Positions 1-64,000 of a stretch of DNA of 64,000 nt are shown one piece after another. A model generated the notes under the pieces. It had not been told where the DNA came from, ran no database searches, and saw nothing but the letters and a program-made list of their open reading frames with translations. The translations under genes and the position numbers were made by a program. The DNA lies in contig NZ_KK073874.1 of the NCBI RefSeq assembly GCF_000585375.1, forward strand, positions 3,782,001 to 3,846,000, read 5' to 3'. Numbering within the stretch: the stretch's first letter is position 1; the number at the start of each line of letters is the position of its first letter. Source of the stretch: Cryptosporangium arvum DSM 44712 (GTDB lineage: Bacteria; Actinomycetota; Actinomycetes; Mycobacteriales; Cryptosporangiaceae).

Positions 1-2505
1 CTGTCGATTCGGCTCGAGCGTCCCCAGCAGGTCCTGCGTCCCCTGCGCCTGGCGTCGGCGATGGACCCGTCGTGCGAGTCGGTGAATACCGCCCTCCACG
101 CGGTGCTGACCGCCGCCGGCCCGCCCTCGGCGACCGCGGACGACGCCACGGTGACGCGCGAGTCCGTCGTCGGACGGGCCGCCGAGCGGGTGACGCTCCA
201 GCGGGCCGTGAGCGCCTCACTAGACGGAGGCACCGGCCTGGTCTTCCTCGAGGGTGAGCCCGGTGTCGGGAAGACCCGGCTGCTGGAGGAGGCAGCCCTC
301 GACGCGGACCGGCGCGGGGTGCTCGTTCTCTGGGGCCGCTGCCGGGAAGGCGACGGAGCGCCGGCGATGTGGCCGTGGATCCAGATCGTCGAGGGTGTTC
401 TCGACGCGCGCGGGAGCGCCGACCGGGACCAGGGACCGACCGGCGAGCTCGTCCACCTCGTGCGGCAGCGCGAGGGCGACGTCGTCGAGGCGGCCCTACC
501 GGTCGAGGGATCCCAGTTCCGCCTGTTCAGGCAGGTCGTCGACCTTCTCGCCCGGACGGCGGCGCCGCGCCCGGTGCTGGTGCTCCTCGACGACCTGCAG
601 TGGGCCGACACCGCGTCGCTCCAGCTGCTCGGCTACCTGGCGGAGTGGCTGCCGGAGCGAACCGTCGTCGTCGGCGCTCTCCGGGAGCACGGCGTTCTCT
701 CGGACCCGGAGCTGACGCGGATGCTCTCCACGGTGAGCCGCGTGTCCGGCCATCGCCGGATCCACCTCGGGCCGCTCGGTCCGGACGAGGTGACCGAGCT
801 CGTCCGGCGCGAGATCGGCCGGGATCCGGCGCCGGAGGTCGCCCGGGGCATTTACACGCGGACGGCGGGAAACCCGTTCTTCGTCCGGGAACTGGCCCGG
901 CTGCTCGCCGACGGCGGCGTCTTCACTCCGGAGGCCCTCACCCGGGGCGGAGTGCCCTCCACCGTGCGAGACGTCGTCCGCGACCGGATGGACGGACTCG
1001 GCGATCGCACGTCGGAGCTGCTGCGGACCGCATCGGTCGTCGGCCGGGACGTGGATCTCCGGCTTCTCGCGGGCATCACGCGGCTCGACGTGGCGTCCTG
1101 CCTCGCCGCCCTGGAGCCCGTGCACGCGCTCGGTCTGCTCGCGACCGTGCCGGGCGATCCGTTCTCGGTGCGCTTCACGCACGACCTCGTCCGGGAGTCG
1201 GTCGCCAGGGACATTCCGCAGGCACGGGCGGCTCGGCTCCACCTGGCGGTCGCGGACGGGCTGGAGAAGGTCGACCTGGGGGACGTGTTCACCGCGGAAC
1301 GCCGTGCCCACCACCTGTGGGCCGCCGGCCCGCTCGCCGATCCGGCCCGGACCGCGGCGGCGCTCGTCGCGGCGGGCCGGCGCGCGGCGGCCCGGTCCGC
1401 GCTCGTCGCCGCCGAGCAGCAACTGCAGTCGGCGGCGCAACTGGCACGCGACGCGGACCTCCCGGAGTGGGAACTCGCCGCACTGTCCCAGCTCACCGCC
1501 GTGGTGGGCATGCGGACGGGGTACCGCGCGTCGGCGTTCGACGCGCTGGAACGCGCCGAGCAGCTCGCCCGGACGCTCGGCCGCGAGCGCGAGGCCGCCG
1601 ACTTCCTGTTCTCCCGCCGGGCCGCGTACTCCCAGGCGGGCCGGCTCGATCGGAGCGGCCCACTGGCGCGTCGCCTGCTCGAGCAGGGCAGCGACTCGCC
1701 GGATCCGCTCGTGTGCGCGTACGGCCTGCTCGCGTGGGGCATCCACCAGTGGGACGTGGGCGATGTCGGAGAAGCGTTCCGCTACCTCGGCCGGGCCAAC
1801 CGCACGCTCGTCGAGGATCTGGCCGAGCGAGCGGAGCGGCCCCTCCGCTACGACCTGCAGCTCATGTCGCTCGGCATGCTCGCCGAGGTCACGGCACTGC
1901 ACGGCGACGTCGACGCGGCACGCGCGTTGCTCGACGGGATGGAGATCGCCGCCGGGGAGGACTCCTACGCGATCACCGTCTGGACCAGCTTCGCGGCGCG
2001 GATCGCGGCGATGGCCGGAGACCCGGAGTGGGCGCTGCGCGTCGCGAGGGAGGGCATCGCCGAGGACCCCGAGTTCTCCTACCGGTTCTTCGGCCTGTAC
2101 CTGCGGCTCGCCCGGCTCTGGGCGCTCGCCGTCACCGGCCGGGAGCCCGCGGTCGCGGCGGCGGAAGCCGAACGGCTCATCGAGGCGATGCTGCTGGATC
2201 CACCGCGCTCGAACGTGCCCACGTGGTGCGGACTGCTCGCGGAGGCATGGCTGGCGGCCGACCGCCCGGCGAAGGCCGCCGCGGCCCTCGACCGGGCCGA
2301 GCACTTCCTCGAGTCCACCGGGCAGCGCTACGCGGAGGCACTGCTCCTCCTGCTGCGGGCGCGCCTGCTGCGTGCCACCGGAGGCGAGGCGTCGTCGGTG
2401 GCCGAGCGGGCCGGAGCGCTCGCCCGCGAGCGGGAGGCCCACCTGTTCGCCCGCCGCGCCGCGGACTTCCTGGCCGGTCCGGATGCCGGAGACCGTCCGG
2501 CCTGA
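1..2505 (+). CDS. BTAD/AAA-ATPase transcriptional regulator, 5'-truncated by window edge
   Basis: The frame is open from base 1, so the ATG at 61 is probably internal. The residues upstream of and just after it align with the end of the BTAD domain of the paralogue on the other strand (LRLASAMDP against LRVAAAIGP). A P-loop ATPase follows, with Walker A GEPGVGKT and a Walker B-like VLLDDLQWAD. The long helical C-terminus is typical of SARP/LuxR-like STAND regulators. Such proteins usually activate nearby catabolic or secondary-metabolite genes; the target here is unknown. The stop lies 4 bp from the stop of the convergent paralogue at 2510-5707. The linker between BTAD and ATPase is shorter than in the paralogue. 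The missing N-terminus should hold the winged-helix DNA-binding domain. Confidence 0.85.
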   Translation: MSIRLERPQQVLRPLRLASAMDPSCESVNTALHAVLTAAGPPSATADDATVTRESVVGRAAERVTLQRAVSASLDGGTGLVFLEGEPGVGKTRLLEEAALDADRRGVLVLWGRCREGDGAPAMWPWIQIVEGVLDARGSADRDQGPTGELVHLVRQREGDVVEAALPVEGSQFRLFRQVVDLLARTAAPRPVLVLLDDLQWADTASLQLLGYLAEWLPERTVVVGALREHGVLSDPELTRMLSTVSRVSGHRRIHLGPLGPDEVTELVRREIGRDPAPEVARGIYTRTAGNPFFVRELARLLADGGVFTPEALTRGGVPSTVRDVVRDRMDGLGDRTSELLRTASVVGRDVDLRLLAGITRLDVASCLAALEPVHALGLLATVPGDPFSVRFTHDLVRESVARDIPQARAARLHLAVADGLEKVDLGDVFTAERRAHHLWAAGPLADPARTAAALVAAGRRAAARSALVAAEQQLQSAAQLARDADLPEWELAALSQLTAVVGMRTGYRASAFDALERAEQLARTLGREREAADFLFSRRAAYSQAGRLDRSGPLARRLLEQGSDSPDPLVCAYGLLAWGIHQWDVGDVGEAFRYLGRANRTLVEDLAERAERPLRYDLQLMSLGMLAEVTALHGDVDAARALLDGMEIAAGEDSYAITVWTSFAARIAAMAGDPEWALRVAREGIAEDPEFSYRFFGLYLRLARLWALAVTGREPAVAAAEAERLIEAMLLDPPRSNVPTWCGLLAEAWLAADRPAKAAAALDRAEHFLESTGQRYAEALLLLLRARLLRATGGEASSVAERAGALAREREAHLFARRAADFLAGPDAGDRPA

Positions 2506-2509
2506 CGAG

Positions 2510-5500
2510 TCACTTGAGCTCGTCGGCGCGCCGGGCGAACAGATGTGCTTCGCGTGCGACGCACAGGGCCCTCGCTCGCTCGGTTGCCGCCCGGACCACG
2601 GCTGCGGGCTCTCCTTCGGCGCGCAACAGCCGCGCCCGCACGAGGAGAAGGTGTCCCTCGGCGTCGCGCTGGCCACCGATCCGGAGGAAATGCTCCGCCC
2701 GGTCGAGGGCCGCGGCGGCCCGGGCGAGGTCCCCCGCGGCCAGCCACATCTCGGTCAACGCCCCGTACCAGCCGGCGACCGACCGCAGCGGAGGGTCGGC
2801 CAGCGTCGTCAGAATGAGCTCTTCGGCCTCGGCGGCGGCCCGGGCGGGGTCGCGGCCGGTAGCCGCGTGGGCCCAGTGCCGCGCCAGCCGCTGATGCGTG
2901 CGGAGGGTCGGGAAGACCAGGTCGGAGTCGGTGACGAGCCCCCGCTCCGCCGCGCGGAGCGCCCAGGCCGGGTCGTTCGCCTGGACCGCGGTGAGCGCCG
3001 AGAACGCCGACCAGACCGCGACGACGTACGGGTCGTCGCCCATCTCCTCCTCGACCGCGTCGAACAGTTCCCTCGCGCCCTCGACGTCGCCGTGGGCGGC
3101 GGTCACCTGAGCGAGCCACACCGGCACCTGCACGGCGAGCCGGAGCGGATCGCCGGCCGGCCCGGCGTCGCCGCGGGGGAGGCCGTGAGCGCACCGGCTC
3201 AGGAAGCGGTACCCCTCGCCGGCCTCGCCCAGGTGCCACTGGTGAATGCCCCAGGCGAACCACCCGATCGCGCGCACCGACGGTTCCGGTGATGCGTCGC
3301 CCCGATCGAGCAGCCGGCGAGCCAGCGGGGTGGCGTGCGTGAAGTCCAGAACCTGGAGATGGGCGGTCCAGCGAGTGAGCAGGAATCCGGCCGCTTCGAC
3401 CTCCCGGCCGAGCGTCCACGCCAGGGTCTCGGCCCGCTCCAGCAGGTCGAGGTCGGCGCTGACGTAGCCCGACCGCATCCCGTGGGCGGCGTTGAGCTGG
3501 GTCAGCGCGACCAGCTCCAGTTGCGTGAGGTCGGCGGCCCGCGCCACCCGGACCGCTGAGCGCAGCTGCTGTTCGGCCGCCTCGAGCGCGCCCGCGGCGG
3601 TGGCGTTCCGGCCGGCGCGGAGCAGCGCGCCCGTGGTGCGGGCCGGATCAGCGAGCGACCCGGCCGCCAGCAGATGGTGGGCGAGGCGCTCGGCGGCGAA
3701 CTCGCCGCCGGGCTCCCCGGGCGCTACGGCGTCGGCGATCCGGAGGTGCAGCCGACGGGCGAGGTGCGCGGGTACCGCCTCGACGAGCGAGTCACGGATC
3801 AGGTCGTGCGCGAACCGGGCCGTGAAGGGGTCTCCCGGCTTGGGCTCCAGAAGCCCCAGCCCTCTCACCGGCTCCAGGCGATCGAGGCACTGGAGCGTGT
3901 CCACGCCGGAGGCCGCGGCCAGCACGCGCAGATCGACGTCCCGGCCGACGAACGCGGCGATCTCGAGCAGGGTCCTGGTCTGGTCGCTGAGGCCCGACAT
4001 GCGGTCGCGGACGACGTCACGCACCGTCGACGGCACGCCCGCGCGTTCGGTGGCGGCTTCGGTGACGACGCCGTCTTCGGCGAGCAGCAGCGAGAGCTCG
4101 CGGACGAAGAACGGGTTGCCCGCGGTCCGGGAGGAGAGACTCCTGACAATGCCCGCGGTCGGGTTCTGACCCGTCTCACGCCGGAAGAGCTCGGCGACCT
4201 CCGCGGTGCTCAGCGGACCGAGCGGGATACGGCGGTGGTCCGGCAGCCGGCTGACCGCGGCGAGCATGCGCGCCAGCTCCTCCCCGGGCGCGGGGACGGG
4301 GGCTCGATCGCGGAGCGCACCGACGAGCAGGACGCCCCGGGGGAGCACGCCGGCCAGATGGGCGAACAGCTGCAGCGAGGTGTCGTCGGCCCAGTGCAGG
4401 TCGTCGAGCACGATCAGAAGCGGACGCTCGGCGGACGCGTGGGCGACGACGGCGACGACCTGCTCGAACAAGCGGAACCGGGCACCGCGCGGCGGCCGCG
4501 CCGGTTCGTCGGAGGCGTTCGGGTTCAGGAGCGGACCGAGTTCGCCGGTGAGCCGACGTTCCCCCGCAGTGGTCGTCGGTCCGCCGAGGAGACCGTCGAC
4601 CACGCGTGCCCAGGGCCACAACGGCGGCGCTCCGCTGCCTTCCAGCGAGTGCCCCCAGACGACTCGCAGGCCCCGCCCTCGCGCCTCCGCCGCCGCGTGC
4701 TCGAGCAGACGGGTCTTGCCGATGCCGGGTTCGCCCTCGACCAGCGCCACCACCGAGCCGTGGTCCACCACGGCGTCGGCGGCTCGGCGGAGCGCCGAGA
4801 GCTCCTCGGCCCGGCCGACCATCTCCGGGGGCGGTGCCGGCTGTCCGGCCTCCGGCTCCGGCGACGGTGCTCGTCGCGTCGGCGTGCGGGGGACGGGCTG
4901 TTCGAGCGTGCGGAGGTGGGCGGCGCGCAGCCGCGGACCCGGCTCGACTCCCAGCTCCCCGGTGAGCCGGGTGCGGACGGCCTGGAACGCCGCCAGCGCC
5001 TGCACCCGGTGTCCGGCGGCACCCAGCGCCGAGACGAGGCTCGCGTGCACGGGTTCGTTCAGCGGCCCGATCGCCGCGGCGACACGCAGGCACGGCAGCA
5101 CGGACTCGGGTGTGCCGAGCGTGATCGCGATCTCGGCCGCGGTGACGCACGCCGCGAGGAACTCGTCGTCGAGCGCCGAGAACACCGGCATCGCAGCCGG
5201 GGGATGAGCGAAGCCGTCACCGGCCGGGCCGTGCCACAACGCGGTCGCGGCGACGTAGTGACGCAGGGCGTCCTCCGGCCGCTGCTCGGCCACGGCCGTC
5301 TCCGCCGCCTCGACGAGCGCGTGGAACGTGACGACGTCGAGCCGGACGCCGTCGGCGACGAACGCGTAGCCGTCCCCGTCACGCCGTAGGTAGGAGCCCG
5401 AGCCGCGCGCGGGCAGCGTGGGCTCGAACAGCCGTCGCAACGCGCCGACGTGCTTCTGGATGACGTTCAGGGCGGTGACCGGAGCGTCGTCCTCCCAGAG

Positions 5501-5707
5501 CATGTCGATCAGCTCGCCGACGCCGAGCGTCCGGCCCGGTTGGGCGAGCAGCAACGCCAGCAGGTAGGCCTGCTGACGGGGACCGGCGCTCAGCTCCACG
5601 TCGCCTCGCCAGATCCGCAGCGGGCCGAGAAGTTGCAGCCGAAGGGACTCCCGCGGCGGCGCGGGACTCTCCGCGTCGCCGCGGAGGTCGCCGACCGTCG
5701 GCGCCAC
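2510..5707 (-). CDS. SARP-family regulator with BTAD and AAA ATPase domains
   Basis: This 1065-residue cytoplasmic regulator starts at a GTG. The N-terminal winged helix (about residues 24-110) has the OmpR/SARP pattern LLGPLRIW...PRQQAYLLALLL. A BTAD region follows to about 265, then a Pro-rich linker. The ATPase begins near 290, with Walker A GEPGIGKT and Walker B LLIVLDDLHWAD. The last 400 residues are helical, TPR-like repeats ending in an ARRADELK tail. It is complete and similar along its length to the truncated gene at 1-2505, with which it is convergent; the pair looks like an old inverted duplication. The 288 bp before it, divergent to the hydrolase at 5996, probably hold the promoters. 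The regulated genes are not identifiable. Confidence 0.9.
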   Translation of the reverse strand: MAPTVGDLRGDAESPAPPRESLRLQLLGPLRIWRGDVELSAGPRQQAYLLALLLAQPGRTLGVGELIDMLWEDDAPVTALNVIQKHVGALRRLFEPTLPARGSGSYLRRDGDGYAFVADGVRLDVVTFHALVEAAETAVAEQRPEDALRHYVAATALWHGPAGDGFAHPPAAMPVFSALDDEFLAACVTAAEIAITLGTPESVLPCLRVAAAIGPLNEPVHASLVSALGAAGHRVQALAAFQAVRTRLTGELGVEPGPRLRAAHLRTLEQPVPRTPTRRAPSPEPEAGQPAPPPEMVGRAEELSALRRAADAVVDHGSVVALVEGEPGIGKTRLLEHAAAEARGRGLRVVWGHSLEGSGAPPLWPWARVVDGLLGGPTTTAGERRLTGELGPLLNPNASDEPARPPRGARFRLFEQVVAVVAHASAERPLLIVLDDLHWADDTSLQLFAHLAGVLPRGVLLVGALRDRAPVPAPGEELARMLAAVSRLPDHRRIPLGPLSTAEVAELFRRETGQNPTAGIVRSLSSRTAGNPFFVRELSLLLAEDGVVTEAATERAGVPSTVRDVVRDRMSGLSDQTRTLLEIAAFVGRDVDLRVLAAASGVDTLQCLDRLEPVRGLGLLEPKPGDPFTARFAHDLIRDSLVEAVPAHLARRLHLRIADAVAPGEPGGEFAAERLAHHLLAAGSLADPARTTGALLRAGRNATAAGALEAAEQQLRSAVRVARAADLTQLELVALTQLNAAHGMRSGYVSADLDLLERAETLAWTLGREVEAAGFLLTRWTAHLQVLDFTHATPLARRLLDRGDASPEPSVRAIGWFAWGIHQWHLGEAGEGYRFLSRCAHGLPRGDAGPAGDPLRLAVQVPVWLAQVTAAHGDVEGARELFDAVEEEMGDDPYVVAVWSAFSALTAVQANDPAWALRAAERGLVTDSDLVFPTLRTHQRLARHWAHAATGRDPARAAAEAEELILTTLADPPLRSVAGWYGALTEMWLAAGDLARAAAALDRAEHFLRIGGQRDAEGHLLLVRARLLRAEGEPAAVVRAATERARALCVAREAHLFARRADELK

Positions 5708-5995
5708 GGTGCCACCTCCGGACCTAGGGTTCTCTGCGCACTGTAATCCCGCGCACCTCCGGCTGCCGCGCGGCGGCCCTGGTCACGACGCCGAACGCGC
5801 CGGGCGCGCGACACCGCCGCGGCGCTCAAGTCGCCGGTAGGAGCGTGTGTCAGCGTCCCCGGCGAACCTGGATCCCGGTGGGCCGCCCGGTACGACGACT
5901 GAAGTCGCGCGGCCCGGCGGAGCCGCGCTCTTCAGTGGTTGTCCACCGGCGTGCGGTGGGGTTCGCACGAGTCGCAACCCGCTGAAGGAGATCCA

Positions 5996-6688
5996 ATGAG
6001 CGCCACACCAGTGCGCAACGTCGTCCTCGTCCACGGAGCGTGGGCGGACGGGTCGGGATGGCGTGCCGTCCACGACCTGCTGACCGGGGAGGGGTACGCG
6101 GTGAGCGTCGTCCAGCACCCCACCAGTTCGCTGGCCGACGACGCCGTGATCACCCGTCGTGTCCTCGACCAGCAGGACGGCCCGGCCATCCTGGTCGGAC
6201 ACTCCTACGGCGGTGCGGTGATCACCGAGGCCGGCACCCACGAGAACGTCGCCGCGCTGGTCTACGTCGCGGCGTTCGCGCCCGACCAGGGCGAATCGGT
6301 CAACACGCTGATCTCGGACCCGGTGCCGGGCGCGCCGACGCCGCCGATCCTGCCGCCGGTGGACGGCTACCTGCTTCTCGACCGGGACGCGTTCCCGGAG
6401 GCGTTCGCGGCCGACCTCCCGGCCGCCGACGCTCGTTTCCTGGCGGACTCCCAGCTGCCCTGGGGGCTGGAGGCCGTCGGAGGCCCGATCACCGAGGCCG
6501 CCTGGCGTGCCAAGCCGAGCTGGTACCTGATCGCCGCCGAAGACCGGATGATCCCGCCGGCCGCCCAGCGGGCGATGTCGGAGCGGATCGGCGCCTCGGT
6601 GACCGAAGTGACCTCCAGCCACGCCGTCTACATCTCGCACCCGGACAGCGTGGTCTCGCTGGTCCGCGCGGCGGCGGCCGGGGCCTGA
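5996..6688 (+). CDS. alpha/beta-fold hydrolase
   Basis: This 230-residue hydrolase has a nucleophile elbow GHSYGG (Ser about residue 71), an early VLVHGAWADGSGW oxyanion loop, an acid in AAEDRMIPP and a C-terminal His in SSHAVYISHP. All catalytic positions are therefore present. It resembles the salicylate-esterase/EstC-like group common in actinobacteria and has no signal peptide. The ATG at 5996 is chosen because AAGGAG lies at 5985-5990; an upstream in-frame start at 5939 lacks a ribosome site. A strong hairpin at 6701-6736 follows, so it is probably monocistronic. The substrate is unknown. Confidence 0.85.
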   Translation: MSATPVRNVVLVHGAWADGSGWRAVHDLLTGEGYAVSVVQHPTSSLADDAVITRRVLDQQDGPAILVGHSYGGAVITEAGTHENVAALVYVAAFAPDQGESVNTLISDPVPGAPTPPILPPVDGYLLLDRDAFPEAFAADLPAADARFLADSQLPWGLEAVGGPITEAAWRAKPSWYLIAAEDRMIPPAAQRAMSERIGASVTEVTSSHAVYISHPDSVVSLVRAAAAGA

Positions 6689-6700
6689 GCAGCGGCCGCA

Positions 6701-6736
6701 CCACGGCGCCGGGGCACGCCGGGCCCGGCGCCGTGG
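6701..6736 (+). terminator. Rho-independent-like hairpin after the hydrolase
   Basis: A 13-bp perfect stem, CCACGGCGCCGGG paired with CCCGGCGCCGTGG, has a 10-nt loop and lies 12 bp after the stop at 6688. There is no U-tract, as is usual in high-GC actinobacteria. Confidence 0.7.
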
Positions 6737-7329
6737 AGCCGCGACGGGCGGTCGCCGACCGGCGACGGACGGTCGGTCTCCGATCCGTCCGACGCCTTCG
6801 AGCGCGCGGCCTGCTGGCTCTTCGTGCTGGAGTCCGCCCTGCACGCACACGGCGCGCCGACGACGAGCGAACAGATCCTGATGCGCGACTATCCGAGCAG
6901 CGGTGCGAGCTCCGGCATGAGCGGGGCGTTGATACGGGGCGGCCTCGCCGTGAATCTGGAGCAGACGGCGGCGAGCCTCGGCGCGGGGCCGATCGACCGC
7001 GCCCAGCTGGCTCAGCACCACCGCTGGAGGACATTGCGGCCGACCTGCGCAAACACCGACCCCCGTCGGTGACCAGCACTCCGCGCAGCATCAACCCGTA
7101 CGCCACGACCGACCCGCCCTCGCTCTCGGCGCGTCGCTCGATGCCGACACCGTCGTGACCTACGAGGACCCCAACTACGGCGAGGCGGAGATCGTCGTGT
7201 CGCTTCAGCAGTTCGCGCGCATGGCGGCCGGCGAAGACCTGGCCGCGGAGCGGGTACGCGTCACCTCGGTCGAGTCCGAGCGGCGTCGGCGCCGCCGGGA
7301 AGCCGCCGGGCTGACGAACGACCAGATGT
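6737..7329. other. gene-poor stretch, probable decayed coding DNA
   Basis: No convincing complete gene was found. A plus-strand frame from about 6782 to 7072 reads protein-like at first (ERAACWLFVLESALHAHG) and then turns Arg-rich. A second frame from 7155 begins with a plausible acidic stretch (TYEDPNYGEAEIVVS). Neither has a clear ribosome site or a family I recognise. Together with the flavodoxin remnant that follows, this looks like the residue of one or more lost genes. Confidence 0.4.
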
Positions 7330-7410
7330 GCGAAGAGGCCGCCCCCCGACTACCGGGCGGACGCCGTGATCTTCGGCAGCCCGACGCGATTCGGACCAGG
7401 CTCGCCGCGT
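7330..7410 (+). pseudogene. fragment resembling WrbA-type NAD(P)H:quinone oxidoreductase
   Basis: The frame beginning GAC TAC at 7348 reads DYRADAVIFGSPTRFGPGSP. This matches the flavodoxin-fold FMN-loop motif of WrbA proteins (DAIIFGTPTRFG). The upstream coding-like frame is one register off, so the piece is out of frame with anything preceding it. No other WrbA part remains. It is best read as a short relic of a deleted gene. Confidence 0.45.
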
Positions 7411-7432
7411 GACGGCGGATCGGCCGGTCTCC

Positions 7433-7834
7433 TCAGCCTCGGAAGACGCCGTCTTCGTCGCAGCGGCGGAGGTACACGTCGAAGCTGATGTTCGAGAGCT
7501 CCAGCGCTTCCTGGACGGCGGCCACTCCGGGCGCGACGACGCGGAAAGCGCGTCCGGGCAGGTCCGCCAGGTCGACCACCAGCACCGGGTGCTCCGCCGT
7601 TGCCAGCGTGCTCGCATCGGCGACGAAGGCGAAGCTCCGCTCGGGATCCGCGCCGAGGTCGACGCCGAGCTGCTCCGGCGTGCGACCGTCGAATGCGCGC
7701 TCCTCGACGAACCGCAGCTCGGTGCCACTGTCCCGGGCGTGCCCTTCCAGAAGCCCGCGGACGGCGAGCCAGCCCGCGTCGTCGGTGAAGTCCGTGCGGA
7801 TCAAGAGGGTTCGGTCGACCGGCAGCTCGATCAC
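7433..7834 (-). CDS. DUF6924-like hypothetical protein
   Basis: This 133-residue acidic soluble protein begins at a GTG preceded by AAGGAG. Its opening (LLIRTDFTDDAGW), the central VLVVDLADLPGR and the late ALELSNISFDVY fit the small actinobacterial family I know as DUF6924, whose function is unknown. It ends in DEDGVFRG. The sigma-factor gene lies on the same strand 66 bp upstream of its start, so co-transcription is possible. The family name is from memory of the pattern. Confidence 0.7.
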   Translation of the reverse strand: MIELPVDRTLLIRTDFTDDAGWLAVRGLLEGHARDSGTELRFVEERAFDGRTPEQLGVDLGADPERSFAFVADASTLATAEHPVLVVDLADLPGRAFRVVAPGVAAVQEALELSNISFDVYLRRCDEDGVFRG

Positions 7835-7900
7835 GGGTCTCCTTCGTCGGTAGGCACGAACGAGCGTAGGGGCGTGCTGTGGACGACCAGTGGACGCCGG

Positions 7901-8680
7901 TCAGCCGTCGGCGAGAAGCTGGAGACGGAGCCGGCCGAGGGTCTGGGTGAGCAGTCGCGAGACGTGCATCTGGGAGCAGCCGACGCGCGCGGCGATCTGG
8001 CTCTGCGTCAGGTCCTGGAAGAACCGCATGCCGACGATGCTGCGCTCTCGCTCCGGCAGCCGCGCCAGCGCCACCCGGAGCGCCTCGTGGTTCACGACCG
8101 TCGCCAATGCTGGATCGTCGACGCCCAGCAGCTCGCCCTCCGGTGCGCCACCGGGGTGAGCGTCCAGGGAGATCGGCCGGTAGGCGTGGGTGAGGGCCAG
8201 TGCCTCGGCGACGTCGCCGGGGGAGGCCCCGAGGTAGCCCGCGATCGCGGTGGCGTTGGGGGCGCGATTGTCGCGTGCGGTGAGATCGCTGATCGCGGTG
8301 TTGATCCGCAGGTGCAGGTCGTGCAGCCTCCGCGGAGGACGCACGTACCAGCCGGCGTCCCGGAAATGACGCCGTACTTCGCCCAGGACCGTCGGCACGG
8401 CGTAACTCAGGAAGGCGAAGCCGAGAGCCGGATCGAACCGATCGATGGCTCGCACGAGGCCCAGCCGTGCCACCTGGGTCAGGTCTTCGAGGGGTACGCC
8501 ACGCCGGTCGTAGCGGCGGCTGATGTGGTCAGCGATCGGGAGATGGATCACGACCAGCCTCGTACGGAGCGCGCGGCGCTCGTCGGTGTCGGACGCGAGG
8601 CCGGCGTAACGCCGGAACAGCGGTTCGACGTCGGCGTAGACCGCGTAGTCGGCCGTTTCCTCAGCGGGGGTGGTGGTCAT
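7901..8680 (-). CDS. SigB/SigF-subfamily RNA polymerase sigma factor
   Basis: This 259-residue sigma-70 protein lacks region 1. Region 2 has RLVVIHLPIADHISRRY and the core-binding stretch LTQVARLGLVRAIDRFDP. Region 3 contains PRRLHDLHLRINTAI. Region 4 ends in the HTH LTQSQIAARVGCSQMHVSRL. This architecture is that of the stress/sporulation SigB-SigF-SigG group. The ATG at 8680 is preceded by GAGGGGA; a longer frame to 8860 would run through a conserved non-coding repeat and is rejected. No anti-sigma or anti-anti-sigma gene is adjacent. The 88-bp element at 8783-8870 also occurs upstream of two small peptide genes, which suggests shared control. Confidence 0.92.
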   Translation of the reverse strand: MTTTPAEETADYAVYADVEPLFRRYAGLASDTDERRALRTRLVVIHLPIADHISRRYDRRGVPLEDLTQVARLGLVRAIDRFDPALGFAFLSYAVPTVLGEVRRHFRDAGWYVRPPRRLHDLHLRINTAISDLTARDNRAPNATAIAGYLGASPGDVAEALALTHAYRPISLDAHPGGAPEGELLGVDDPALATVVNHEALRVALARLPERERSIVGMRFFQDLTQSQIAARVGCSQMHVSRLLTQTLGRLRLQLLADG

Positions 8681-8782
8681 TCGTAGTCCCCTCGGGGTGA
8701 ACCTGTTCCCCGCGACGGTAGGAATTCGTGGTGCACGAACAGTGAAGAGACTCCGGACGCGGCGGGCGTCCCGTGGCCCGGC

Positions 8783-8870
8783 GTGTGTTCCCCGTGTGCA
8801 TTCAGGTTGGCGCGGATCGGTCGACGGCTCGATCGGTGCGGCGGCGGACGCGATGTTCACCTGCGGACAC
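8783..8870 (-). repeat. leader element, copy 1 (upstream of sigma factor)
   Basis: These 88 bp align without gaps to 18256-18343 and, with small gaps, to about 56932-57020. Shared blocks on the plus strand are GTGTGTTCC, GCGCGGATCGG, GGCTCGATCG and a terminal ACAC; by eye the first pair match at about 70% of positions. All three copies lie upstream of minus-strand genes. Promoter, 5'UTR or small-RNA functions are all possible. Confidence 0.65.
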
Positions 8871-8909
8871 GTCCACTGCTCCGCCGGGCGGTGCGCGCCG
8901 GGCGCCCTC

Positions 8910-9737
8910 TCAGAAGTCGGTCGAGAGAGCCAACGCGCGCCAACGATCGCTCTCCTGGCGGACGAGATCCAGCTTGCCTTCGACCAGGCGCAGGCTGTCG
9001 CTGCCCAGCTGCAGCCGAAGCGGCGGGTTCGCGCCGGCGACGAGCCGACGGATCGCGGTCGCCGCGGCCGCCGGGTCGCCGGGCTGCTTGCCGTCGTTGG
9101 CCTCGATGGCGGCCAGGAGGCTCCCGACCGTGTCGGTGTAGTCGTCGATGCCGACCGCCACCTGTCGTGCGCTGTTGGCGCTCAAGAAGTCGGTCCGAAA
9201 CGAGCCGGGCTCGACGATGGTGACGTGGATTCCGAGTGGCCGCAGTTCCTCCTGGAGCGCCTCCGAGACCGCTTCGACGGCGGCCTTCGACGCGCTGTAC
9301 ATCCCGCGCCCGGCGCTGGAGGCGAAGCCGGCGCTCGAACTCATGGTGATCACGTGCCCGCTGCGCTGCCGGCGCAGCACGGGCAGCACCGCTCGGGTGA
9401 CGTTGAGCAGTCCGAAGACGTTCGTGTCGAACAGCTGCCGGACCTCCACGTCCGGGGTCTCCTCGACGCTGCCGAACAACCCATACCCGGCGTTGTTGAC
9501 GAGCACGTCGATGCGTCCGAAGCGATCCTTCGCCGCGTCGACGGCCGCCGCCACCTGGCCGGCATCCGTGACGTCGAGGTCGACGGCCAACAGGTCGTTG
9601 CCTGCCTCCGGAAATGCCTTCGTGACCGTACGAGCGTCCCGGGCACCGGCTACGACCTTGTCGCCGCCGGTGAGCGCCGCACCGGTGAGAAGCCGCCCGA
9701 AGCCCCGCGAGGCTCCGGTGATGAGCCAGACTGTCAT
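8910..9737 (-). CDS. short-chain dehydrogenase/reductase
   Basis: This 275-residue classical SDR has a cofactor-binding TGASRGFG near residue 7, then VDLDVTD, the NNAGYG motif, a catalytic Ser in TMSSSAGF, and Tyr-Lys in YSASK. Arg residues after the glycine-rich loop suggest NADP(H) preference, which is inference. The ATG at 9737 faces an AraC-type gene across about 120 bp containing a palindrome. The arrangement implies that the AraC protein controls this enzyme. The substrate is unknown; related proteins are often annotated simply as SDR oxidoreductases. Confidence 0.9.
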   Translation of the reverse strand: MTVWLITGASRGFGRLLTGAALTGGDKVVAGARDARTVTKAFPEAGNDLLAVDLDVTDAGQVAAAVDAAKDRFGRIDVLVNNAGYGLFGSVEETPDVEVRQLFDTNVFGLLNVTRAVLPVLRRQRSGHVITMSSSAGFASSAGRGMYSASKAAVEAVSEALQEELRPLGIHVTIVEPGSFRTDFLSANSARQVAVGIDDYTDTVGSLLAAIEANDGKQPGDPAAAATAIRRLVAGANPPLRLQLGSDSLRLVEGKLDLVRQESDRWRALALSTDF

Positions 9738-9781
9738 GTCTGATCCTCTCGACGTGAGTCACGCCTGATTGCTTGTCTTCC

Positions 9782-9798
9782 CCACGTTAGGAACGTGG
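9782..9798. promoter_or_regulatory. palindrome between divergent SDR and AraC genes
   Basis: The perfect inverted repeat CCACGTT-AGG-AACGTGG has 7-bp arms and a 3-bp spacer. It sits 44 bp upstream of the SDR start and 60 bp upstream of the AraC start. A site for the AraC protein or another dimeric regulator is the simplest reading. Confidence 0.5.
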
Positions 9799-9858
9799 AG
9801 GTCGTTCCGCCCAGCGCTCCACTCGCAGTTTCGTGCCGGATCCTCTCAAGGAGGTCAT

Positions 9859-10725
9859 GTGTCGCTCGAAGCACTCACCGCCGGCATCGAACGCCACGCC
9901 CAGACCCGCGGCGTATCGACGGCGGTGCCGGGCCTGGTGCTGGCGCGTGAGGACCGCGAGGTTCAGGACATCGACCTCGCCTACCGGCCGATGCTGTGTT
10001 TCGTGGCGCAAGGAGCCAAGCGAACCGTCGCCGGGCGCCGGGCCACCCGTGTCGCACGCGGCGAGGTGTTCCTCAGCCTGCTCGACGTCCCGGTCGTGGC
10101 GACCTACGAAGTCCCGTTCCGCTCGGCGACCCTCGACATCGACGACGAAAAGCTCGCTCAAGTGATCTCCCAGCGTCACACGGTTTCGCCGGTTCCGGTG
10201 CAACGCCCGACCGAGGGGTTCGCGGTCGCCGCCATGGACCAGGGGCTGGTCGGGGCCGTCGATCGCTGGGTGGGTCTGCTCGACGAACCGCATCATCGAG
10301 ACGTCCTGGCGCCCCTGCTCGAGTACGAAATCCTTCATCGCGCGTTGTCGAGCCCGCTCGGTCCAGCGCTACGTGCCGCGGTCAGCACCGGGCCGGTCCG
10401 GGCGATTCGCGAGGCCGCGGCGGAACTCCGTGACCATTACGCCAGGACGATCCCCATCCACGAGTTGGCCCGCGCGGCCGGCATGAGTCCGGCTACGTTC
10501 TACCGGCATTTCCGTGCCGTCACCGGCCTGTCCCCGAACCAGCTGCAGCGAATCACGCGGCTGCAGAACTCCCGACGCCTTCTGGCCGCGGGCAAGCCGG
10601 TCACCACGACGGCACAAGCGGTCGGCTACGCCAGTGCGTCACAGTTCAGCCGCGACTACCGGCTCCAGTACGGACGATCGCCCGCGGCGGACGCCCGAAT
10701 CATGCGGGCTGACCCGCCGGACTGA
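9859..10725 (+). CDS. AraC-family transcriptional regulator
   Basis: This 288-residue regulator has an N-terminal sensor of the AraC_N type (MLCFVAQGAKRT, VFLSLLDVPVVATYEVPF). Its C-terminal double HTH includes LARAAGMSPATFYRHFRA and AVGYASASQFSRDYRLQYG. The GTG at 9859 is preferred because AAGGAGGT at 9848-9855 directly precedes it; an overlapping ATG at 9857 is in another frame. Regulators of this group usually activate the divergently transcribed oxidoreductase, here the SDR at 8910-9737. The ligand is unknown. Confidence 0.88.
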   Translation: MSLEALTAGIERHAQTRGVSTAVPGLVLAREDREVQDIDLAYRPMLCFVAQGAKRTVAGRRATRVARGEVFLSLLDVPVVATYEVPFRSATLDIDDEKLAQVISQRHTVSPVPVQRPTEGFAVAAMDQGLVGAVDRWVGLLDEPHHRDVLAPLLEYEILHRALSSPLGPALRAAVSTGPVRAIREAAAELRDHYARTIPIHELARAAGMSPATFYRHFRAVTGLSPNQLQRITRLQNSRRLLAAGKPVTTTAQAVGYASASQFSRDYRLQYGRSPAADARIMRADPPD

Positions 10726-10776
10726 GTCGGACCAGCCGCTCCACGAGTCACGTCGGCAGCCGGGCCATCGCCGGAA

Positions 10777-10951
10777 TCACGACGCGAGCTGCTCGAGGTG
10801 CCGACGGCTCGCGGCCAGCATGTCGATCAGCCTGACGACCCCGCTCGCACCGATCGTCACGGCCTCCCAGCGGCGATGCGTCGATGGTGGCCGCCGTAGT
10901 CCGGATCCAAGGCCGACGTCACCGGTCATCCGGCGTGCTGGTTTTGTCGAT
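10777..10951 (-). pseudogene. 3' part of a small ORF split by the ISL3 element
   Basis: Removing the IS and one copy of the 8-bp duplication rejoins this segment with 12948-13042. The result is one minus-strand ORF of 270 nt (89 codons plus stop), in frame. This part ends with WEAVTIGASGVVRLIDML and a basic tail, and stops at 10777. I do not recognise the family. The restored frame is the main evidence that it was coding. Confidence 0.5.
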
Positions 10952-10959
10952 GTGTTCCA
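10952..10959 (+). repeat. 8-bp target-site duplication, left copy
   Basis: GTGTTCCA immediately precedes the left inverted end and is repeated exactly at 12948-12955. Eight-bp duplications are the norm for ISL3-family insertions. Confidence 0.9.
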
Positions 10960-10981
10960 GGTTCTGGCTCAAAGAGTGTGA
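10960..10981 (+). repeat. left terminal inverted repeat of ISL3 element
   Basis: It starts GGTTCTGGCTC and ends GTGTGA. Only positions 12, 15 and 16 differ from the reverse complement of the right end. Confidence 0.9.
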
Positions 10982-12580
10982 TTGAAGCGGTCGTGGCTCG
11001 TTGTCCAGCGGTGTGAAGCCGCTCAGGAGTTGCTGCCTCATTTGGCTGGGATCGAGATCGACGAGGTGGTCGGCGGCGAGTCCGGAGTGCTGTTGGCCGC
11101 CGGAGTTCGTGGACAGCGTGCCGAGTGTCCAGGATGCACCGCGTCCTCGACGCGGGTGCATTCCCGGTATCGGCGCAGGATCGCCGACGCGCCGACGGCC
11201 GGTCGGTCCACTCAGATCTGGCTGCGGGTGCGCCGGTTCTTCTGCGAGAACACCGCCTGCGAGAAGAAGACCTTCGTCGAGCAGGTCGCCGGGTTGACGC
11301 GCCGGTGGGCGCGCTGCACCGACAGTTTGCGGCGGATGCTGACCGCGGTCGGGCTGGCGCTGGCTGGTCGAGCCGGAGCTCGTCTGACCGCCGTGTTAGG
11401 GATGCCAGTCAGCCGTCATAGCCTGCTTCGGCTGGTCAGAGGCTTACCGGATCCGCCGGTGAGTCCGGTGAGTCCGGTGACGGTCCTGGGGGTCGATGAC
11501 TACGCGGTCAAACGCGGCCATCACTACGGCACCGTGCTGGTCGACTGCCAGACCGGGAAAGCCATCGACCTGCTGCTCGGCAGGGACGCCGACCCACTCG
11601 CTGAGTGGCTGCAGGCGCACCCGAAACCGGTGGTGATCTGCCGGGACAGGGCCACCGCCTATGCCGAAGGCGCCGCCACCGGGGCACCCGAGGCGCAACA
11701 GGTCGCTGACCGTTTCCACCTGTGGCAGAACCTCGCCACGGCGGTCGAACGCACCGTCATCGGACACAAGAGGTGCCTGGAAGAGCCCGCTGTCCCGGCT
11801 GCCGAGACCTCCAGGTCACCCGCCACCGAGCCGACCGGAGCGATGGCCGATCGCCGCAAGGCCAACCACGCGCTTGTCCACGACCTCGTCGCCCAGGGCG
11901 CGAGTTTCCGGCAGATCGCGGAGCATCTGGGCTGGAGTCAACGAACAGTGGCCCGGTATGCGCACGCCAAAGCCTGGCAGGAGCTGATGGTCGGCCAGAA
12001 ACCACGGCCCAGCCTCCTCGACCCCTTCATCCCCTACCTGCGTGAACGCATCGATCAGGGCTGTCTGCGCGCCACCCGACTGCACCGCGAAGTCACCACG
12101 CAGGGCTTCACCGGCGGCTACGGAATCGTCCGAGCCTTCGTCGAACAGCACCGCATGAAGCCCGACCTGGAGCGGGTGCGGCGGCCGGCGTCGGTGCGAG
12201 AGGTGACCGGCTGGATCTGCCGACACCCCGACAACCTGGTTGAACACGACAGCCAGCGTCTCCAGGCGATCCTCGAGCGATGCCCTGAACTGAACACCGC
12301 CGCCGAGCTGGTGCGATCCTTCGCGGACATGCTCACCCACCTGCACGGACACCGGCTCGGCACGTGGATCGCCTCGGCCCAGGCCTCCGCGCCGTCGCCG
12401 ATCGCGCGCTTCGCCACCAGCTTGACCAACGATCTGGCCGCGGTCACGGCAGGCCTGAGCCAGCCGCACAACTCCGGGCCGGTCGAGGGCAACGTCAACC
12501 GGATCAAGATGATCAAACGACAGATGTATGGCCGCGCCCGCTTCGACCTCCTCCGCAAGCGGGTGCTGCTCGCCCGATGA
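10982..12580 (+). CDS. ISL3-family transposase
   Basis: This protein of about 532 residues has an N-terminal Cys zinc motif (CPGC...ENTACEKK), as in ISL3 transposases. The DDE core has its first Asp in VLGVDDYAVKRGHHYGT, its second in VICRDRATAYAEG, and Glu in NSGPVEGNVNRIKMIKRQ. An internal HTH (FRQIAEHLGWSQRTVARY) is also typical. The frame opens at a TTG directly after the left inverted repeat; the true start may be slightly further in. The length fits a full-size family member with no stop or shift, so the enzyme is probably active. Confidence 0.92.
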   Translation: MKRSWLVVQRCEAAQELLPHLAGIEIDEVVGGESGVLLAAGVRGQRAECPGCTASSTRVHSRYRRRIADAPTAGRSTQIWLRVRRFFCENTACEKKTFVEQVAGLTRRWARCTDSLRRMLTAVGLALAGRAGARLTAVLGMPVSRHSLLRLVRGLPDPPVSPVSPVTVLGVDDYAVKRGHHYGTVLVDCQTGKAIDLLLGRDADPLAEWLQAHPKPVVICRDRATAYAEGAATGAPEAQQVADRFHLWQNLATAVERTVIGHKRCLEEPAVPAAETSRSPATEPTGAMADRRKANHALVHDLVAQGASFRQIAEHLGWSQRTVARYAHAKAWQELMVGQKPRPSLLDPFIPYLRERIDQGCLRATRLHREVTTQGFTGGYGIVRAFVEQHRMKPDLERVRRPASVREVTGWICRHPDNLVEHDSQRLQAILERCPELNTAAELVRSFADMLTHLHGHRLGTWIASAQASAPSPIARFATSLTNDLAAVTAGLSQPHNSGPVEGNVNRIKMIKRQMYGRARFDLLRKRVLLAR

Positions 12581-12599
12581 CGGCCGACCCCCAGCCGGC

Positions 12600-12929
12600 T
12601 CAGTCTCCGACGAACCACAAATACAGGTGCGATCCCTCTTCAACCGTTGCCGCGAACTCGCGGATCGCCGCACAGGCCGGTTCCGGAATCACACCGTCTG
12701 GCAGCCGCTGCAGGTCATTGAGGAGCATGGGGACTTGCCGCCAGTTGAACACGGTGTCCGAGAACGCACAGAGCCCTGCCAGCATCGGAAACTCTGCACG
12801 ATCAAGATCGATCAGTTCCTGAGTCCACTCAAAGCCTCGCGCGCGTGCCAGGACCTGCCCGGACTCGCCCCGCACCTGCAGATCGATCACGCCGTCACGA
12901 TAGCGCCGGGAGCACAGCAAGCCCGTCAC
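12600..12929 (-). CDS. passenger gene of the ISL3 element, hypothetical protein
   Basis: This 109-residue protein has well-behaved composition and no signal or membrane segment. It contains EFPMLAGLCAFSDTVFN and ends LYLWFVGD, resembling small Streptomyces hypothetical proteins with a similar C-terminus. Its GTG start lies within the right inverted repeat, so the IS end may supply start or promoter, or the N-terminus may be clipped. It occupies the space between the transposase stop and the right end, antisense to the transposase. ISL3 elements often carry such cargo. The function is unknown. Confidence 0.6.
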   Translation of the reverse strand: MTGLLCSRRYRDGVIDLQVRGESGQVLARARGFEWTQELIDLDRAEFPMLAGLCAFSDTVFNWRQVPMLLNDLQRLPDGVIPEPACAAIREFAATVEEGSHLYLWFVGD

Positions 12930-12947
12930 ACAATTCGAGCCAGAACC
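12926..12947 (-). repeat. right terminal inverted repeat of ISL3 element
   Basis: On the plus strand it ends GAGCCAGAACC, the inverse of the left end, and is followed directly by GTGTTCCA. Confidence 0.9.
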
Positions 12948-13042
12948 GTGTTCCAGCAGCGGGTGTCGATCAGACGCGACAGCGCGGTTTCTCGCGGCAT
13001 GTCGATGTCGATCAGTCTTGACAGCGCCGACGGCCTCGACAT
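12948..13042 (-). pseudogene. 5' part of the ORF split by the ISL3 element (includes right TSD)
   Basis: The frame starts at an ATG (13042) and reads MSRPSALSRLIDIDMPRETA followed by a second ALSRLID. This near repeat of ALSRLID is separated by seven codons. It continues in frame into 10951-10777 once the IS is removed. Bases 12948-12955 are the right copy of GTGTTCCA. Confidence 0.5.
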
Positions 13043-13519
13043 CGGGCAGGTGGTCAGGCCTGGACCTTTCCGCTGGCTATGCCGCCTGCGGCGGCCCGGA
13101 GCAACTATGGACGGTCGGTGGTTGGTGGCCGGACTCCTGAACTACCGCGGATAGCCGACCGAAGCGGCGCGCAGACGTCCGCTCCTGCCGACGAGACTGT
13201 GTCTCGACGGACATCCGACCGATCGCCTCCATCCTCGCCTGCCTCCGGGCTTCCAGCGGTAGGCATGCTGGGAACCAACAAGCAGAACCCCTGCCTGGAA
13301 ATCATCCAGTTCGGACGGAGGGTGGGACCCACGGCTAGAGCCTCCGTGCCCTGGCCGCGACGGAGCCAGGCATTCAACCCGGCACGCAGCCAACTAGAAA
13401 AGACTCGGCAGAAGGATCTCCGCACTCGTCGGGTTCTGGGCGTCCGTCAGGAATAGCGGTACCGGATAGAATCGTCAGCGGTCAATTCGAAAGCAGTTCA
13501 CCCATTCACCGGAGGGGAA
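13043..13519. other. intergenic, no gene seen
   Basis: About 480 bp follow the split ORF. Open frames on both strands are Arg/Ser-rich shadows without ribosome sites. I see no conserved domain, hairpin of note or repeat. G+C falls towards 13.5 kb. Confidence 0.5.
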
Positions 13520-13775
13520 ATGGGCTTATTGCCAGAGCGCATCGAAGATGTGTCAGGCGTCTGTGCGGTCGGTGGCGTCAACACCGCAGATGACCACGGC
13601 GGTCACAGGAGTATTGATGTATTGCTGGAGTGACGATGGTCCACGAGTCAATCCCAGCAATAGCATTTCTACCGTCACGGCGGCCTGGATAGCGCTCGGG
13701 CGTGCTGACGCGAAATGCTATTCCGCAGTCTATACGCGAGACGGGTTTTCGATGTCAATAGAGTCCGGCCGGTAG
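13520..13775 (+). pseudogene. small ORF with apparent frameshift, unknown function
   Basis: An ATG at 13520 with an excellent GGAGGGG ribosome site opens MGLLPERIEDVSGVCAVGG and stops after 37 codons at 13633. The next frame is open across that point and reads SDDGPRVNPSNSISTV..., finishing at 13775. Joined by one shift, the two halves give a plausible protein of about 85 residues. A genuine 37-residue peptide is the alternative. Base composition is lower in G+C than the core genes. No family is recognised. Confidence 0.4.
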
Positions 13776-13908
13776 GCTGCTGGCTGGGATTCTTGAACGC
13801 ATTCACACGCCGCAACCAGGAGAGGCGCGACCGCAGACGACTTCGACGCCGAACGAGTGACAGAGACGGAAGGAGATGACTGTGTAGGGAGGTATCGACG
13901 CCCGTCGC

Positions 13909-14067
13909 TCAGGACGGCGACGGCGACGGCGTTTCGTCCACCTCGACGATGTATCCGACGAATTGTTGGCCGTCCAGCTCAGGTTCGTGTCGGTCGGTGG
14001 ACTGGATCGCGAACGGCTCACCGCAGCACTCCATCTGCCAGCCGTCCATCCATACCGTGATGGTCAC
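13909..14067 (-). CDS. short DUF6578-like protein, possibly truncated
   Basis: The 52-residue product starts at a GTG with GGGAG upstream. It contains WMDGWQMECCGEPFAI, a signature I associate with DUF6578 proteins of actinomycetes, which are normally two to three times longer. It ends in an acidic PSPSPS tail. The longer frame to 14253 adds an Arg-rich, non-homologous N-terminus and is rejected. An internal deletion is likely, since the segment between the CC motif and FVGYIVEVDE is short. Function unknown. Confidence 0.5.
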   Translation of the reverse strand: MTITVWMDGWQMECCGEPFAIQSTDRHEPELDGQQFVGYIVEVDETPSPSPS

Positions 14068-14264
14068 AAACCGATTCTGCTCCCAACCCTGCCGAACCCA
14101 CGGTTGGGGCTCGGCGCTCGCTGGCAGTCGGGCTAGCCGACGCTCGCTCGTGCCGCGGACGGCCCGTTGGCGGCGTCGCGTCAGAGCAACGGGCCGGCGT
14201 GGCCTGCCGGACACAGCCAGCGCCCGTCGTCGCGGACCTACACATCCGCTCATCAGCAGTGCGG

Positions 14265-14909
14265 TCAGTGGCCGGAGCGGGCCAATCGGAATCCGACGTC
14301 GTCAAGGCGGAGGGTGGGGTGGCTGCGCCGGCGGACGGAAGCGCGGCAGCTCCACTGTTCGTCGAACCAGCCGCCGCCGCGCAGCACGCGGTAGCTGCCG
14401 TAGACCTCGGCGTCGTAGATGTCCCAGCACCACTCCCAGGCGTTGCCGAGCATGTCGTGCAGGCCCCAGGCGTTCGGGTGCTTGCCGCCTACCGGGTGGG
14501 GTTGTTCCTGGGAGTTGCCGCGGTACCAGGCGATCTCGTCGAGCTCGCCGTAGCGTGGACCGGTCGTGCCGGCGCGGCAGGCATGTTCCCATTCGGCTTC
14601 TGTCGGGAGCCGGTAGCCCGTGGACGATGCGTCAGGTTCGACGCTGTCCTCGGTGCCGAACCGGTAAGCGGCAGACAGCCCTTCGCGCCGCGAGAGGGCG
14701 TTGCAGAACCGAACCGCGTCCCACCACGAGACGTCGATCGCCGGCAGGTGGCCTTCGTCGGCGGCAGGAGGCGGTTGACCGGTTGTGACGAGGTATTCGG
14801 CGCGGGTGACTGGGTAGACGCCAATCCGGTAGGACTCGAGCGCGATCGACCAGCGGCGCTGCGTGCGTCGGTCCGACAGTTGAGCTACTCCCGGGGCGAC
14901 GTCGATCAT
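14265..14909 (-). CDS. formylglycine-generating-enzyme-like (SUMF1/EgtB/PvdO superfamily) protein
   Basis: About 214 residues show the FGE fold signatures: GYRLPTEAEWEHACRAG, MLGNAWEWCWD, VLRGGGWFD and the closing LDDVGFRLAR. Family members modify sulfatases or act as non-haem-iron sulfoxide synthases. In true FGEs two Cys follow the GG(S/G) motif. Here the first aligned position is Asp (GGGWFDEQ) and only the second Cys (WSC) remains, so sulfatase activation is doubtful. No sulfatase is nearby. The start is uncertain: ATG 14909 follows the last non-homologous stretch, though the frame is open to 15137. Confidence 0.8.
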   Translation of the reverse strand: MIDVAPGVAQLSDRRTQRRWSIALESYRIGVYPVTRAEYLVTTGQPPPAADEGHLPAIDVSWWDAVRFCNALSRREGLSAAYRFGTEDSVEPDASSTGYRLPTEAEWEHACRAGTTGPRYGELDEIAWYRGNSQEQPHPVGGKHPNAWGLHDMLGNAWEWCWDIYDAEVYGSYRVLRGGGWFDEQWSCRASVRRRSHPTLRLDDVGFRLARSGH

Positions 14910-15549
14910 TCGGGTCTGCTCGCGGGTATTCACCGGCAACAAGGATAGAGCATTCCATCCGCGCGAAGGCTTCGGGTTGAACGGGCACACTCTCGTGCCG
15001 CTACCAAGGCGTTCGGTGCTACAGCCTCTGGTCGGCGACGCGTCTTCGTTCTGATAGCCGCCCAGCGAGTAGAACGACAGGTCAGCACCGTTGGCAGCGC
15101 CGGTCTTCAGCGTCAGGCGCGACGGAGACCGCGACATTCCGCGCCAACTGCTCGGCTACTCGCAGGAGCAGCGTGCCCGACATAAGGATAGTTCGACTTC
15201 CAGCGAAGCACCCCCGTGCCGCCAAGCGCCTGTTCAGTCGGAGCCGACCGACCAGGCCAGACTGAGCGATGGCTCGGTCCGCAGCCGCAGAATGCCGACA
15301 GGAGTCGCGTCGGCGAGATCGATACCCATACGACCGATCGACGTGGTCGCCCGCGCAAAGGGGAAACGCGAACCGGCTGACGCTCTCGCTCCCGGGCGTT
15401 CGATGAATGACGGCAGCGAGTGCCGGGTGTCCTGTGCAACCTTTCTCGCCGGTCGGCTTCAGCCGGATAGGCCGCCGTCCGTGCTATTGGCACCGACTGA
15501 GACCCTCCTCTCCACTAGACCGGACTCGGACCGCAAAGAAAGTAGCCCG
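14910..15549. other. intergenic with one copy of a 44-bp repeat
   Basis: No gene is recognised in these 640 bp. The upstream extension of the membrane-protein frame (15091 on) is Arg/Ser-rich and unlikely to be translated. The stretch holds the repeat at 15179-15222, whose partner lies at 16869-16912. Confidence 0.5.
15179..15222 (+). repeat. 44-bp dispersed repeat, copy A
   Basis: It matches 16869-16912 at 36 of 44 positions without gaps. The shared core is GTTCGACTT, and it ends in GTGCCGC where the partner has ATGCCGC. The two copies bracket the membrane-protein gene at 15550-16620 in direct orientation. Confidence 0.7.
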
Positions 15550-16620
15550 ATGGCGCAGCCGATCGACCCCCGTCAGCTCCGTCCGCGACGCCTCTGGTAC
15601 GGCATAGCCGTCTTCATCGCCGTCCTGTCGATCGCGCTCGGCATCGGCGGCCTGGCTGTCAGTGACCACTTGATGGACAACACATACCCGGATTTCCAGA
15701 CCTATTCCGGCAAAGAGGTGTCATTGATAGAGGTCGATGCCAGCCGGGACTATGGCCTGTATGTGCCCAAAAATGCTAGGCAGTTCTGCACCGTCGGGTC
15801 GTTAACCGCCACGCCCCGCGACGAGGAACCCTGGGAGTTCACACGCTCCGGCCAGCGATGGGTCCACGTAGACACCGTGCGCCCCAACGAGTCGGGTCCT
15901 TACTCCGTGAAGTGCGACGCCCCGACCTACGGGTTCGGCGACCCGCCGCCCTTCGACCAGTACCGACTCCAAGCTGGGAGCGGCCTGGCGGCGCTGCTGG
16001 GCCTGCCTTGCCTCGGCCTCACCATCTGCTTCGCCATCGCTCTGGTGACCGGATTGCGCCGAGGCCGCCACAAAGTGCGGCTACAGGCGGCGCGGACGGC
16101 CACGACGCCCAATCCCGGCCCGCCCAATCTCGGTCCGCGATATCTCGGTCCGGTCGGATCCGGCCCAGCCCTCTCCGGCTCCGCCCTCTCAGTTCAGCCG
16201 AGCGCTCCACCAGCTCCGCCCATGACTCCCCCTCCACTTCCGACAGTGCGGCGCCGTCCGGCGTCGATCGCCGTCGCGGTCCTGATGATCGGGTTGTTGG
16301 TGGCCCACTCGGCGATCGCCGCCGTCCTGGCCGTACTGAATGACTCCGGGGGGAGCGGCGCGAACATCTTCACGGCCTTTCTCGCATTCGTGCTCGGCGT
16401 GGCTCTGTGGCAAGGCACCCGGGTGGGGTGGATTATCGCGCTGGCGATCGGCGTCATCCGGCTTCTGCTCACTGGGCTGGCGTTCCTCGTCGACGGCGAC
16501 GACCCGAGCGGTGGGTGGATCTTCGCCGTCATCGGGATCGTGATCGGCGTGCTGCTCGTGGCGGCGCTGCTGCTACCGGCGAGCCGCGACTACTGCTGGG
16601 GGGAGAAGCCGGGCCTCTAG
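15550..16620 (+). CDS. multi-pass membrane protein, unknown function
   Basis: About 356 residues begin MAQPIDPRQLRPRRLWYG. Hydrophobic segments lie near residues 15-35, 150-170, 235-260, 270-290, 295-315 and 325-345. Between the first two is an extracytoplasmic-type domain with two Cys (QFCTVGS, VKCDAPTYG) that may pair. A Pro/Gly-rich linker (NPGPPNLGP and variants) separates the N-terminal pair from the C-terminal four-helix part. The start is chosen at the last ATG before the first membrane span; its ribosome site is weak. No family is recognised. Confidence 0.7.
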   Translation: MAQPIDPRQLRPRRLWYGIAVFIAVLSIALGIGGLAVSDHLMDNTYPDFQTYSGKEVSLIEVDASRDYGLYVPKNARQFCTVGSLTATPRDEEPWEFTRSGQRWVHVDTVRPNESGPYSVKCDAPTYGFGDPPPFDQYRLQAGSGLAALLGLPCLGLTICFAIALVTGLRRGRHKVRLQAARTATTPNPGPPNLGPRYLGPVGSGPALSGSALSVQPSAPPAPPMTPPPLPTVRRRPASIAVAVLMIGLLVAHSAIAAVLAVLNDSGGSGANIFTAFLAFVLGVALWQGTRVGWIIALAIGVIRLLLTGLAFLVDGDDPSGGWIFAVIGIVIGVLLVAALLLPASRDYCWGEKPGL

Positions 16621-16928
16621 ATGCTTGCTCCCTCACCTGGGTGGTTCACGACCCGACCGCGCCGCGCGGAGCGCTCTGAGAATCCTCGGGCCAGCCGGTC
16701 ACTGCAGCACCGACTGCTGCGGAATCCCGCCAGGACGCGACGCCGATCCGCGGCCGAGGGGCGAGCAGAGGAACCGCGTTCCGATCCGACGGTAGATACC
16801 GGCGCACAACAACCTGACGGTCAGACATGACGACTTAGTCGCAACTGAGGTAACGGTTGATAATGCCTGACACAAAGATGGTTCGACTTACAGCCAAGCA
16901 CTCACATGCCGCTGTTCGCGCCTGGCCG
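16621..16928. other. intergenic with 44-bp repeat
   Basis: No gene seen. It contains the second copy of the 44-bp repeat at 16869-16912, which ends in CATGCCGC only 17 bp beyond the stop of the convergent DUF3995 gene. Confidence 0.5.
16869..16912 (+). repeat. 44-bp dispersed repeat, copy B
   Basis: Partner of 15179-15222 (36/44 identical). The last 14 bases, CACTCACATGCCGC, recur exactly at 55605-55618, linking this repeat to the wider CATGCCGC motif family. Confidence 0.7.
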
Positions 16929-17453
16929 TCACCGAGACAAACGCGATGTCTGTTCCGTAGTGACGTGAGTCCGGTTGCGGCTGCACCACAGTCCGATCAG
17001 GAGGGCGCAACCCCAGATCGTGAACAGCGGGTCCCACAGCAAACCGTGCCCGATCATCGTCTCCCGGTCGTATCCACCGGTGGGTGTGATGACGCCCGTC
17101 AAGACCGCCCAGGCCGAGAGGGTCGACACACCTCCCCACGCCACGAGGACGACGCCGGCAGACCAGCCGAGGAAACGAATCCACCGGTAGTACCGGGTCT
17201 TCCGACGTTCATTCACCAGCGGGACGATCGCGACGGCGCCCTTCACCAGAGCAACGAGTGTCAGGCCGAGACCGGCTTCCACCGGATGGTCGTCAGCTAA
17301 CTGGACGGCCCAGTCGCCCACCGATTCCAGTTGCCAACGGCCGCCCAGAGCCCAGAAAAGGCTCACCGCCGCGTGGAGCAGACCCGTGGCAGCCGCGATG
17401 CGCAGGGGCCACCAACCACTGCGGTGCCGGTTCCCGGAGCCTCGAACGTCCAT
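16929..17453 (-). CDS. DUF3995 family membrane protein
   Basis: This 174-residue integral membrane protein has four predicted spans (about 17-37, 61-81, 92-115, 140-160). The pattern WWPLRIAAATGLLHAAVSLF ... FWALGG and the late IGHGLLWDPLFTIWG are those of DUF3995, a small family of unknown function common in actinobacteria. The start ATG at 17453 is clear. A CATGCCGC motif (GCGGCATGA on this strand) lies 128 bp upstream, the same distance as before the peptide gene at 56899. Confidence 0.85.
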   Translation of the reverse strand: MDVRGSGNRHRSGWWPLRIAAATGLLHAAVSLFWALGGRWQLESVGDWAVQLADDHPVEAGLGLTLVALVKGAVAIVPLVNERRKTRYYRWIRFLGWSAGVVLVAWGGVSTLSAWAVLTGVITPTGGYDRETMIGHGLLWDPLFTIWGCALLIGLWCSRNRTHVTTEQTSRLSR

Positions 17454-17646
17454 GTGGCGACCCTAAGGCTGCGTCAGTTCGCGCGCATCCAAGAATATTT
17501 CCGGAATCGGAGCACGGACAGATCCCCGTGGCGTCGATCGCGAAGAACTGACTCCGTTCCATCCCGACAAGACATCCGCTCATGCCGCGAGGCGCTCAAC
17601 AGCAATTTGATGGTCGCGAGTGTGATCGGGCTGCTAGGAATCCCAC

Positions 17647-17874
17647 ATGACGACCTTCATGCGCAGGTCCCAGTTGGCGTTGGGTGCCCTATGGCTCGTC
17701 GTGGGATTTGGCTGGCTGGTCCTGGCCGTCGTCTGGTTCGGACGGGGCGGCATGGGTGACCCCGGGTTCTACACCGGCCTTCCCGTCGGCCCCGTCATGT
17801 TCCTTGCCGCTTGGTGGAACTTCAGGCGAGCGCATAGAGGCTCGGGGCCAATTGGACGAGACGAGGCTGCCTGA
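17647..17874 (+). CDS. small two-span membrane protein
   Basis: The 75-residue product starts at an ATG. Hydrophobic segments lie at about 10-32 (LALGALWLVVGFGWLVLAVV) and 42-58, with a basic-then-acidic tail. It is divergent from the DUF3995 gene with about 190 bp between. Family unknown. Composition and position support a real gene, but it is short. Confidence 0.55.
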   Translation: MTTFMRRSQLALGALWLVVGFGWLVLAVVWFGRGGMGDPGFYTGLPVGPVMFLAAWWNFRRAHRGSGPIGRDEAA

Positions 17875-18055
17875 CAGGGAGGCTGACTTCGTCAGCGGCC
17901 TCGGAAGCGGACTTGGGGCGTCCGCGGCAGCGACGGCCGACCAACACACTCTCATGCCGCGTCCAGCGCGAAGCATTGCTCTGCCGCAGGTGGTGGCGCA
18001 TCGGCCGCTGTCCTGATCGGGTCGAGGCCTGATCGGCGTTCGTGCGGACGCGCCA

Positions 18056-18085
18056 AGGGCCGGGAAGCGTGTGCTCCCCGGCCCT
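18056..18085 (-). terminator. hairpin downstream of peptide gene copy 1
   Basis: The 9-bp stem AGGGCCGGG/CCCGGCCCT encloses a 12-nt loop, starting 17 nt past the stop at 18103 on the minus strand. The second peptide gene has a hairpin in the same position. Confidence 0.75.
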
Positions 18086-18102
18086 GGTGCTGCTGGTGTG
18101 GG

Positions 18103-18231
18103 TCAGCTGCAGGGGTTGTAGTCCCAGCAGTCGTTGTAGCGCTTCTTGTGGTGGCGGCGACGGCGCGGCTTGCACTCGTTGTAGTCCCAGTCGTTGCACT
18201 GGTTGTAGTCGTAGTCGTAGCAGCCGCTCAT
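18103..18231 (-). CDS. 42-residue Cys/Tyr/Asp-rich peptide, paralogue 1
   Basis: Begins MSGCYDYDYNQCNDWDYNEC, then a run KPRRRRHHKKR and an ending NDCWDYNPCS. Cys lie at 4, 12, 20, 35 and 41; two units of C-(7 residues)-C with DY/NY content precede the basic block. There is no signal peptide. A GGAGG site precedes the ATG. The paralogue at 56771-56899 matches at 37 of 42 residues, with the whole C-terminal half identical. The longer in-frame reading to 18351 is rejected because the corresponding upstream sequence of the paralogue is out of frame. Metal binding, a disulfide-rich surface peptide or a nucleic-acid-binding role are all open. I know no described family that matches. Confidence 0.75.
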   Translation of the reverse strand: MSGCYDYDYNQCNDWDYNECKPRRRRHHKKRYNDCWDYNPCS

Positions 18232-18255
18232 GTCGTCCAGCCTCCAGAAGTGTGG

Positions 18256-18356
18256 GTGTGTTCCTGCTGTGCCATGAGCTTCGCGCGGATCGGCGGCGGG
18301 CTCGATCGCCGGCGCGACGGGCGCAACGTTCGCTTCCGAACACTCGCTCATGCCGC
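18256..18356 (-). repeat. leader element, copy 2 (upstream of peptide 1), with GCGGCATGA motif
   Basis: Bases 18256-18343 align without gaps to 8783-8870. Bases 18342-18356, ending in CATGCCGC, are identical to the corresponding end at 57020-57034. The element sits 25 bp before the peptide start. Confidence 0.7.
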
Positions 18357-18389
18357 GCTGCGGTCGCAGCTTGCTGGCTCCTGCGTATA

Positions 18390-18716
18390 TCAGCTGGGCG
18401 TCAACTTGAGCCAGTTCGGCACCGGTCCGCCGCAGTCCATCGCTAGGAGATCGTCCAGCATCCGGTCGAAGTGGTCATCGGCGACGCCGAAAGCGCCACC
18501 CACGCACATGCCCTCGTGCGGCCTCGCCCAGCGGTACGCCGCGACGTCAACCACCGGACCCCGAAACAGCGCGATCTGCCCGTCCGAGCTTCCGCCCGTG
18601 AAACTCAGCAGCCACGTCGGATCCATCCCCGACGGCAACAGTGGACCGCGCAACTCGAGGGCCAGCTCGCGGCCGTGCCGATCGGCCCACCCGGCCAGAA
18701 CCGCACTGAGTCCCAC
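18390..18716 (-). CDS. hypothetical soluble protein
   Basis: The 108-residue protein starts at a GTG. It contains WLLSFTGGSSDGQIALFRG followed by VVDVAAYRWARP and ends VPNWLKLTPS. The size, lack of signal peptide and alternating hydrophobic pattern resemble small immunity or SUKH-like proteins, but no motif settles that. It is followed by the leader element and peptide gene on the same strand, about 35 bp beyond its stop. Family unknown. Confidence 0.55.
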   Translation of the reverse strand: MGLSAVLAGWADRHGRELALELRGPLLPSGMDPTWLLSFTGGSSDGQIALFRGPVVDVAAYRWARPHEGMCVGGAFGVADDHFDRMLDDLLAMDCGGPVPNWLKLTPS

Positions 18717-19082
18717 TTCGCCGACTCGTTGTTCGCCCGGCGTGCATCAACGCGCTGATCGGCCGCCTCTTCCACGACCGGCCCTCGCGATTTGCCCTCT
18801 CGCAAGCCGGCAGTTGTCGGCGAAAACATCAGCTGCCGGAGCCGCTCCGGAATTGAAAGAATCGACGTTGTCCGCGCGGTATCGCCGAACCTGACGACGC
18901 TTGACGCCTCACCGGACTCCAACCTACAGTGCAGCAATTGGAATGCCGTTTCGCATTTCCGGGCGCACGGATGCTCTACGTACGGATGCTTTAAGTAAGG
19001 CGTCGCAATCAGTGACGGCCGAGCCCTCCGGTTGATTCTTGACGAGCAGCTCCACCCTCCCCGCTCGACGGAAGGAGCGACC
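18717..19082. other. intergenic/promoter region before the FMN dehydrogenase
   Basis: No gene is recognised in 366 bp. G+C is lower near 18.9 kb, consistent with a promoter region for the gene at 19083. An AAGGAG ribosome site closes the stretch. Confidence 0.5.
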
Positions 19083-20402
19083 GTGAGCAATCAGGATGAC
19101 GTAGGGCCCCTGTTCCGGCCGGCACCGCCGGCCGTACTCGCCCCGATCGCGACCGTCCGGCAGATTCCGAGCTGGTCGGAGCTGCGCGAGGTCGTACAGT
19201 TCCGCAGGCCGCGGCTAGGCCGCACCCGGCGGCGGCTGGAGCGTTCCCATTCGATCCGCGACCTGCGTGAGGCGGCCCGGCGCACCACCCCTCGTGCGGT
19301 CTTCGACTACGTGGACGGCGCGGCGGAGGAGGAGATCACCGCGGCGCGGAACGTCGCCGCCTACCGGCGGATCACCTTCCGACCGGACGCGCTGCGTTCG
19401 GTCGCTAGTCCCGACTCGAGCATCATTCTCCTGGGGCAGCGCATCGCGATGCCGCTGATGTTCGCGCCCACCGGCTACACGCGGATGATGCACCACCACG
19501 GTGAGGCGGCCGTCGCATCGGTGGCTCAGCACGTCGGAGTGCCGTACGCGCTGTCGACGATGGGCTCGACCTCGATCGAGGACGTCCGTGCCGCGGCGCC
19601 GGGCGGTGACCTCTGGTTCCAGTTGTATCTCACGGCGAACCGGCGTCTGAATGAGGAACTGCTCGCGCGGGCCGAGGCAGCAGGATACTCGACGGTCCTG
19701 CTGACCGTCGACACGACGGTGTCGGGCATGCGCCTGCGTGACGTCCTCAACGGCCTCACGATTCCGCCGACGCTGACGGCCCGCACCGCGCTGAACATGT
19801 CCCGGTTTCCGACGTGGTGGTTCAACAAACTGACGACCGGGGGGATGACGTTCGCTTCGCTCGACGGCATTCCGGGCAAACCGACCCCCGGCGAGGTTGC
19901 GAACATGTTGTTCGATCCTGGCCTGAACCTCGAGTCGCTCACCTGGCTACGTCGGCGGTGGCGGGGCAATCTTCTCGTCAAGGGCGTGACGACGCCCGCA
20001 TCTGCGCGCGAGATCCTGGAGCACGGCGCCGACGGCGTCGTGGTGTCCAACCACGGCGGGCGGCAACTCGACCGATCGGCGGCGACCCTCGACGTGCTGC
20101 CGGCCATCCGGGCGGCGGTCGGGCTGGAGGCGACCGTACTCATCGACGGCGGTGTGCTGCACGGACAGGACATCGTGGCGGCTCGTGCGCTCGGAGCGGA
20201 CGCGGTCATGATCGGCCGCGCCTACCTCTACGGCCTCATGGCCGGCGGTCAGGGCGGGGTGCTCCGCGCGTTCGAGATCCTCGCCGAGGGATACCAGCGG
20301 TCGATGCAACTGCTCGGCGTCCGGCGCAGCGAGGACCTGTCCGACCGGCACGTGGCGTTCGCGTCGCACGCGGCCGGCGATTACCCGCACGTCTCGGTCT
20401 GA
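19083..20402 (+). CDS. FMN-dependent alpha-hydroxy-acid dehydrogenase (lactate dehydrogenase-like)
   Basis: This 439-residue member of the glycolate oxidase/L-lactate dehydrogenase family oxidises an L-2-hydroxy acid to the 2-oxo acid with FMN. It shows FAPTGYTRMMHHHGE, the FMN-binding LYLTANRRLN and LLTVDTTVSGMRLRD, a Lys in LLVKGV, the catalytic base and Arg in SNHGGRQLD, and the phosphate loop IDGGV...GADAVMIGRAYLYG. The GTG at 19083 is preceded by AAGGAG. The long N-terminal extension is like the LldD1 group. About 85 bp downstream an Nramp-like transporter begins on the same strand, so the two may be co-transcribed. The exact substrate is uncertain. Confidence 0.9.
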   Translation: MSNQDDVGPLFRPAPPAVLAPIATVRQIPSWSELREVVQFRRPRLGRTRRRLERSHSIRDLREAARRTTPRAVFDYVDGAAEEEITAARNVAAYRRITFRPDALRSVASPDSSIILLGQRIAMPLMFAPTGYTRMMHHHGEAAVASVAQHVGVPYALSTMGSTSIEDVRAAAPGGDLWFQLYLTANRRLNEELLARAEAAGYSTVLLTVDTTVSGMRLRDVLNGLTIPPTLTARTALNMSRFPTWWFNKLTTGGMTFASLDGIPGKPTPGEVANMLFDPGLNLESLTWLRRRWRGNLLVKGVTTPASAREILEHGADGVVVSNHGGRQLDRSAATLDVLPAIRAAVGLEATVLIDGGVLHGQDIVAARALGADAVMIGRAYLYGLMAGGQGGVLRAFEILAEGYQRSMQLLGVRRSEDLSDRHVAFASHAAGDYPHVSV

Positions 20403-20486
20403 CCGCCGTCGCGGTACGCGTCAGGTCGCAGAACGCGGACTGACACCGCATCTGCGGCGACCCAACCAAAGGATGAAGGAGGCGCC

Positions 20487-21932
20487 ATGGTCAGCATCCC
20501 TCACACCGGCGGAAGCCACTCCTCGGTGGTGGACCTGTTCCCGATCAAGCATCTGGCCGCTCCCGAGGTCCGGGAGCTGCCCGAGCCACCGGCGACCTTC
20601 CGACACGTCATCGGACCGGGAATCGTGGCCGCCGGCGTCGGCATGGCCAGTGGCGAATTCATCCTCTTCCCCTACATCGCTTCCCAGGTGGGGCTGGTGT
20701 TCGTCTGGGCCGCGTTCGTCGGCCTGGCCACCCAGTACTTCCTCAACATGGAGATCGAGCGCTACACGCTGGCCACCGGGGAGACCGCGCTGACCGGCTT
20801 CAGCCGGTACTGGCGGCACTGGGGTCTGCTCTTCGCGATCATGGCCTACTTCGCGAACCTCTGGCCCGGCTGGGCAACCAGTTCGGCGACCTTGATCACC
20901 TATCTCGTCGGCGGCAACCGGGTGCCGATCGCCGTCGGGATCCTGTTTCTGATCGGCATCGTCCTGACCATGACGCCGGTCGTTTACCAGGCCCTCGAGA
21001 AGATCGAGATGGTCAAGGTAGCGGCGATCCTGCTGCTGATCGTCGTCGGTGGCGTGGCCGCGATCGGCGCTACGGCCTGGGCCGACAGCCCGCGGATCAT
21101 CACCGAGGCGGGGGTGCCGCACCAGGAACTCGGCTTCGCGCTGCTGCTCGGGGCGCTGGCGTTCGCCGGGGCCGGAGGCGGGCAGAACCTCTGCCAGAGC
21201 AACTGGATCCGCGACAAGGGCTTCGGCATGGGTGCGTACGTCCCCCGGATCGTCAGCCCGGTCACCGGCCAGCCGGAGGCCGCGCCGTCGACCGGTTTCG
21301 TCTTCGAGCCGACGCGGGAGAACCTCGACCGGTGGCGGCGGTGGTGGCGGTTCGCCAACCTGGAGCAGTTGAGCACCTTCGTGCTGATCAGCTTCCTGAC
21401 CATCTTCTTCACCTCCCTGCTCGCCTACGCCACGGTCTTCGGCCGGGAAGGGCTGAGCAGCGACATCTCGTTCCTGAAGGTCGAGGGTGACGCGCTAAAC
21501 GAGTCCGTCGGCGGCTGGTTCGGCACGTTCTTCTGGATCATCGGCGCGCTCTCGCTGTTCGCGGCGGCGCTCGGGATAGTGGACTACACCAGCCGGCTGG
21601 GAGCCGACGTCCTGAAGACCGCGTACCTGAAGTCGACGAACGAGAGCAAGATCTACTTCGGGCTGGTGTGGGGTCTAGTCGGCATCGGTGTCATCGTCCT
21701 GCTGTCCGGGCTCACCCAGCCGCTGATCCTGCTCGTCATCTCCGCGGTCACGGGCGGGCTGATGATGTTCTTCTACTCGGCGCTGCTGCTCCTGATCAAC
21801 CGGCGGGTGCTACCGAGGGAGATCCGCCCGAGCGCCGTCCGGGTCGTGGCGCTGATCTGGGCTTTTGTCCTCTTCGGCTTCCTGTCCGCGCTGACTTTCA
21901 ACGAGCAGATACGAAAGCTGTTCGAGGGCTGA
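20487..21932 (+). CDS. Nramp-related transporter lacking the canonical metal-site motifs
   Basis: The 481-residue integral membrane protein has about 11 spans. The start ATG follows GAAGGAGG. It aligns with Nramp/MntH proteins in layout, but helix 1 reads IGPGIVAAGVGMASGEF where Nramps have DPGN, and the helix-6 position reads GGQNLCQSNWIRDKGF where Nramps have the MPH motif. The metal-ligating Asp, Asn, Met and His are therefore absent. Nramp relatives with such changes (for example the NrMT magnesium group) carry other substrates, so Mn/Fe import should not be assumed. It may act with the upstream hydroxy-acid dehydrogenase. Confidence 0.85.
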   Translation: MVSIPHTGGSHSSVVDLFPIKHLAAPEVRELPEPPATFRHVIGPGIVAAGVGMASGEFILFPYIASQVGLVFVWAAFVGLATQYFLNMEIERYTLATGETALTGFSRYWRHWGLLFAIMAYFANLWPGWATSSATLITYLVGGNRVPIAVGILFLIGIVLTMTPVVYQALEKIEMVKVAAILLLIVVGGVAAIGATAWADSPRIITEAGVPHQELGFALLLGALAFAGAGGGQNLCQSNWIRDKGFGMGAYVPRIVSPVTGQPEAAPSTGFVFEPTRENLDRWRRWWRFANLEQLSTFVLISFLTIFFTSLLAYATVFGREGLSSDISFLKVEGDALNESVGGWFGTFFWIIGALSLFAAALGIVDYTSRLGADVLKTAYLKSTNESKIYFGLVWGLVGIGVIVLLSGLTQPLILLVISAVTGGLMMFFYSALLLLINRRVLPREIRPSAVRVVALIWAFVLFGFLSALTFNEQIRKLFEG

Positions 21933-22052
21933 GCCGGCCCTCCTGCACCGGCACACGGGCACGGCCGTCGACGCCTATGAGCGACCGTCCTCGAAGGCTG
22001 CCACCCGGGGACGGTCCAGATCCCGGCCGCTCCGGACACCTGATCCCGGAGA

Positions 22053-22248
22053 TCAGCGCTCTCCCAGCCGTATGCCCCGGGCCTGGTCGGAGGCGTCGGT
22101 GACGATGGTTTCCTGCAGGGTGATCAGGTCGGCCGCGAGGTCGGCGAAGCCGTGCCGGAGGACGGCGCGGCCAGTCGCCGCGCATGCCCCATGTGTTCAG
22201 CGTCGGCACCCGCAGCGCGCGCTCGTCGACCGACGACGGGCGGCTCAC
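22053..22248 (-). pseudogene. endonuclease/exonuclease/phosphatase-family remnant
   Basis: A GTG start overlapping the upstream stop (GTGA) opens a frame with VPTLNTWGMRGDW, the N-terminal signature of EEP-fold nucleases and phosphatases. The frame then shifts by one base near 22.17 kb. The next register gives RHGFADLAADLITLQETIVT, including the conserved LQE metal-ligand motif, and stops at 22053. Only the first quarter of the usual domain remains. It is inactive by frameshift and truncation. Confidence 0.7.
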
Positions 22249-22550
22249 CGGTCGCTCTCCGGGCAGAGGTGGCGCAGCGCCCAGGCGCCGAGGATGCGTG
22301 CCGCGCGGACGGCCTGCCCGGGGTCGTTCAACAAGTGCTTCGCCTCCAGCGAGACGAAGCTAAACGGATGGCGCGCCGTCCGGAAGATCTCGCCGGTGTT
22401 CTCGATGCCGACCGTGGCGTCCGTAGGCGAATGCAACACCACCAGGGGCAGCCCGAGCTCACGGCCAACCGCGAGGTGGACCTGATCGCCGCGACAGTCG
22501 ATGACGATGCGCATCAATAGACGCAGCGACGCGCACAGGTGGCTCATCAC
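22245..22550 (-). pseudogene. C-terminal piece of an alpha/beta hydrolase (OsmC-associated type)
   Basis: The 101-residue frame contains PLVVLHSPTDATVGIENTGE followed by IFRTARHPFSFVSLE and an acid/His-like end EAKHLLND. This corresponds to the last third of hydrolases often fused to OsmC domains. The nucleophile elbow and N-terminal two-thirds are missing. Its GTGA overlap with the downstream EEP remnant shows the two once formed an operon. The D-H-L-L motif of relatives is K-H-L-L here. Confidence 0.6.
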
Positions 22551-22995
22551 TCGCTGATGGACCGTCGGTCCCCCTCGGCCCGAAGGGGCGCTCTACCGAG
22601 AAATGACACAGTCCGGCTACAGCGAGTATCGGATTTGACCTCGACGCTCGTGCCCGGATCACTAAGGACACTACGGGACGCGACAGGTTCGCCATGGAAT
22701 TGCGACTTCTCTAGGCAGGGAAACCGAATTGCTACTTACTCTTATGCCGCGATGCGTCTCTCGCGAAGCGCCACTTGGGTAGCAGTTGGTTGCAGGCCCT
22801 GGGCACGGAGCGTGAAGCCGACAGCAAGCGGCTCCGCCCACTTCCCGTCTAGGCCGTGCTGCGTACGAGCGGCTGGCCTCGGCGTCCTGCCGGAACCTTT
22901 TTCGACGTCCGCATCACCTCGCTTTGGGGGCACACCACTCCGCTCGTCCACGCGTTACCGTGAGTCGCCTGTACTAGCAAACTGGGGGGAACGAG
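22551..22995. other. intergenic, no gene seen
   Basis: About 445 bp of mixed composition. It includes TATGCCGC at 22743, a variant of the recurring CATGCCGC motif. The end holds the GGGGGGA ribosome site of the next gene. Confidence 0.5.
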
Positions 22996-23649
22996 TTGTT
23001 AGGTACTAGCCGAACCACGAAGCGAATCCCAAATTTCGTTTCGTTGCTGCTGAGCCTTGCAGTAATGGCGGTGGCAATGGGCGCCGCGCCGTCCGTCGCG
23101 CGCGCCGATGACACGAATAACCGGAGTTTCGCGGGTTGCCCGCTGCTCATCGAACGGTTCAGCGGCGACTGTGTCGTCAAGCTCCAGCATTATCTGAACG
23201 TCGTCAATCCCGGCTACGCACTGGCCGAGGATGGAAAGTTCGGCCGTCTGACCCGGATCGCCGTCCTCGATTTCCAGGGCCGCAATCGCCTGGGCGCGGA
23301 TGGCAACGTCGGTGGGATCACCGCGGACGCGCTGACTGCGCAGTACAACGCCAAGCAGCCGCCGCCGCCTCCGGCGAACTCGCCGATCAGCTGCCTGGCT
23401 CAAGGCAAAGTCAGCGACCATAAAGGAAACTGCGTGTCCGATGGTGTCGTTGGTGGGGGTAAGCCCCTCGGCGAATGCCTCAAGGAGGCCGCGATCGACG
23501 AGGCGACACAGAAAACGCTGGAGCGCGCCTTCACGCAGGGCAAATTCAGCAGCTGGAAAACCGCACTGAGCACGGTGAAGAAGATTTCGCCGTTCCTCAC
23601 GGCTGCTGAGGCGTTCAAGTGCGGCTGGTGGGATCGTCCCGGCAGCTAA
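22996..23649 (+). CDS. secreted peptidoglycan-binding (PG_binding_1) protein
   Basis: The 217-residue protein starts at a TTG with GGGGGGA six bases upstream. The signal peptide has a basic start, the core FVSLLLSLAVMAVAMG and a likely cleavage site ARA-DD. A PG_binding_1-type domain spans about residues 45-115 (VVKLQHYLN, DGKFGRLTRIAVLDFQ). A Pro linker PPPPPA follows, then a Cys-containing C-terminal domain (ISCLAQGKV, GNCVSDG, GECLKEA, FKCGWWD) probably stabilised by disulfides. No lytic domain is visible. A strong terminator follows at once. Role: wall-associated, otherwise unknown. Confidence 0.85.
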   Translation: MLGTSRTTKRIPNFVSLLLSLAVMAVAMGAAPSVARADDTNNRSFAGCPLLIERFSGDCVVKLQHYLNVVNPGYALAEDGKFGRLTRIAVLDFQGRNRLGADGNVGGITADALTAQYNAKQPPPPPANSPISCLAQGKVSDHKGNCVSDGVVGGGKPLGECLKEAAIDEATQKTLERAFTQGKFSSWKTALSTVKKISPFLTAAEAFKCGWWDRPGS

Positions 23650-23660
23650 TCGACGACCGG

Positions 23661-23691
23661 TCCTGCGCCCCTGCGCGGCGGGGGCGCAGGA
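23661..23691 (+). terminator. hairpin after the peptidoglycan-binding protein
   Basis: An 11-bp perfect stem TCCTGCGCCCC/GGGGCGCAGGA with a 9-nt loop lies 12 bp beyond the stop. Confidence 0.8.
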
Positions 23692-23956
23692 TCGACTGCT
23701 CCCAGGGCCCGGGACCGCGAGCGACGAGCCCGAGCGCTGGTGGCCCGTAGTGGCGTGTCGCGGGCGATCCAAGCCATCAGAGTCAGTGAACTCTTTTCAA
23801 CCTGGTGTTGGCGCAGGTAGCGGCATAGTCCAAACCGGCCCGCGACAAGAGAGCCACGCTCCACGACCGCCTGACCTCGCCACGGCTGCCGCATGCGTCT
23901 CCTCATGTGGTTCGGCGAGGAGCCGACCTGCCGGTCCGAGCCAGGTTGAAATACGT
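23692..23956. other. intergenic, no gene seen
   Basis: No coding or structural signal beyond the terminator; open frames are compositional. Confidence 0.4.
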
Positions 23957-24142
23957 TCAGTTGGCTAGCCAGGGATCGACGAGATCGACGCGAGCCTGGT
24001 GGAAGTCCTTGGGTTTGCGGTGCGGGTAGCGAGGAGTCACGTGCCGGCTTCTGGGGTCATCCGCCAAGGTTGCCAGCGACGTCGCGCGCTGCAGGAATCC
24101 GGCTCCAACAACATCCGCTTCTGCCGCGCAGTGCGCATCCAA
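23957..24142 (-). CDS. short hypothetical protein or fragment
   Basis: The 61-residue frame has balanced composition and ends HQARVDLVDPWLAN, preceded by VTPRYPHRKPKDF. This reads like a genuine C-terminus. The N-terminal part and start are uncertain, and the IS5-type transposase begins just beyond, so the gene may have been cut by that insertion. No family recognised. Confidence 0.4.
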   Translation of the reverse strand: MDAHCAAEADVVGAGFLQRATSLATLADDPRSRHVTPRYPHRKPKDFHQARVDLVDPWLAN

Positions 24143-24187
24143 CTCGGGATCATCGGAGGTTGGTCCAGTGAGCCTTTGCCAACCTGA

Positions 24188-24964
24188 TCATGCGCTGGCG
24201 ATCATGAGGGTCTGAACTGCGGCGATGAGCCGGTGGGCGGTGTTCGGGCTGGAGCGGATCTTCCGCAGAACCCGCCAGTTCTTCAGCTCGGCGTTGGCCC
24301 GCTCACCGGGTCCACGGCGGCGGGCGTGGGCGGTGTTGACGTCCTTCTGGTTCCGGGACGGGCGCCGGTAGCGGCCGGTGCCTGGATCCTTCCGACGGCG
24401 CCGCTGCGGAACCGCGACCGTCGGCCCGGCGCCCTGAGAGGCGGTGTCGGCCGCCGCGGGGATCTCGTGGGTGGCCAGCGCGTCGATGATCCCGTGCTCG
24501 CGGGCAGCGCCCATGTCATGTCTCGCGCCGGGCAGCGGCGGCGAGATCCACACCAGCCGGCCGATCGGGTCGGCGACGACCTGCACGTTCAGCCCGTGGG
24601 CCTTGTGCGTGCCGGAGTAGAAGGCCCGGTCATAGCCCGATGTCATGCCTACCCGGTCGATGCGCAGCAGGGTGCCGTCGAGGATCACGAACGCCTTGCG
24701 GCGGGCGACCTCGATCGCCTGGGCCAGGGTGGGAGCCATCGCGGCGAGCAGTTCGAGCGCCTCACGGATGTGCCGGTACACCGTCGAGGTCCCGATGCGG
24801 AAGCCGCAGGCCAGGTCGGCGTGGGTCTCGCCCTTACGCACGTGCGCGACCACGAGCAGCGCCTGCCGGCCGGGCGAGAGCTTCCGCCACCGGGTTCGGC
24901 GCTGGTTGCGCTGCGCTCGCAGCGCATCGGAGAGCACGCCGAGGGCGCGGCTGGACACGGTCAT
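24188..24964 (-). CDS. IS5-family (DDE_Tnp_4 type) transposase
   Basis: This 258-residue transposase has an N-terminal HTH (HADLACGFRIGTSTVYRHIR) and a DDE/HARBI1-like nuclease. The first Asp lies in AFVILDGTLLRID, the second in SPPLPGARHDMGAAREHG, and Glu in GERANAELKNWRVLRKIRS. It appears complete. The element ends were not resolved; TTGCC near 24178 and its inverse GGCAA near 25018, each with a nearby GATCA/TGATC, are a weak candidate pair. It lies between a gene fragment and a methyltransferase. Confidence 0.8.
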   Translation of the reverse strand: MTVSSRALGVLSDALRAQRNQRRTRWRKLSPGRQALLVVAHVRKGETHADLACGFRIGTSTVYRHIREALELLAAMAPTLAQAIEVARRKAFVILDGTLLRIDRVGMTSGYDRAFYSGTHKAHGLNVQVVADPIGRLVWISPPLPGARHDMGAAREHGIIDALATHEIPAAADTASQGAGPTVAVPQRRRRKDPGTGRYRRPSRNQKDVNTAHARRRGPGERANAELKNWRVLRKIRSSPNTAHRLIAAVQTLMIASA

Positions 24965-25102
24965 CCCCGGACGGGTAGGACAGCACGTTGAAGCTCCTGG
25001 TGGGATGTGTTGATCTAGGCAATCGCCCGTCTACCAGGAGATTCACCCATTCGACGTCACGCCACGCTGCACACCGCTGACTGCCCGCCCAGGTCGGCAA
25101 AT

Positions 25103-25768
25103 TCATTCGTTACTTCTGGCGTCATGGCGCGCCAGCAGGTATCCGGCGGGCGGCTTGCCGGGCGCCGGAGCAACGATTCGCAGGCGTCCGATCTCGGCGA
25201 AGTCGTGCTCGCGCAGTCGGTCGGCGAGCGCGTCGAGGGTCCACAGATACGCCGGTGAGGCTCTGTGGTCGTACGGGACCCAACCGTTGGTGTCTGCGGT
25301 GTCGGTGATCTGCACACCGATCAGCAGGGGTCCGCCCGGCTCTACCACTCGGGCGAACTCGGTCAGGACACGCGGAAGCAGGTCCGGCGGCGTGTGGATC
25401 AACGAGAAGTGCGCCAGGATGCCCGCGATCGACTCGTCCCCTGCGTCGAGACGGAGCATGGAACCGACCTCGTAGCGCAGGTCGGGACGATACCGGCGGG
25501 CGATCGCGATCATGGCCGGTGACAGATCGATCCCGTAAGCCCGGATACCGGCTCGATCCAGGTGATCGGTCCACTGTCCGGGACCGCAACCCGCATCGAC
25601 CACAGCACCCACCGACCCACCGGCGCGGACGAGGTCGGCGAAGGCGTTGATCATCCCTGCTGACAGCGCATCGATGACTTGGTCACCCTGTCGCACCATG
25701 TCGTCGTACAACTCGGCGACCTCGTCGTAGTCTCGGCGGGTCCGATCCAACGCTTCGTTCTCACTCAC
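25103..25768 (-). CDS. class I SAM-dependent methyltransferase
   Basis: This 221-residue methyltransferase shows motif I VVDAGCGPGQWTDHL, motif II GIDLSPAMIAIARRY, acidic-loop GSMLRLDAGDESIAG and HFSLIHTPPDLLPRVL. The fold is the UbiE/Methyltransf_11 type acting on a small molecule. The GTG at 25768 begins SENEALDRTRRDYDEVAELY, the usual family N-terminus; the frame upstream to 25936 lacks homologous character. It carries no membrane or secretion signal. Neighbours give no hint of substrate. Confidence 0.88.
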   Translation of the reverse strand: MSENEALDRTRRDYDEVAELYDDMVRQGDQVIDALSAGMINAFADLVRAGGSVGAVVDAGCGPGQWTDHLDRAGIRAYGIDLSPAMIAIARRYRPDLRYEVGSMLRLDAGDESIAGILAHFSLIHTPPDLLPRVLTEFARVVEPGGPLLIGVQITDTADTNGWVPYDHRASPAYLWTLDALADRLREHDFAEIGRLRIVAPAPGKPPAGYLLARHDARSNE

Positions 25769-26734
25769 CCGCCGGACTCTAGGGAACAGGTCGGACGTAG
25801 GAGTGTCGGACACTCCAACCGCGAAGGCGACGCGATCGGTCCGTCCGCTCAGGACGGTGGGCACCGCCTTCACCACCGCCCCCACCAAGCTGTCCACGAC
25901 GGCCGCAGCGCTGGCACATCCACTCCCGGGCCGCACGCCACGCGCACAACCGCGGGCCAGCCCCCAAGACCGCGCCTGTCACCTAGGTTCCCCGCTCTCG
26001 CGGGATCGCCATCGATGCCAGGCGCCGTGCATCCGGGCAGGCGACCATCATGCGGGGAGTAGTCGCCAGGTAGCGGCCTGGGAAGGCATCCTGACGAATC
26101 GGCCAGGTAGATCTGGGGCAACCGACCTCACAGGATGGACTGATCGGTCGGATCCCGAACGCCGTCCGCAGGACTGCTGAAAATTGTCCGGCCGGGCGCC
26201 ACACCTTGAGTTCCATGCCGATCGTCGCGGATTCGAGAGCCGCCCGCGGCCGTGCTACGACTGCAGGAGTTGATCTGGCGGGCTATCCGCTCTTGCCGCG
26301 CTCAGTTTGTTCGAGGCTTGCACCCGGTGACCGTCAGTATCCGCGACAAGCGATACGGAACGACCGTGACGACGCGGCCCGCACCGAGGCCGCACCAGTG
26401 ACCGGCAAGGTGCTGTACGAGACCAAGGGCACCGTGCGTCGCGAGGTGGTGCGCATGGCGCTCGTCAGATTCCTTCCGCAGGCAGCAGCGACGGCGATCT
26501 TCCGCCAGCCCGGCACGCCACCGGAAAGCCCCGGCCCGAGCGCCGTTCAGCGCGTGTGCGCAGGTGCGACTTGATCCTCGCGGGCGGGGTGGTAGGTCAG
26601 CCTGAGGCGCGGACCAGCGAATCGATCTCCTCGGTGGTCGTGGCTTCGGCCGGCACGCGCTGGGCCGGCACTTCGGCGGTCACCCATGGGGCTGACGCGC
26701 TGAGACACGTACTACTGCGGAAAAGAGCGATCGA
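25769..26734. other. 966-bp stretch without a recognisable gene
   Basis: Frames on both strands are Arg/Pro/Ser-rich. A plus-strand stretch near 26398 (VTGKVLYETKGTVRREVVRM) reads protein-like for about 25 codons and then degenerates. I cannot support a gene or RNA here. It marks the boundary between the accessory region and the catabolic block. Confidence 0.5.
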
Positions 26735-27514
26735 CTACGGGCTGTGACGGTAGGTCGGCCGGATCGACCGGGGGAGCGGCCCCTTGTTGCGCTGACCGCT
26801 CCGACTTTCCTCCCACGCGTGGGCGAGGATGCCTACGCTCCGGCTCAGGACGAACAACCCGCGGGCGAGCGGCGCGGGGAATCCGAGCTCGGCGTAGATG
26901 ACCGCGGTCGCGCCGTCGATGTTCATCGGGATCTGCCGGGTCCGGTCCCGGTTCAGCTCCGCTTCGACCGCCCGGGCGGCGGTGGCGTACTGCCCGGAGA
27001 CGACGCCGTCCGCCGCCGCGGCGTCGACCAGCGCCAGCAGCGGGTCCCGCCGCGGGTCGACCGGATGGAACCGGTGGCCGAAGCCCGGCAGGTAACGGTC
27101 CCGCGCCCGCCATCGGGTGACGGTGGCGGCGGCATCGCCGGACGAAACCACTTCCGTCAGCAACTCGACGCACTGCTCGCCGGCGCCGCCGTGGACGTCG
27201 CCGAGCAGGTTGACGCCGGTCGCCATCGCGTTGTTCAGTCCGATGCCGCAGGTGGCCGCCATCCGCGCGGCCGCGATCGACGGGGCTTGCGGACCGTGGT
27301 CGACCGAGGCCACCAGAGCGGCCTCCAGCAACGCCGCCTGCTCCGGCGTCGGCATGTCACCGCGCACGAGGAACCAGATCATGGCGGGGAAACTCAGCGA
27401 GCCGATCAGCTCCTGCACCGGTCGGCCGCGCAGCTCGACGACACCCGGCTCGATGCGTGAGATCGACGTGGCCCACCAGTCGGCGACCTCGCGCCGGACG
27501 GCGTCCGCGCTCAC
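26735..27514 (-). CDS. citrate-synthase-fold lyase (citryl-CoA lyase-like)
   Basis: This 259-residue protein corresponds to a short citrate synthase. The three catalytic positions are present: His in GDVHGGAGE, His in PGFGHRFHPVDPR and Asp in NIDGATAVIYAELG. Short enzymes of this kind cleave citryl-CoA or a similar hydroxyacyl-CoA to acetyl-CoA and an oxo acid. The GTG start overlaps the stop of the CoA-transferase gene (GTGA), so CoA activation followed by retro-aldol cleavage is the likely sequence. The natural substrate (citrate, citramalate or another hydroxy acid) cannot be read from the sequence. Confidence 0.82.
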   Translation of the reverse strand: MSADAVRREVADWWATSISRIEPGVVELRGRPVQELIGSLSFPAMIWFLVRGDMPTPEQAALLEAALVASVDHGPQAPSIAAARMAATCGIGLNNAMATGVNLLGDVHGGAGEQCVELLTEVVSSGDAAATVTRWRARDRYLPGFGHRFHPVDPRRDPLLALVDAAAADGVVSGQYATAARAVEAELNRDRTRQIPMNIDGATAVIYAELGFPAPLARGLFVLSRSVGILAHAWEESRSGQRNKGPLPRSIRPTYRHSP

Positions 27515-28701
27515 GAGCGCACCTCGGCCGGCGTGCCCCAGCGGGCCAGTAGTTCGGGGATCCGCGCGGTGTCGCTGCCCAGTACCGGTGCCGGGCCGGG
27601 TGGCCGCAGCGGTTCGCCGTCGAACAGGACGCCACTGCCGGAGACCCGCGCCGTGCGCCCGTCGGCGCCGGGGAAGGGAACCTCGGTGAAGAAGCAGCGG
27701 TGGTCGAGCTGATCGAGCTCGACGGCTTGCGGCACGGTGAGGATGCGCGCCGCCGGGACTCCGGCTGCGGACAGGATCTCCTCCCACTCCCGGGCGGTGC
27801 GGACCCGCAGTGCGGTGTTGAGTTCCGCGTTCAGCGCCGTCCGATGGGCCTTGCGTGCTTCCCGCTCCGCGAAGCGGGCGTCGACGAGCAGGTCTTCGCG
27901 ACCGACCAGGCGGCAGAGCGTCTGGAACTGCTCCTGGCGGTTGGCGGCGATGTTGAGCGGCCCGTCGGCGGTCTCGAACGTGCCGGACGGGGCGGCCGTC
28001 GCGTTCTGGTCGCCCATCGGTTCCGGTGCGACGCCGCTGATCAGGTAGTTGGACACCGCCCAGCCCATCGAGGACAGCGACGCTTCGAGCATCGACACGT
28101 CGAGGAAAGCGCCTTCGCCGGTGCGGGTCCGGGCGGCCAGCGCCGCGGTGATGCTCAGCGCGGCGGTCAGCCCGCCGACCGTGTCGGCGACGGGAAATCC
28201 GACGCGCATCGGCACCGTGTCCGGCGTGCCGGTGATGCTCATCATGCCGGCGAGGCCCTGGATGATCTGGTCGTACGCCGGTGCCTGGCTCATCGGCCCG
28301 GTCTGGCCGAAGCCGCTGATCGCGCAGTAGACCAGGCCGGGGTTGAGCGCGCGCAGCTGCTCCCACGGGAACCCCATGCGCGCCAGGACGCCCGCGCGGA
28401 AGTTCTCGAGCAGGACGTCCGCGCCGGACACCAGCCGCGTGAACGTCTCGCGATCGGCGGAGTCCTTGAGGTCCAGTTCGATGGACTTCTTTCCGGCGTT
28501 CTGGGCGAGGAACGACGCGCCGACGCCGGCCCGGTTGAGTTCGGCGTCCGGGCCCAGCTGTCGGGCCAGATCACCCCGGCCCGGGGCCTCGACTTTGACG
28601 ACCTCCGCTCCGAGCAGTGACAGGTGGTAGCTGCAGTACGGCCCGGCCAGGACGTTGGTGAGGTCCAGGACGCGGATGCCCTCCAGCGGTCGTCCCTGCA
28701 T
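27511..28701 (-). CDS. CaiB/BaiF (class III) CoA-transferase
   Basis: This 396-residue family III CoA-transferase moves CoA between carboxylic acids. Motifs are the opening LEGIRVLDLTNVLAGPYCSY, KVEAPGRGD, then LDLKDSADRE with the catalytic Asp expected in this stretch region, LLENFRAGVL, and the SGFGQTGP box. The ATG has AAGGAG upstream. It is translationally coupled to the citryl-CoA-lyase-like gene and lies 55 bp downstream of the IclR gene on the same strand. It probably activates the acid that the lyase then cleaves. Confidence 0.9.
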   Translation of the reverse strand: MQGRPLEGIRVLDLTNVLAGPYCSYHLSLLGAEVVKVEAPGRGDLARQLGPDAELNRAGVGASFLAQNAGKKSIELDLKDSADRETFTRLVSGADVLLENFRAGVLARMGFPWEQLRALNPGLVYCAISGFGQTGPMSQAPAYDQIIQGLAGMMSITGTPDTVPMRVGFPVADTVGGLTAALSITAALAARTRTGEGAFLDVSMLEASLSSMGWAVSNYLISGVAPEPMGDQNATAAPSGTFETADGPLNIAANRQEQFQTLCRLVGREDLLVDARFAEREARKAHRTALNAELNTALRVRTAREWEEILSAAGVPAARILTVPQAVELDQLDHRCFFTEVPFPGADGRTARVSGSGVLFDGEPLRPPGPAPVLGSDTARIPELLARWGTPAEVRS

Positions 28702-28756
28702 CGGCGTGCTCCTTCCGCGGCTGCGATGGGTCCGGCCGCGTCCGAGGGTGGTGTTC

Positions 28757-29527
28757 TCAAGCGCCCAGCGGATGGTCGAAGCCGCGCTCCGACAACTGGC
28801 GGCCGACGTCCACGAGATCCCGCGCGAACGAGGCCACTTCGGACTCCCCGAATCGGACCGTCGGACCGCTGAGCGTGAGCGCGGCGACGATGCCGCCCGA
28901 TCGTCCTTCGATGGGCACGGCGACCGCGGAGAGCCCGGCCTCGCGTTCGCCGTGGCTGACCGCGTACCCGCGGTCCGCGGCCTCCGCGATCCACGCCTGG
29001 AGCGTCGGCAGGTGCTCCGCGCCGTCCGGCGCGGTGCGCACGATGCGCCGCAGACGCTTCTCGTCGGCGTCCCGGAGCAGCACTTTCGCCGAGGCGCCAC
29101 CCCAGAGGGGGAGCTCGTCCCCGATCCGGACGACGTGCCGCAACGGTTGCGGGCTCTCCTGCTGGGCGAGGCAGATCCGGGTCAGATCGCGTGCCCCGTA
29201 GAGGTTGACCGTCTCGCGGTGCCGTGCGGACAGGTCACGCATCGCCCGGGTCAGCTCGGGTGGCATCTCCCAGCTGCTCCGCGCGAGGTGGGCCCATCGC
29301 CAGAGGGCCGGGCCGGCGAGGTAGCCCCCGGTGGTCGCCCACAGCAACCCGGTCCGCTCCAGTGTCTGCACCAGCCGGATGACCGTCGTCTTGGCCAGCC
29401 CGGTTCCCTCCACGATGTCGCGGATGGTCACGACCGGCCGGTCCTCGGTCAGCAGCGACAGGATGTCCATCGCGCGCTGGACGCTTCGCACTCCCGAGGC
29501 TTCCGACTGTTCCACTGCAGCACTCAC
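28757..29527 (-). CDS. IclR-family transcriptional regulator
   Basis: This 256-residue IclR protein has an N-terminal winged helix (VQRAMDILSLL, VTIRDIVEGTGLAKTTVIRL) and a C-terminal effector domain (VNLYGARDLTRICLAQQES, GYAVSHGEREAGLSAVAVPI). The GTG at 29527 begins SAAVEQSEASG; the frame open to 29707 crosses the operator region. It is divergent from the aldehyde dehydrogenase operon and leads the CoA-transferase/lyase genes. The 20-bp site at 29669-29688, with relatives at 39850 and 39985, is the best candidate for its binding sequence. Confidence 0.9.
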   Translation of the reverse strand: MSAAVEQSEASGVRSVQRAMDILSLLTEDRPVVTIRDIVEGTGLAKTTVIRLVQTLERTGLLWATTGGYLAGPALWRWAHLARSSWEMPPELTRAMRDLSARHRETVNLYGARDLTRICLAQQESPQPLRHVVRIGDELPLWGGASAKVLLRDADEKRLRRIVRTAPDGAEHLPTLQAWIAEAADRGYAVSHGEREAGLSAVAVPIEGRSGGIVAALTLSGPTVRFGESEVASFARDLVDVGRQLSERGFDHPLGA

Positions 29528-29668
29528 TCTTCGAACCTTTCCCGAGCGACGTCGAACGCTTCCGGCGGTGATTCTTCGCCAGGGTGGCCGCGTCCTCCAT
29601 CGGCAACTTCTCCGCCCCCGCCTATTGCCAGCGGCGAGAGGGCACCCGTACGTTACACGGAGTCCGCT

Positions 29669-29688
29669 TAGCGGTCCATAAGGTCCAC
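29669..29688 (+). promoter_or_regulatory. putative IclR operator, site 1
   Basis: TAGCGGTCCA-TAAGGTCCAC recurs as 18/20 identical on the minus strand at 39850-39869 and 16/20 at 39985-40004. It lies between the divergent IclR and aldehyde dehydrogenase genes. The tandem GGTCC half-sites are five bases apart. Confidence 0.6.
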
Positions 29689-29823
29689 AGAGTGGTTCAC
29701 ACGGCAAAATCGGGACTTCTTCAGCGGGGTATCGATCCAGATCTATCTCGGCCGGAGTCTCGTCCCTAACGTGTACGTACTAGTTCGAACATTGCGCATC
29801 GCGGCGTTCCGAGGAGTGTGCAA

Positions 29824-31332
29824 GTGAGTCCGAATAGGGCAAACCAGCTCGGTGGGAGCTCAGTTCTGAGCGCGCTACTGTCCCCGGAGGAGAGTTCGGA
29901 GCCGACGCGCGCGCCCATGCTGCTGGCGGGGAGCTGGCTCATCGACGGACCGACGGCCGACCGGACCGGCCCGTACACCCGGACCGTGGTCAGCCGGGCC
30001 AGAGTCGCGCAGGCCGGAGACGCCGAGGCCGCGGGCCGGTACGCGCGCGCGGCGGCCCGGACGGTCGCCGCCCTCGCACCCGCCACGCGGGCGGACGTCC
30101 TCGACCGCGCGGCGAGCGCCGCCGCGACCCACCGCGACGCCGTGGCGCGGCTGATCGCACTGGAACTCGGCAAGCCGCTCAAGGACGGCCGCGGCGAGAT
30201 GGACCGGGTGGTCGACACCTTCCGCGTCTGCGCGGCGGAAGCCCGTCAGATCGGGGGCGACGTCCTGCCGGTTGCCGGGTTCGGTCGCGGTGTCGGCACC
30301 ACCGCGCTCACCTACCGCGCGCCGGCCGGGGTGGCCCTGGCGATCACGCCGTTCAACGCCCCGGCGAACCTGCTGGCCCACAAGCTCGGTGCGTCGCTCG
30401 CGGCCGGCAACACGACGATCGTCAAGGCGCCACCGCAGGCCCCGGCGACATCCGCGGCGATCGTCGCTCTTCTGCTCGAGGCCGGTGCGCCCCCCGAAGC
30501 GGTCCAGTTGCTCCACGGCGGCGGCGGGATCGGTGCCGAGCTCTGCGCGTTACCCGAGGTCAGCGTCGTCAGCTTCACCGGTGGCGCGGCGACCGGCGCC
30601 GCCGTGGCCCGCGCCGCGGGTGCCAAGCGTCTGGTGCTCGAGCTCGGCGGCAACGCCGCCACGATCGTCTGCGCGGACGCCGACGTGGCCCACGCCGCGG
30701 CCGTCTGCGCGAAGACCGGTTACACGAACTCCGGTCAGAGCTGCATCTCCGTGCAGCGCGTCTACGTGCACCGCTCCCGCTACGACGAATTCCTGGACGA
30801 GTTCACCAAGGGCGTCGCGGCGCTGAAGGTCGGCGACCCCTTGGACCCGGCGACCGACGTCGGCTCCATGGTGGACGAGGACGCGGCCGAACGGGTCGTC
30901 CGGTGGAGCCGGGACGCCGGCGGCACGGTGCTGGCCGGTGGTACCCGCGACGGGGCCACCGCCGCGCCGACGATCGTCGCCGACCCGTCGCGCACCGCGA
31001 ACGTCGTCACCGAAGAGGTCTTCGGAGCGCTCGTCGCGGTGCTGCCGTTCGACGACTTCGACGCGGTGGTCGAGGAGTGCAACCGCAGCCGCTACGGCCT
31101 GCAGGCCGGCCTGTTCACCCGCGACGTCGGCACGATCTTCACCGCCTGGCGCGAGCTCGAGGTCGGCGGGCTGATCGTCAACGGATCCTCGAACTACCGC
31201 CTCGACCACGTGCCGTTCGGCGGTGTCAAGGACTCCGGCTTCGGCCGCGAGACACCGCGCTCGATGGTCGAGGACTACACGGTCGTCAAGACGCTGATGC
31301 TTCGGGGCGTCTCGCTCTGGGGCGACCGCTGA
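29824..31332 (+). CDS. aldehyde dehydrogenase, NAD(P)-dependent
   Basis: This 502-residue ALDH superfamily enzyme oxidises an aldehyde to the acid. It shows ITPFNAPANLLAHK, the KAPPQAP cofactor Lys, the SFTGG loop, catalytic Glu in LVLELGGNAA, and the nucleophile Cys in TNSGQSCISVQRVYVH. It ends FGGVKDSGFGRE...LMLRGVSLWGDR. GAGGAG places the start at GTG 29824 rather than 29818. Its stop overlaps the ATG of the next gene. It is the first gene of an operon running to the ABC transporter and follows the putative IclR operator. The group resembles lactaldehyde or semialdehyde dehydrogenases; substrate unknown. Confidence 0.9.
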   Translation: MSPNRANQLGGSSVLSALLSPEESSEPTRAPMLLAGSWLIDGPTADRTGPYTRTVVSRARVAQAGDAEAAGRYARAAARTVAALAPATRADVLDRAASAAATHRDAVARLIALELGKPLKDGRGEMDRVVDTFRVCAAEARQIGGDVLPVAGFGRGVGTTALTYRAPAGVALAITPFNAPANLLAHKLGASLAAGNTTIVKAPPQAPATSAAIVALLLEAGAPPEAVQLLHGGGGIGAELCALPEVSVVSFTGGAATGAAVARAAGAKRLVLELGGNAATIVCADADVAHAAAVCAKTGYTNSGQSCISVQRVYVHRSRYDEFLDEFTKGVAALKVGDPLDPATDVGSMVDEDAAERVVRWSRDAGGTVLAGGTRDGATAAPTIVADPSRTANVVTEEVFGALVAVLPFDDFDAVVEECNRSRYGLQAGLFTRDVGTIFTAWRELEVGGLIVNGSSNYRLDHVPFGGVKDSGFGRETPRSMVEDYTVVKTLMLRGVSLWGDR

Positions 31333-32336
31333 TGCGGGCGGTCGTGCTCGCGGAGCCCGGCCGGGTCGAGGTCCGCGACGATCTGCCCGAGCCCACCCCC
31401 GGCCCGGACGACGTCGTCGTGCTCGTGCGCGCGGTCGGGCTCTGCGGCTCCGATCTCTCGGTCGTCGCCGGCCATCGAGCGGTACCGGAGTTTCCGTGGG
31501 TGCTGGGTCACGAGGCGCTCGGCGAGGTCGTCGCGATCGGCGCGGACGTCGTCGACCGCGCGATCGGGCAGCGCGTGGTGATCGAACCGAACTACCCGTG
31601 CGGAAGGTGCGAGCCGTGCCGGAACGGCACCACCGCCGGATGCGTCCGCCGCCGCATCGTCGGCATCACCGAACCCGGCGTGCTGGCCGAGCGGATCACG
31701 GTCCCGGCCGCCTTCGCGTGGCCGGTTCCGGACCGCACCGGGCCCGCAGGCGGTATCCGCGACGACGACGCGCTGTGCGCCGAACCTCTCGCGGTGGCGC
31801 TCACCGCGGTCGACCGTCTGGGGATCGCGCCAGGCACCCGCTGTCTGGTGATCGGCGCCGGCGCGCAGGGCCAGCTCGTCAGCCTCGCGCTCCGGGCCCG
31901 CGGCGCCGTTCCGGTCGTCACCGACGTCAACACCGAGCGCGCGAACCTCGCCGTCGAGCTCGGTGCCGAGCCGTTCCTCCGGAACGACGAACGCTTCGCC
32001 GCCGTCGTCGAGGCGTCGGGCGCACCGTCGGCCCTCCCCGAGGCGATCTCACGCACCGCCCACGACGGCAGCATCGCGCTGATCGGCCAGAGCGAGCAGA
32101 CCAGCCCGATCCGGACGTTCGACCTCGTCCAGAAGCGGCTGACCATCCACGGCTGCCTCATCTACGACCACCCCGGCGGCTTCGCCGCGACGCTCGACCT
32201 GCTCCGGACGCACGACGTGCGGCCGGGTCGGATCCTGCGCCACCGCTTCTCCTTCGACGACGCCGCCACCGCGTTCCGCACCGCGGGCGCCGCGGCCGGC
32301 AAGTCGTGGATCTCCCTCGGAGGAAACGAGTCATGA
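31332..32336 (+). CDS. zinc-dependent alcohol dehydrogenase (MDR family)
   Basis: This 334-residue medium-chain dehydrogenase has catalytic zinc ligands in VGLCGSDLS and GHEALGEV, structural-zinc Cys in CGRCEPCRNGTTAGC, and the nucleotide loop VIGAGAQGQLV followed by VTDVN (Asp suggests NAD). It overlaps the ALDH stop by one base and the next start by four (ATGA), so it is translationally coupled. It likely oxidises the alcohol whose aldehyde the upstream enzyme handles, or works on a related intermediate. Confidence 0.9.
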   Translation: MRAVVLAEPGRVEVRDDLPEPTPGPDDVVVLVRAVGLCGSDLSVVAGHRAVPEFPWVLGHEALGEVVAIGADVVDRAIGQRVVIEPNYPCGRCEPCRNGTTAGCVRRRIVGITEPGVLAERITVPAAFAWPVPDRTGPAGGIRDDDALCAEPLAVALTAVDRLGIAPGTRCLVIGAGAQGQLVSLALRARGAVPVVTDVNTERANLAVELGAEPFLRNDERFAAVVEASGAPSALPEAISRTAHDGSIALIGQSEQTSPIRTFDLVQKRLTIHGCLIYDHPGGFAATLDLLRTHDVRPGRILRHRFSFDDAATAFRTAGAAAGKSWISLGGNES

Positions 32337-34057
32337 CGACGACAGCAGCAGCCGCGCTCACCGCGCAGCTCGAGTCCTACGGCGTCGAGTACGTCTTCGG
32401 GACGTGCGGCCACACGAACATCGCGCTGCTGGACGCGCTCGGGCGCAGCAGCATCGAGTTCGTCATCGCCCGGCACGAGCAGGCCGCCGCGCACGCCGCC
32501 GACGGATACGCCCGCGCGAGCGGGAAGCCCGGTGTCGTCCTGCTGCACGTCGGTCCCGGGATGATGAACGCCGTCACCGGCGTGGCCACCGCCGCGCTGG
32601 ACTCCGTCCCGTTGATCGCGATCGCCGGTGACATCCCGTCCTACTACCACGGACGGCATCCGCACCAGGAGGTCAACCTCCACAACGACGCTGATCAGAC
32701 CGCGATCTACCGCCCGTTCGTGAAGCGGGCCTGGCACGTCCAGCGGGTCGAGGACCTGCCGCGGTTCACCGAGCGGGCGTTCACCACCGCGGTCAGCGGC
32801 CGCCCCGGCGCGGTGCTGCTCGACGTCCCCATGGATCTGTTCAGCCGCCCGCAGACCGCCGAGAGCTACCCGATGCCGGGTGAGCTCACCCGGCCCGACC
32901 TCCCGGAAGGCACCGCCGAACGCATCGCCGACGCTCTCGTGGCCGCGGAGCGTCCGCTGATCTACGTCGGCGGCGGGCTGTCCGCGGGCCCGGGCCGCGA
33001 GGCGCTGACGGCTCTCGTCGAGCACTTGGACATCCCGGTCGCGCACTCGTTGATGGCGAAGGGCAGCCTGCCCGACGACCACCCGCTGGTCATGGGCATG
33101 CCCGGGTTCTGGGGCCTGGAGGAGACGAACCGCTACGCCCGCGAGGCCGACGTCGTGCTGGCGATCGCGACGCGCTTCGCCGAGACCGACGCCAGCTCCT
33201 GGAACGACCGTTACACCTGGAGCTTCCCGCCCACCCGGCTGATCCAGATCGACATCGACCCCGCGGAGCTCGGCCGCAACTTCCCGGTGGAGATCGGCGC
33301 GGTCGCGGACGCGGCGCTCGCGATGCGCCGGATCGCCGCCGCGGCCCTCCGCCGCCCGGAAGCGTCCCGGCCCGCGCTGCGCGAGAGCATCACCGCTGCG
33401 CGCGGTGCCCTGTTCGCGGGCAGCGCGGAGCGGGGGCGCAGCGACGACTTCCCGCTGCGCCCCGAGCGCATCCTGCTCGACCTCCGGGAGACGCTGCCCG
33501 CCGACACCGTGCTCGTCACGGACGTCGGCTGGAACAAGAACGGGGTGGCCCAGGCCTACCCGCTGCCGGTGGAAGGCCGGTTCATCACCCCGGGCGGGGC
33601 GTCGACGATGGGCTTCGGCCCGGCCGCGGCGCTCGGCGTCCAGATCGCCTGGCCGGACCGGCCGGTCGTCGCGCTGATCGGCGACGGCGGGATGAGCGCC
33701 CAGCTCCCCGCGCTGCCGATGGCGGTCGAACGTGGGCTGCCGGTGCTGTTCGTGGTGATGAACAACCAGGCGCACGGCACGATCGCCGACCTGCAGGCCG
33801 CGAACTTCGGCGCCGGCTACGGCTGCGAGTTCACCGACGCCGACGGGAACCCCTACAGCCCTGACTTCGCCGCGCTGGGCCAGGCCTGCGGTGCCGACGG
33901 CTACCGGATCGAAGAGCCCGGCGACCTGCGGAAAGCACTGCACGCGGCCTTGGCCAACCGGCGCCCCGCCGTGCTCGACGTGCCGATGGTCAACGAGCCG
34001 GTGCCCACTCCGGGCCACTGGAACATCAAAGACATTTACGCCGGAATCTTCGAGTAA
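32333..34057 (+). CDS. thiamine-diphosphate-dependent enzyme (acetolactate synthase/decarboxylase family)
   Basis: This 574-residue ThDP enzyme has the catalytic Glu in IARHEQAAAHAADGYARASG, the central domain beginning RPLIYVGGGL, and the ThDP/Mg motif ALIGDGGMSAQ ending in FVVMNNQAHG. The family includes 2-oxo-acid decarboxylases, carboligases and sulfoacetaldehyde acetyltransferase. No oxalyl-CoA decarboxylase-type ADP signature is evident. Coupled by ATGA to the alcohol dehydrogenase, it may create or consume the aldehyde handled by the upstream dehydrogenases. The exact reaction is not assignable. Confidence 0.88.
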   Translation: MTTTAAAALTAQLESYGVEYVFGTCGHTNIALLDALGRSSIEFVIARHEQAAAHAADGYARASGKPGVVLLHVGPGMMNAVTGVATAALDSVPLIAIAGDIPSYYHGRHPHQEVNLHNDADQTAIYRPFVKRAWHVQRVEDLPRFTERAFTTAVSGRPGAVLLDVPMDLFSRPQTAESYPMPGELTRPDLPEGTAERIADALVAAERPLIYVGGGLSAGPGREALTALVEHLDIPVAHSLMAKGSLPDDHPLVMGMPGFWGLEETNRYAREADVVLAIATRFAETDASSWNDRYTWSFPPTRLIQIDIDPAELGRNFPVEIGAVADAALAMRRIAAAALRRPEASRPALRESITAARGALFAGSAERGRSDDFPLRPERILLDLRETLPADTVLVTDVGWNKNGVAQAYPLPVEGRFITPGGASTMGFGPAAALGVQIAWPDRPVVALIGDGGMSAQLPALPMAVERGLPVLFVVMNNQAHGTIADLQAANFGAGYGCEFTDADGNPYSPDFAALGQACGADGYRIEEPGDLRKALHAALANRRPAVLDVPMVNEPVPTPGHWNIKDIYAGIFE

Positions 34058-34079
34058 CCCAACCCCCCGAGGAGAATCC

Positions 34080-35234
34080 GTGTTGAAAACCCGCACTACC
34101 CGTCGCGCCATGGTTGCCGCGGCGGCGGTCCTCGCCCTCACGCTCGGCGCCTGCAGCGCGCCGGGTGAAAACTCCGAGGACGAGGGTGGCGGCGACGGTC
34201 CGATCAAGCTCGCCGTCGTCAACGCCCAGAGCGGCCAGCTCTCGTCCCTGGGCAAGTGGGAGCACAAAGGCGTCAAGCTCGCCGTCGACGAGTGGAACGC
34301 GAAGGGCGGCATCGACGGCCGCACGATCGAGCTCGGCCTCTTCGACGACCAGGGCGACCCGACGATCGGCACCAACCTCGCGCGCAAGATCGACAGCGAG
34401 GGCTACATCGCGATGCTCGGCACGGCGGAGAGCGCGGTGACGATCGCGATGGCGCCGATCCTGCGGCAGGCGGAGATCCCGAACATCACGTCCGGCCAGT
34501 CGCCGGGCCTCACCGCGGTGAAGAGCCCCTTCCTGTTCCTCAACGGGCCGACCAGTACGACCTACGACGAGAGCCTCGCGAAGCACATCGTCGATCAGAA
34601 GAAGATCACGAAGATCGCGATGATCACGAACAACGGCGGTTACGGCAAGGGCGAGCACGACGCGTTCACCAAGGCGCTGGCCGGCCGCGGCATCAAGCCT
34701 GTCGACGACCAGGTCGTCACCACCGAGCAGAAGGACTTCAGCGCCGCGCTGACCAGCGTGCGGCAGAAGAACCCCCAGTTGATCTTCCTCGGGGCCGAGG
34801 AGGTGGAGTCCGGCCTGATCGTCAAGCAGGCCCGATCCCTGGGCATCAGGGTTCCGTTCGCGGGCGCCGCGCCGCAGGGCACGCCCGTGTTCCTCGACAC
34901 CGCGGGCGCGGCGAACGCCGAGGGCACGATCGTCTCCTCGCCGTACCTGAGCAACGACATCAGCGAGGCCTCGAAGACGTTCGCGGCCGACTACCAGAAG
35001 GCCTTCGGCGAGGAGGCCGAGCTGCACGGCGCCAAGGCCTACGACGGAGCGCAGATCATGCTGACCGCGCTGAAGAACACCAAGGGCGCGGGCGGCAAGG
35101 AGCTCGCGGACGCGATCCGCGCGGTCAAGCACCAGGGGCTGCTCGGCAACTTCGCGTTCGACGACACCGGCGTCGGCATCTTCGAGACCTCGATCGGCAC
35201 CATCACCGGCGGGAAGCTCGTCGCCGCCAGTTGA
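34080..35234 (+). CDS. ABC transporter substrate-binding lipoprotein (branched-chain amino acid type)
   Basis: This 384-residue lipoprotein has a lipobox LTLGACS at about residues 20-26. It belongs to the LivJ-like periplasmic binding family (IKLAVVNAQSGQLSSLGKW, DDQGDPTIGTNLARKI, LGTAESAVTIAMAPIL). The GTG at 34080 follows GAGGAG. It is the first of four importer genes. Members of this family bind amino acids, but also aromatic acids, urea and short carboxylates. Given the neighbours, a carboxylate or hydroxy acid is a reasonable guess only. Confidence 0.9.
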   Translation: MLKTRTTRRAMVAAAAVLALTLGACSAPGENSEDEGGGDGPIKLAVVNAQSGQLSSLGKWEHKGVKLAVDEWNAKGGIDGRTIELGLFDDQGDPTIGTNLARKIDSEGYIAMLGTAESAVTIAMAPILRQAEIPNITSGQSPGLTAVKSPFLFLNGPTSTTYDESLAKHIVDQKKITKIAMITNNGGYGKGEHDAFTKALAGRGIKPVDDQVVTTEQKDFSAALTSVRQKNPQLIFLGAEEVESGLIVKQARSLGIRVPFAGAAPQGTPVFLDTAGAANAEGTIVSSPYLSNDISEASKTFAADYQKAFGEEAELHGAKAYDGAQIMLTALKNTKGAGGKELADAIRAVKHQGLLGNFAFDDTGVGIFETSIGTITGGKLVAAS

Positions 35235-35286
35235 CCAGTCGTGGGGCCGCCGTCAGGTGGCCCCACGCTCGGCTTGGGAGAACGGA

Positions 35287-36156
35287 ATGCAAGTCTTCGT
35301 CCAGACGCTCGTCGGGGGCATCAGCCTCGGAGCGATCTACGCGCTGGTCGCCCTGGGTTTCTCCCTGGTCTACCGCACGATGGGCCTGGTCAACTTCGCC
35401 CACGGCAACGTCGTGATGATCGGCGCCTACCTGGCCTCCACGTTCTACCTCTCGGTGAAGCTGCCCTTCGCGCTGGCGATGGTCGTCGCGATCGCCGTCA
35501 CCGGGCTGATCGGCGTCATCATCGAGCGGGTTCTCCGACCGCTGGAGAACAAGGACTTCGACCTGATGCTGATCGGCACGATCGGCTTCGGCATCGTGCT
35601 CGACGCGTGCGCGATCCTCATCTGGGGCGCCACCGGGCGCGCCGTCCCGTCGCCGGTGCGGTCCGCGCCGCTCGACCTGTTCGGCATCCGCGTCCGCACC
35701 TACGACCTGGTCGTCCTGGCCGTCGTGGCGGTGGCCACCGTGCTGCTCGTGCTGTTCCTCCAGCGCACCAAGCGCGGCGCGGCGATGCAGGCGGTCGCGA
35801 TGGACCACGAGGCCGCGACCGCGGTCGGCATCCACGTCGGCCGCAGCAACGCGATCGCGTTCGTCATCGGTGCCGGTCTCGCGGCCCTCGCCGGTGGCCT
35901 GGTCGGCCCACTGCTCTACGTCAGCCCGTCGATGGGCGGAGCGCTGGGAATCAAGGGGTTCGCCGGCGCGATCCTGGGCGGCTTCGGCAGCATCCCCGGC
36001 GCGATCGTCGGCGGCATCGCGATCGGCGTCCTGGACTCGTTCGCGGCCGGCCACTTCCAGGGCTACTCGGAACTTGTGACGTTCGTCGTCTTCGCGGTGC
36101 TCATCACGGTCCGGCCGACCGGAATCTTCGGGGAGAAGACGGTGAACCGCGCATGA
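35287..36156 (+). CDS. ABC transporter permease, LivH type
   Basis: This 289-residue permease has about eight spans. It shows the LivH features ISLGAIYALVALGFSLVY, VNFAHGNVVMIGAY and the EAA-like loop near AATAVGIHVG. The ATG at 35287 follows GGGAG. The stop overlaps the next ATG. It forms the membrane channel together with the LivM part of the following fusion protein. Confidence 0.9.
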   Translation: MQVFVQTLVGGISLGAIYALVALGFSLVYRTMGLVNFAHGNVVMIGAYLASTFYLSVKLPFALAMVVAIAVTGLIGVIIERVLRPLENKDFDLMLIGTIGFGIVLDACAILIWGATGRAVPSPVRSAPLDLFGIRVRTYDLVVLAVVAVATVLLVLFLQRTKRGAAMQAVAMDHEAATAVGIHVGRSNAIAFVIGAGLAALAGGLVGPLLYVSPSMGGALGIKGFAGAILGGFGSIPGAIVGGIAIGVLDSFAAGHFQGYSELVTFVVFAVLITVRPTGIFGEKTVNRA

Positions 36157-38048
36157 GGTCGTTGTCGAAAGGCGGCATCCTCGCCGTGCTCGCGGTCGTC
36201 GCGGTGGTCCTGCCGTACACCGTCGGCCGCTACACGATCCACGTCATCGACGTGACGATCATCTTCGCGATCCTCGCCATCGGCATGGGACTGGCGATGG
36301 GCATCTCCGGCCAGATCAACCTGGCCCAGATCGCCTTCTTCGGCCTCGGTAGCTACGTGACCGCGATCCTCACCGTGCGCGAAGGCTGGGGATTCTGGAC
36401 CGCCTCGGTGCTGGCCGTACTCGCCACCGTCGCCGTCGGGCTGCTGGTCGGCACACCCGCACTGCGCGTGCAGTCGCACTACCTCGGCATCGTCACGCTC
36501 GGTCTCGCGCTCGCGTTCACGAACTGGCTGACGAACACCGAACTGACCGGCGGGGCCGAGGGCATCTCCGGGATCCCGGTGCCGTCGCTGCCCGGGGTGG
36601 ACCTCTCGAGCGAGTACCTCTACTACTACCTGGAGATCCTCGCGTTCGCGGTGCTGCTCACGTTCGGGCAGTTCGTCGTCCGCACTCCGCTGGGTCGCCG
36701 GTTGCGCGCGATGCGCGACGATCCGCTCGCCGCCGGGGCGATGGGCGCCGAGGTGCCGATGCTGCGGATGACCGCCTTCGCGCTCTCCAGCGTCTACGGA
36801 GGGTTGGCCGGCGTGCTCTACGCCGGGCTGATCCGGTACGTCGCCCCGGAGACGTTCAGCATCGCGAACATGTTCCTGCTGCTGGCGATGGTGATCATCG
36901 GTGGTCGTCAGTCGCTGGTCGGCTGCGTGGTCGGCGCGGTGGGGCTCTCGCTGGTGCGCGAGTGGCTGGTCGACTACCCGACCTACGCCCAGATCGCCTA
37001 CGGCTCGGTCGTCGTCCTCACCGTGCTGTTCGCGCCGACCGGTCTGGCCGGGCTGCCCGAGCGCGTCCGCGGCGCCTACCGGCGCCGGCGTCCGGCGGCG
37101 GCTGATCGCGCGGTGCTGCGCCCCTTCCAGCCCTATGGCGACGCCGGGGAGCGCGCCGGGTCCGCCCTCGAGATCGCCGGGCTCAGCAAGAACTTCCGCG
37201 GGCTGAAGGCGCTCGACGACGTGTCGCTGTCGGTGCCCGCGGGCCAGATCCGCGGCATCGTCGGGCCGAACGGCTCGGGTAAGACGACGCTGTTCAACGT
37301 CGTCAGCGGCTTCTACAAGCCGAGCCGGGGTTCCGTGCGGGTCGGCGGGCGCACGCTGACCAACGCGAGCTCCCACCGCTTGGCGCAGGCGGGCGTCGCG
37401 CGGACGTTCCAGAACCTCCGCCTCTTCCCCGCGATGACCGTGCGCGAGAACGTGCTGGTTGCCCTCGACCAGACCCGCACCCGGAGCATCTGGCGGTACG
37501 CGGTCTGGCAGCTCGGGGTCTGGCGGCACGACCGCGCGTTGCGGTCGTCGGCGAACGCGGTCCTCGAACGGTACGGGCTCGTCGACTTCGCCGATTCGCT
37601 GCCCGGCGCCCTGCCGTACGGCATCCAGCGGAGAGTCGAGATCGCCCGCGCGATGGCCCGCTCGCCGCGGTTGCTGCTGCTCGACGAGCCGGCGGCCGGG
37701 CTCAACGGCGACGAGGTGCGCCAACTCGGCGAGATCGTGCGTTCGATCCGCGACAGCGGCGTCACGGTCGTGCTGATCGAGCACAACATGGGGCTGGTCA
37801 TGTCGCTCTGCGAGCACGTCACCGTGCTGGCCGGCGGCCGCGTCATCGCCGACGGCACCCCGGACGAGGTCGCGACCGCGCCGCAGGTGATCGAGGCCTA
37901 CCTCGGCGACTCGATGGACGACGTGCTTCCCGCCGAGGCTTCGTCCGGCCCGGCGCCCGAAGCCGCCACCGACCCGGCGCCCGAAGCCGCCACCGACCCG
38001 GCGCCCGAAGCCGCCACCGACCCGGCCGTGAAGGAGATCCAGCGGTGA
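36153..38048 (+). CDS. LivM-LivG fusion: ABC permease with C-terminal ATPase
   Basis: This 631-residue two-domain transporter subunit has a permease at residues 1 to about 310 (MGLAMGISGQINLAQIAFFG; LRAMRDDPLAAGAMG) joined by a basic linker to an ATPase from about 345. The ATPase has Walker A GPNGSGKTTLF, a Q-loop in TFQNLRLF, the signature-position sequence ALPYGIQRRVEIARA (LSGGQ replaced by LPYGIQ, common in LivG), Walker B LLLLDEP and the switch IEHN. A low-complexity tail of repeated PAPEAATD follows. Permease-LivG fusions are known in actinobacteria. It overlaps the genes on both sides. Confidence 0.92.
   Translation: MRSLSKGGILAVLAVVAVVLPYTVGRYTIHVIDVTIIFAILAIGMGLAMGISGQINLAQIAFFGLGSYVTAILTVREGWGFWTASVLAVLATVAVGLLVGTPALRVQSHYLGIVTLGLALAFTNWLTNTELTGGAEGISGIPVPSLPGVDLSSEYLYYYLEILAFAVLLTFGQFVVRTPLGRRLRAMRDDPLAAGAMGAEVPMLRMTAFALSSVYGGLAGVLYAGLIRYVAPETFSIANMFLLLAMVIIGGRQSLVGCVVGAVGLSLVREWLVDYPTYAQIAYGSVVVLTVLFAPTGLAGLPERVRGAYRRRRPAAADRAVLRPFQPYGDAGERAGSALEIAGLSKNFRGLKALDDVSLSVPAGQIRGIVGPNGSGKTTLFNVVSGFYKPSRGSVRVGGRTLTNASSHRLAQAGVARTFQNLRLFPAMTVRENVLVALDQTRTRSIWRYAVWQLGVWRHDRALRSSANAVLERYGLVDFADSLPGALPYGIQRRVEIARAMARSPRLLLLDEPAAGLNGDEVRQLGEIVRSIRDSGVTVVLIEHNMGLVMSLCEHVTVLAGGRVIADGTPDEVATAPQVIEAYLGDSMDDVLPAEASSGPAPEAATDPAPEAATDPAPEAATDPAVKEIQR
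37951..38027 (+). repeat. 24-bp in-frame tandem repeat at the 3' end of the fusion gene
   Basis: Three near-perfect units (the first partial) encode an eight-residue PAPEAATD repeat. Identical copies suggest recent slippage and possible length variation; the reading frame is kept because the unit is a multiple of three. Confidence 0.9.
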
Positions 38049-38776
38049 CCCAGACCGTCACGGCCACCGACGACCTCGTCGTCGAAGGCCTGAGCGTCCA
38101 CTACGGCGGCGTCTCCGCCGTCCGGTCGGTCGATCTGACCGTGCCGGCCGGCACGGCCGTCGGCATCATCGGCGCCAACGGAGCGGGCAAGACCTCCACC
38201 CTCCGCGCGATCATGGGCCTGGTTCCGCGTACCGCGACCGCGATGCGCTGGGGTTCGGTCGACCTGACGAAGGTGCCGGCGCGCGACATGGTCCGTCGTG
38301 GCGTCGGGTACGTGCCGGAGGGGCGGCACGTGTTCTCCGGCTTGTCGGTGGAGAAGAACCTGCTTCTCGGCGCCTACTCCCGGCCGTGGAGAGCGGAGAC
38401 CAAACAGGTGCTGGACGAGGTCTACGACCTGTTCCCGGTGCTCGGCGAGGCGCGTGGACGGCTGGCGGGCGCGCTCTCCGGCGGACAGCAGCAGATGCTC
38501 GCGGTGGGCCGGGCCCTGATGTGCCGGCCGCGCCTGCTGTTGCTCGACGAACCCTCGATGGGGCTGTCCCCGAAGCTGGTGGGGGAGATCCTCGGCGTTC
38601 TGCAGCGACTCTCCGCGGAAGGCCTGAGCCTGCTGCTGGTCGAGCAGAACGCGAAGCTGACGTTCGAGGCGACGAGCACCTGCCTGGTCGTGGAGAACGG
38701 TGAAGTGGCGATGGTCGGAACCTCCGAGGAGTTACGGCACGACCCGAATGTGCGCCGGATCTATCTCGGACTGTGA
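38045..38776 (+). CDS. ABC transporter ATPase, LivF type
   Basis: This 243-residue ATPase has Walker A GANGAGKTSTL, the LivF-typical YVPEGRHVFSGLSVEKNL, signature LSGGQQQMLAVGRAL, Walker B LLLLDEPSMGL and EQN switch. The GTG start overlaps the fusion gene's stop (GTGA). It pairs with the LivG half of the fusion protein to drive import. It is the last gene of the operon; a strong bidirectional terminator follows. Confidence 0.92.
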   Translation: MTQTVTATDDLVVEGLSVHYGGVSAVRSVDLTVPAGTAVGIIGANGAGKTSTLRAIMGLVPRTATAMRWGSVDLTKVPARDMVRRGVGYVPEGRHVFSGLSVEKNLLLGAYSRPWRAETKQVLDEVYDLFPVLGEARGRLAGALSGGQQQMLAVGRALMCRPRLLLLDEPSMGLSPKLVGEILGVLQRLSAEGLSLLLVEQNAKLTFEATSTCLVVENGEVAMVGTSEELRHDPNVRRIYLGL

Positions 38777-38818
38777 AGGGCCGGCCGGGCGCGGGACTCG
38801 TGCTCCGGACCCGCTCGT

Positions 38819-38859
38819 GACGGTGCGGTGCCGACCTGGAGGGTCGGCACCGCACCGTC
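38819..38859. terminator. bidirectional terminator between convergent operons
   Basis: A perfect 18-bp stem GACGGTGCGGTGCCGACC and its complement, with a 5-nt loop, lies 42 bp past the livF-type stop and 2 bp past the stop of the minus-strand ThuA gene. Confidence 0.9.
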
Positions 38860-38861
38860 GC

Positions 38862-39806
38862 TCACTGGCAGAACGGCTTCTCGCCCATCGCCGACTCGAT
38901 GCCGCCGGACAACAGCGTCTGGAAGTTCTGCGCCTCGGCGCCGGTGCCGAAGATGTCGGCACCGTGTCCGAGGGTGGTCAGCCAGGCGCGTCCGCCGTCG
39001 TAGTACTGGCACCAGGCCACCGGGTGGTTCCGGCCGTGGCCCGGGTGGCCCTGACTCCCGCGGACACCCTGTTTCAGCGTCGGCTCGTCCACCGTGGCCA
39101 GGACCCGGACCTTTGTCGGCGCCGGCACGAGGTTGTACCACTCGTCGGTGAAGTTCCAGCGGGCCGGGAGGCCGGTGCTCCGGCCCACGGTCTGCACGAC
39201 TCCGGGCTGAGCGGGGCCGTGGTCGTAGAAGTTCGCGTTCCCGAGCAGTCCCTCGTACCACGGCCAGTTGTACTCGGTGCCGAACGCGTTGTGGACTCCG
39301 ACGAATCCGCCGCCGCCGCGGACGTACTGCCGGAGCGCGGTCTGGGCAGCGCCGTCGAGCGTGTCGCGCGAGGTGCTGAAGAAGATCACCGCGTTGTACT
39401 TGAACAGGGCGGACGGTGTGGCGAGCCGGGTGACGTCCTCGGTCCAGTCGACGGTGAAACCGTTCTTCTCGCCGAGCGCGACGACGCCGTTCTGCACCAC
39501 GTTGGCCGCGGTCAACGTCGGGTTCAGGCCGGCGCCGAGCGCGGGGCCGAGGTTCGCGTGTCGTGGGCCGGCGGTGCGCGTGTAGAGCAGCACCCGGTAG
39601 CCCTTGGCCGGGTCGAAGTTCCCCCAGTCGTGGTAGCAGCGCGCATCGGTGCCGCGGCAGACGCCGTAGTCGGGGTCGCCGAGTTCCTTGGCGCCGCCGG
39701 CGCTCGGCGGTGCTTGCACCGTGCGGGCCGCGCCGGGCAGGCCGGTCGCGAGAACGGCGAGTGCGGCCGCGAGCACGGCGAACAGGGAGAGTCTGCGGAG
39801 ATCCAT
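38862..39806 (-). CDS. secreted ThuA-like domain protein
   Basis: This 314-residue protein has a signal peptide (LRRLSLFAVLAAALAVLATG) and a ThuA/class I glutamine-amidotransferase-like domain: RVLLYTRTAGPRHANLGPAL, VIFFSTSRDTL, GGGFVGVHNAF and WLTTLGHGADIF. ThuA domains are linked to trehalose or sugar utilisation and their enzymatic role is unclear. It is divergent from the PQQ-dependent dehydrogenase, and the intergenic region holds two copies of the putative operator, so the two are probably coregulated exported proteins. Confidence 0.85.
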   Translation of the reverse strand: MDLRRLSLFAVLAAALAVLATGLPGAARTVQAPPSAGGAKELGDPDYGVCRGTDARCYHDWGNFDPAKGYRVLLYTRTAGPRHANLGPALGAGLNPTLTAANVVQNGVVALGEKNGFTVDWTEDVTRLATPSALFKYNAVIFFSTSRDTLDGAAQTALRQYVRGGGGFVGVHNAFGTEYNWPWYEGLLGNANFYDHGPAQPGVVQTVGRSTGLPARWNFTDEWYNLVPAPTKVRVLATVDEPTLKQGVRGSQGHPGHGRNHPVAWCQYYDGGRAWLTTLGHGADIFGTGAEAQNFQTLLSGGIESAMGEKPFCQ

Positions 39807-39849
39807 GCGGTGGGACGCTCCTGTCGGTGGAGATCAGCAGGTCCGCTAG

Positions 39850-39869
39850 GTGGACCTATTGGACCGCTA
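39850..39869 (-). promoter_or_regulatory. putative IclR operator, site 2
   Basis: On the minus strand it reads TAGCGGTCCA-ATAGGTCCAC, identical to site 1 at 18 of 20 positions. It lies 44 bp upstream of the ThuA-like start. Confidence 0.6.
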
Positions 39870-39984
39870 GAGAGTTCGCTCACGATAGGGCTGGTCCAGT
39901 AGGGACGCAAGAGGTGCAGTTTGCGGATGCCCCTTGTGTGTGCGAGGGGCGAGGGCCTACCGTTCGGCCATTCAGTTTCCCGCC

Positions 39985-40004
39985 AAGCGGTACATCAGGT
40001 CCGC
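39985..40004 (+). promoter_or_regulatory. putative IclR operator, site 3
   Basis: AAGCGGTACA-TCAGGTCCGC matches site 1 at 16 of 20 positions and lies 28 bp upstream of the PQQ-dehydrogenase ATG. Confidence 0.5.
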
Positions 40005-40031
40005 CTAGTGGCACTCCATGGTGGAGGCTTC

Positions 40032-42215
40032 ATGGAATCGACCGACACAGCTGCCCACCGGCTCGGCCGGCGAGCATTCCTCGCGGGCGCCGCCGCCTCC
40101 GCGACCGCGGCCACCGTGCCGATCGCTGCTCCCGCCCGGGGGGCGGAGACCGATGCGGTGGCTGTTCCGCGTCAACCGGCCGGGCTGGGGGCGACCGGCA
40201 AGGACTCGCCGAAGGTCGGTGGCGATCTGGGCAACCAGAACCACTCGTCGCTGAAGCAGATCACCCGGCGCAACGTCTCCACGCTCGGTGGGGCGTGGCA
40301 CGTCAACCTGGAGGCCGGCAGCACCGCCTCCGCCCAGCAGAGCACGGTCGTCGTCGAGAACGGCGTCCTCTATGTCCAGACCACGCAGCAGAACGTGTTC
40401 GCGATCGACGGCAGGTCCGGCAAGACCAAGTGGACGACGAACGTCGGTACCAAGACGACGAACATGCGAGGGGTGGCGCTCGGTGAGGGCCTCGTGTTCT
40501 CCACCTCCGGCGAGAACAACGTCTACGCGCTGGATCAGGCGACCGGTGCGGTGAAGTGGAAGCGCGCACTGATCACGGCGGACGAGGGTGGTGGCGACAC
40601 CGGCGGCTGCGACCCGCAGAACGGACAGTGCGGCGGCGTGACCGGCACACTCGCCGGCGCGGTCGTCTACTGGGACGGGTTGATCTACGTCGGCATGCAG
40701 GGCAGCACCGGCGGCGCGCGCGGCCGGGCCTACGCGTTGAAGGCCGCCACCGGTGAGGTGGCCTGGACGTTCTGGGGCGCACCTGGCGAGGGGGAGTTCG
40801 GCAACGACAGCTGGGAGGGCGACTCCTGGAAGACCGGTGGCGCGGTGCCGTGGATCCATCCGGCGATCGACCCGGCCCTGGGGCTCGTGTACTGGACGTT
40901 CAGCGGTCCGTACCCGCGTACCGACGGGTCGAGCCGGGCCGGCGACAACCTGTTCGCCAACTCGATCGTCGCGATCGACGCCAAGACCGGGAAACGTCGC
41001 TGGCACTTCCAGTCCGTGCACCACGACATCTGGGACATGGACAACGTCATGGCCCCGGTGCTCGTCGACCTGACGATCGGCGGCCGGAAACGCTCGGTGG
41101 TCGTCTACGGCAGCAAGGTCGCGATGTACTACGTCCTCGACCGCGCGACCGGGAAGCCGATCCACGGCATGACCGAGCGCGAGGTCCCGCAGGACGCCCG
41201 ACAGAAGACGTCGCCCACGCAGCCGTTCCCGGGCGGTAAGCCGTTCCTCACCCAGGCGCCGCGCGCGGACAAGCCGACGCGGCCGGTGCCGCACTACGAC
41301 TGGGGCGGTCTCTACACCCCGCACTGGGACCGGCCCACGATCATCTTCCCGGGCGCCGGCGGCGGTGCCGACTGGTCGCACCTGTCGTTCAACCCGTACA
41401 CGGGCTGGATCTACGTCGGCTACGGCCTCATCAACTCCGGCTTCTCCAACGCCCGCGACGGCCGGGTCAACACCTCGCGTCCGCTGGGGGAGTACTTCGG
41501 CGGGGGGATCGCCGCCGTCGACCCGCGCACGAACACCCCGGTGTGGACGAAGGACGGCGACTGGTCGCTCGCCCACGGCAACGGCATTCTCACCACGGCC
41601 GGCCGGGTGATGTTCCAGGGCGGCCCGGACGGCGTGCTGCACGCGATGAACGACGAGACCGGTGAGTCGCTCTGGAGCTTCCAGTGCGGCGCGGGTGTGC
41701 ACACCAGCCCGGTCGCGTACGAGATCGACGGCGAGCAGTACCTCGCGGTCTTCGCCGGCGGCAACGGCCTGCCCTACCCGGACATCCCGAAGGGTGACCA
41801 CCTCTGGGCGTTCAAGCTCGGCGGCACGGTGGCCCCCGCCGCCGCTCCCACGCCGCCGAGCAAGCGCAACCAGATCCGCGCCGCCGCGGTCGCCGGTTCC
41901 GCGGTGGACAACACGGTCACGCTCGGCCGGATCTGGGACCCCGCGACCGGCAAGCCCGGCACCACCGAGAACACCGTGGCGCAGAACGCCGTGTCGCCGC
42001 AGCACCTGCGCATCCCGGCCGGCACCACGGTGACGTTCGTGAACCCGGCGGACAACGCCAACCCGCACTCGGCCGACTCGTTTTTCGACAACGAGTTCAA
42101 CACCGGGATCGTGATGCCCGGTCAGTCGAAGGCTCACAAGTTCGACAAGCCGGGCGAGTACTTCTACAACGATGCGTTCTTCGCCCAGAACACCGGAAAA
42201 GTCGTCGTCTACTGA
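40032..42215 (+). CDS. Tat-exported PQQ-dependent dehydrogenase with C-terminal cupredoxin-like domain
   Basis: This 727-residue quinoprotein has a Tat-type signal (GRRAFLAGAAASATAATV), then an eight-bladed propeller of repeated W-motif blades (GKTKWTTNVG, GAVKWKRALI, GKRRWHFQSVHHDIWDMD). This is the PQQ alcohol/methanol dehydrogenase fold, oxidising alcohols in the cell envelope. From about residue 630 a plastocyanin-like domain follows (LRIPAGTTVTFVNPADNANP ... GEYFYNDAFF). The Cys and second His copper ligands are missing, so copper electron transfer is doubtful. ATG 40032 follows GGAGG. pqqA and pqqC lie directly downstream, supporting the cofactor assignment. Confidence 0.9.
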   Translation: MESTDTAAHRLGRRAFLAGAAASATAATVPIAAPARGAETDAVAVPRQPAGLGATGKDSPKVGGDLGNQNHSSLKQITRRNVSTLGGAWHVNLEAGSTASAQQSTVVVENGVLYVQTTQQNVFAIDGRSGKTKWTTNVGTKTTNMRGVALGEGLVFSTSGENNVYALDQATGAVKWKRALITADEGGGDTGGCDPQNGQCGGVTGTLAGAVVYWDGLIYVGMQGSTGGARGRAYALKAATGEVAWTFWGAPGEGEFGNDSWEGDSWKTGGAVPWIHPAIDPALGLVYWTFSGPYPRTDGSSRAGDNLFANSIVAIDAKTGKRRWHFQSVHHDIWDMDNVMAPVLVDLTIGGRKRSVVVYGSKVAMYYVLDRATGKPIHGMTEREVPQDARQKTSPTQPFPGGKPFLTQAPRADKPTRPVPHYDWGGLYTPHWDRPTIIFPGAGGGADWSHLSFNPYTGWIYVGYGLINSGFSNARDGRVNTSRPLGEYFGGGIAAVDPRTNTPVWTKDGDWSLAHGNGILTTAGRVMFQGGPDGVLHAMNDETGESLWSFQCGAGVHTSPVAYEIDGEQYLAVFAGGNGLPYPDIPKGDHLWAFKLGGTVAPAAAPTPPSKRNQIRAAAVAGSAVDNTVTLGRIWDPATGKPGTTENTVAQNAVSPQHLRIPAGTTVTFVNPADNANPHSADSFFDNEFNTGIVMPGQSKAHKFDKPGEYFYNDAFFAQNTGKVVVY

Positions 42216-42230
42216 CGCGGAGGGGAAACC

Positions 42231-42341
42231 ATGAAACCACGCCGTACCTGGAAGAAGTCCACCGTGCAGTGCCTGGACGCCCGGCCCGAGATCTCGGCGT
42301 ACTCCGGGGACGACCAGCTGTGGCCGAAGCGCAACCGCTGA
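42231..42341 (+). CDS. pqqA: PQQ precursor peptide PqqA
   Basis: This 36-residue peptide begins MKPRRTWKKSTVQCLD and contains PEISAYSGDD. The Glu and Tyr are in the required E-x-x-x-Y spacing (E20, Y24) that PqqE crosslinks to build pyrroloquinoline quinone. AGGGGA precedes the ATG. It sits 15 bp after the quinoprotein gene and overlaps the start of pqqC. The precursor is intact even though the downstream pqqD/pqqE region is broken. Confidence 0.85.
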   Translation: MKPRRTWKKSTVQCLDARPEISAYSGDDQLWPKRNR

Positions 42342-43003
42342 CCCGGCCGGGGCTCGAGGCCGCCCTGCGCGGCCTCGAGCCCCGGTACTGGAGCCACCAC
42401 CCGTTCCACGTGCGCCTGCACGCCGGGCGGTGTTCGGCCGACGAGGTGCGGTCGTGGGTCGCCAACCGCTGGTACTACCAGCAGATCCTGGCGCGGAAGA
42501 ACGCGGCGGTGATCGCGGCCTGCCCGCTGCCGGACGTCCGCCGCGCCTGGCTGTCGCGGGTCTCGTTCCACGACGACGGGGGCACGGACGACTGGTTACT
42601 CCTCGCCGACGCGGTCGGGCTCTCCCTCGAGGAGGTCGTCGACGAGCGGTGGGTGCTCCGCGGCGTGCGGTTCGCCGTCGATGGCTACCTGCACTTCTGC
42701 CGCACCCGGCCGTGGATCGAGAGCGTGGCCGCGGCGCTGACCGAGATGTTCTCGCCGGAGCTCATGGCGGCCAGGGTGGTCGCCTGGCGGGCGCACTACG
42801 ACTGGATCAAGCCCGACGGGTACGCCTACTTCGAGACCCGCATCCCGGCCGCGCGCGCGGACAGCGCGGACACCCTCGACCTCGTGCTCAGCCACTGCGT
42901 CACCCGTCCCCAGCAGGACGCGGCCGTGGCCGCGCTCGCCTTCAAGTGCGACGTCCTCGGCGCGATGCTCGACGCGATCGACCACGCGGGCGGCCCGCGA
43001 TGA
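42320..43003 (+). CDS. pqqC: pyrroloquinoline-quinone synthase PqqC
   Basis: This 227-residue cofactor-free oxidase carries out the last step of PQQ synthesis. It has the PqqC/TenA-like helical fold: YWSHHPFHVRLHAG, SWVANRWYYQQILARKNAAV, FHDDGGTDDWL, and the late AHYDWIKPDGYAYFETRIP. The GTG at 42320 overlaps pqqA in another frame and places the start at the family's usual N-terminus. It appears intact. Its stop overlaps the ATG of the pqqD remnant (ATGA). Confidence 0.9.
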   Translation: MAEAQPLTRPGLEAALRGLEPRYWSHHPFHVRLHAGRCSADEVRSWVANRWYYQQILARKNAAVIAACPLPDVRRAWLSRVSFHDDGGTDDWLLLADAVGLSLEEVVDERWVLRGVRFAVDGYLHFCRTRPWIESVAAALTEMFSPELMAARVVAWRAHYDWIKPDGYAYFETRIPAARADSADTLDLVLSHCVTRPQQDAAVAALAFKCDVLGAMLDAIDHAGGPR

Positions 43004-43891
43004 ACATGTCCGACCGCCCGGGGTTCCGGCCCGGAACCTACCTGGTGCACGACCCGGTCCGGCACGAACCGGCGTTGCTCCACCCCGAGGGCGTGCTGAT
43101 CCTCGGCGAGACCGCCGCCGCGGTGCTCCGCCGGACACGGGTACTGAGTGACGCCCGGCTGGGAGCAATGGTCGACGCCGGGCTGGACCACCTGCAGTTC
43201 TCGCTCCAGGACGCCGACGGGGTGAACGGCGACACGATCGCCGGCGTCCGGGTGCACGAGCGGAAACGGGCAGCGGCGGCGTTGGTCCGCGACGCGGGAC
43301 TCCCGCTGACCGCCACGTCGTCCTGCACGCGGCCAACCTGGATCGCGTGGCTGCCGTCGCGGACCCGGCGGTGGAACTCGGCGCGGCCCGGCTCGAGCTG
43401 GCCCACGCGCAGTTCTACGGGTGGGCCCTGCGTAACCGGGACGCGTTGATGCCCACGGCTTCCCAGGTCAATGCGGCCGCCGATGCCGTCGAGCAGGCTC
43501 GGCTCCGCCACTCCGGCGCGCTGGAGATCATCCATGTCCGGCCGGCCACTTCGGTGATCGCCCGAAGCCCTGCTCGAACGGGTGGGGCCGCCGGCAGCTC
43601 GCGGTCGCTCCGAACGGCGACGTGCTGCCGTGCCTGGCTGCCGCGACGATCCCGGACCTCGGCGTCGAGAACATCCGGGGCGGCACGCTGGCCGAAGCCT
43701 GGTACAGCTCCGCGGCGTTCAGCCGGTTCCGCGGCACCGACTGGATGCAGGAGCCGTGCCGCAGCGGTGCGCTCCGCGACGTCGACCACGGCGGTTGCCG
43801 CTCGCGCGGCCGTCCCCGCGGACGGCGAGGAGCTGGACTGGTGGGACGAGTACCGTACCAAGCGGTACGTAACCGGCGGGGAAGAGGCGGC
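43000..43891 (+). pseudogene. pqqDE: pqqD-pqqE deletion fusion with frameshifts
   Basis: The frame opens as PqqD for about 40 residues (ALLHPEGVLILGETAAAVLR). It then jumps straight into the middle of PqqE (LGAMVDAGLDHLQFSLQDAD), losing the end of PqqD and the PqqE N-terminus with its radical-SAM CxxxCxxC cluster. PqqE sequence then continues in other registers: frame shifts near 43.32 kb, 43.55 kb and about 43.8 kb separate LELAHAQFYGWALRNRDALM, GWGRRQLAVAPNGDVLPCLA and the Cys-poor end. Expected SPASM Cys in EPCRSC and GCRC are Gly and Ser here. PQQ cannot be made from this locus unless another pqqD/pqqE exists. pqqB is absent. Confidence 0.85.
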
Positions 43892-44545
43892 ATGGCGAGC
43901 GGCGCGCAGGTGATACCGACGGAACGTACCCGGGACGCCGAGCGAACCCGCGCGGAGATCCTCGACGTCGCGACCCACGAATTCGCCGAGCACGGATACG
44001 CCAGCGCGCGCGTCGACGCGATCGCCGGTAAGACCAGCACGACCAAGCGGATGATCTACTACTACTTCGGCAGCAAGCAGGGGCTCTACGTCGCTGTACT
44101 GGAGCACGCCTACCGCCGGATCCGGGCGTTGGAGCAACGGCTCGACGTGGACGACCTCGAGCCCGTGGACGCACTGCGTCAGCTCGCCGAGCTGACCTTC
44201 GACCACCACGAGACGCATCAGGACTTCGTCCGGTTGGTCAGCATCGAGAACATCCACCATGCCGAGCACCTGCTCAGTTCGGAGGCGCGCGAGGGCCTGG
44301 CCGCGCCGGCGTTGGCGGTACTGACACGCATCATGCAGCGGGGCCGCGCAGCCGGCGTGTTCCGCTCGGATCTCGACGCGCTCGACGTGCACATGATCAT
44401 CAGCTCGTACTGCATCTTCCGGGGCGCCAACCGGTACACGTTCCAGGCGATATTCGGGCGTGACCTGTTGGATCCGGACAGGCGTGCCCACCTGCGGCGG
44501 CTGCTCGGCGATTTGGTCGTCGATCACGTCACCGCCGTGCGGTAG
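43892..44545 (+). CDS. TetR-family transcriptional regulator
   Basis: This 217-residue regulator has an HTH (IAGKTSTTKRMIYYYFGSKQGLY with the classic YYYFGSK recognition end) and a C-terminal TetR_C-type ligand domain rich in His and hydrophobics (FVRLVSIENIHHAEHL). ATG 43892 is preceded by GGGGAAGAGG. It overlaps the decayed tail of pqqE. The palindrome at 44592-44609, between this gene and the MHS transporter operon, is the likely operator. It therefore probably represses the transporter-MBL-flavoprotein operon. Confidence 0.9.
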   Translation: MASGAQVIPTERTRDAERTRAEILDVATHEFAEHGYASARVDAIAGKTSTTKRMIYYYFGSKQGLYVAVLEHAYRRIRALEQRLDVDDLEPVDALRQLAELTFDHHETHQDFVRLVSIENIHHAEHLLSSEAREGLAAPALAVLTRIMQRGRAAGVFRSDLDALDVHMIISSYCIFRGANRYTFQAIFGRDLLDPDRRAHLRRLLGDLVVDHVTAVR

Positions 44546-44591
44546 GGCCGGTGTCTTGACAGTTCGAGTGTTTGCTCGCAGGCTCACGAGC

Positions 44592-44609
44592 GTACTAACC
44601 GTTTAGTAC
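44592..44609. promoter_or_regulatory. TetR-type operator palindrome
   Basis: Inverted repeat GTACTAA-CCGT-TTAGTAC, 7-bp arms and a 4-bp spacer, 27 bp upstream of the MHS transporter start. The ACTAAC-GTTAGT-like pattern is typical of TetR binding sites. Confidence 0.7.
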
Positions 44610-44635
44610 ATTCGGCCGTCGTCGAGGAGGACGAG

Positions 44636-45958
44636 ATGCCCGCCGCCGAGAACGAGCGTCCGCACGCGTCGAGAACTGCGGCTCGCGCCGCCTGGATCGG
44701 CAGTGCGTTGGAGTATTACGACTTCTTCCTCTACGGCACCGCCGCGGCGCTCGTGTTCGGCACCGTCTTCTTCCCGGACGAGGACCCGGCCGTCGGCACG
44801 CTGGTGTCGCTGGCGACGTTCGGTGTCGGCTACGCCGCCCGCCCGATCGGTGCGCTCGTCCTCGGGCACGTCGGCGACCGCTACGGCCGCCGACGCGTGC
44901 TGATGATGACCGTGATCGCGATGGGCGCGGCGACGTTCCTGATCGGGTGCCTGCCGACCTACGACGCGATCGGCGTCACCGCGCCGCTGCTGCTCGTGCT
45001 GCTCCGGCTCTTACAGGGCTTCTTCGCCGGTGGTGAGCAGGCCAGCGCGAACTCGATGACACTCGAACACGCACCCGATCATCGACGGGCGTACTACAGC
45101 AGCTTCACGCTCGGTGGCACGCAGGCCGGTCAGGCGATCGCGACCGCGATCTTCATCCCGATCGCGACGCTGCCCGACTCCGCGCTGAACAGCTGGGGCT
45201 GGCGGGTGCCGTTCTGGCTCAGCGCGGTCGTCGCGATCGTGGCGGTGGTGATCCGCCGGTCGCTGGAGGAGACCCCCGTGTTCGAACGCGAGGCGGCGGA
45301 GGGTGAGGTTCCGCGGATCCCGATGGCCGAGTTGTTCCGTAACCACTGGCGCGCGGTGCTCCGGGTCGTCTTCGCCGCGGTGATCGCGACACCGAGCACG
45401 ATCTTCACCGTCTGGGCCCTGTCCTACGCGGTGAACACGGTCGGGTTGGAGCGGACGCCGATGCTCCTGGTCGGCGTGCTGGCCAACCTGCTCGCGCTGG
45501 TGACGATCCCGGCGTGGGGCAAGCTGTCGGATCGCATCGGTCGCAAGCCCCAGTTCATCGGCGGTTCGATCGGGTCGGCGGTGATGACGTTCGTCTACCT
45601 GTGGACGATCACCACCGAGAACTACGTGCTGATCTTCCTCGCCGGGATCCTGTTCTTCGGAGCCGTCTACACCGCCACCAGCGCGGTCTGGCCGGCGTTC
45701 TACGGCGAGATGTTCACCGCCCAGGTGCGGCTGTCCGGCACGGCGTTCGGTACGCAGATCGGGTTCGCGATCGCCGGCTTCGTGCCCTCGGTGATCACCG
45801 CGGTGGCCGGTGACGGGCGGGGCTCCTGGGTGGGCGCGTCGCTGATCACCGCGCTGCTGTGCGTCGTCAGCATCGTGGCCGTGGCGAGCGGACGCGAGAC
45901 GTACCGGATGCCCACCGCTGACCTGGGAAAGCCGGCGAAACAGGGGGTGTCGGCATGA
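44636..45958 (+). CDS. MFS transporter, metabolite:H+ symporter (MHS) family
   Basis: The 440-residue protein has 12 spans. It shows the MHS opening AAWIGSALEYYDFFLYGTAA, the first loop GHVGDRYGRRRVL, RLLQGFFAGGEQ and the mid-loop WGKLSDRIGRKP. MHS members import organic acids such as citrate, ketoglutarate, shikimate or benzoate derivatives with protons. ATG 44636 follows GAGGAGGA. The stop overlaps the next ATG. With the MBL hydrolase and flavoprotein it forms an operon that probably answers to the upstream TetR. Confidence 0.9.
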   Translation: MPAAENERPHASRTAARAAWIGSALEYYDFFLYGTAAALVFGTVFFPDEDPAVGTLVSLATFGVGYAARPIGALVLGHVGDRYGRRRVLMMTVIAMGAATFLIGCLPTYDAIGVTAPLLLVLLRLLQGFFAGGEQASANSMTLEHAPDHRRAYYSSFTLGGTQAGQAIATAIFIPIATLPDSALNSWGWRVPFWLSAVVAIVAVVIRRSLEETPVFEREAAEGEVPRIPMAELFRNHWRAVLRVVFAAVIATPSTIFTVWALSYAVNTVGLERTPMLLVGVLANLLALVTIPAWGKLSDRIGRKPQFIGGSIGSAVMTFVYLWTITTENYVLIFLAGILFFGAVYTATSAVWPAFYGEMFTAQVRLSGTAFGTQIGFAIAGFVPSVITAVAGDGRGSWVGASLITALLCVVSIVAVASGRETYRMPTADLGKPAKQGVSA

Positions 45959-46710
45959 GGCCGGCCACCGGCTACGCCGTCTACGCGCTGCAGTACGGCC
46001 GCCGGGCGGGTGTGCGTGGGGAACACTTCCTCGGTTGGGACGCCACGTCGGGGGAGCGGCACGACACGGCGTACTACGCCTGGCTCGTGCTCTCGCGCGA
46101 CCGGACGATCCTGGTGGACTCCGGGATCGACCCGGGTGCCGAGCCGCCCCTGTCCGGGTGGGAGTACCGGACGTCGGTGCCGGCGCTGCTGGACTCGCTG
46201 GGTATCGCCGACGTCGACACGCTGGTGCTGACCCATCTGCACTACGACCACGCCGGCGGTATGCGGTCGTTCCCGACCGCGCGCGTAGTCGTGACCGCCG
46301 CCGAACTCGACTACTGGAACAGCCCGGACGCCGCCCGGAACCGGCGGGAGGCGTGGCTGGTGGACAAAGCCGATCTGCTGTATCTCGCGGACCACCGGGG
46401 CATCACCGGCGACACCGAGATCGCCCCCGGTGTCTCGGTGCACCCGGTGGGCGGGCACACCGCCGGTATGCAGGTCGTGCGGGTGGACACCGGGTACACG
46501 ACCGTGGTGCTGGCCTCGGACGCCAGCCACTTCGCCGAGAACCTCGACACCGACACGCCCGGCAACATCCTGCACAGCATGCCGGGGGTGTATCGCGCGT
46601 TCGACCGTGTGCGCGAACTGGCCGGTGAGGGGCTGATCGTCCCGGGCCACGATCCGGGGGTGATGGAGCGGTTCCCTTCGGTCGCCGAGCACGTCGTCCG
46701 GATCGCGTGA
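45955..46710 (+). CDS. metallo-beta-lactamase-fold hydrolase (lactonase-like)
   Basis: This 251-residue MBL-fold protein has the metal site THLHYDHAGGM, a bridging Asp in ASDASHFAEN, His in GGHTAG and the terminal GHDPGVMERF. Its length and layout are like N-acyl-homoserine-lactone lactonases (AttM/AiiA type), but the family also includes other lactonases and esterases. The ATG overlaps the transporter stop. In context it may open a lactone or ester during breakdown of the imported compound. Confidence 0.85.
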   Translation: MRPATGYAVYALQYGRRAGVRGEHFLGWDATSGERHDTAYYAWLVLSRDRTILVDSGIDPGAEPPLSGWEYRTSVPALLDSLGIADVDTLVLTHLHYDHAGGMRSFPTARVVVTAAELDYWNSPDAARNRREAWLVDKADLLYLADHRGITGDTEIAPGVSVHPVGGHTAGMQVVRVDTGYTTVVLASDASHFAENLDTDTPGNILHSMPGVYRAFDRVRELAGEGLIVPGHDPGVMERFPSVAEHVVRIA

Positions 46711-46713
46711 GGC

Positions 46714-48381
46714 GTGGACGTCGACCTGCTCGTCGTGGGATCCGGTGCGGGCGGCCTCGCGGCCGCGCTGGTCGGCGCGGACGACGGACTTTCCACGCTG
46801 GTCGTGGAGAAGACCGAGTGGCTGGGCGGGACCACCGCCTACTCCGCGGGCACGGCGTGGATCCCCGGCCACCGGTACACCGCCGACGCCGCGGCGGACG
46901 TGGCGGCGGCGCGGGGCTACCTCGACGCGCTCGTGGGCGATCGGGCGCCGGGGGAGCTCCGAGAGGCCTACCTGGCGCACGGACCGGAGACGATCGACCA
47001 CCTGGCGCGACTGGGGATCTCGTTCCGGCACTCGGCATCGGTGGTCGACTACCACCCCGAGGTCAGCGGGTGGGGCGTCGGCCGGGCGCTGGAGCCGGTG
47101 CCGTTCGACGGGCGGCGGCTCGGTGTGGAGCGGTTCCGACGGGTCCGGCGCCCGGTTCCCGAGTTCGCGTTGTTCGGTGGCACGCTGATGATCCGTCGAG
47201 CCGAGGCCGACCAGTTGCTGCGGCTCTTCGACGGGTCACCGCGGGCGGCGGCACTGGCCGCGCGGCTCGGCGCGCGCTGGGCGCTCGACCGGCTGCGCTA
47301 CCCGCGCGGGACCCGGCTGACGATGGGCAACGGGTTGGTGGCCGCTCTGTACCACCAGCTCGTGCGACGGTCGGGGGCGGTGTTGTTCGGTGCGCCCGCC
47401 ACCGAGCTGATCACGAACGGGGGCCGGGTCGTCGGCGCGGTCGTGGAGCACGATGGCCGCACGCGACGAGTCGCCGTTCGCCGTGGGGTGGTGCTGGCCG
47501 GCGGCGGGTTCGCGGCGAGCCGGGAGCTGCGGGCCACGTATCTGCCCCGGCCGGTCGCGGCGCACACCCGGGCATCGGACGGCGCCACCGGCGATTCGTT
47601 GGCTCTGGCCCGCTCGGTCGGCGGTGCGGTGTCGTCCGGCGTCGACGACAACGCGTTCTGGTTCCCGGCGTCGATCGGACGGCGGCGGGACGGCTCGGAG
47701 GCGGTCTTCCCACACATCTGGGACCGGGCGAAGCCCGGCATCGTCGCGGTCGACTCAGCGGGGCGCCGGTTCGTCGACGAGTCGGTGTCGTACCACCGTT
47801 TCGTGCGGGCGATGTACGCGCGGTCGGCCATCCCCGCGTGGCTCGTGCTCGACGCGCGCACGCTGGCCCGGTACGGCCTCGGCATGGTACGTCCACATGC
47901 ACCGGGTGCGTCGCGGCGTCACCATCTGCGAACCGGGTACCTGCGGGGTGGCGCCACGGTGCGGGACCTCGCCGCGGCGATCGACGTCGATCCGGCGGGG
48001 CTGGAGCGCACGGTCGCTGCGGCGAACGCGGCCGCGAGCCGGGGCGTCGACGACGAGTTCGGGAAGGGTACGAGCCCGTACGGCCGGCAGTACGGAGACG
48101 CGGTGCACCGGCCGAATCCCAATCTCGGTCCGATCGACGAGCCGCCGTTCTACGCCATCGCGGTCGTACCGACCCCGCTCGCGACCGCGCTGGGCCTGCG
48201 CATCGGTACCGAGGCGCAGGTGCTCGATCACACCGGCGAACCGATAAGGGGTCTGTACGCCTGCGGCAACGACGCCCAGTCGGTCACGGCGTCGGAGTAC
48301 CCCGGAGCGGGGTGCCAGGTCGGCGCAGCGTTGACGTTCGGACATCTCGCCGCACGGCACGCGGCCGCGAATGCCCGCTGA
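46714..48381 (+). CDS. FAD-dependent dehydrogenase, 3-ketosteroid delta1-dehydrogenase-like
   Basis: This 555-residue flavoprotein has the Rossmann opening LLVVGSGAGGLAAAL, then VVEKTEWLGGTTAYSAGTAW, the second FAD contact GVVLAGGGFAAS and a C-terminal YPGAGCQVGAALTFGHLAARH. This is the fumarate-reductase/KstD superfamily, which inserts or removes double bonds next to a carbonyl. The GTG start is 3 bp after the MBL stop. The nearest described relatives act on 3-ketosteroids, but no other steroid genes are nearby, so the substrate may be another cyclic ketone. Confidence 0.85.
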   Translation: MDVDLLVVGSGAGGLAAALVGADDGLSTLVVEKTEWLGGTTAYSAGTAWIPGHRYTADAAADVAAARGYLDALVGDRAPGELREAYLAHGPETIDHLARLGISFRHSASVVDYHPEVSGWGVGRALEPVPFDGRRLGVERFRRVRRPVPEFALFGGTLMIRRAEADQLLRLFDGSPRAAALAARLGARWALDRLRYPRGTRLTMGNGLVAALYHQLVRRSGAVLFGAPATELITNGGRVVGAVVEHDGRTRRVAVRRGVVLAGGGFAASRELRATYLPRPVAAHTRASDGATGDSLALARSVGGAVSSGVDDNAFWFPASIGRRRDGSEAVFPHIWDRAKPGIVAVDSAGRRFVDESVSYHRFVRAMYARSAIPAWLVLDARTLARYGLGMVRPHAPGASRRHHLRTGYLRGGATVRDLAAAIDVDPAGLERTVAAANAAASRGVDDEFGKGTSPYGRQYGDAVHRPNPNLGPIDEPPFYAIAVVPTPLATALGLRIGTEAQVLDHTGEPIRGLYACGNDAQSVTASEYPGAGCQVGAALTFGHLAARHAAANAR

Positions 48382-48549
48382 GCGCGTGCCGCAGCGAAGT
48401 CGCCGAGAAGCGGGTGGATGAGCCACGGCGCCTTACGCAGCGCGGACGTCCCACGCGACTCACGTCGTAGCGGATGTCACCGCTGATCTGGCATTCACGG
48501 TCACCGAGGATCAAGCAGACCTCCCGCCGGGTCAGGGTGCGCCTCCGCA

Positions 48550-48748
48550 GGCAGTGGTGGAAGCCGTCGAAGAAGCGCGGCCGTACCTGATGCCACCAGT
48601 CGAAGGTTCCGCCGTCGTTACGGCGCTCGGGCAACATCCCCGCCGCGACGAACTGGTCGGACGACACGTGCAGGAAGGGCTCGGAACGGGCGTACGCCTT
48701 GGCCAGCGAGGACTTACCCGAACTCGAAGCGCCGTCGAGCAGGATCAC
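48550..48748 (-). pseudogene. chloramphenicol-phosphotransferase-like kinase, truncated
   Basis: A GTG at 48748 opens MILLDGASSSGKSSLAKAYA with a P-loop, followed by FLHVSSDQFVAAGMLPERR and WWHQVRPRFFDGFHHCL. This matches the first 65 residues of CPT-family kinases, which are normally about 180 residues. After that the sequence becomes an unrelated Arg-rich stretch that overlaps the end of the flavoprotein gene. The catalytic Asp is retained but the lid and C-terminus are gone. Confidence 0.65.
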
Positions 48749-48965
48749 CCGCCCGGCGGATCGGCATGTTCGACCACGAAGGTCAGCTCCCTCGGTGTCC
48801 TGTCCGGGACCGGCGGGCAAATTGGCTCGCGCGGGTCGCGACGCGCTCTCGTAGCCGCGGAGCGGGCGGCCGTCCGCGGGTGCGCGCTCATCCGGCCCAT
48901 GCCTTCCGCGAACCAGTAGCGCAGGGCACGTGCCGTCGGGGCGCCCGTGCTGACACGCTGGTGCC

Positions 48966-49481
48966 GTGGCCAACATCGCGGACTCGACCGTCACGTTCTT
49001 CGCGCTCGACCCGGCGGTCCTGGTCGCGGTCCGGGACCAGGTCCGCCCGGCCGTCCCGTGGTCCCCGGCGCACGTCCTGAGCCTGGAGGCCGCTGTACCC
49101 ACCGGCCTCGACCTGGACGACTGGGACCACGAGCGGGCATTCGCCGCCTGGGGCACCTCTCGACCGGAGGTGGACTCCGAGCTGCTGGAGGAGCACGCCG
49201 ACCGCCTCGTGTACCGGGTGGGGACGGCGTGGTCCGGGCCGGAGACGGTGTGGGCGACGCTCAGTGCGCAGCACCCCGGCCTCGTCGTGCACAGCGTCTC
49301 GTCCGACGGCTCGGAGTTCTCGTCCTGCGGCTGGTACGTCGCCGGGCGGGCGGTCCGCTGGGAGGAGGGCGAGCCGGACGTCCAGGACGACGGGGATGAG
49401 GAGGTGAGGCACCCGGCGGAGTGGGCGTTCTCGGAGAGCGTCGCCCGCGAGGTGCTAGCGGACAGCGGGCCGGTCAGTTGA
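48966..49481 (+). CDS. hypothetical protein, Api92/YubB ferredoxin-like pattern
   Basis: This 171-residue acidic protein starts at a GTG. The middle reads AWGTSRPEVDSELLEEHADR, then LVYRVGTAWSGPETVWATLS and a late GSEFSSCGWYV. The WGT...TAWS-P...LS pattern resembles the ferredoxin-like domain of YubB/Api92 proteins found on plasmids and phages. Function unknown. No membrane or export signal. Confidence 0.6.
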   Translation: MANIADSTVTFFALDPAVLVAVRDQVRPAVPWSPAHVLSLEAAVPTGLDLDDWDHERAFAAWGTSRPEVDSELLEEHADRLVYRVGTAWSGPETVWATLSAQHPGLVVHSVSSDGSEFSSCGWYVAGRAVRWEEGEPDVQDDGDEEVRHPAEWAFSESVAREVLADSGPVS

Positions 49482-49706
49482 CGATCTCCGCGTGGGAACG
49501 CGGCAGGATGCGGGCACGGGTGTTCATGTTGGCGAAGGTCATGTCACCGTCTTGTGCGTCGCCGGCTAGACGTCGCTCGGCGCGACCCTCGCCTCGATCG
49601 GCCAGGCCCGATGGCCGAGCGGTCGTCGCGGCCTTCTGGGACGCAGTCGACAGGGCCGAAAATTCCGCAACCTGAGCCTGTGGGGGTGCACGATCCACAG
49701 CACATT

Positions 49707-50630
49707 TCAGGGCTGCCAACCGCTGCGTTGAGCCCACCGAGCTGCCCGGTCCAGGGCAGCGTGGATCCAGGGCATCTTGTCGCGACTGTAGTCATCGACA
49801 TGGGCCACCTGAGCCGCCAGGCCATGCTTGAGCGCGGCATACTCCACCCGCTCGGAAGGGGTCGCACGAAGCCAGTCCCGGAACAGCAGCGCCTGACGCC
49901 ACACCGGCGCGTCCACCGCCCGGATGTTGATGTTGACCGGGCGCCCCGGGTCAGCGTCGACGACCACCTCCTCGGGGTGCTCGACGCCGTACCGGTCCAG
50001 GCCGGTCCAGCGTCCCGCCCGGACGAACCCGGCAACCCGCACGGCCTCCGCCACCTCAACGGCCTCATCGAGGTCAGCGACGACCATCTGGATGTCGATG
50101 AGGTCCTTGGCGGGTAGGCCGGCGACGGAGGTGGAGCCGATGTGGTCTGCACGCAGTATCCGGCCCTCCGAGGCGGCTACCAGCCGGGCGATCAGACGGC
50201 GGGCCTGCGCCGGCCAGGTGGGATCGGAACCGCACAGCACCGGCCGGCGACGCCTTGCCGTCCGTCGACCGTCCCGTAAGTTCGCCTCGAACGGCACCAG
50301 ACGATCACTCCACAGCTGCGACACGGCGCGGCCCAGCTCGTCGGCCGTGACGCTGGCGTCGAAACGCACGTCAGCGGCCTCCTGCGCAGAGACGTCGAAG
50401 CCCGCCCCAGGCAGCAGCACCAGATGAAGCACCGCAGCCGATCCGGCGACCGCCGCCGGTGGGACCCGCTGGACGACGATGGCGTCGCTGCCCTCGACCT
50501 GTCGACGCGTCAGCCCCGCATCAGGCCCAGAGGCGTCGGCCCGGGCCGGACCGACAACCGTCGCGCCGAGCTCGGCCAGCAACCCGGCAACGCCGGGCCG
50601 CGCTTCATCGATCAGCCCGATCTTCAACAC
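49707..50630 (-). CDS. degenerate CoaE-GrpB fusion protein
   Basis: About 307 residues. The C-terminal half is a clear GrpB/UPF0157 nucleotidyltransferase-like domain: ADHIGSTSVAGLPAKDLIDI, VNINIRAVDAPVWRQALLFR and the end DKMPWIHAALDRAARW. The N-terminal half follows actinobacterial dephospho-CoA kinase at both ends (start VLKIGL; SQLWSDRLVPFEANLR). However, GGIGSGKS is replaced by IDEARPGV and the kinase part is about 100 residues short. It cannot bind ATP by the usual P-loop, so it is probably a paralogue that lost kinase activity. The GTG at 50630 is the family's usual start. Confidence 0.75.
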   Translation of the reverse strand: MLKIGLIDEARPGVAGLLAELGATVVGPARADASGPDAGLTRRQVEGSDAIVVQRVPPAAVAGSAAVLHLVLLPGAGFDVSAQEAADVRFDASVTADELGRAVSQLWSDRLVPFEANLRDGRRTARRRRPVLCGSDPTWPAQARRLIARLVAASEGRILRADHIGSTSVAGLPAKDLIDIQMVVADLDEAVEVAEAVRVAGFVRAGRWTGLDRYGVEHPEEVVVDADPGRPVNINIRAVDAPVWRQALLFRDWLRATPSERVEYAALKHGLAAQVAHVDDYSRDKMPWIHAALDRAARWAQRSGWQP

Positions 50631-50787
50631 ATTTTCGAGCCTATCCACCAGGGAAGAACCGGTCGGCAAGCTCTGCCCGGCCGGCGCGCCCGCCCGCCAG
50701 CACGACACTCGACGTCCGATCAGGCCGTGCCGCGCGGAGGGCGCCTCGAGTGCCGCGCTGCACCTTGCGTTGCGTCTGTCAGGCCGG

Positions 50788-51150
50788 CTAGTCCGGTGTG
50801 AACGGTGTCAGGCAGAACGGATGGCCGGCCGGATCGAGCAGGACGCGCCAGCGCGGGTCCGGTTGCACTGGCAGCGTGGCTCCCAACGCGACAGCCCGCT
50901 CCGCGGCGGCGCCGAGATCGTCAGCGGTGAGGTCAAGGTGCACGATCGAGCTTCCCGGCCAGGCCGGAGGGACGTATTCATCCACCTGCTGGGCTATCAG
51001 CACTGCGCCGGGCACCTCGATCCCGACGCTGGATTCCTTCGCCCACAACTGGCGGCCACCGAGCAATTCGAGGTAGAACTCGGCGAGCCGTTGCGAGTCG
51101 GGGCAGTCCAGGGAGATCCCCACCAGCCTCGCCGGGCCGTTCGCGGTCAC
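50788..51150 (-). CDS. VOC-family (glyoxalase-fold) protein
   Basis: The 120-residue protein begins MTANGPARLVGISLDCPDSQ and shows the paired beta-alpha-beta modules of glyoxalase/bleomycin-resistance proteins: LAEFYLELLGG, VHLDLTADDLGAAAERAVALGA and LLDPAGHPFCLTPF. It acts as a small lyase, dioxygenase or binding protein; this subgroup has no assigned substrate. It seems intact and stands alone, with the integrase remnant beyond. Confidence 0.85.
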   Translation of the reverse strand: MTANGPARLVGISLDCPDSQRLAEFYLELLGGRQLWAKESSVGIEVPGAVLIAQQVDEYVPPAWPGSSIVHLDLTADDLGAAAERAVALGATLPVQPDPRWRVLLDPAGHPFCLTPFTPD

Positions 51151-51252
51151 ATCGCCACCCTACGGCCGAAGGGTGCCGCGGCCGTTTGAACTCCGCGTCT
51201 GCCGCCGCCAGCTCGTGGCTGCGGCTCGGGCGTTCGCGACTGACCGTGAGGT

Positions 51253-51817
51253 ATGGCTACCTCTGCTGAGTTTCGTTCTGACCCGGCTATCTTCGATCAG
51301 GCCGTCGTGGCTTACCTCGGTCGCTACCGGGGGACGTCCCGGCTGCACTCCGAGTCCGATCTGCGCGTCTACCTGCGCTGGTGCGCCAGCGATCCCTGGA
51401 TCCGCTGGCGGCTGCGAGGAACACGGCCATCGCGTTCTACGCGTCCGCCGCAAAGGCGGCACGGTAGTCCTCGTCCCGCTACCGCCCGCCGTGGGCCGGG
51501 CACTCGACCGCACCGTCGACGAACGATCCGGCAGACCGATCCTGCAACATCCGCGGCGGGCGAATGGATCGGCACGCCGCGACCCGCCGGCTCAAGCGCC
51601 TCGCGGCGACCGCCGGGATCCGGATGCCCAGGATGCACCCGCACATGCTCAGACACACCTTTGTGACCACGATGCTCGACGCCGGCGTCAGCCTCCGCGA
51701 CACCCAGATCGCCGCCACGCCGACCCACGCACCACGATGCGCTACGACCGCGCCCGCAAGAACTCCGGCCGTCACCCCAACTACATCCTCGCCGCCTACA
51801 TGGCCTCCGGGACGTAA
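51253..51817 (+). pseudogene. tyrosine recombinase/phage integrase remnant
   Basis: Pieces of one integrase lie in successive frames. An N-terminal SAM-like part (FDQAVVAYLGRYRGTSRLHS) is followed by a deletion. Then come RVRRKGGTVVLVPLPPAVGR in a second frame, MHPHMLRHTFVTTMLDAGVS (box-II H-x-x-R) in a third, and RTTMRYDRARKNSGRHPNYI with the catalytic Tyr back in the second. At least two shifts and loss of roughly a third of the core make it inactive. It shows that a mobile element once integrated in this accessory region; no att sites were found. Confidence 0.8.
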
Positions 51818-51939
51818 CGCCGCCGCACGACCGTGCCGACGAGCGGTTGTTCTGATCAGTGCGTTCGACTTACCTTGTATTCGCGTCTAGATTGGAGGCG
51901 TTGGGTGTTGCCAATGGCAACTCGAGAATTCTGCGGGGG

Positions 51940-53085
51940 TCACGGGACGCGGCCACGAACTACGCTAAATGCCGATCGCGGCACCAGCAGTTCGGCGGTT
52001 GTCCAATCACATGGACGATTCTCTCTGACAGCTGGACATTCGAGACCTACGACGCCGTCGAGAAGGGCGCCCGACAGGCGCGCACCACCCACGGCCGCCC
52101 CAGTGAGGTCTGCGTCGCCCAGGTCGGCGCGGGTGAGGTCGGCGCCCAGATTAGCGGTATCGTTCTCACTGCTTACTCTCCCGGAGAGGTCAGCCTTCGC
52201 CAAGCGGGCTTTGAACAACTTCGCACCGGTCAACTGGGCCAGAGTCAGATCTGCGCCTTGGAGATTGGACCCCGTGAGATCCGCGAAGGCGAGCTTCGCC
52301 CTGGTCAGGTTTGCCCCCGTCAGATCGGTGTAGCTCAGGTTCAATGTCCGCCCAGCGGGATCCCATCGAGGGATCGGATATCCGTCTATCGCATAGTCGG
52401 TTGGGCGTCGGCCTAGAACGGTCAATGCGGCTTGGACATCACCGGGCACGATAGATGAATCGATAACCGACTGCAGGGGCCGGTGATTTCTGACAAAGGC
52501 GGCAAGAATGTCGACAATGATGTCCTGATCGGTAGAGGACTCACGCATGATGCGCTCCAAGGCGTAGATGCCGCCCGTGCGTGCGTCGATCCCCTGGGCA
52601 CCCAGTTGGTCGATTGCCTGGCTGTAGCGCTGGCGAACCTGGCCTAGTCGGGTAAGGCGTAGCTGCTCACGGGTGGCTTCGACGGACTCCCTTGCAGCGC
52701 GGCTCTGTTGTCCAGTGAACACGAGCGCCGCAATCGCAGCGGCGGCGGTGACCGCCGCCGTCAACGAACTCGGGCTGTTCCAGCGGTCGTGGTGCCCACT
52801 CGGTGTAGCCGCCACAGGAGTGGCACTGGCCTCCGACGCCGGTCGGCCAGCATGTCGGGCTGCTACGAGAAGTAGAACGGTGCCACCAGAGAAAAGGAGA
52901 AGCGCCTCCCATCGTGCGCTCCGCAGCCACTCCCACGCAGAGGACCATCGGTAGAGACCGAGTTCAGCGCAGCCGGCAAGCGTCAAAACCGCCGCGCCCG
53001 CACCGAGATAGATCCGATTATCAATCTCCCAACTCTTCACATGCCGATGATGGGTTATATCGACTCGCCCATGGCTCAACGACAC
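51940..53085 (-). CDS. membrane-anchored pentapeptide-repeat protein
   Basis: This 381-residue protein has two N-terminal spans (about 27-45 and 60-78) and a third near 105-122, then a helical linker (RESVEATREQLRLTRLGQVR). From about 255 it has pentapeptide repeats of the A(D/N)LxxADL type (YTDLTGANLTRAKLAFADLT). The cytoplasmic segment GIYALERIMRESSTDQDIIV is typical of actinobacterial members. The repeats fold as a right-handed helix; function is unknown. It lies upstream of a TIR protein, in the opposite orientation, about 1.4 kb away. Confidence 0.85.
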   Translation of the reverse strand: MSLSHGRVDITHHRHVKSWEIDNRIYLGAGAAVLTLAGCAELGLYRWSSAWEWLRSARWEALLLFSGGTVLLLVAARHAGRPASEASATPVAATPSGHHDRWNSPSSLTAAVTAAAAIAALVFTGQQSRAARESVEATREQLRLTRLGQVRQRYSQAIDQLGAQGIDARTGGIYALERIMRESSTDQDIIVDILAAFVRNHRPLQSVIDSSIVPGDVQAALTVLGRRPTDYAIDGYPIPRWDPAGRTLNLSYTDLTGANLTRAKLAFADLTGSNLQGADLTLAQLTGAKLFKARLAKADLSGRVSSENDTANLGADLTRADLGDADLTGAAVGGARLSGALLDGVVGLECPAVRENRPCDWTTAELLVPRSAFSVVRGRVP

Positions 53086-54524
53086 TAGTAGTGCTTGGTC
53101 ACGTCGAAGGTTGCAGCGCGCGTCTTTTCCGGTGGCGGTGTCGTAGGAGGGTGTGACTCCGGATGAGGTCGCTGCGGCGCGGGGTGAGTGAGAGGCGTTC
53201 GCGCGGAATGATCAACGCCGGTGGCGGCAGATCTATCTGCGGGGAGTGTTAATCGATAGGAACCCTCGCTAGCAGGGAAAGCCCAGCTAGCGGGCCGTTC
53301 GCATTCCGTTCCGTTGCGCGTAGCGGAGCGCGTGGCGGCCGCTCGCCGTCAGAGGCCGTCAATGGTTCAGGACCGCTACCGGACGACGCACCAGCCGTCC
53401 GCAGGCTGTATGTGCGCCCCGACACGCCCGACGCTCGGCTCGAACGGCGCTCGCCAGGAGCGGGGTGGTGACCTGGTCGGCGGCGCGGCCCACGCCCCTG
53501 CCCGAGTCGCCTGCGCCGTCCCCGCGCGGAGAACAGGACCACCTCGGCCGCGCGCCGACAGCATTCCTGAGCTGGGTACCGCTCGGGAGAGACTGATGAT
53601 CGATCGAGGAGCGCGGACGTTGAGTGAAGCCCGGATCGAGCTACGAGGCGGTCCCGCGAGCTACACCAACCTCACCGTCTACCGCGACAACAACCACCAG
53701 CTCCCAGCCCACCGTCGAAATGCTCGTCGCCGACAGCATCCTTGACTACAAACTCACCAGCGCGACCACCACGGCCGACGGCTACCCGATCTACCGCTGC
53801 CCCACGAACTGGCGACTTGCCGTACGACCGACCCAACCCACCCCACCCGGGCACGACCCGGCGGAGACGCCGGCAGCGCCGGCAGCCGAGATCGACCCCT
53901 TGGACGCGCTGCTCGCCGCGCTCGACCACCAGGACACCCACGACCGTCTCTGACCAGCCAGACGCGGGCAGCAACCCGCCGAACGGTGCCGCCAGGAGAC
54001 GCACAAGCACCTCAGACGACGAGAGACATCCTCACGACAACCCGGGCCATCTCATCGACACACCATCGCGGGCGCGAACGCACCAATTTGCCGATGAGCG
54101 GATGTTCTGCCAGTGCCCTTGACTCGTCGGTTTCGGGACATCACCGAACTGTCGGTCGAATAGCGGTGTTTCTGTCCAGAGCAATCGCTGCACCAGAATC
54201 CGACGGTCGTTGAGTTGCTCTTGCGTCAATGAGAAGATGGTGCGGTCATCGCGCAGCTATCCCTAAAAAATCTTATTCGGAGGTCGGTAGCGGTCGTCAC
54301 TCTTCTCACCGCTGTGTGGCTTGGCCAGCCTTGCTCATCGTCGCAGATGCGACGAGTGTCGAGGAGAGACTGCCCATTATATCTGCGCTCGCCACAATAA
54401 TTCCTCTTCGATCTGACGTTGCCGCAGGCCGCAAATCAGGTCTATAGGTAAAGACGTGCACAGCAGGCCATCTATTTGTCCCGCGCCCACGATAACGATG
54501 TACGACTGATCTGGTGGAGGTCTG
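53086..54524. other. 1.4-kb stretch with only coding fragments
   Basis: No intact gene recognised. A plus-strand frame to 53953 reads VEMLVADSILDYKLTSATTT and ends with an acidic tail. A neighbouring frame gives ASYTNLTVYRDNN just before it, so a frameshifted small gene of unknown family may lie at 53600-53953. A plus-oriented relative of the dispersed motif (GCCGATGAGCGGATGTTC) lies near 54090. From 54230 to 54520 the G+C is clearly lower, consistent with foreign DNA or the TIR promoter. Confidence 0.45.
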
Positions 54525-55331
54525 ATGGCGGCGTCGGTGTTTCTGAGCTATAGCCGGAGCGATCGGGGCTACGCAGAACAGCTCGTACCGTTTCTCCGAG
54601 CCGCCGACCTCACCGTGTGGTGGGACTTCGAGCTATACGCCGGTGAGGTCTGGACTCGGGAAATCGCGCAACGCATCAACATGTGCGATGTCTTTCTGGT
54701 CATACTCACACCCGAGGCGGTGAAATCGCCGTGGGTGCTACGAGAACTTCATTATGCGTCTGAATCCGGCAAGAGGATCGTGCCGTTACTCCTTGATGCC
54801 TGCGAGCTGCCGTTGCTGCTAGCCGGGGTGCACCGAGAGGACGTTCGGGGCGGTGATTTACCGGGTACCCAGTTTCTGGTCGATTTAGGTGGCGTCGCGA
54901 GCCCGCGCCGGAAGCGATTCTCTCGGAGGGAGCGGTCCACCAATTCGGCGCTACCGCAATTTGCTGCCCAGCAGGCCCTACTCGTGGAAGAAGTTCGCTG
55001 GCTAATGGCACACGACAGAAAGAGCTCGGTATCGATCACGGTACCTGGAAGCTTTCTAACGGTGCAGCTATACCGTCTCGATTTGGGTATACGCGTCGAC
55101 ATCGGCTTCGGTTTTGGCCGAACCAGGATCGCCGATGCGCAGCATGATTCTTTGACACGCAACGGTTGGGCGGGTGTAGATGTCAGCTTCGGGCCCATTC
55201 AAAAGACCTTCGCGATCAGTTCAGTCGAGGACCACTACGCTGCGGCGCGGCAGATAGTCGATGCATTAATCAATGCGCATGGCCTCGAGTCAAGCGAGCC
55301 TCTCAAGGTTAAAAAGCGATTCGCGCGCTGA
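54525..55331 (+). CDS. TIR-domain protein with C-terminal YbjN/TY-Chap-like domain
   Basis: This 268-residue protein has a TIR fold at residues 1-135: VFLSYSRSDRGYAEQLVPFL, WWDFELYAGEVWTREIAQRI, DVFLVILTPEAVKSPWVLRE. The Glu after SPWVLR is at the position of the NADase catalytic Glu of bacterial TIRs. A basic linker (SPRRKRFSRRERS) leads to a second domain with LVEEVRWLM and SSVEDHYAAARQIVDALINA, resembling the YbjN/TY-Chap fold. GGTGGAGGT precedes the ATG. Bacterial TIR proteins act in antiphage NAD depletion, signalling or virulence; no sensor partner is adjacent. G+C is below that of core genes. Confidence 0.8.
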   Translation: MAASVFLSYSRSDRGYAEQLVPFLRAADLTVWWDFELYAGEVWTREIAQRINMCDVFLVILTPEAVKSPWVLRELHYASESGKRIVPLLLDACELPLLLAGVHREDVRGGDLPGTQFLVDLGGVASPRRKRFSRRERSTNSALPQFAAQQALLVEEVRWLMAHDRKSSVSITVPGSFLTVQLYRLDLGIRVDIGFGFGRTRIADAQHDSLTRNGWAGVDVSFGPIQKTFAISSVEDHYAAARQIVDALINAHGLESSEPLKVKKRFAR

Positions 55332-55657
55332 ATCCCATAGTTCAGATCCGCATCACGCTCTCCTCGGCGACGAGACGTCCTCTTCGGCTCGCCTCTGTAC
55401 CAGGACAGAGCAGGAGACGGCGTTCTAGGGTGTTTGATCGAGTATCCGGAAGGTGGCTTTCCCGAAGCGCGCGGTCGGGTATGGAGTGGGCCGCGCTGGA
55501 GTCAGATATAGCCTGAGCTAATTGCGGCTGTCCGGCTATAGGCAGGGCCGGTCATTCTGCTATCCTGACCATCCCTCGAGTCTGCGAGCGGCCAATGGTG
55601 GGTTCACTCACATGCCGCGATTAGGCAACCAACTGTGCGTGGAGACGATGGGAGGTC
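55332..55657. other. intergenic with dispersed motif
   Basis: No gene seen in 326 bp. It holds CACTCACATGCCGC at 55605-55618, identical to the end of the 44-bp repeat at 16869-16912. Confidence 0.5.
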
Positions 55658-56122
55658 CTATTCGGTCAAATACTTTTCGAGCCCAAGTTCCATCCGCGCG
55701 GCGTCAAGGAAGACGCCACGAGCAATCCGTTTCGGAGATCGGTCTGTCACGCGTTTCCGAGCTTGGGCCTGAAGGGCGTCGCTGTAGGTGTTGGCGGCTC
55801 GGCCCAACTCTGGGCTGCACGAGATGATGACCTCCTTCACGGCCAGCCACATGGCGTGAAGCTCGTCGTCGGATGGCTGGGGACCCCCCTCGATGTCGTC
55901 CCGTGCCGTGTCCAGACTCTGCTCAACTCGCTGGGTTGTATCAAGAAACCGCATGATGACCGCTTTCAGCTCGTTCCTGGCATCACGGATTCGTTGCTCG
56001 GCATCTTTAGTCCGTGCGGACCGCGCGTTAATCCACTGCCCGGCGAGAGTGGCCGCAGCACCTGCAAGCACCCCACCGAGGGCGATGATCTGAGTTGCGA
56101 AGGCCGAAACATCGCTCGCCAC
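55658..56122 (-). CDS. single-span membrane protein with coiled-coil-like cytoplasmic part
   Basis: This 154-residue protein starts at a GTG with GAGGAG upstream. One span (IIALGGVLAGAAATLAGQWI) is followed by a charged helical region (SARTKDAEQRIRDARNELKA) and a further helix set. Such small anchored coiled-coil proteins are common in actinobacteria and unassigned. A GCGGCATGA motif lies 114 bp upstream of its start. It is convergent with the TIR gene. Confidence 0.65.
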   Translation of the reverse strand: MASDVSAFATQIIALGGVLAGAAATLAGQWINARSARTKDAEQRIRDARNELKAVIMRFLDTTQRVEQSLDTARDDIEGGPQPSDDELHAMWLAVKEVIISCSPELGRAANTYSDALQAQARKRVTDRSPKRIARGVFLDAARMELGLEKYLTE

Positions 56123-56354
56123 TACCCACTCCTCACGACCCGGCGAGGTGGTCCGCCGGAAGCTTTGCCAAATGCTACGGGCGTTTCAGCTAGATGTGTC
56201 CAGACGACTACTTTGTGGTGTCGGCAACATCCGATCATGCCGCGCGGTGTGCATTCCGAGGCAGGTGCGGAGCGAGCTCATGCTGACGGCGGACGACTCC
56301 GCGATCGCATGCTCCCGCGGTGGGCGGACCGGAGACCACTGCAATGCTGATGCC

Positions 56355-56666
56355 GTGATCACCTGCGTCGTGCACTACATCATCGATTCAACTCAGATCG
56401 AGGCATTCGAACGCTTCGCCCACGAATGGATGCGGCTGGTGGCTAAGCACGGCGGCGTCCACCACGGCTACTTCTTGCCGGCGGAGGGCGCCAGCGACCG
56501 GGCCGAGGCGTTGTTCAGCTTCGAGAGCTTGGCCGCCTATGAGCGTTACCGCACCCGGTTCGGCGAGGACCCGGAGTTCATCGCAGCAGACAACATCCGC
56601 GAGGAGTCCGGCTGCGTCCTGCGATACGAGCGGACCTTCATGCGCCCCCTCCTGCCCAACGGCTGA
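56355..56666 (+). CDS. NIPSNAP-family protein
   Basis: About 103 residues form one ferredoxin-like alpha/beta barrel: VITCVVHYIIDSTQIEAFER, HGGVHHGYFLPAEGASDRAE, SFESLAAYERYRTRFGEDPE. These are the NIPSNAP/ABM-type signatures. The function is unassigned; relatives include small monooxygenase-like proteins. GTG 56355 is taken as start because the upstream frame is not homologous; its ribosome site is weak. Confidence 0.8.
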   Translation: MITCVVHYIIDSTQIEAFERFAHEWMRLVAKHGGVHHGYFLPAEGASDRAEALFSFESLAAYERYRTRFGEDPEFIAADNIREESGCVLRYERTFMRPLLPNG

Positions 56667-56721
56667 ACGCACTCTTCTGGCGCCGAGTGCTCGTTCGGCG
56701 CGGTGACCGGTGTGCGGACAT

Positions 56722-56759
56722 GACACGGCCCGGAGCGCGGGTGCGTTCCGGGCCGTGTC
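56722..56759 (-). terminator. hairpin downstream of peptide gene copy 2
   Basis: The 13-bp perfect stem GACACGGCCCGGA/TCCGGGCCGTGTC with a 12-nt loop begins 11 nt past the peptide stop. It may also serve the convergent NIPSNAP gene. Confidence 0.85.
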
Positions 56760-56770
56760 GATGAGGAAGG

Positions 56771-56899
56771 TCAGCTGCAGGGGTTGTAGTCCCAGCAGTC
56801 GTTGTAGCGCTTCTTGTGGTGACGACGACGACGCGGCTTGCACTCCTCGTAGGAGTAGTCGTTGCACTCGTTGTACGAGTAGTCGTAGCAGCCGCTCAT
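56771..56899 (-). CDS. 42-residue Cys/Tyr/Asp-rich peptide, paralogue 2
   Basis: Begins MSGCYDYSYNECNDYSYEEC and then shares the basic block and ending (KPRRRRHHKKR; NDCWDYNPCS) exactly with the peptide at 18103-18231. All five differences fall in the first 18 residues, are mostly D/S or N/E swaps, and keep Cys 4, 12, 20, 35, 41 and the aromatic positions. The same ribosome-site segment (TTCTGGAGGCTGGACGAC) precedes the ATG in both. This pattern of substitution suggests selection on the peptide. Upstream lies the shared leader, downstream a terminator. Function unknown. Confidence 0.78.
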   Translation of the reverse strand: MSGCYDYSYNECNDYSYEECKPRRRRHHKKRYNDCWDYNPCS

Positions 56900-56931
56900 G
56901 TCGTCCAGCCTCCAGAAGATTTCGTTCGCGG

Positions 56932-57034
56932 GGTGTTTTCCCCGTCCTGACACCAGGTTCCCGCGAAACGACTCCCCGCTCGATCGCCGGCCTGACGCCA
57001 CGAACGTTCGGTTCGCAACACTCGCTCATGCCGC
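56932..57034 (-). repeat. leader element, copy 3 (upstream of peptide 2), with GCGGCATGA motif
   Basis: It shares CTCGATCGCCGG, the CGAACGTTCG-like block and the exact end AACACTCGCTCATGCCGC with the leader of peptide 1; spacing differs by a few bases. Confidence 0.65.
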
Positions 57035-57320
57035 ATAGCGCGAGCGGCCCCTAATATCCGGCCAATGACGGCCAGCGCACGCAGAAGACGCGCGAGCGCT
57101 GGCCGCCGTTACGGCGCATGGCAGGAGTCCATACGTTCGGCCGGAGCGCTCAGAATTCCGGAATGGTGGCGTCCCATCACCGCCGACCCAGGCAAGCCGA
57201 ACGGCTCGCAGACGGGGGCCTCCGTCGTCTGGGCATCACGTGTCCGATGGGCTGGCGCGTGGCAGCCCCGATAGCAGCGCGGACATCGCGGAGTGGGCAA
57301 TGGCGACGGGATGAGCGAGG

Positions 57321-57773
57321 TCAGGACTGCTGGCCGAGGATCCGGCCAGGACGCGCGGTGCCGTCTAACTGCGTGGCCAGGTGAGTCTCGACAGCGGCGC
57401 GTGCGCGGTCTGAGTAGCCACCGCCAACACGGAGCAGGCCGTAGCTGGGACCGGGGCAAAGTAGCTCCGTGCCATCCCGGAGGTTCAGCGTGAGCTGGCC
57501 CCGATGTCCCCACCGCGAGTTGCGGGTTACGTTGTCGATGTCCTGCCACGCAATGCGGCGGCGCGGAGGCAGATAGTCGTAGAGGGCGATCTCGTCGTTG
57601 CCGAGCACGATGCGCGGTCGCCAGGCCAACCAGAGCAAGAGTGCTGCTATTGCGACGCCGTACAGCGGATCGAGGCTGGGTCCTGACGCCAACTCGCTCT
57701 GGACAGCGACTGTCAAAACGACACAGGCGCACAGCGTCGCGATCCATGCGGCCCGCCACGGTCTGTGGACCAC
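57321..57773 (-). CDS. membrane protein with PH-like domain
   Basis: This 150-residue protein has two N-terminal spans (about 8-26 and 37-51). A PH-like domain follows: IVLGNDEIALYDYLPPRRRI, then AWQDIDNVTRNSRWG and LTLNLRDGTELLCPG. This two-helix plus bacterial-PH layout is frequent in actinobacteria and usually unassigned. GTG start. No operon partner is visible; the gene stands alone. Confidence 0.8.
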   Translation of the reverse strand: MVHRPWRAAWIATLCACVVLTVAVQSELASGPSLDPLYGVAIAALLLWLAWRPRIVLGNDEIALYDYLPPRRRIAWQDIDNVTRNSRWGHRGQLTLNLRDGTELLCPGPSYGLLRVGGGYSDRARAAVETHLATQLDGTARPGRILGQQS

Positions 57774-58302
57774 GACCGACCTCCCGCGAGCGCTGCGCGG
57801 CAGGTGGCCGCTCTCGCATAGCCTGCCATGCTCCAGGTCGTTTCAGGGCTGTCCGTGCCGCGATGGGGCCTCCAAAGCGTGGAAATCCCGACTAGTTCTA
57901 CCGTCGGCGCCCCACCTCCACCGCATTTTGGGGACCGGAGTCCAGCCCTCCGAAACAAATCGATAGCTCTTGAGTTGGATTGTCAAACGTACGCTCTTGC
58001 CGCGATGAGCTTATGTGCGTTGCTGGCCTCCCTTCTTGCAGGCGGAGGGTGTCACGCCGAGGTGCGCGGGGGCTCTGGACCCTCGGCGTGTAGGACCGAG
58101 ATGCCGTACCGGTCGCGGCGCTGACCGTAGGGTCGTGGCAGGGTGTTGTGCTACCGGTCTCTTACCCGGGCCACGGTTGTCAGACGCGGCGCGCGCCCTA
58201 CTTGACGGCGCGCTCATCGTTGATATCGAGGTCACAATACCAGTGGGTTGGAAACCCGAACTAACGCTCATGTCTCCGAGCGGCCGTACGCGCCGGGGAG
58301 CT
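57774..58302. other. intergenic, no gene seen
   Basis: About 530 bp. TTGCCGCGATGAGC near 57997 is a loose relative of the dispersed motif in plus orientation. No coding signal was accepted. Confidence 0.5.
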
Positions 58303-58755
58303 TTAGTGGGCGTTTGCTGCACCGTCGACGCCGTAGCCTCGGGGCCGTTCGAGGTACATGTGGTCGGGTTTGGAGAAGCCGAGTCGCTCATAGAGGCCGT
58401 GGGCGTCGGCGGTGTGCAAACTCCAACGGAACGCCGCGCCCGGGCCGCCGTCGATCATCGCCGTGACGACGGCAACGCCCAATCCGCGTCCGCGCGCCTC
58501 GGGGAGGACGAACACATCGGCCAGGTAGGCGAATCGACAACCGTCGGAGATCGCTCGTGCGAATCCGACCATCCTCCCGGTCCGTGACTCGTAGGCTCCG
58601 ACGACGCGCCAGGCAACGGCCACCTGGGTGTCGAATTCTGCTCGCACTCGGTCGGCGTTCCAGTACGCCTCGGTGCTCAGGAATGCCCAGGCCGCGTCGC
58701 GGTCGATCCGGGACGCGTCATCGTCTATCTGGTATTCGTCGAACGCGATGATCAC
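58303..58755 (-). CDS. GNAT-family N-acetyltransferase
   Basis: This 150-residue GNAT has the acetyl-CoA loop VLPEARGRGLGVAVVTAMI and a final strand/helix HTADAHGLYERLGF. The GTG at 58755 opens VIIAFDEYQIDDDASRIDRD; upstream Val codons in the same frame are not start codons. The first half (YWNADRVRAEFDTQVAVAW) fits the small YitH/Acetyltransf_1 group. Substrate unknown. It appears intact. Confidence 0.85.
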   Translation of the reverse strand: MIIAFDEYQIDDDASRIDRDAAWAFLSTEAYWNADRVRAEFDTQVAVAWRVVGAYESRTGRMVGFARAISDGCRFAYLADVFVLPEARGRGLGVAVVTAMIDGGPGAAFRWSLHTADAHGLYERLGFSKPDHMYLERPRGYGVDGAANAH

Positions 58756-58891
58756 GGCGGTGACGCTAACGCCTCGCCCGCTCTCAGCGAACGGATTTCT
58801 CGGCTGGCCCGATGTGCAGCGGACGCACACATCTGCCGCCGTCGGGGTGCTCGGCACCGCCGCAGTGTGCCGCCCGAATATGTTCTAGTGG

Positions 58892-59415
58892 ATGGTTACC
58901 CGTGACGACCGCCCGCTGCTCTTCCTGGACGTGGATGGACCGTTGATCCCGTTATGTGCCCGACCTGCCGGGCACGTGCGCGCCTTGAACGCCGCCACCA
59001 ACCCAGCGGAGGTTTCGGGTAATCCGCTGGTGGACCGCCTCGACCCAGCGGACGGGCGCCGACTGCTGGCATTGGGGTGCCAGTTGATCTGGCTACGACG
59101 TGGATGGCTGACGCGAACGAAATCGTCGCGCCCAGGCTCGGACTGCCGGAGCTACCTATCGTCGACTTCCCGGACGACGCAGGCCCCGCGAGAGGACTTC
59201 ATTGGAAGACGAAGTTCCTCACCCAGGAAGCAGGCGGCCGCCCGTTCATCTGGCTCGACGACGAGATCACCGACGCCGACCGGCGATGGGTCCGCACCCA
59301 CCATCATGAGCCGGCCTTACTGCACCGCGTCGACCCCCTCCTCGGTCTCACCGACACCGACTTCGCCGCGATCCGCCGGTGGCTAAACAGCTCGATAGCA
59401 GGGTTCAAGAGTTAA
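58892..59415 (+). pseudogene. HAD-like hydrolase with a frameshift
   Basis: An ATG at 58892 opens LLFLDVDGPLIPL with the HAD DxD nucleophile motif and runs to LLALGCQLIW. One base is missing near 59.09 kb. The protein resumes in the next frame as ATTWMADANEIVAPRLGLPE and continues through RPFIWLDDEITDADRRWV (motif IV acidic pair) to the stop at 59415. The restored protein would be about 174 residues. Both halves are otherwise well conserved, so the shift is recent or a sequence error. Confidence 0.75.
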
Positions 59416-59433
59416 CTCTCATGCCGCTGGGCG

Positions 59434-60014
59434 TTAGCCGACTGGAACGAGCTGGACGATGCCAACCCACGGAAAGTCCTCGGTTCGGTGAAGCGCTCGA
59501 ACGCTCCAACGTCCGGCTGGAAGAGGAACGATCGCGCATTCGGGCCGACCTGTGCCGTCCAGGTACTCGACGTCGAGGTCGGCTCCGGCGTGGGCGGAGT
59601 CCATCAGGATCGCTGTTCCGTCGGTCTCCCAGACCCCGCAGTCCTCTCACTCGGCGGCGGCACCACAGACGATGGCCGTTGCGGCGTCGATCAGTTCAGC
59701 GGCCGAATCTGCGGTGAGCCAGCGAACGAAAGTGTTCGGTTCGGGCAGATAGCAGGTGAGAGCGGGTTGTCGGCGAGCACGAGCGCGAGGGCTTGCGGAC
59801 CGTTGCTGATCACCCCAGCCCATCCCTCCACCTGGCACGCTCTGTCGTAGTCGTCGCGGATCGTGCCGTCGCCGATCATCGCGCCGCTCTCTGTGCAGCC
59901 GGCCCATTGGTCAACCGCCGACACCGGGATGGCTACTAACGGGCCGCCGCCCGACGATATCCACGCCAGGTCGGTACCTGTCGCGTCGTTGCCATCAGCA
60001 GCAGTCTCATCCAC
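59434..60014 (-). pseudogene. Imm21-family immunity protein, frameshift plus nonsense
   Basis: A GTG at 60014 starts a frame with LAWISSGGGPLVAIPVSAVD and DYDRACQVEGWAGVISNG, the N-terminus of Imm21 proteins. At about 59.78 kb a CTCTC tract, where CTC would keep frame, shifts it by two. The next register gives CYLPEPNTFVRWLTADSAAE and meets TGA at 59647. Past that stop the same frame continues as GVWETDGTAILMDSAHAGAD ... GRWSVRAL ... WVGIVQLVPVG to a TAA at 59434, the normal Imm21 C-terminus. Immunity genes usually neutralise a polymorphic toxin encoded beside them; none is seen here. Confidence 0.8.
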
Positions 60015-60086
60015 GTCAACCGCGTGCCATGTGCTCGGTGGAGCCCGCGAGACCGAACAGATCCGGCGCCGGTGGCGCGGCTGACA

Positions 60087-60251
60087 ATGGTGACCTTGGT
60101 CGAAGCCGGTGACTGCGCCGTTGAGCTACCGCGACCGCTACTCCTCCATCCCGGCGAACATGTCTGGATCGTCGGTTCATCGCTTTTCGTTCGGCAATCA
60201 GACGGCGAGGTGGCGCGCCACGCGGGGGATGGCGTCTGGCTTTGCCGTTGA
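60087..60251 (+). CDS. small hypothetical protein
   Basis: A 54-residue frame from ATG 60087 (MVTLVEAGDCAVELPRPLLL) has an even mix of residues and ends VARHAGDGVWLCR. The ribosome site is poor and no family is recognised. It is divergent from the immunity-gene remnant. Low confidence. Confidence 0.3.
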   Translation: MVTLVEAGDCAVELPRPLLLHPGEHVWIVGSSLFVRQSDGEVARHAGDGVWLCR

Positions 60252-60404
60252 GTTCCGCTTCCGGGCTTGATCAGCGTTCGGCTAAACCGTCGGGCGGAAC
60301 GGTCGATCGGCTCACTTCTCTTGGCCACCGAACGCGCGGAGCGCACACTCTGTTGCCGCGGAGCGTCGTTGTGATCCGGCCGCGCACCGCGGCACGAGCA
60401 GCGG

Positions 60405-60884
60405 TCACCGGACGGCCGCATCCGGGTCAGGTCTGGGCAGTGGCTTGCGGAGAATGTAGTTGAAGCCGAATTCGGTCTCGCTGGTCCGGACGTCGAGGTA
60501 GCCGAGCCGCTGGTAGAAGCCGTGGCCGGTGATGCTCGCGCCGGTCTCCATGAAGGCGTAGCCGTCGGCTGCGGCGAGAGCTTCGACGTGGACCATCAGG
60601 TGTCGGCCGATACCCTGGCCGATCGTTCGTGGGTGGACGAACATCGTGTAGACCTTGTTGCCGTCCCGGGACACGGTGCCCACGACGTCATCCTGGTCAA
60701 CGGCGACGAACATCTGTCGCTCGGCGGCGAGGCGCTCGATCTGTCGTGGAGTGAAGTGTGCGCACATCAACTCGATCGTGTCGCTCGGATAGTCCCGGCT
60801 GTTGACTTCGCGCAGGCATCGCTCGATGACGTCGGCGACGGCGGCACTGTCGGCGGGGCGAAACCTCCGGATCTCCACCGTCAC
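60405..60884 (-). CDS. GNAT-family N-acetyltransferase
   Basis: This 159-residue GNAT starts at GTG 60884 (VTVEIRRFRPADSAAVADVI). Features are FVAVDQDDVVGTVSRDGNKV, the acetyl-CoA loop VHPRTIGQGIGRHLMVHVE and the C-terminal TGHGFYQRLGYLDV. These fit small-molecule acetyltransferases. The frame upstream to 61346 is not homologous and crosses a dispersed motif copy at 61010, which lies 126 bp before the start. Intact. Confidence 0.87.
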   Translation of the reverse strand: MTVEIRRFRPADSAAVADVIERCLREVNSRDYPSDTIELMCAHFTPRQIERLAAERQMFVAVDQDDVVGTVSRDGNKVYTMFVHPRTIGQGIGRHLMVHVEALAAADGYAFMETGASITGHGFYQRLGYLDVRTSETEFGFNYILRKPLPRPDPDAAVR

Positions 60885-61215
60885 AGTATCTGGGGCCAGA
60901 GAGCCCTTCTCCGCCTTCAGCTTTCCGAACCGCACCGGCCTGGTGGGGAGACAGGCCGTCGGCCAGCGCAGCAGTCGGCCGCGCCAGCCTCGGGCGACGG
61001 AAGCATTTTCATGCCGCGCCAAGATCGCCACAACGCCAAGCGACAACCCGCGGCCTCCCGAGGTCGCGCACGAAGTCTTCCCAGGCAGCATGGACCATAT
61101 GCGGCCTTCAGTCGCGCTCTGCGCTGTGGACGTCGGCCTCCACGGCCGAGCGTTCACTCGGCGGCATTCGGCGGCGCGCCTTACTCTGACCGGGGGCCAC
61201 TGCTGGGAGGTCTGA
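60885..61215. other. intergenic with dispersed motif
   Basis: About 330 bp divergent between the acetyltransferase and the next plus-strand gene. CATGCCGC lies at 61010-61017. No gene seen. Confidence 0.5.
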
Positions 61216-61629
61216 ATGTCGTCTGGCAATACGCGAGAGTGGGCACTCGGTGGCGGCGCACCCACTGCTTCGCTCGACGCCATCCAATCAACGTATCGGC
61301 CCAGTTGGGCGAGACCAGCGCCGATTGGCCAAGCCCTCAGCGTCACAGACGATCGTCCGCGTCGCGCGGATACAGAGCGCAGCTACCAGGTCCGGAGCCT
61401 TCGTACGGTGCCCGCCACCACGCACGAACGCCACCGCTGGACGTTCAAGCGGCCGGCCGTGATGGTGCGATTTGCGGACGGCCTCACCGTGACGTCAGGT
61501 CCGCTAGTAATGCTCAGTATCGCCGCGGACGTCACGGGACTGTGGTCGGCGGGATGGTGGGAAGCGGCTTTAGCGCTCGTTCTGGCTGCTGCCGCTCTTC
61601 TCGTACTCGGATCCCGCAGCCGTACCTGA
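61216..61629 (+). CDS. hypothetical protein with C-terminal membrane segments
   Basis: A 137-residue frame starts at an ATG with GGGAGG eight bases upstream. The first 95 residues are polar and basic. Two hydrophobic stretches follow (LVMLSIAADVTGLW and AALALVLAAAALLVLG), ending in SRSRT. No family recognised. The good ribosome site and membrane-like end make it plausible. Confidence 0.45.
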   Translation: MSSGNTREWALGGGAPTASLDAIQSTYRPSWARPAPIGQALSVTDDRPRRADTERSYQVRSLRTVPATTHERHRWTFKRPAVMVRFADGLTVTSGPLVMLSIAADVTGLWSAGWWEAALALVLAAAALLVLGSRSRT

Positions 61630-62101
61630 ACGTCCGTGGTGAGAGGTCCGTCATGGGCTCCCCGACCGGCCCCGTCACCCGATCGATTCAACGATCTTGT
61701 CGTCCGGAACGGGTACCGAAATCGCGCTGCGTACCCGTCAGTCATAGCGAGAGACCAGTGCGTGCCCTGCACGATGCACTCCCTTGCCGCTGGCCGGGAG
61801 TCGCCGTGCCGATCGGGATCGCCGGGGTTGCGTGAGGATGGTGACGGGATTCGCTCTCACTGAGCCGTACGGCCCGCTCCGCGCGCGAGCGGGACGCCCG
61901 CCGCCTTCTCGCCCAGGGAAAGACTCGCGGTAGCGCTCCCGGTCATGCCGCACTGCGAGAGTTCGCGATATCGGACCGGTGCGGTCACCGGCCGGCGCCG
62001 ACCGCCTCGTGGGATCTGACCACTCCACGGTCGTCGACGGGTGCTTTACCGACGCGCGGAATTGAGTGCTGAGCAACGCGTCGACGCCGCTCGAAACCGG
62101 C
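61630..62101. other. intergenic, no gene seen
   Basis: About 470 bp with Arg/Ser-rich frames only. CATGCCGC occurs at 61945-61952. Confidence 0.5.
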
Positions 62102-62635
62102 CTAGTCCTCCCAGGCGAGCCAAGGGGCCAGGCGGCAGTCCGGGTCGTCGCAGCACTCGTGCAGGGTGGCGAACGCCTCCCAGAGCTCGTCGGCCTCATA
62201 GCCCCAGGTCCCGTCCGGGTCGATGAGCTCCAAGCGGTCGGCGTCGACGTCGGAGATGAACGGGCCGTCGACGACCCGGTTCAGGACCCCACCGCACGTG
62301 GCGCACTCCAGCCACGGCACGACGACCGGCGGTGTCTGCCGGTCCACCGCCGCCACGGGCGGGGCGAGCCGGACGCAGGTGCCGCCGGCCGGGTCGGGGC
62401 GAGCGCGCCGAAGGGCGTCCTCGACGCGGCCGCGGACACCCCACACCTCGGCCAGCACGGCGATCTCGGCCCGGACGTTGTCCGCGGCCGGGACTCCGTG
62501 CTCGAGCAGCCCCTCGACGAGCGTCTCGACGCCCGCTTCCTGCTCGCCGATCATGCGGAAGCCGACCACGTCCTCGGCCTGCGCCGGAGGTAGCAGCACC
62601 GCCAGGGCCGTCCACTGCTCGATGCTCGCATCCAC
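62102..62635 (-). CDS. hypothetical soluble protein with Cys motifs
   Basis: The 177-residue acidic protein starts at a GTG. The N-terminal half is helical (EQWTALAVLLPPAQAEDVVG). The C-terminal half contains LECATCGGVLNRVVDGPFIS and LHECCDDPDCRLAPW. The four spaced Cys of CATCG and CCDDPDC could bind a metal. No family name is assignable. It is intact and ends 600 bp before the CU044_5270-type gene on the same strand. Confidence 0.65.
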   Translation of the reverse strand: MDASIEQWTALAVLLPPAQAEDVVGFRMIGEQEAGVETLVEGLLEHGVPAADNVRAEIAVLAEVWGVRGRVEDALRRARPDPAGGTCVRLAPPVAAVDRQTPPVVVPWLECATCGGVLNRVVDGPFISDVDADRLELIDPDGTWGYEADELWEAFATLHECCDDPDCRLAPWLAWED

Positions 62636-62662
62636 CCGGCCACCCTAGGTGAGGCCGCGCCG

Positions 62663-62697
62663 CCGGGCGCTCCGCGGCGTCGTCGAGGAGCGCCCGG
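62663..62697 (-). terminator. hairpin downstream of the CU044_5270-type gene
   Basis: An 11-bp stem CCGGGCGCTCC/GGAGCGCCCGG with a 13-nt loop begins 6 nt past the stop at 62703. Confidence 0.75.
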
Positions 62698-62702
62698 ACG
62701 GA

Positions 62703-64000
62703 TCAGTTCTTCCTGGTGAAGCGGTCGCCGTCCCAGTGGTACCGCTGTCGGACGCCGCCGGCGGGCGTGACGGTCACGGTCGTACCGGAGGCCTCGACCG
62801 ACACCGCATCGGGGCCGGGGTCGATCCACGTCACGAGCTTCGTGGGCCCTCCCTCGGCGTGCGAGAAGTCCAGGAACAGCACCGCCCAGGCGGTCTGTGC
62901 GTCGGGCAGGCCGGCCGTGTGGACCCGGAGGAGCAGAACCGGTCCCTCGACCCGCCCGAGCAGGTTCGCGAACGCGACCGGCCGGCCGGAGACCATCTCG
63001 TAGCGGAGCGTGCGGCCCTCCGCGTCCCTCCGGGTGGCCACGCCGCCCTGGAACGCCAGCGTCGGCAGGCTGCTCGCGTCGGAGTTCGACGCCGTGCCGA
63101 AGTGCTCGTCCACCGGCACCACGAACGTCTCGTCGGCGTAGTCGAGGCCGCGGACGGTCCGGTCACCGGGCCGCTCCGGCGGCGTCGTGCCGACCGGTGC
63201 GCCCTCCGGCCGCTCGCCGATGCGGTCCACGACGGCGTAGCGCTCGTAGGCGGTTCCCCGCCGGCCCAGCAGCTCGCCCGTGTCCGGGTCGACGACCAGG
63301 TCGAAGCTCGAGCGGTCGATCCGCAGCGAGAGCACCGCGCCCCGGCGGCCCAGCAGGTCGGCGCCGTCCGGGTCGTACCGCACACCCGGAATCAGCGCGG
63401 CGACATGGTAGAGCAGCGCGCGGACGCGCGGGAACGCCAGGCCGCCGGTGTCGAGCATGGTCTGGACGCGGTCGAACGCCCGCTCGGCGGCGGGCGCGCC
63501 GGGCGCCGACAACCGGTTGATCGCTGCCAGCAGCGCGGCCGGTTCGACGTTCGTGAGACCGCTCAGACGCGACGGGTCGGGATAGAGGACCGCGGCGTCG
63601 AGCGCAGGCGTGCCCGCGGGCGGCTGTTCACCGCTCTCGTACACGTCGACCGACGTGGCCTTGCCGTCCAGCACTCCGTAGCGGGTGCCGTCAGCCGAGT
63701 GCCACTCCTGTTTGTTCTGCGGCGGATCACCCGGCTGGAAGTTGTTGTTGTCGAGCGACCGCACGTACAGGAACTGGGTCGCGCCGACCACCGTCGGCGG
63801 TTGACGATCGGCGGCCGCGTCGACGCGGCGGAGCAGGTCGGCGAGCGTGGCGGCGGACAGCGTCGTGCCGTCGCCCGTCCCGGGTGCGACGGATTCCTCG
63901 TTGTTCAGGCCGATCACGGTCGTGCCCGCGGCGGCCACGGCGAGCGTGGCGGCCAGCGCACCCGCGGCCAGCATCGGCGCGGGCACCCGCAGCCGTCCGA
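62703..64000 (-). CDS. CU044_5270-family membrane-anchored protein, 5' end outside window
   Basis: The frame is open to the window edge, so the GTG at 63986 is probably internal. The visible part begins with a transmembrane helix (LAAGALAATLAVAAAGTTVI). The extracytoplasmic region has TQFLYVRSLDN, the QEWHSADGTRYG segment, and AALIPGVRYDPDGADLLGRRGA ... DPDTGELLGRRGTAYERYAV. This matches the actinobacterial CU044_5270 family, usually encoded next to an ECF sigma factor and thought to act like an anti-sigma protein. The missing N-terminus would face the cytoplasm. The partner should lie beyond the right edge. Confidence 0.8.
   Translation of the reverse strand, partial: GRLRVPAPMLAAGALAATLAVAAAGTTVIGLNNEESVAPGTGDGTTLSAATLADLLRRVDAAADRQPPTVVGATQFLYVRSLDNNNFQPGDPPQNKQEWHSADGTRYGVLDGKATSVDVYESGEQPPAGTPALDAAVLYPDPSRLSGLTNVEPAALLAAINRLSAPGAPAAERAFDRVQTMLDTGGLAFPRVRALLYHVAALIPGVRYDPDGADLLGRRGAVLSLRIDRSSFDLVVDPDTGELLGRRGTAYERYAVVDRIGERPEGAPVGTTPPERPGDRTVRGLDYADETFVVPVDEHFGTASNSDASSLPTLAFQGGVATRRDAEGRTLRYEMVSGRPVAFANLLGRVEGPVLLLRVHTAGLPDAQTAWAVLFLDFSHAEGGPTKLVTWIDPGPDAVSVEASGTTVTVTPAGGVRQRYHWDGDRFTRKN

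Follow-up and report, generated by a model that had tools for sequence, protein, structure and literature searches.

A genus-restricted multicopy family of small Cys/Tyr-rich peptides with a shared promoter block in Cryptosporangium

The window, i.e., the whole stretch of 64,000 nucleotides that was analysed, has a G+C content of 69.0% and corresponds to positions 3782001-3846000 of the single 9,195,993-base contig of the host genome. For the type-strain genome of Cryptosporangium arvum about 9.20 Mbp and 71.7% G+C have been published (PMC6113628). Two open reading frames (ORFs) of 42 codons plus a stop lie on the minus strand of the window, at 18103..18231 (copy 1, MSGCYDYDYNQCNDWDYNECKPRRRRHHKKRYNDCWDYNPCS) and at 56771..56899 (copy 2, MSGCYDYSYNECNDYSYEECKPRRRRHHKKRYNDCWDYNPCS); both sets of coordinates are correct in the preliminary description of this DNA, which left the strand unstated. 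The ATG of copy 1 is preceded by a ribosome-binding segment (18239..18246, minus strand), with GGAGG inside the conserved GGAGGCTGGACGAC. Further upstream lies a 76-base family promoter block (18269..18344, minus strand, PWM score 90.6) containing the words AGTGTT, GAACGTT, GT, and CGATCGA and the -10-like GAAGCT (18277-18282). The corresponding block of copy 2 is found at 56947..57022 (minus strand, PWM score 87.0). The ribosome-site segment and leader said to be common to the two copies are thus real, and the conserved promoter block lies beyond them. Past the stop codons, strong GC-rich hairpins lie at 18050..18090 (copy 1, terminator-like) and, from the fold of the downstream bases, at 56719..56763 (copy 2), both on the minus strand. 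These were described as strong terminators; the folds computed over the 80 bases past the stop are indeed strong, at -41.0 and -39.8 kcal/mol, but the hairpins lack a long T run. Scans restricted to 17900-18500 called neither a consensus terminator nor a sigma-70 promoter.

The two products have 37 of 42 residues in common and do not differ from residue 19 on, exactly as first described. The changes do fall within the first 18 residues (8, 11, 15, 16, and 18), but to call all of them conservative was generous, two being D to S. Reading the same coordinates on the plus strand gives an uninformative V/A-rich readthrough artefact, which was discarded.

The presence of two copies in the window is true but gives too low a picture, because the genome has 17. 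A DNA search of the host genome with 401 bases around copy 1 returned 21 matches; the peptide gene is covered in 17, and a six-frame protein search gave the same number; the copy-1 protein is encoded identically at eight places. In a first protein search of 101 genomes (E up to 0.001), four had matches, all from one genus, with 17 matches in the host genome and 20, 10, and 10 in the congeners G001, G002, and G003, respectively. A profile (A1) composed of 26 of the 32 distinct peptide variants gave counts of 17, 18, 10, and 11 in the same order. Across 397 genomes of the order it recovered the same four and, at the borderline, a match in G170 (E 0.0097; profile positions 2-27 within a frame of 346 codons), which was taken as chance, and across 396 genomes of the phylum, a sample overlapping that of the order, it matched the host genome only. 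The single genome searched from the sister genus (93% complete) had no peptide match. The same holds for collections of genome contigs (DNA pattern plus alignment), viral contigs, plasmids, and phages, where near relatives are possibly absent. The homologues that the preliminary description proposed to seek in actinobacterial genomes do exist, confined to one genus in everything searched.

From the 57 matches, 47 intact ORFs were extracted (16 from the host, 16 from G001, 5 from G002, and 10 from G003). The filter left out one host copy with a CTG start; four G001 matches, one readable as an intact 42-residue ORF and two at contig ends; and another five from G002, of which four are at contig ends and one has a TAG. 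Six draft contigs (C11, C21, C31, and C32 of G002; C47 and C75 of G001) end in or beside peptide copies, as near-identical repeats break assemblies, and the copy counts of the drafts are therefore probably off. Judged from the genomes themselves, the peptide genes are a genus-only multicopy family with about ten to twenty scattered copies per genome in all four genomes examined.

Two local arrangements in the host genome can be mentioned here. Seven peptide copies are clustered at 8.964-8.979 Mb, and one copy (G000:C1:2959945-2960073) is convergent with a second EF-Tu gene (2960232-2961416; 621 bits to TIGR00485).

The 47 peptides are 39-46 residues long, with three to five Cys and two to six His each. 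The conservation of five Cys that was reported holds for the two window copies, but only two of these positions are kept across the 47 ORFs, namely a Cys before K/R/E-P and a Cys before W, each present in 46 of 47; one ORF lacks the first and another the second. Every ORF contains W-D/S-Y and an Arg/Lys run with His following the P. In the alignment no CxC or CxxC cluster is conserved, and the strongest conservation is that of the Arg/Lys core and W-D-Y. V, I, and F are absent from the set, A, L, and T together occur five times, Tyr makes up about 15-20% and Cys 8-11% of the residues, and the net charge lies between -1 and +4, close to zero. Of the copies not among the 47, two stray further: one has the CTG start and a V, and the other contains F and L but lacks the first Cys. 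As claimed earlier, there is no signal peptide: judged by eye and composition, the N-terminal sequences are of the MSGCYDYDYN type and contain no hydrophobic stretch. An AlphaFold prediction from an alignment of the two window sequences only gave a mean pLDDT of 42 and no confident fold, which, with so shallow an alignment, is weakly compatible with disorder.

The comparison of synonymous and nonsynonymous changes suggested in the preliminary description reveals purifying selection on the C-terminal core, taken from two alignment columns ahead of the conserved P to WDY. Using pooled pairwise Nei-Gojobori proportions, in which the pairs are non-independent, the pN/pS of the core is 0.12 within and 0.41 between genomes. 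That description had made the absence of homologues under purifying selection in the peptide frame an argument against the family; the core escapes this argument, but the N-terminal half does not, with pN/pS of 1.33 within and 1.46 between genomes. Ratios above 1 do not prove positive selection here, because codon bias lowers pS. This bias is strong. In the 16 host ORFs none of 421 Y/D/C/N/H/K codons ends in A or T, whereas 67 other genes called in this analysis have 9-17% of such codons; CGT accounts for 44% of the Arg codons, compared with 10% there; the peptide copies are related and hence not independent in these counts, and the 67 comparison calls were chosen partly on third-position G+C, a few being counted twice in overlapping loci. 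Two EF-Tu genes, one of them read in part, have one A/T-ended codon of this kind in 121 and CGT at 4 of 19 and 5 of 24 Arg codons. As the peptide genes are strongly biased in the direction of EF-Tu, strong translation is likely. The selection on the core, the lengths of 39-46 residues kept despite the spread of leader phases described below, and the codon bias together support translation, and the family is thus probably one of translated peptides, as had been proposed.

A fixed-spacing promoter block scoring above 10 is found within 300 bases upstream of all 47 intact ORFs; the PWM score is at least 34 in 45 of them and 15.9 in the lowest. The logo of 64 sites (at most two mismatches) reads A(-2), TGTT(0-3), A(7), GAACGTT(11-17), GT(24-25), and CGATCGA(34-40), where the conservation at positions 0-40 is partly built in because this stretch was used to pick the sites; bases ahead of -2 carry little information. 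The A(-2) and the -10-like hexamer GAAnCT at positions 60-65 (with A at its second base in 94% and T at its last in 92% of the sites) lie outside the stretch used for picking. We infer that GAAnCT is a -10 element, that CGATCGAGC spans the -35 region, and that the upstream words are the site of a regulator. The distance from GATCGA of the block to the ATG is 56-84 bases in 46 ORFs and 226 in one. In the latter a partial second copy (G003:C11:291102-291377, profile positions 1-26) lies between the promoter block and the ORF, which would explain the distance. The distances fall in all three phases (18, 17, and 12 of the 47), and the leader is therefore no in-frame extension. For the same reason a longer in-frame ORF of copy 1, starting at 18351 (82 residues) with its first codons inside the promoter block, was rejected. 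Downstream, the 80 bases past the stop fold at z < -1.5 relative to mononucleotide shuffles in 43 of the 47 cases. As read from the sequences, the unit is a shared promoter block, a ribosome site, the ORF, and in most cases a stable hairpin, free-standing and scattered in the chromosome.

A 42-base pattern of the promoter at up to three mismatches has 26 matches in the host genome, 17 of which are those of the peptide copies, and none when reversed. A 41-base form has 31, 13, and 21 matches in G001, G002, and G003, with none in the controls, and 13 in five genomes outside the genus, all at three mismatches, with one in the control; at up to two mismatches the pattern is restricted to the genus among the eight genomes scanned. 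The 76-base PWM, which was trained on 46 of the sites that it finds, gave no score above 8 on 1.09 Mb of reversed control sequence (overlapping loci, one strand). It locates 73 distinct sites in the loci examined, 47 ahead of the intact ORFs and 26 elsewhere.

The other 26 sites include further copies or fragments of the family, as well as different genes. A His-rich peptide of 40 residues, MSHHRDDHGHWDHHDDHGKHRRRRRHHRKHRDENWGWGHS, stands behind a family promoter with a PWM score of 45 (G000:C1:8960595-8960714; 4595-4714 of L112), near the cluster of seven copies. It retains RRRRRHHRK while Cys and Tyr are absent, and it occurs in the host genome only, among five genomes searched. Three genomes have a peptide of 46-52 residues behind the promoter, and the fourth retains a remnant of the site; a search of 101 genomes gave 12 with a match, three of them from the genus, and the matches in the nine others (E 0.002-0.008, four of nine with internal stops) were taken as chance. 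Tyr-rich peptides of 37 and 36 residues (MSYGTETYEESGSAGTDYF...; L148 and L152), from two species, have a weak family site (PWM 29.0 and 15.7), and further PWM sites stand ahead of ORFs that encode small membrane proteins or an acetyltransferase. Three promoter-hairpin units (L151, L156, and L161) have no peptide ORF. In the host genome a well-kept but orphan promoter scoring 73 lies in L097/L109 (G000:C1:3165484 on), with no family ORF behind it. A gene for a DUF3558 lipoprotein (Pfam, on the L111 product) has a similar 42-base pattern with two mismatches in two species (L111 from 3557, L159 from 2467); it was rejected as a regulon member, as the upstream sites score below 10 over the 76 bases.

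A third family block occurs in the window itself, at 8796..8871 (minus strand, PWM score 50.7, three mismatches to the 42-base pattern), upstream of a gene at 7901..8680 (minus strand) for an RNA polymerase sigma factor of the SigB/SigF/SigG type. The product (259 residues) scores 241.2 bits against TIGR02980 and passes the curated cut-off of 234.35. The arrangement is suggestive and makes the sigma gene a candidate regulon member. The family promoter precedes it in the host genome only, and the block is absent from 25 other sigma loci, for which reason the gene may also represent a chance capture of an orphan promoter.

The copies show concerted evolution. The eight that encode an identical protein have, on average, 1.5 differences in 129 coding bases, all of them at three Arg codons, as compared with 14.6 in 66 bases of the promoter and 40 in the 58 bases just upstream. 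Across the 47 ORFs, coding sequences have an average identity of 0.894 inside a genome and of 0.777 from one genome to another; for the promoters the values are 0.678 and 0.635, respectively. In 44 of 47 cases the closest coding sequence belongs to the same genome, and in 36 of 47 the closest promoter does; chance would give about 27%, and the promoters thus also bear some genome signal. By these measures, promoter homogenisation is weaker than that of the coding regions, yet present. Three pairs of copies are syntenic between G002 and G003. The motif RDYCWDY occurs in four of the five G002 ORFs, two of which have a syntenic G003 copy; it is absent from those G003 copies, as from the rest of the 42 ORFs of the other genomes. 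At least some loci are thus older than the G002-G003 split, and their coding regions have since been homogenised. Gene conversion plus selection would most simply account for this. No recurrent partner gene was found among ORFs of at least 90 codons within 4.3 kb of the 47 copies (E 1e-12), in agreement with the earlier remark that no modifying enzyme stands beside them; three host copies are near an identical 141-residue ORF, and the other neighbours recur as scattered pairs.

The statement that no described family has this pattern is borne out by Pfam, NCBIfam, PHROGs, PADLOC, and the PDB sequences, all without a match. The 42-residue peptide and its His-rich analogue hit no family at E up to 1, and profile A1 hit no PDB sequence at E up to 10. 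In the literature, consulted as titles and abstract openings among the matches listed and mostly without subscription journals and bioRxiv, no such family is described. Several known systems are comparable. Bacterial metallothioneins such as SmtA and MymT are likewise short, cytosolic, Cys-rich, and poor in aliphatic residues, whereas the present family has two conserved Cys, no conserved CxC or CxxC cluster, and a dominant polybasic core with Tyr, Trp, and Asp. Protamines and small acid-soluble spore proteins are also short and made in bulk, the former with an Arg core accompanied by Cys, Tyr, and His; the family differs from both in its net charge of -1 to +4 and acidic tails, and it shows no relation to them in the libraries searched. 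The chaplins and rodlins of Streptomyces are similarly lineage-restricted multicopy genes for short co-regulated proteins, but they are secreted and hydrophobic, while the family has no signal peptide and almost no aliphatic residues. The enterobacterial type I toxin peptides Ldr and Ibs resemble it as many dispersed, tiny, free-standing genes; they are paired with antisense RNA and are hydrophobic, whereas the peptides found here are highly polar.

In the explanation that we favour, the copies would together amount to a single gene of high dosage, and a genus-specific regulator or form of RNA polymerase would induce them all at once. Their product would be a peptide of the cytosol, mostly disordered, with an acidic and variable N-terminal tail of Tyr, Asp, and Asn and a C-terminal W-D-Y; a basic, His-containing loop would be held between the two conserved Cys (in the order C, 1-2 residues, P, the Arg/Lys/His run, C-W). 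The peptide may act stoichiometrically, the loop binding nucleic acid or another polyanion, with metal or disulfide bonding through Cys and His setting or locking the loop. Contacts between Tyr/Trp and Arg and between acidic and basic residues would make many copies assemble, probably at a certain stage of development or under a certain stress, and the acidic aromatic tail may serve assembly or self-masking. The combination of ligand chemistry with a basic binding surface is suggested by the His-rich analogue, since this keeps RRRRRHHRK and its His without any Cys. We consider the gene-family and regulon parts of this explanation to be very nearly certain on the genomic evidence. The action of the peptide is a different matter: the near-zero net charge is weaker than that of classic nucleic-acid-compacting peptides, and this, as well as the presence of the His-rich analogue in only one of five genomes and the exceptions to the conserved Cys, counts against the proposal, which is possible but doubtful. 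The explanation as a whole, covering family, regulon, and action, is put forward as a tentative one, with somewhat less than an even chance of being right.

Two alternatives, each unlikely but to be taken seriously, assign the peptide a bulk role. One is metal or thiol buffering of the metallothionein kind, in which Cys and His would chelate Zn or Cu, the basic core would provide solubility or localisation, and the copy number would set the capacity. Three to five Cys and two to six His in 39-46 residues, the many copies, and an analogue under the same promoter that has His without Cys, as expected if metal ligation matters, all fit this reading. However, only two Cys are conserved, without a CxC or CxxC cluster, and the Arg/Lys core and W-D-Y are conserved above the spacing of the ligands; we also recognise no known metal-regulator site in the family promoter. 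The other, about equally improbable, is a structural material of spore or sporangium, in which a Tyr- and Cys-rich peptide would be oxidatively cross-linked in a wall or matrix. Cryptosporangium forms sporangia, and the content of Tyr (about 15-20%) and Cys (8-11%) and the multicopy, codon-biased design are consistent with such a use, but a signal peptide is not visible by eye, no partner gene recurs beside the copies, and the retained Arg core with its P and W-D-Y suggests a specific partner.

The contrast between the two halves of the peptide could also be that of a RiPP-like precursor, with a variable N-terminal core (pN/pS 1.33/1.46) and a conserved C-terminal follower, modified by enzymes encoded elsewhere. 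The lack of a recurrent partner gene, the eight identical copies in one genome, and the character of the N-terminal variation, a low-complexity shuffling of Y, D, N, and S, make this quite improbable. Slightly less probable still, the peptide would be incidental to a repeated unit that is mobile or that works as a structured or dual-function RNA. The dispersed copies are of constant extent and the promoter-hairpin units L151, L156, and L161 have lost the ORF, as such a reading would have it, but the flanks are unrelated (40 of 58 positions just upstream differ among the eight copies), and the promoters are nearly as diverged within as between genomes, which argues against recent transposition. 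The selection on the amino acids of the core also speaks against it, and the sole Rfam match around copy 1 is below the gathering score (16.3 vs 70 bits).

To our knowledge, a gene of 42 codons is seldom maintained by bacteria in ten to twenty scattered copies, and we know of even fewer cases in which the coding regions are kept alike while the promoters drift. Returning to the favoured explanation, its boldest form, which we regard as speculative and unlikely as a whole, is a multigene family of one actinobacterial genus, evolving in concert at its scattered loci, with its own promoter class and regulator, encoding a metal- or redox-gated, Tyr/Arg-rich, disordered peptide that would pack nucleic acid or seed a condensate; the sources searched describe none of these components. 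If the peptide is made in bulk, the genus would be marked by a protein of its own, without relatives in the libraries consulted, and its extreme composition, free of V, I, and F and nearly so of A, L, and T, would point towards assembly or the chemistry of metals. The family also lends itself to the study of gene conversion among very small genes at dispersed sites.
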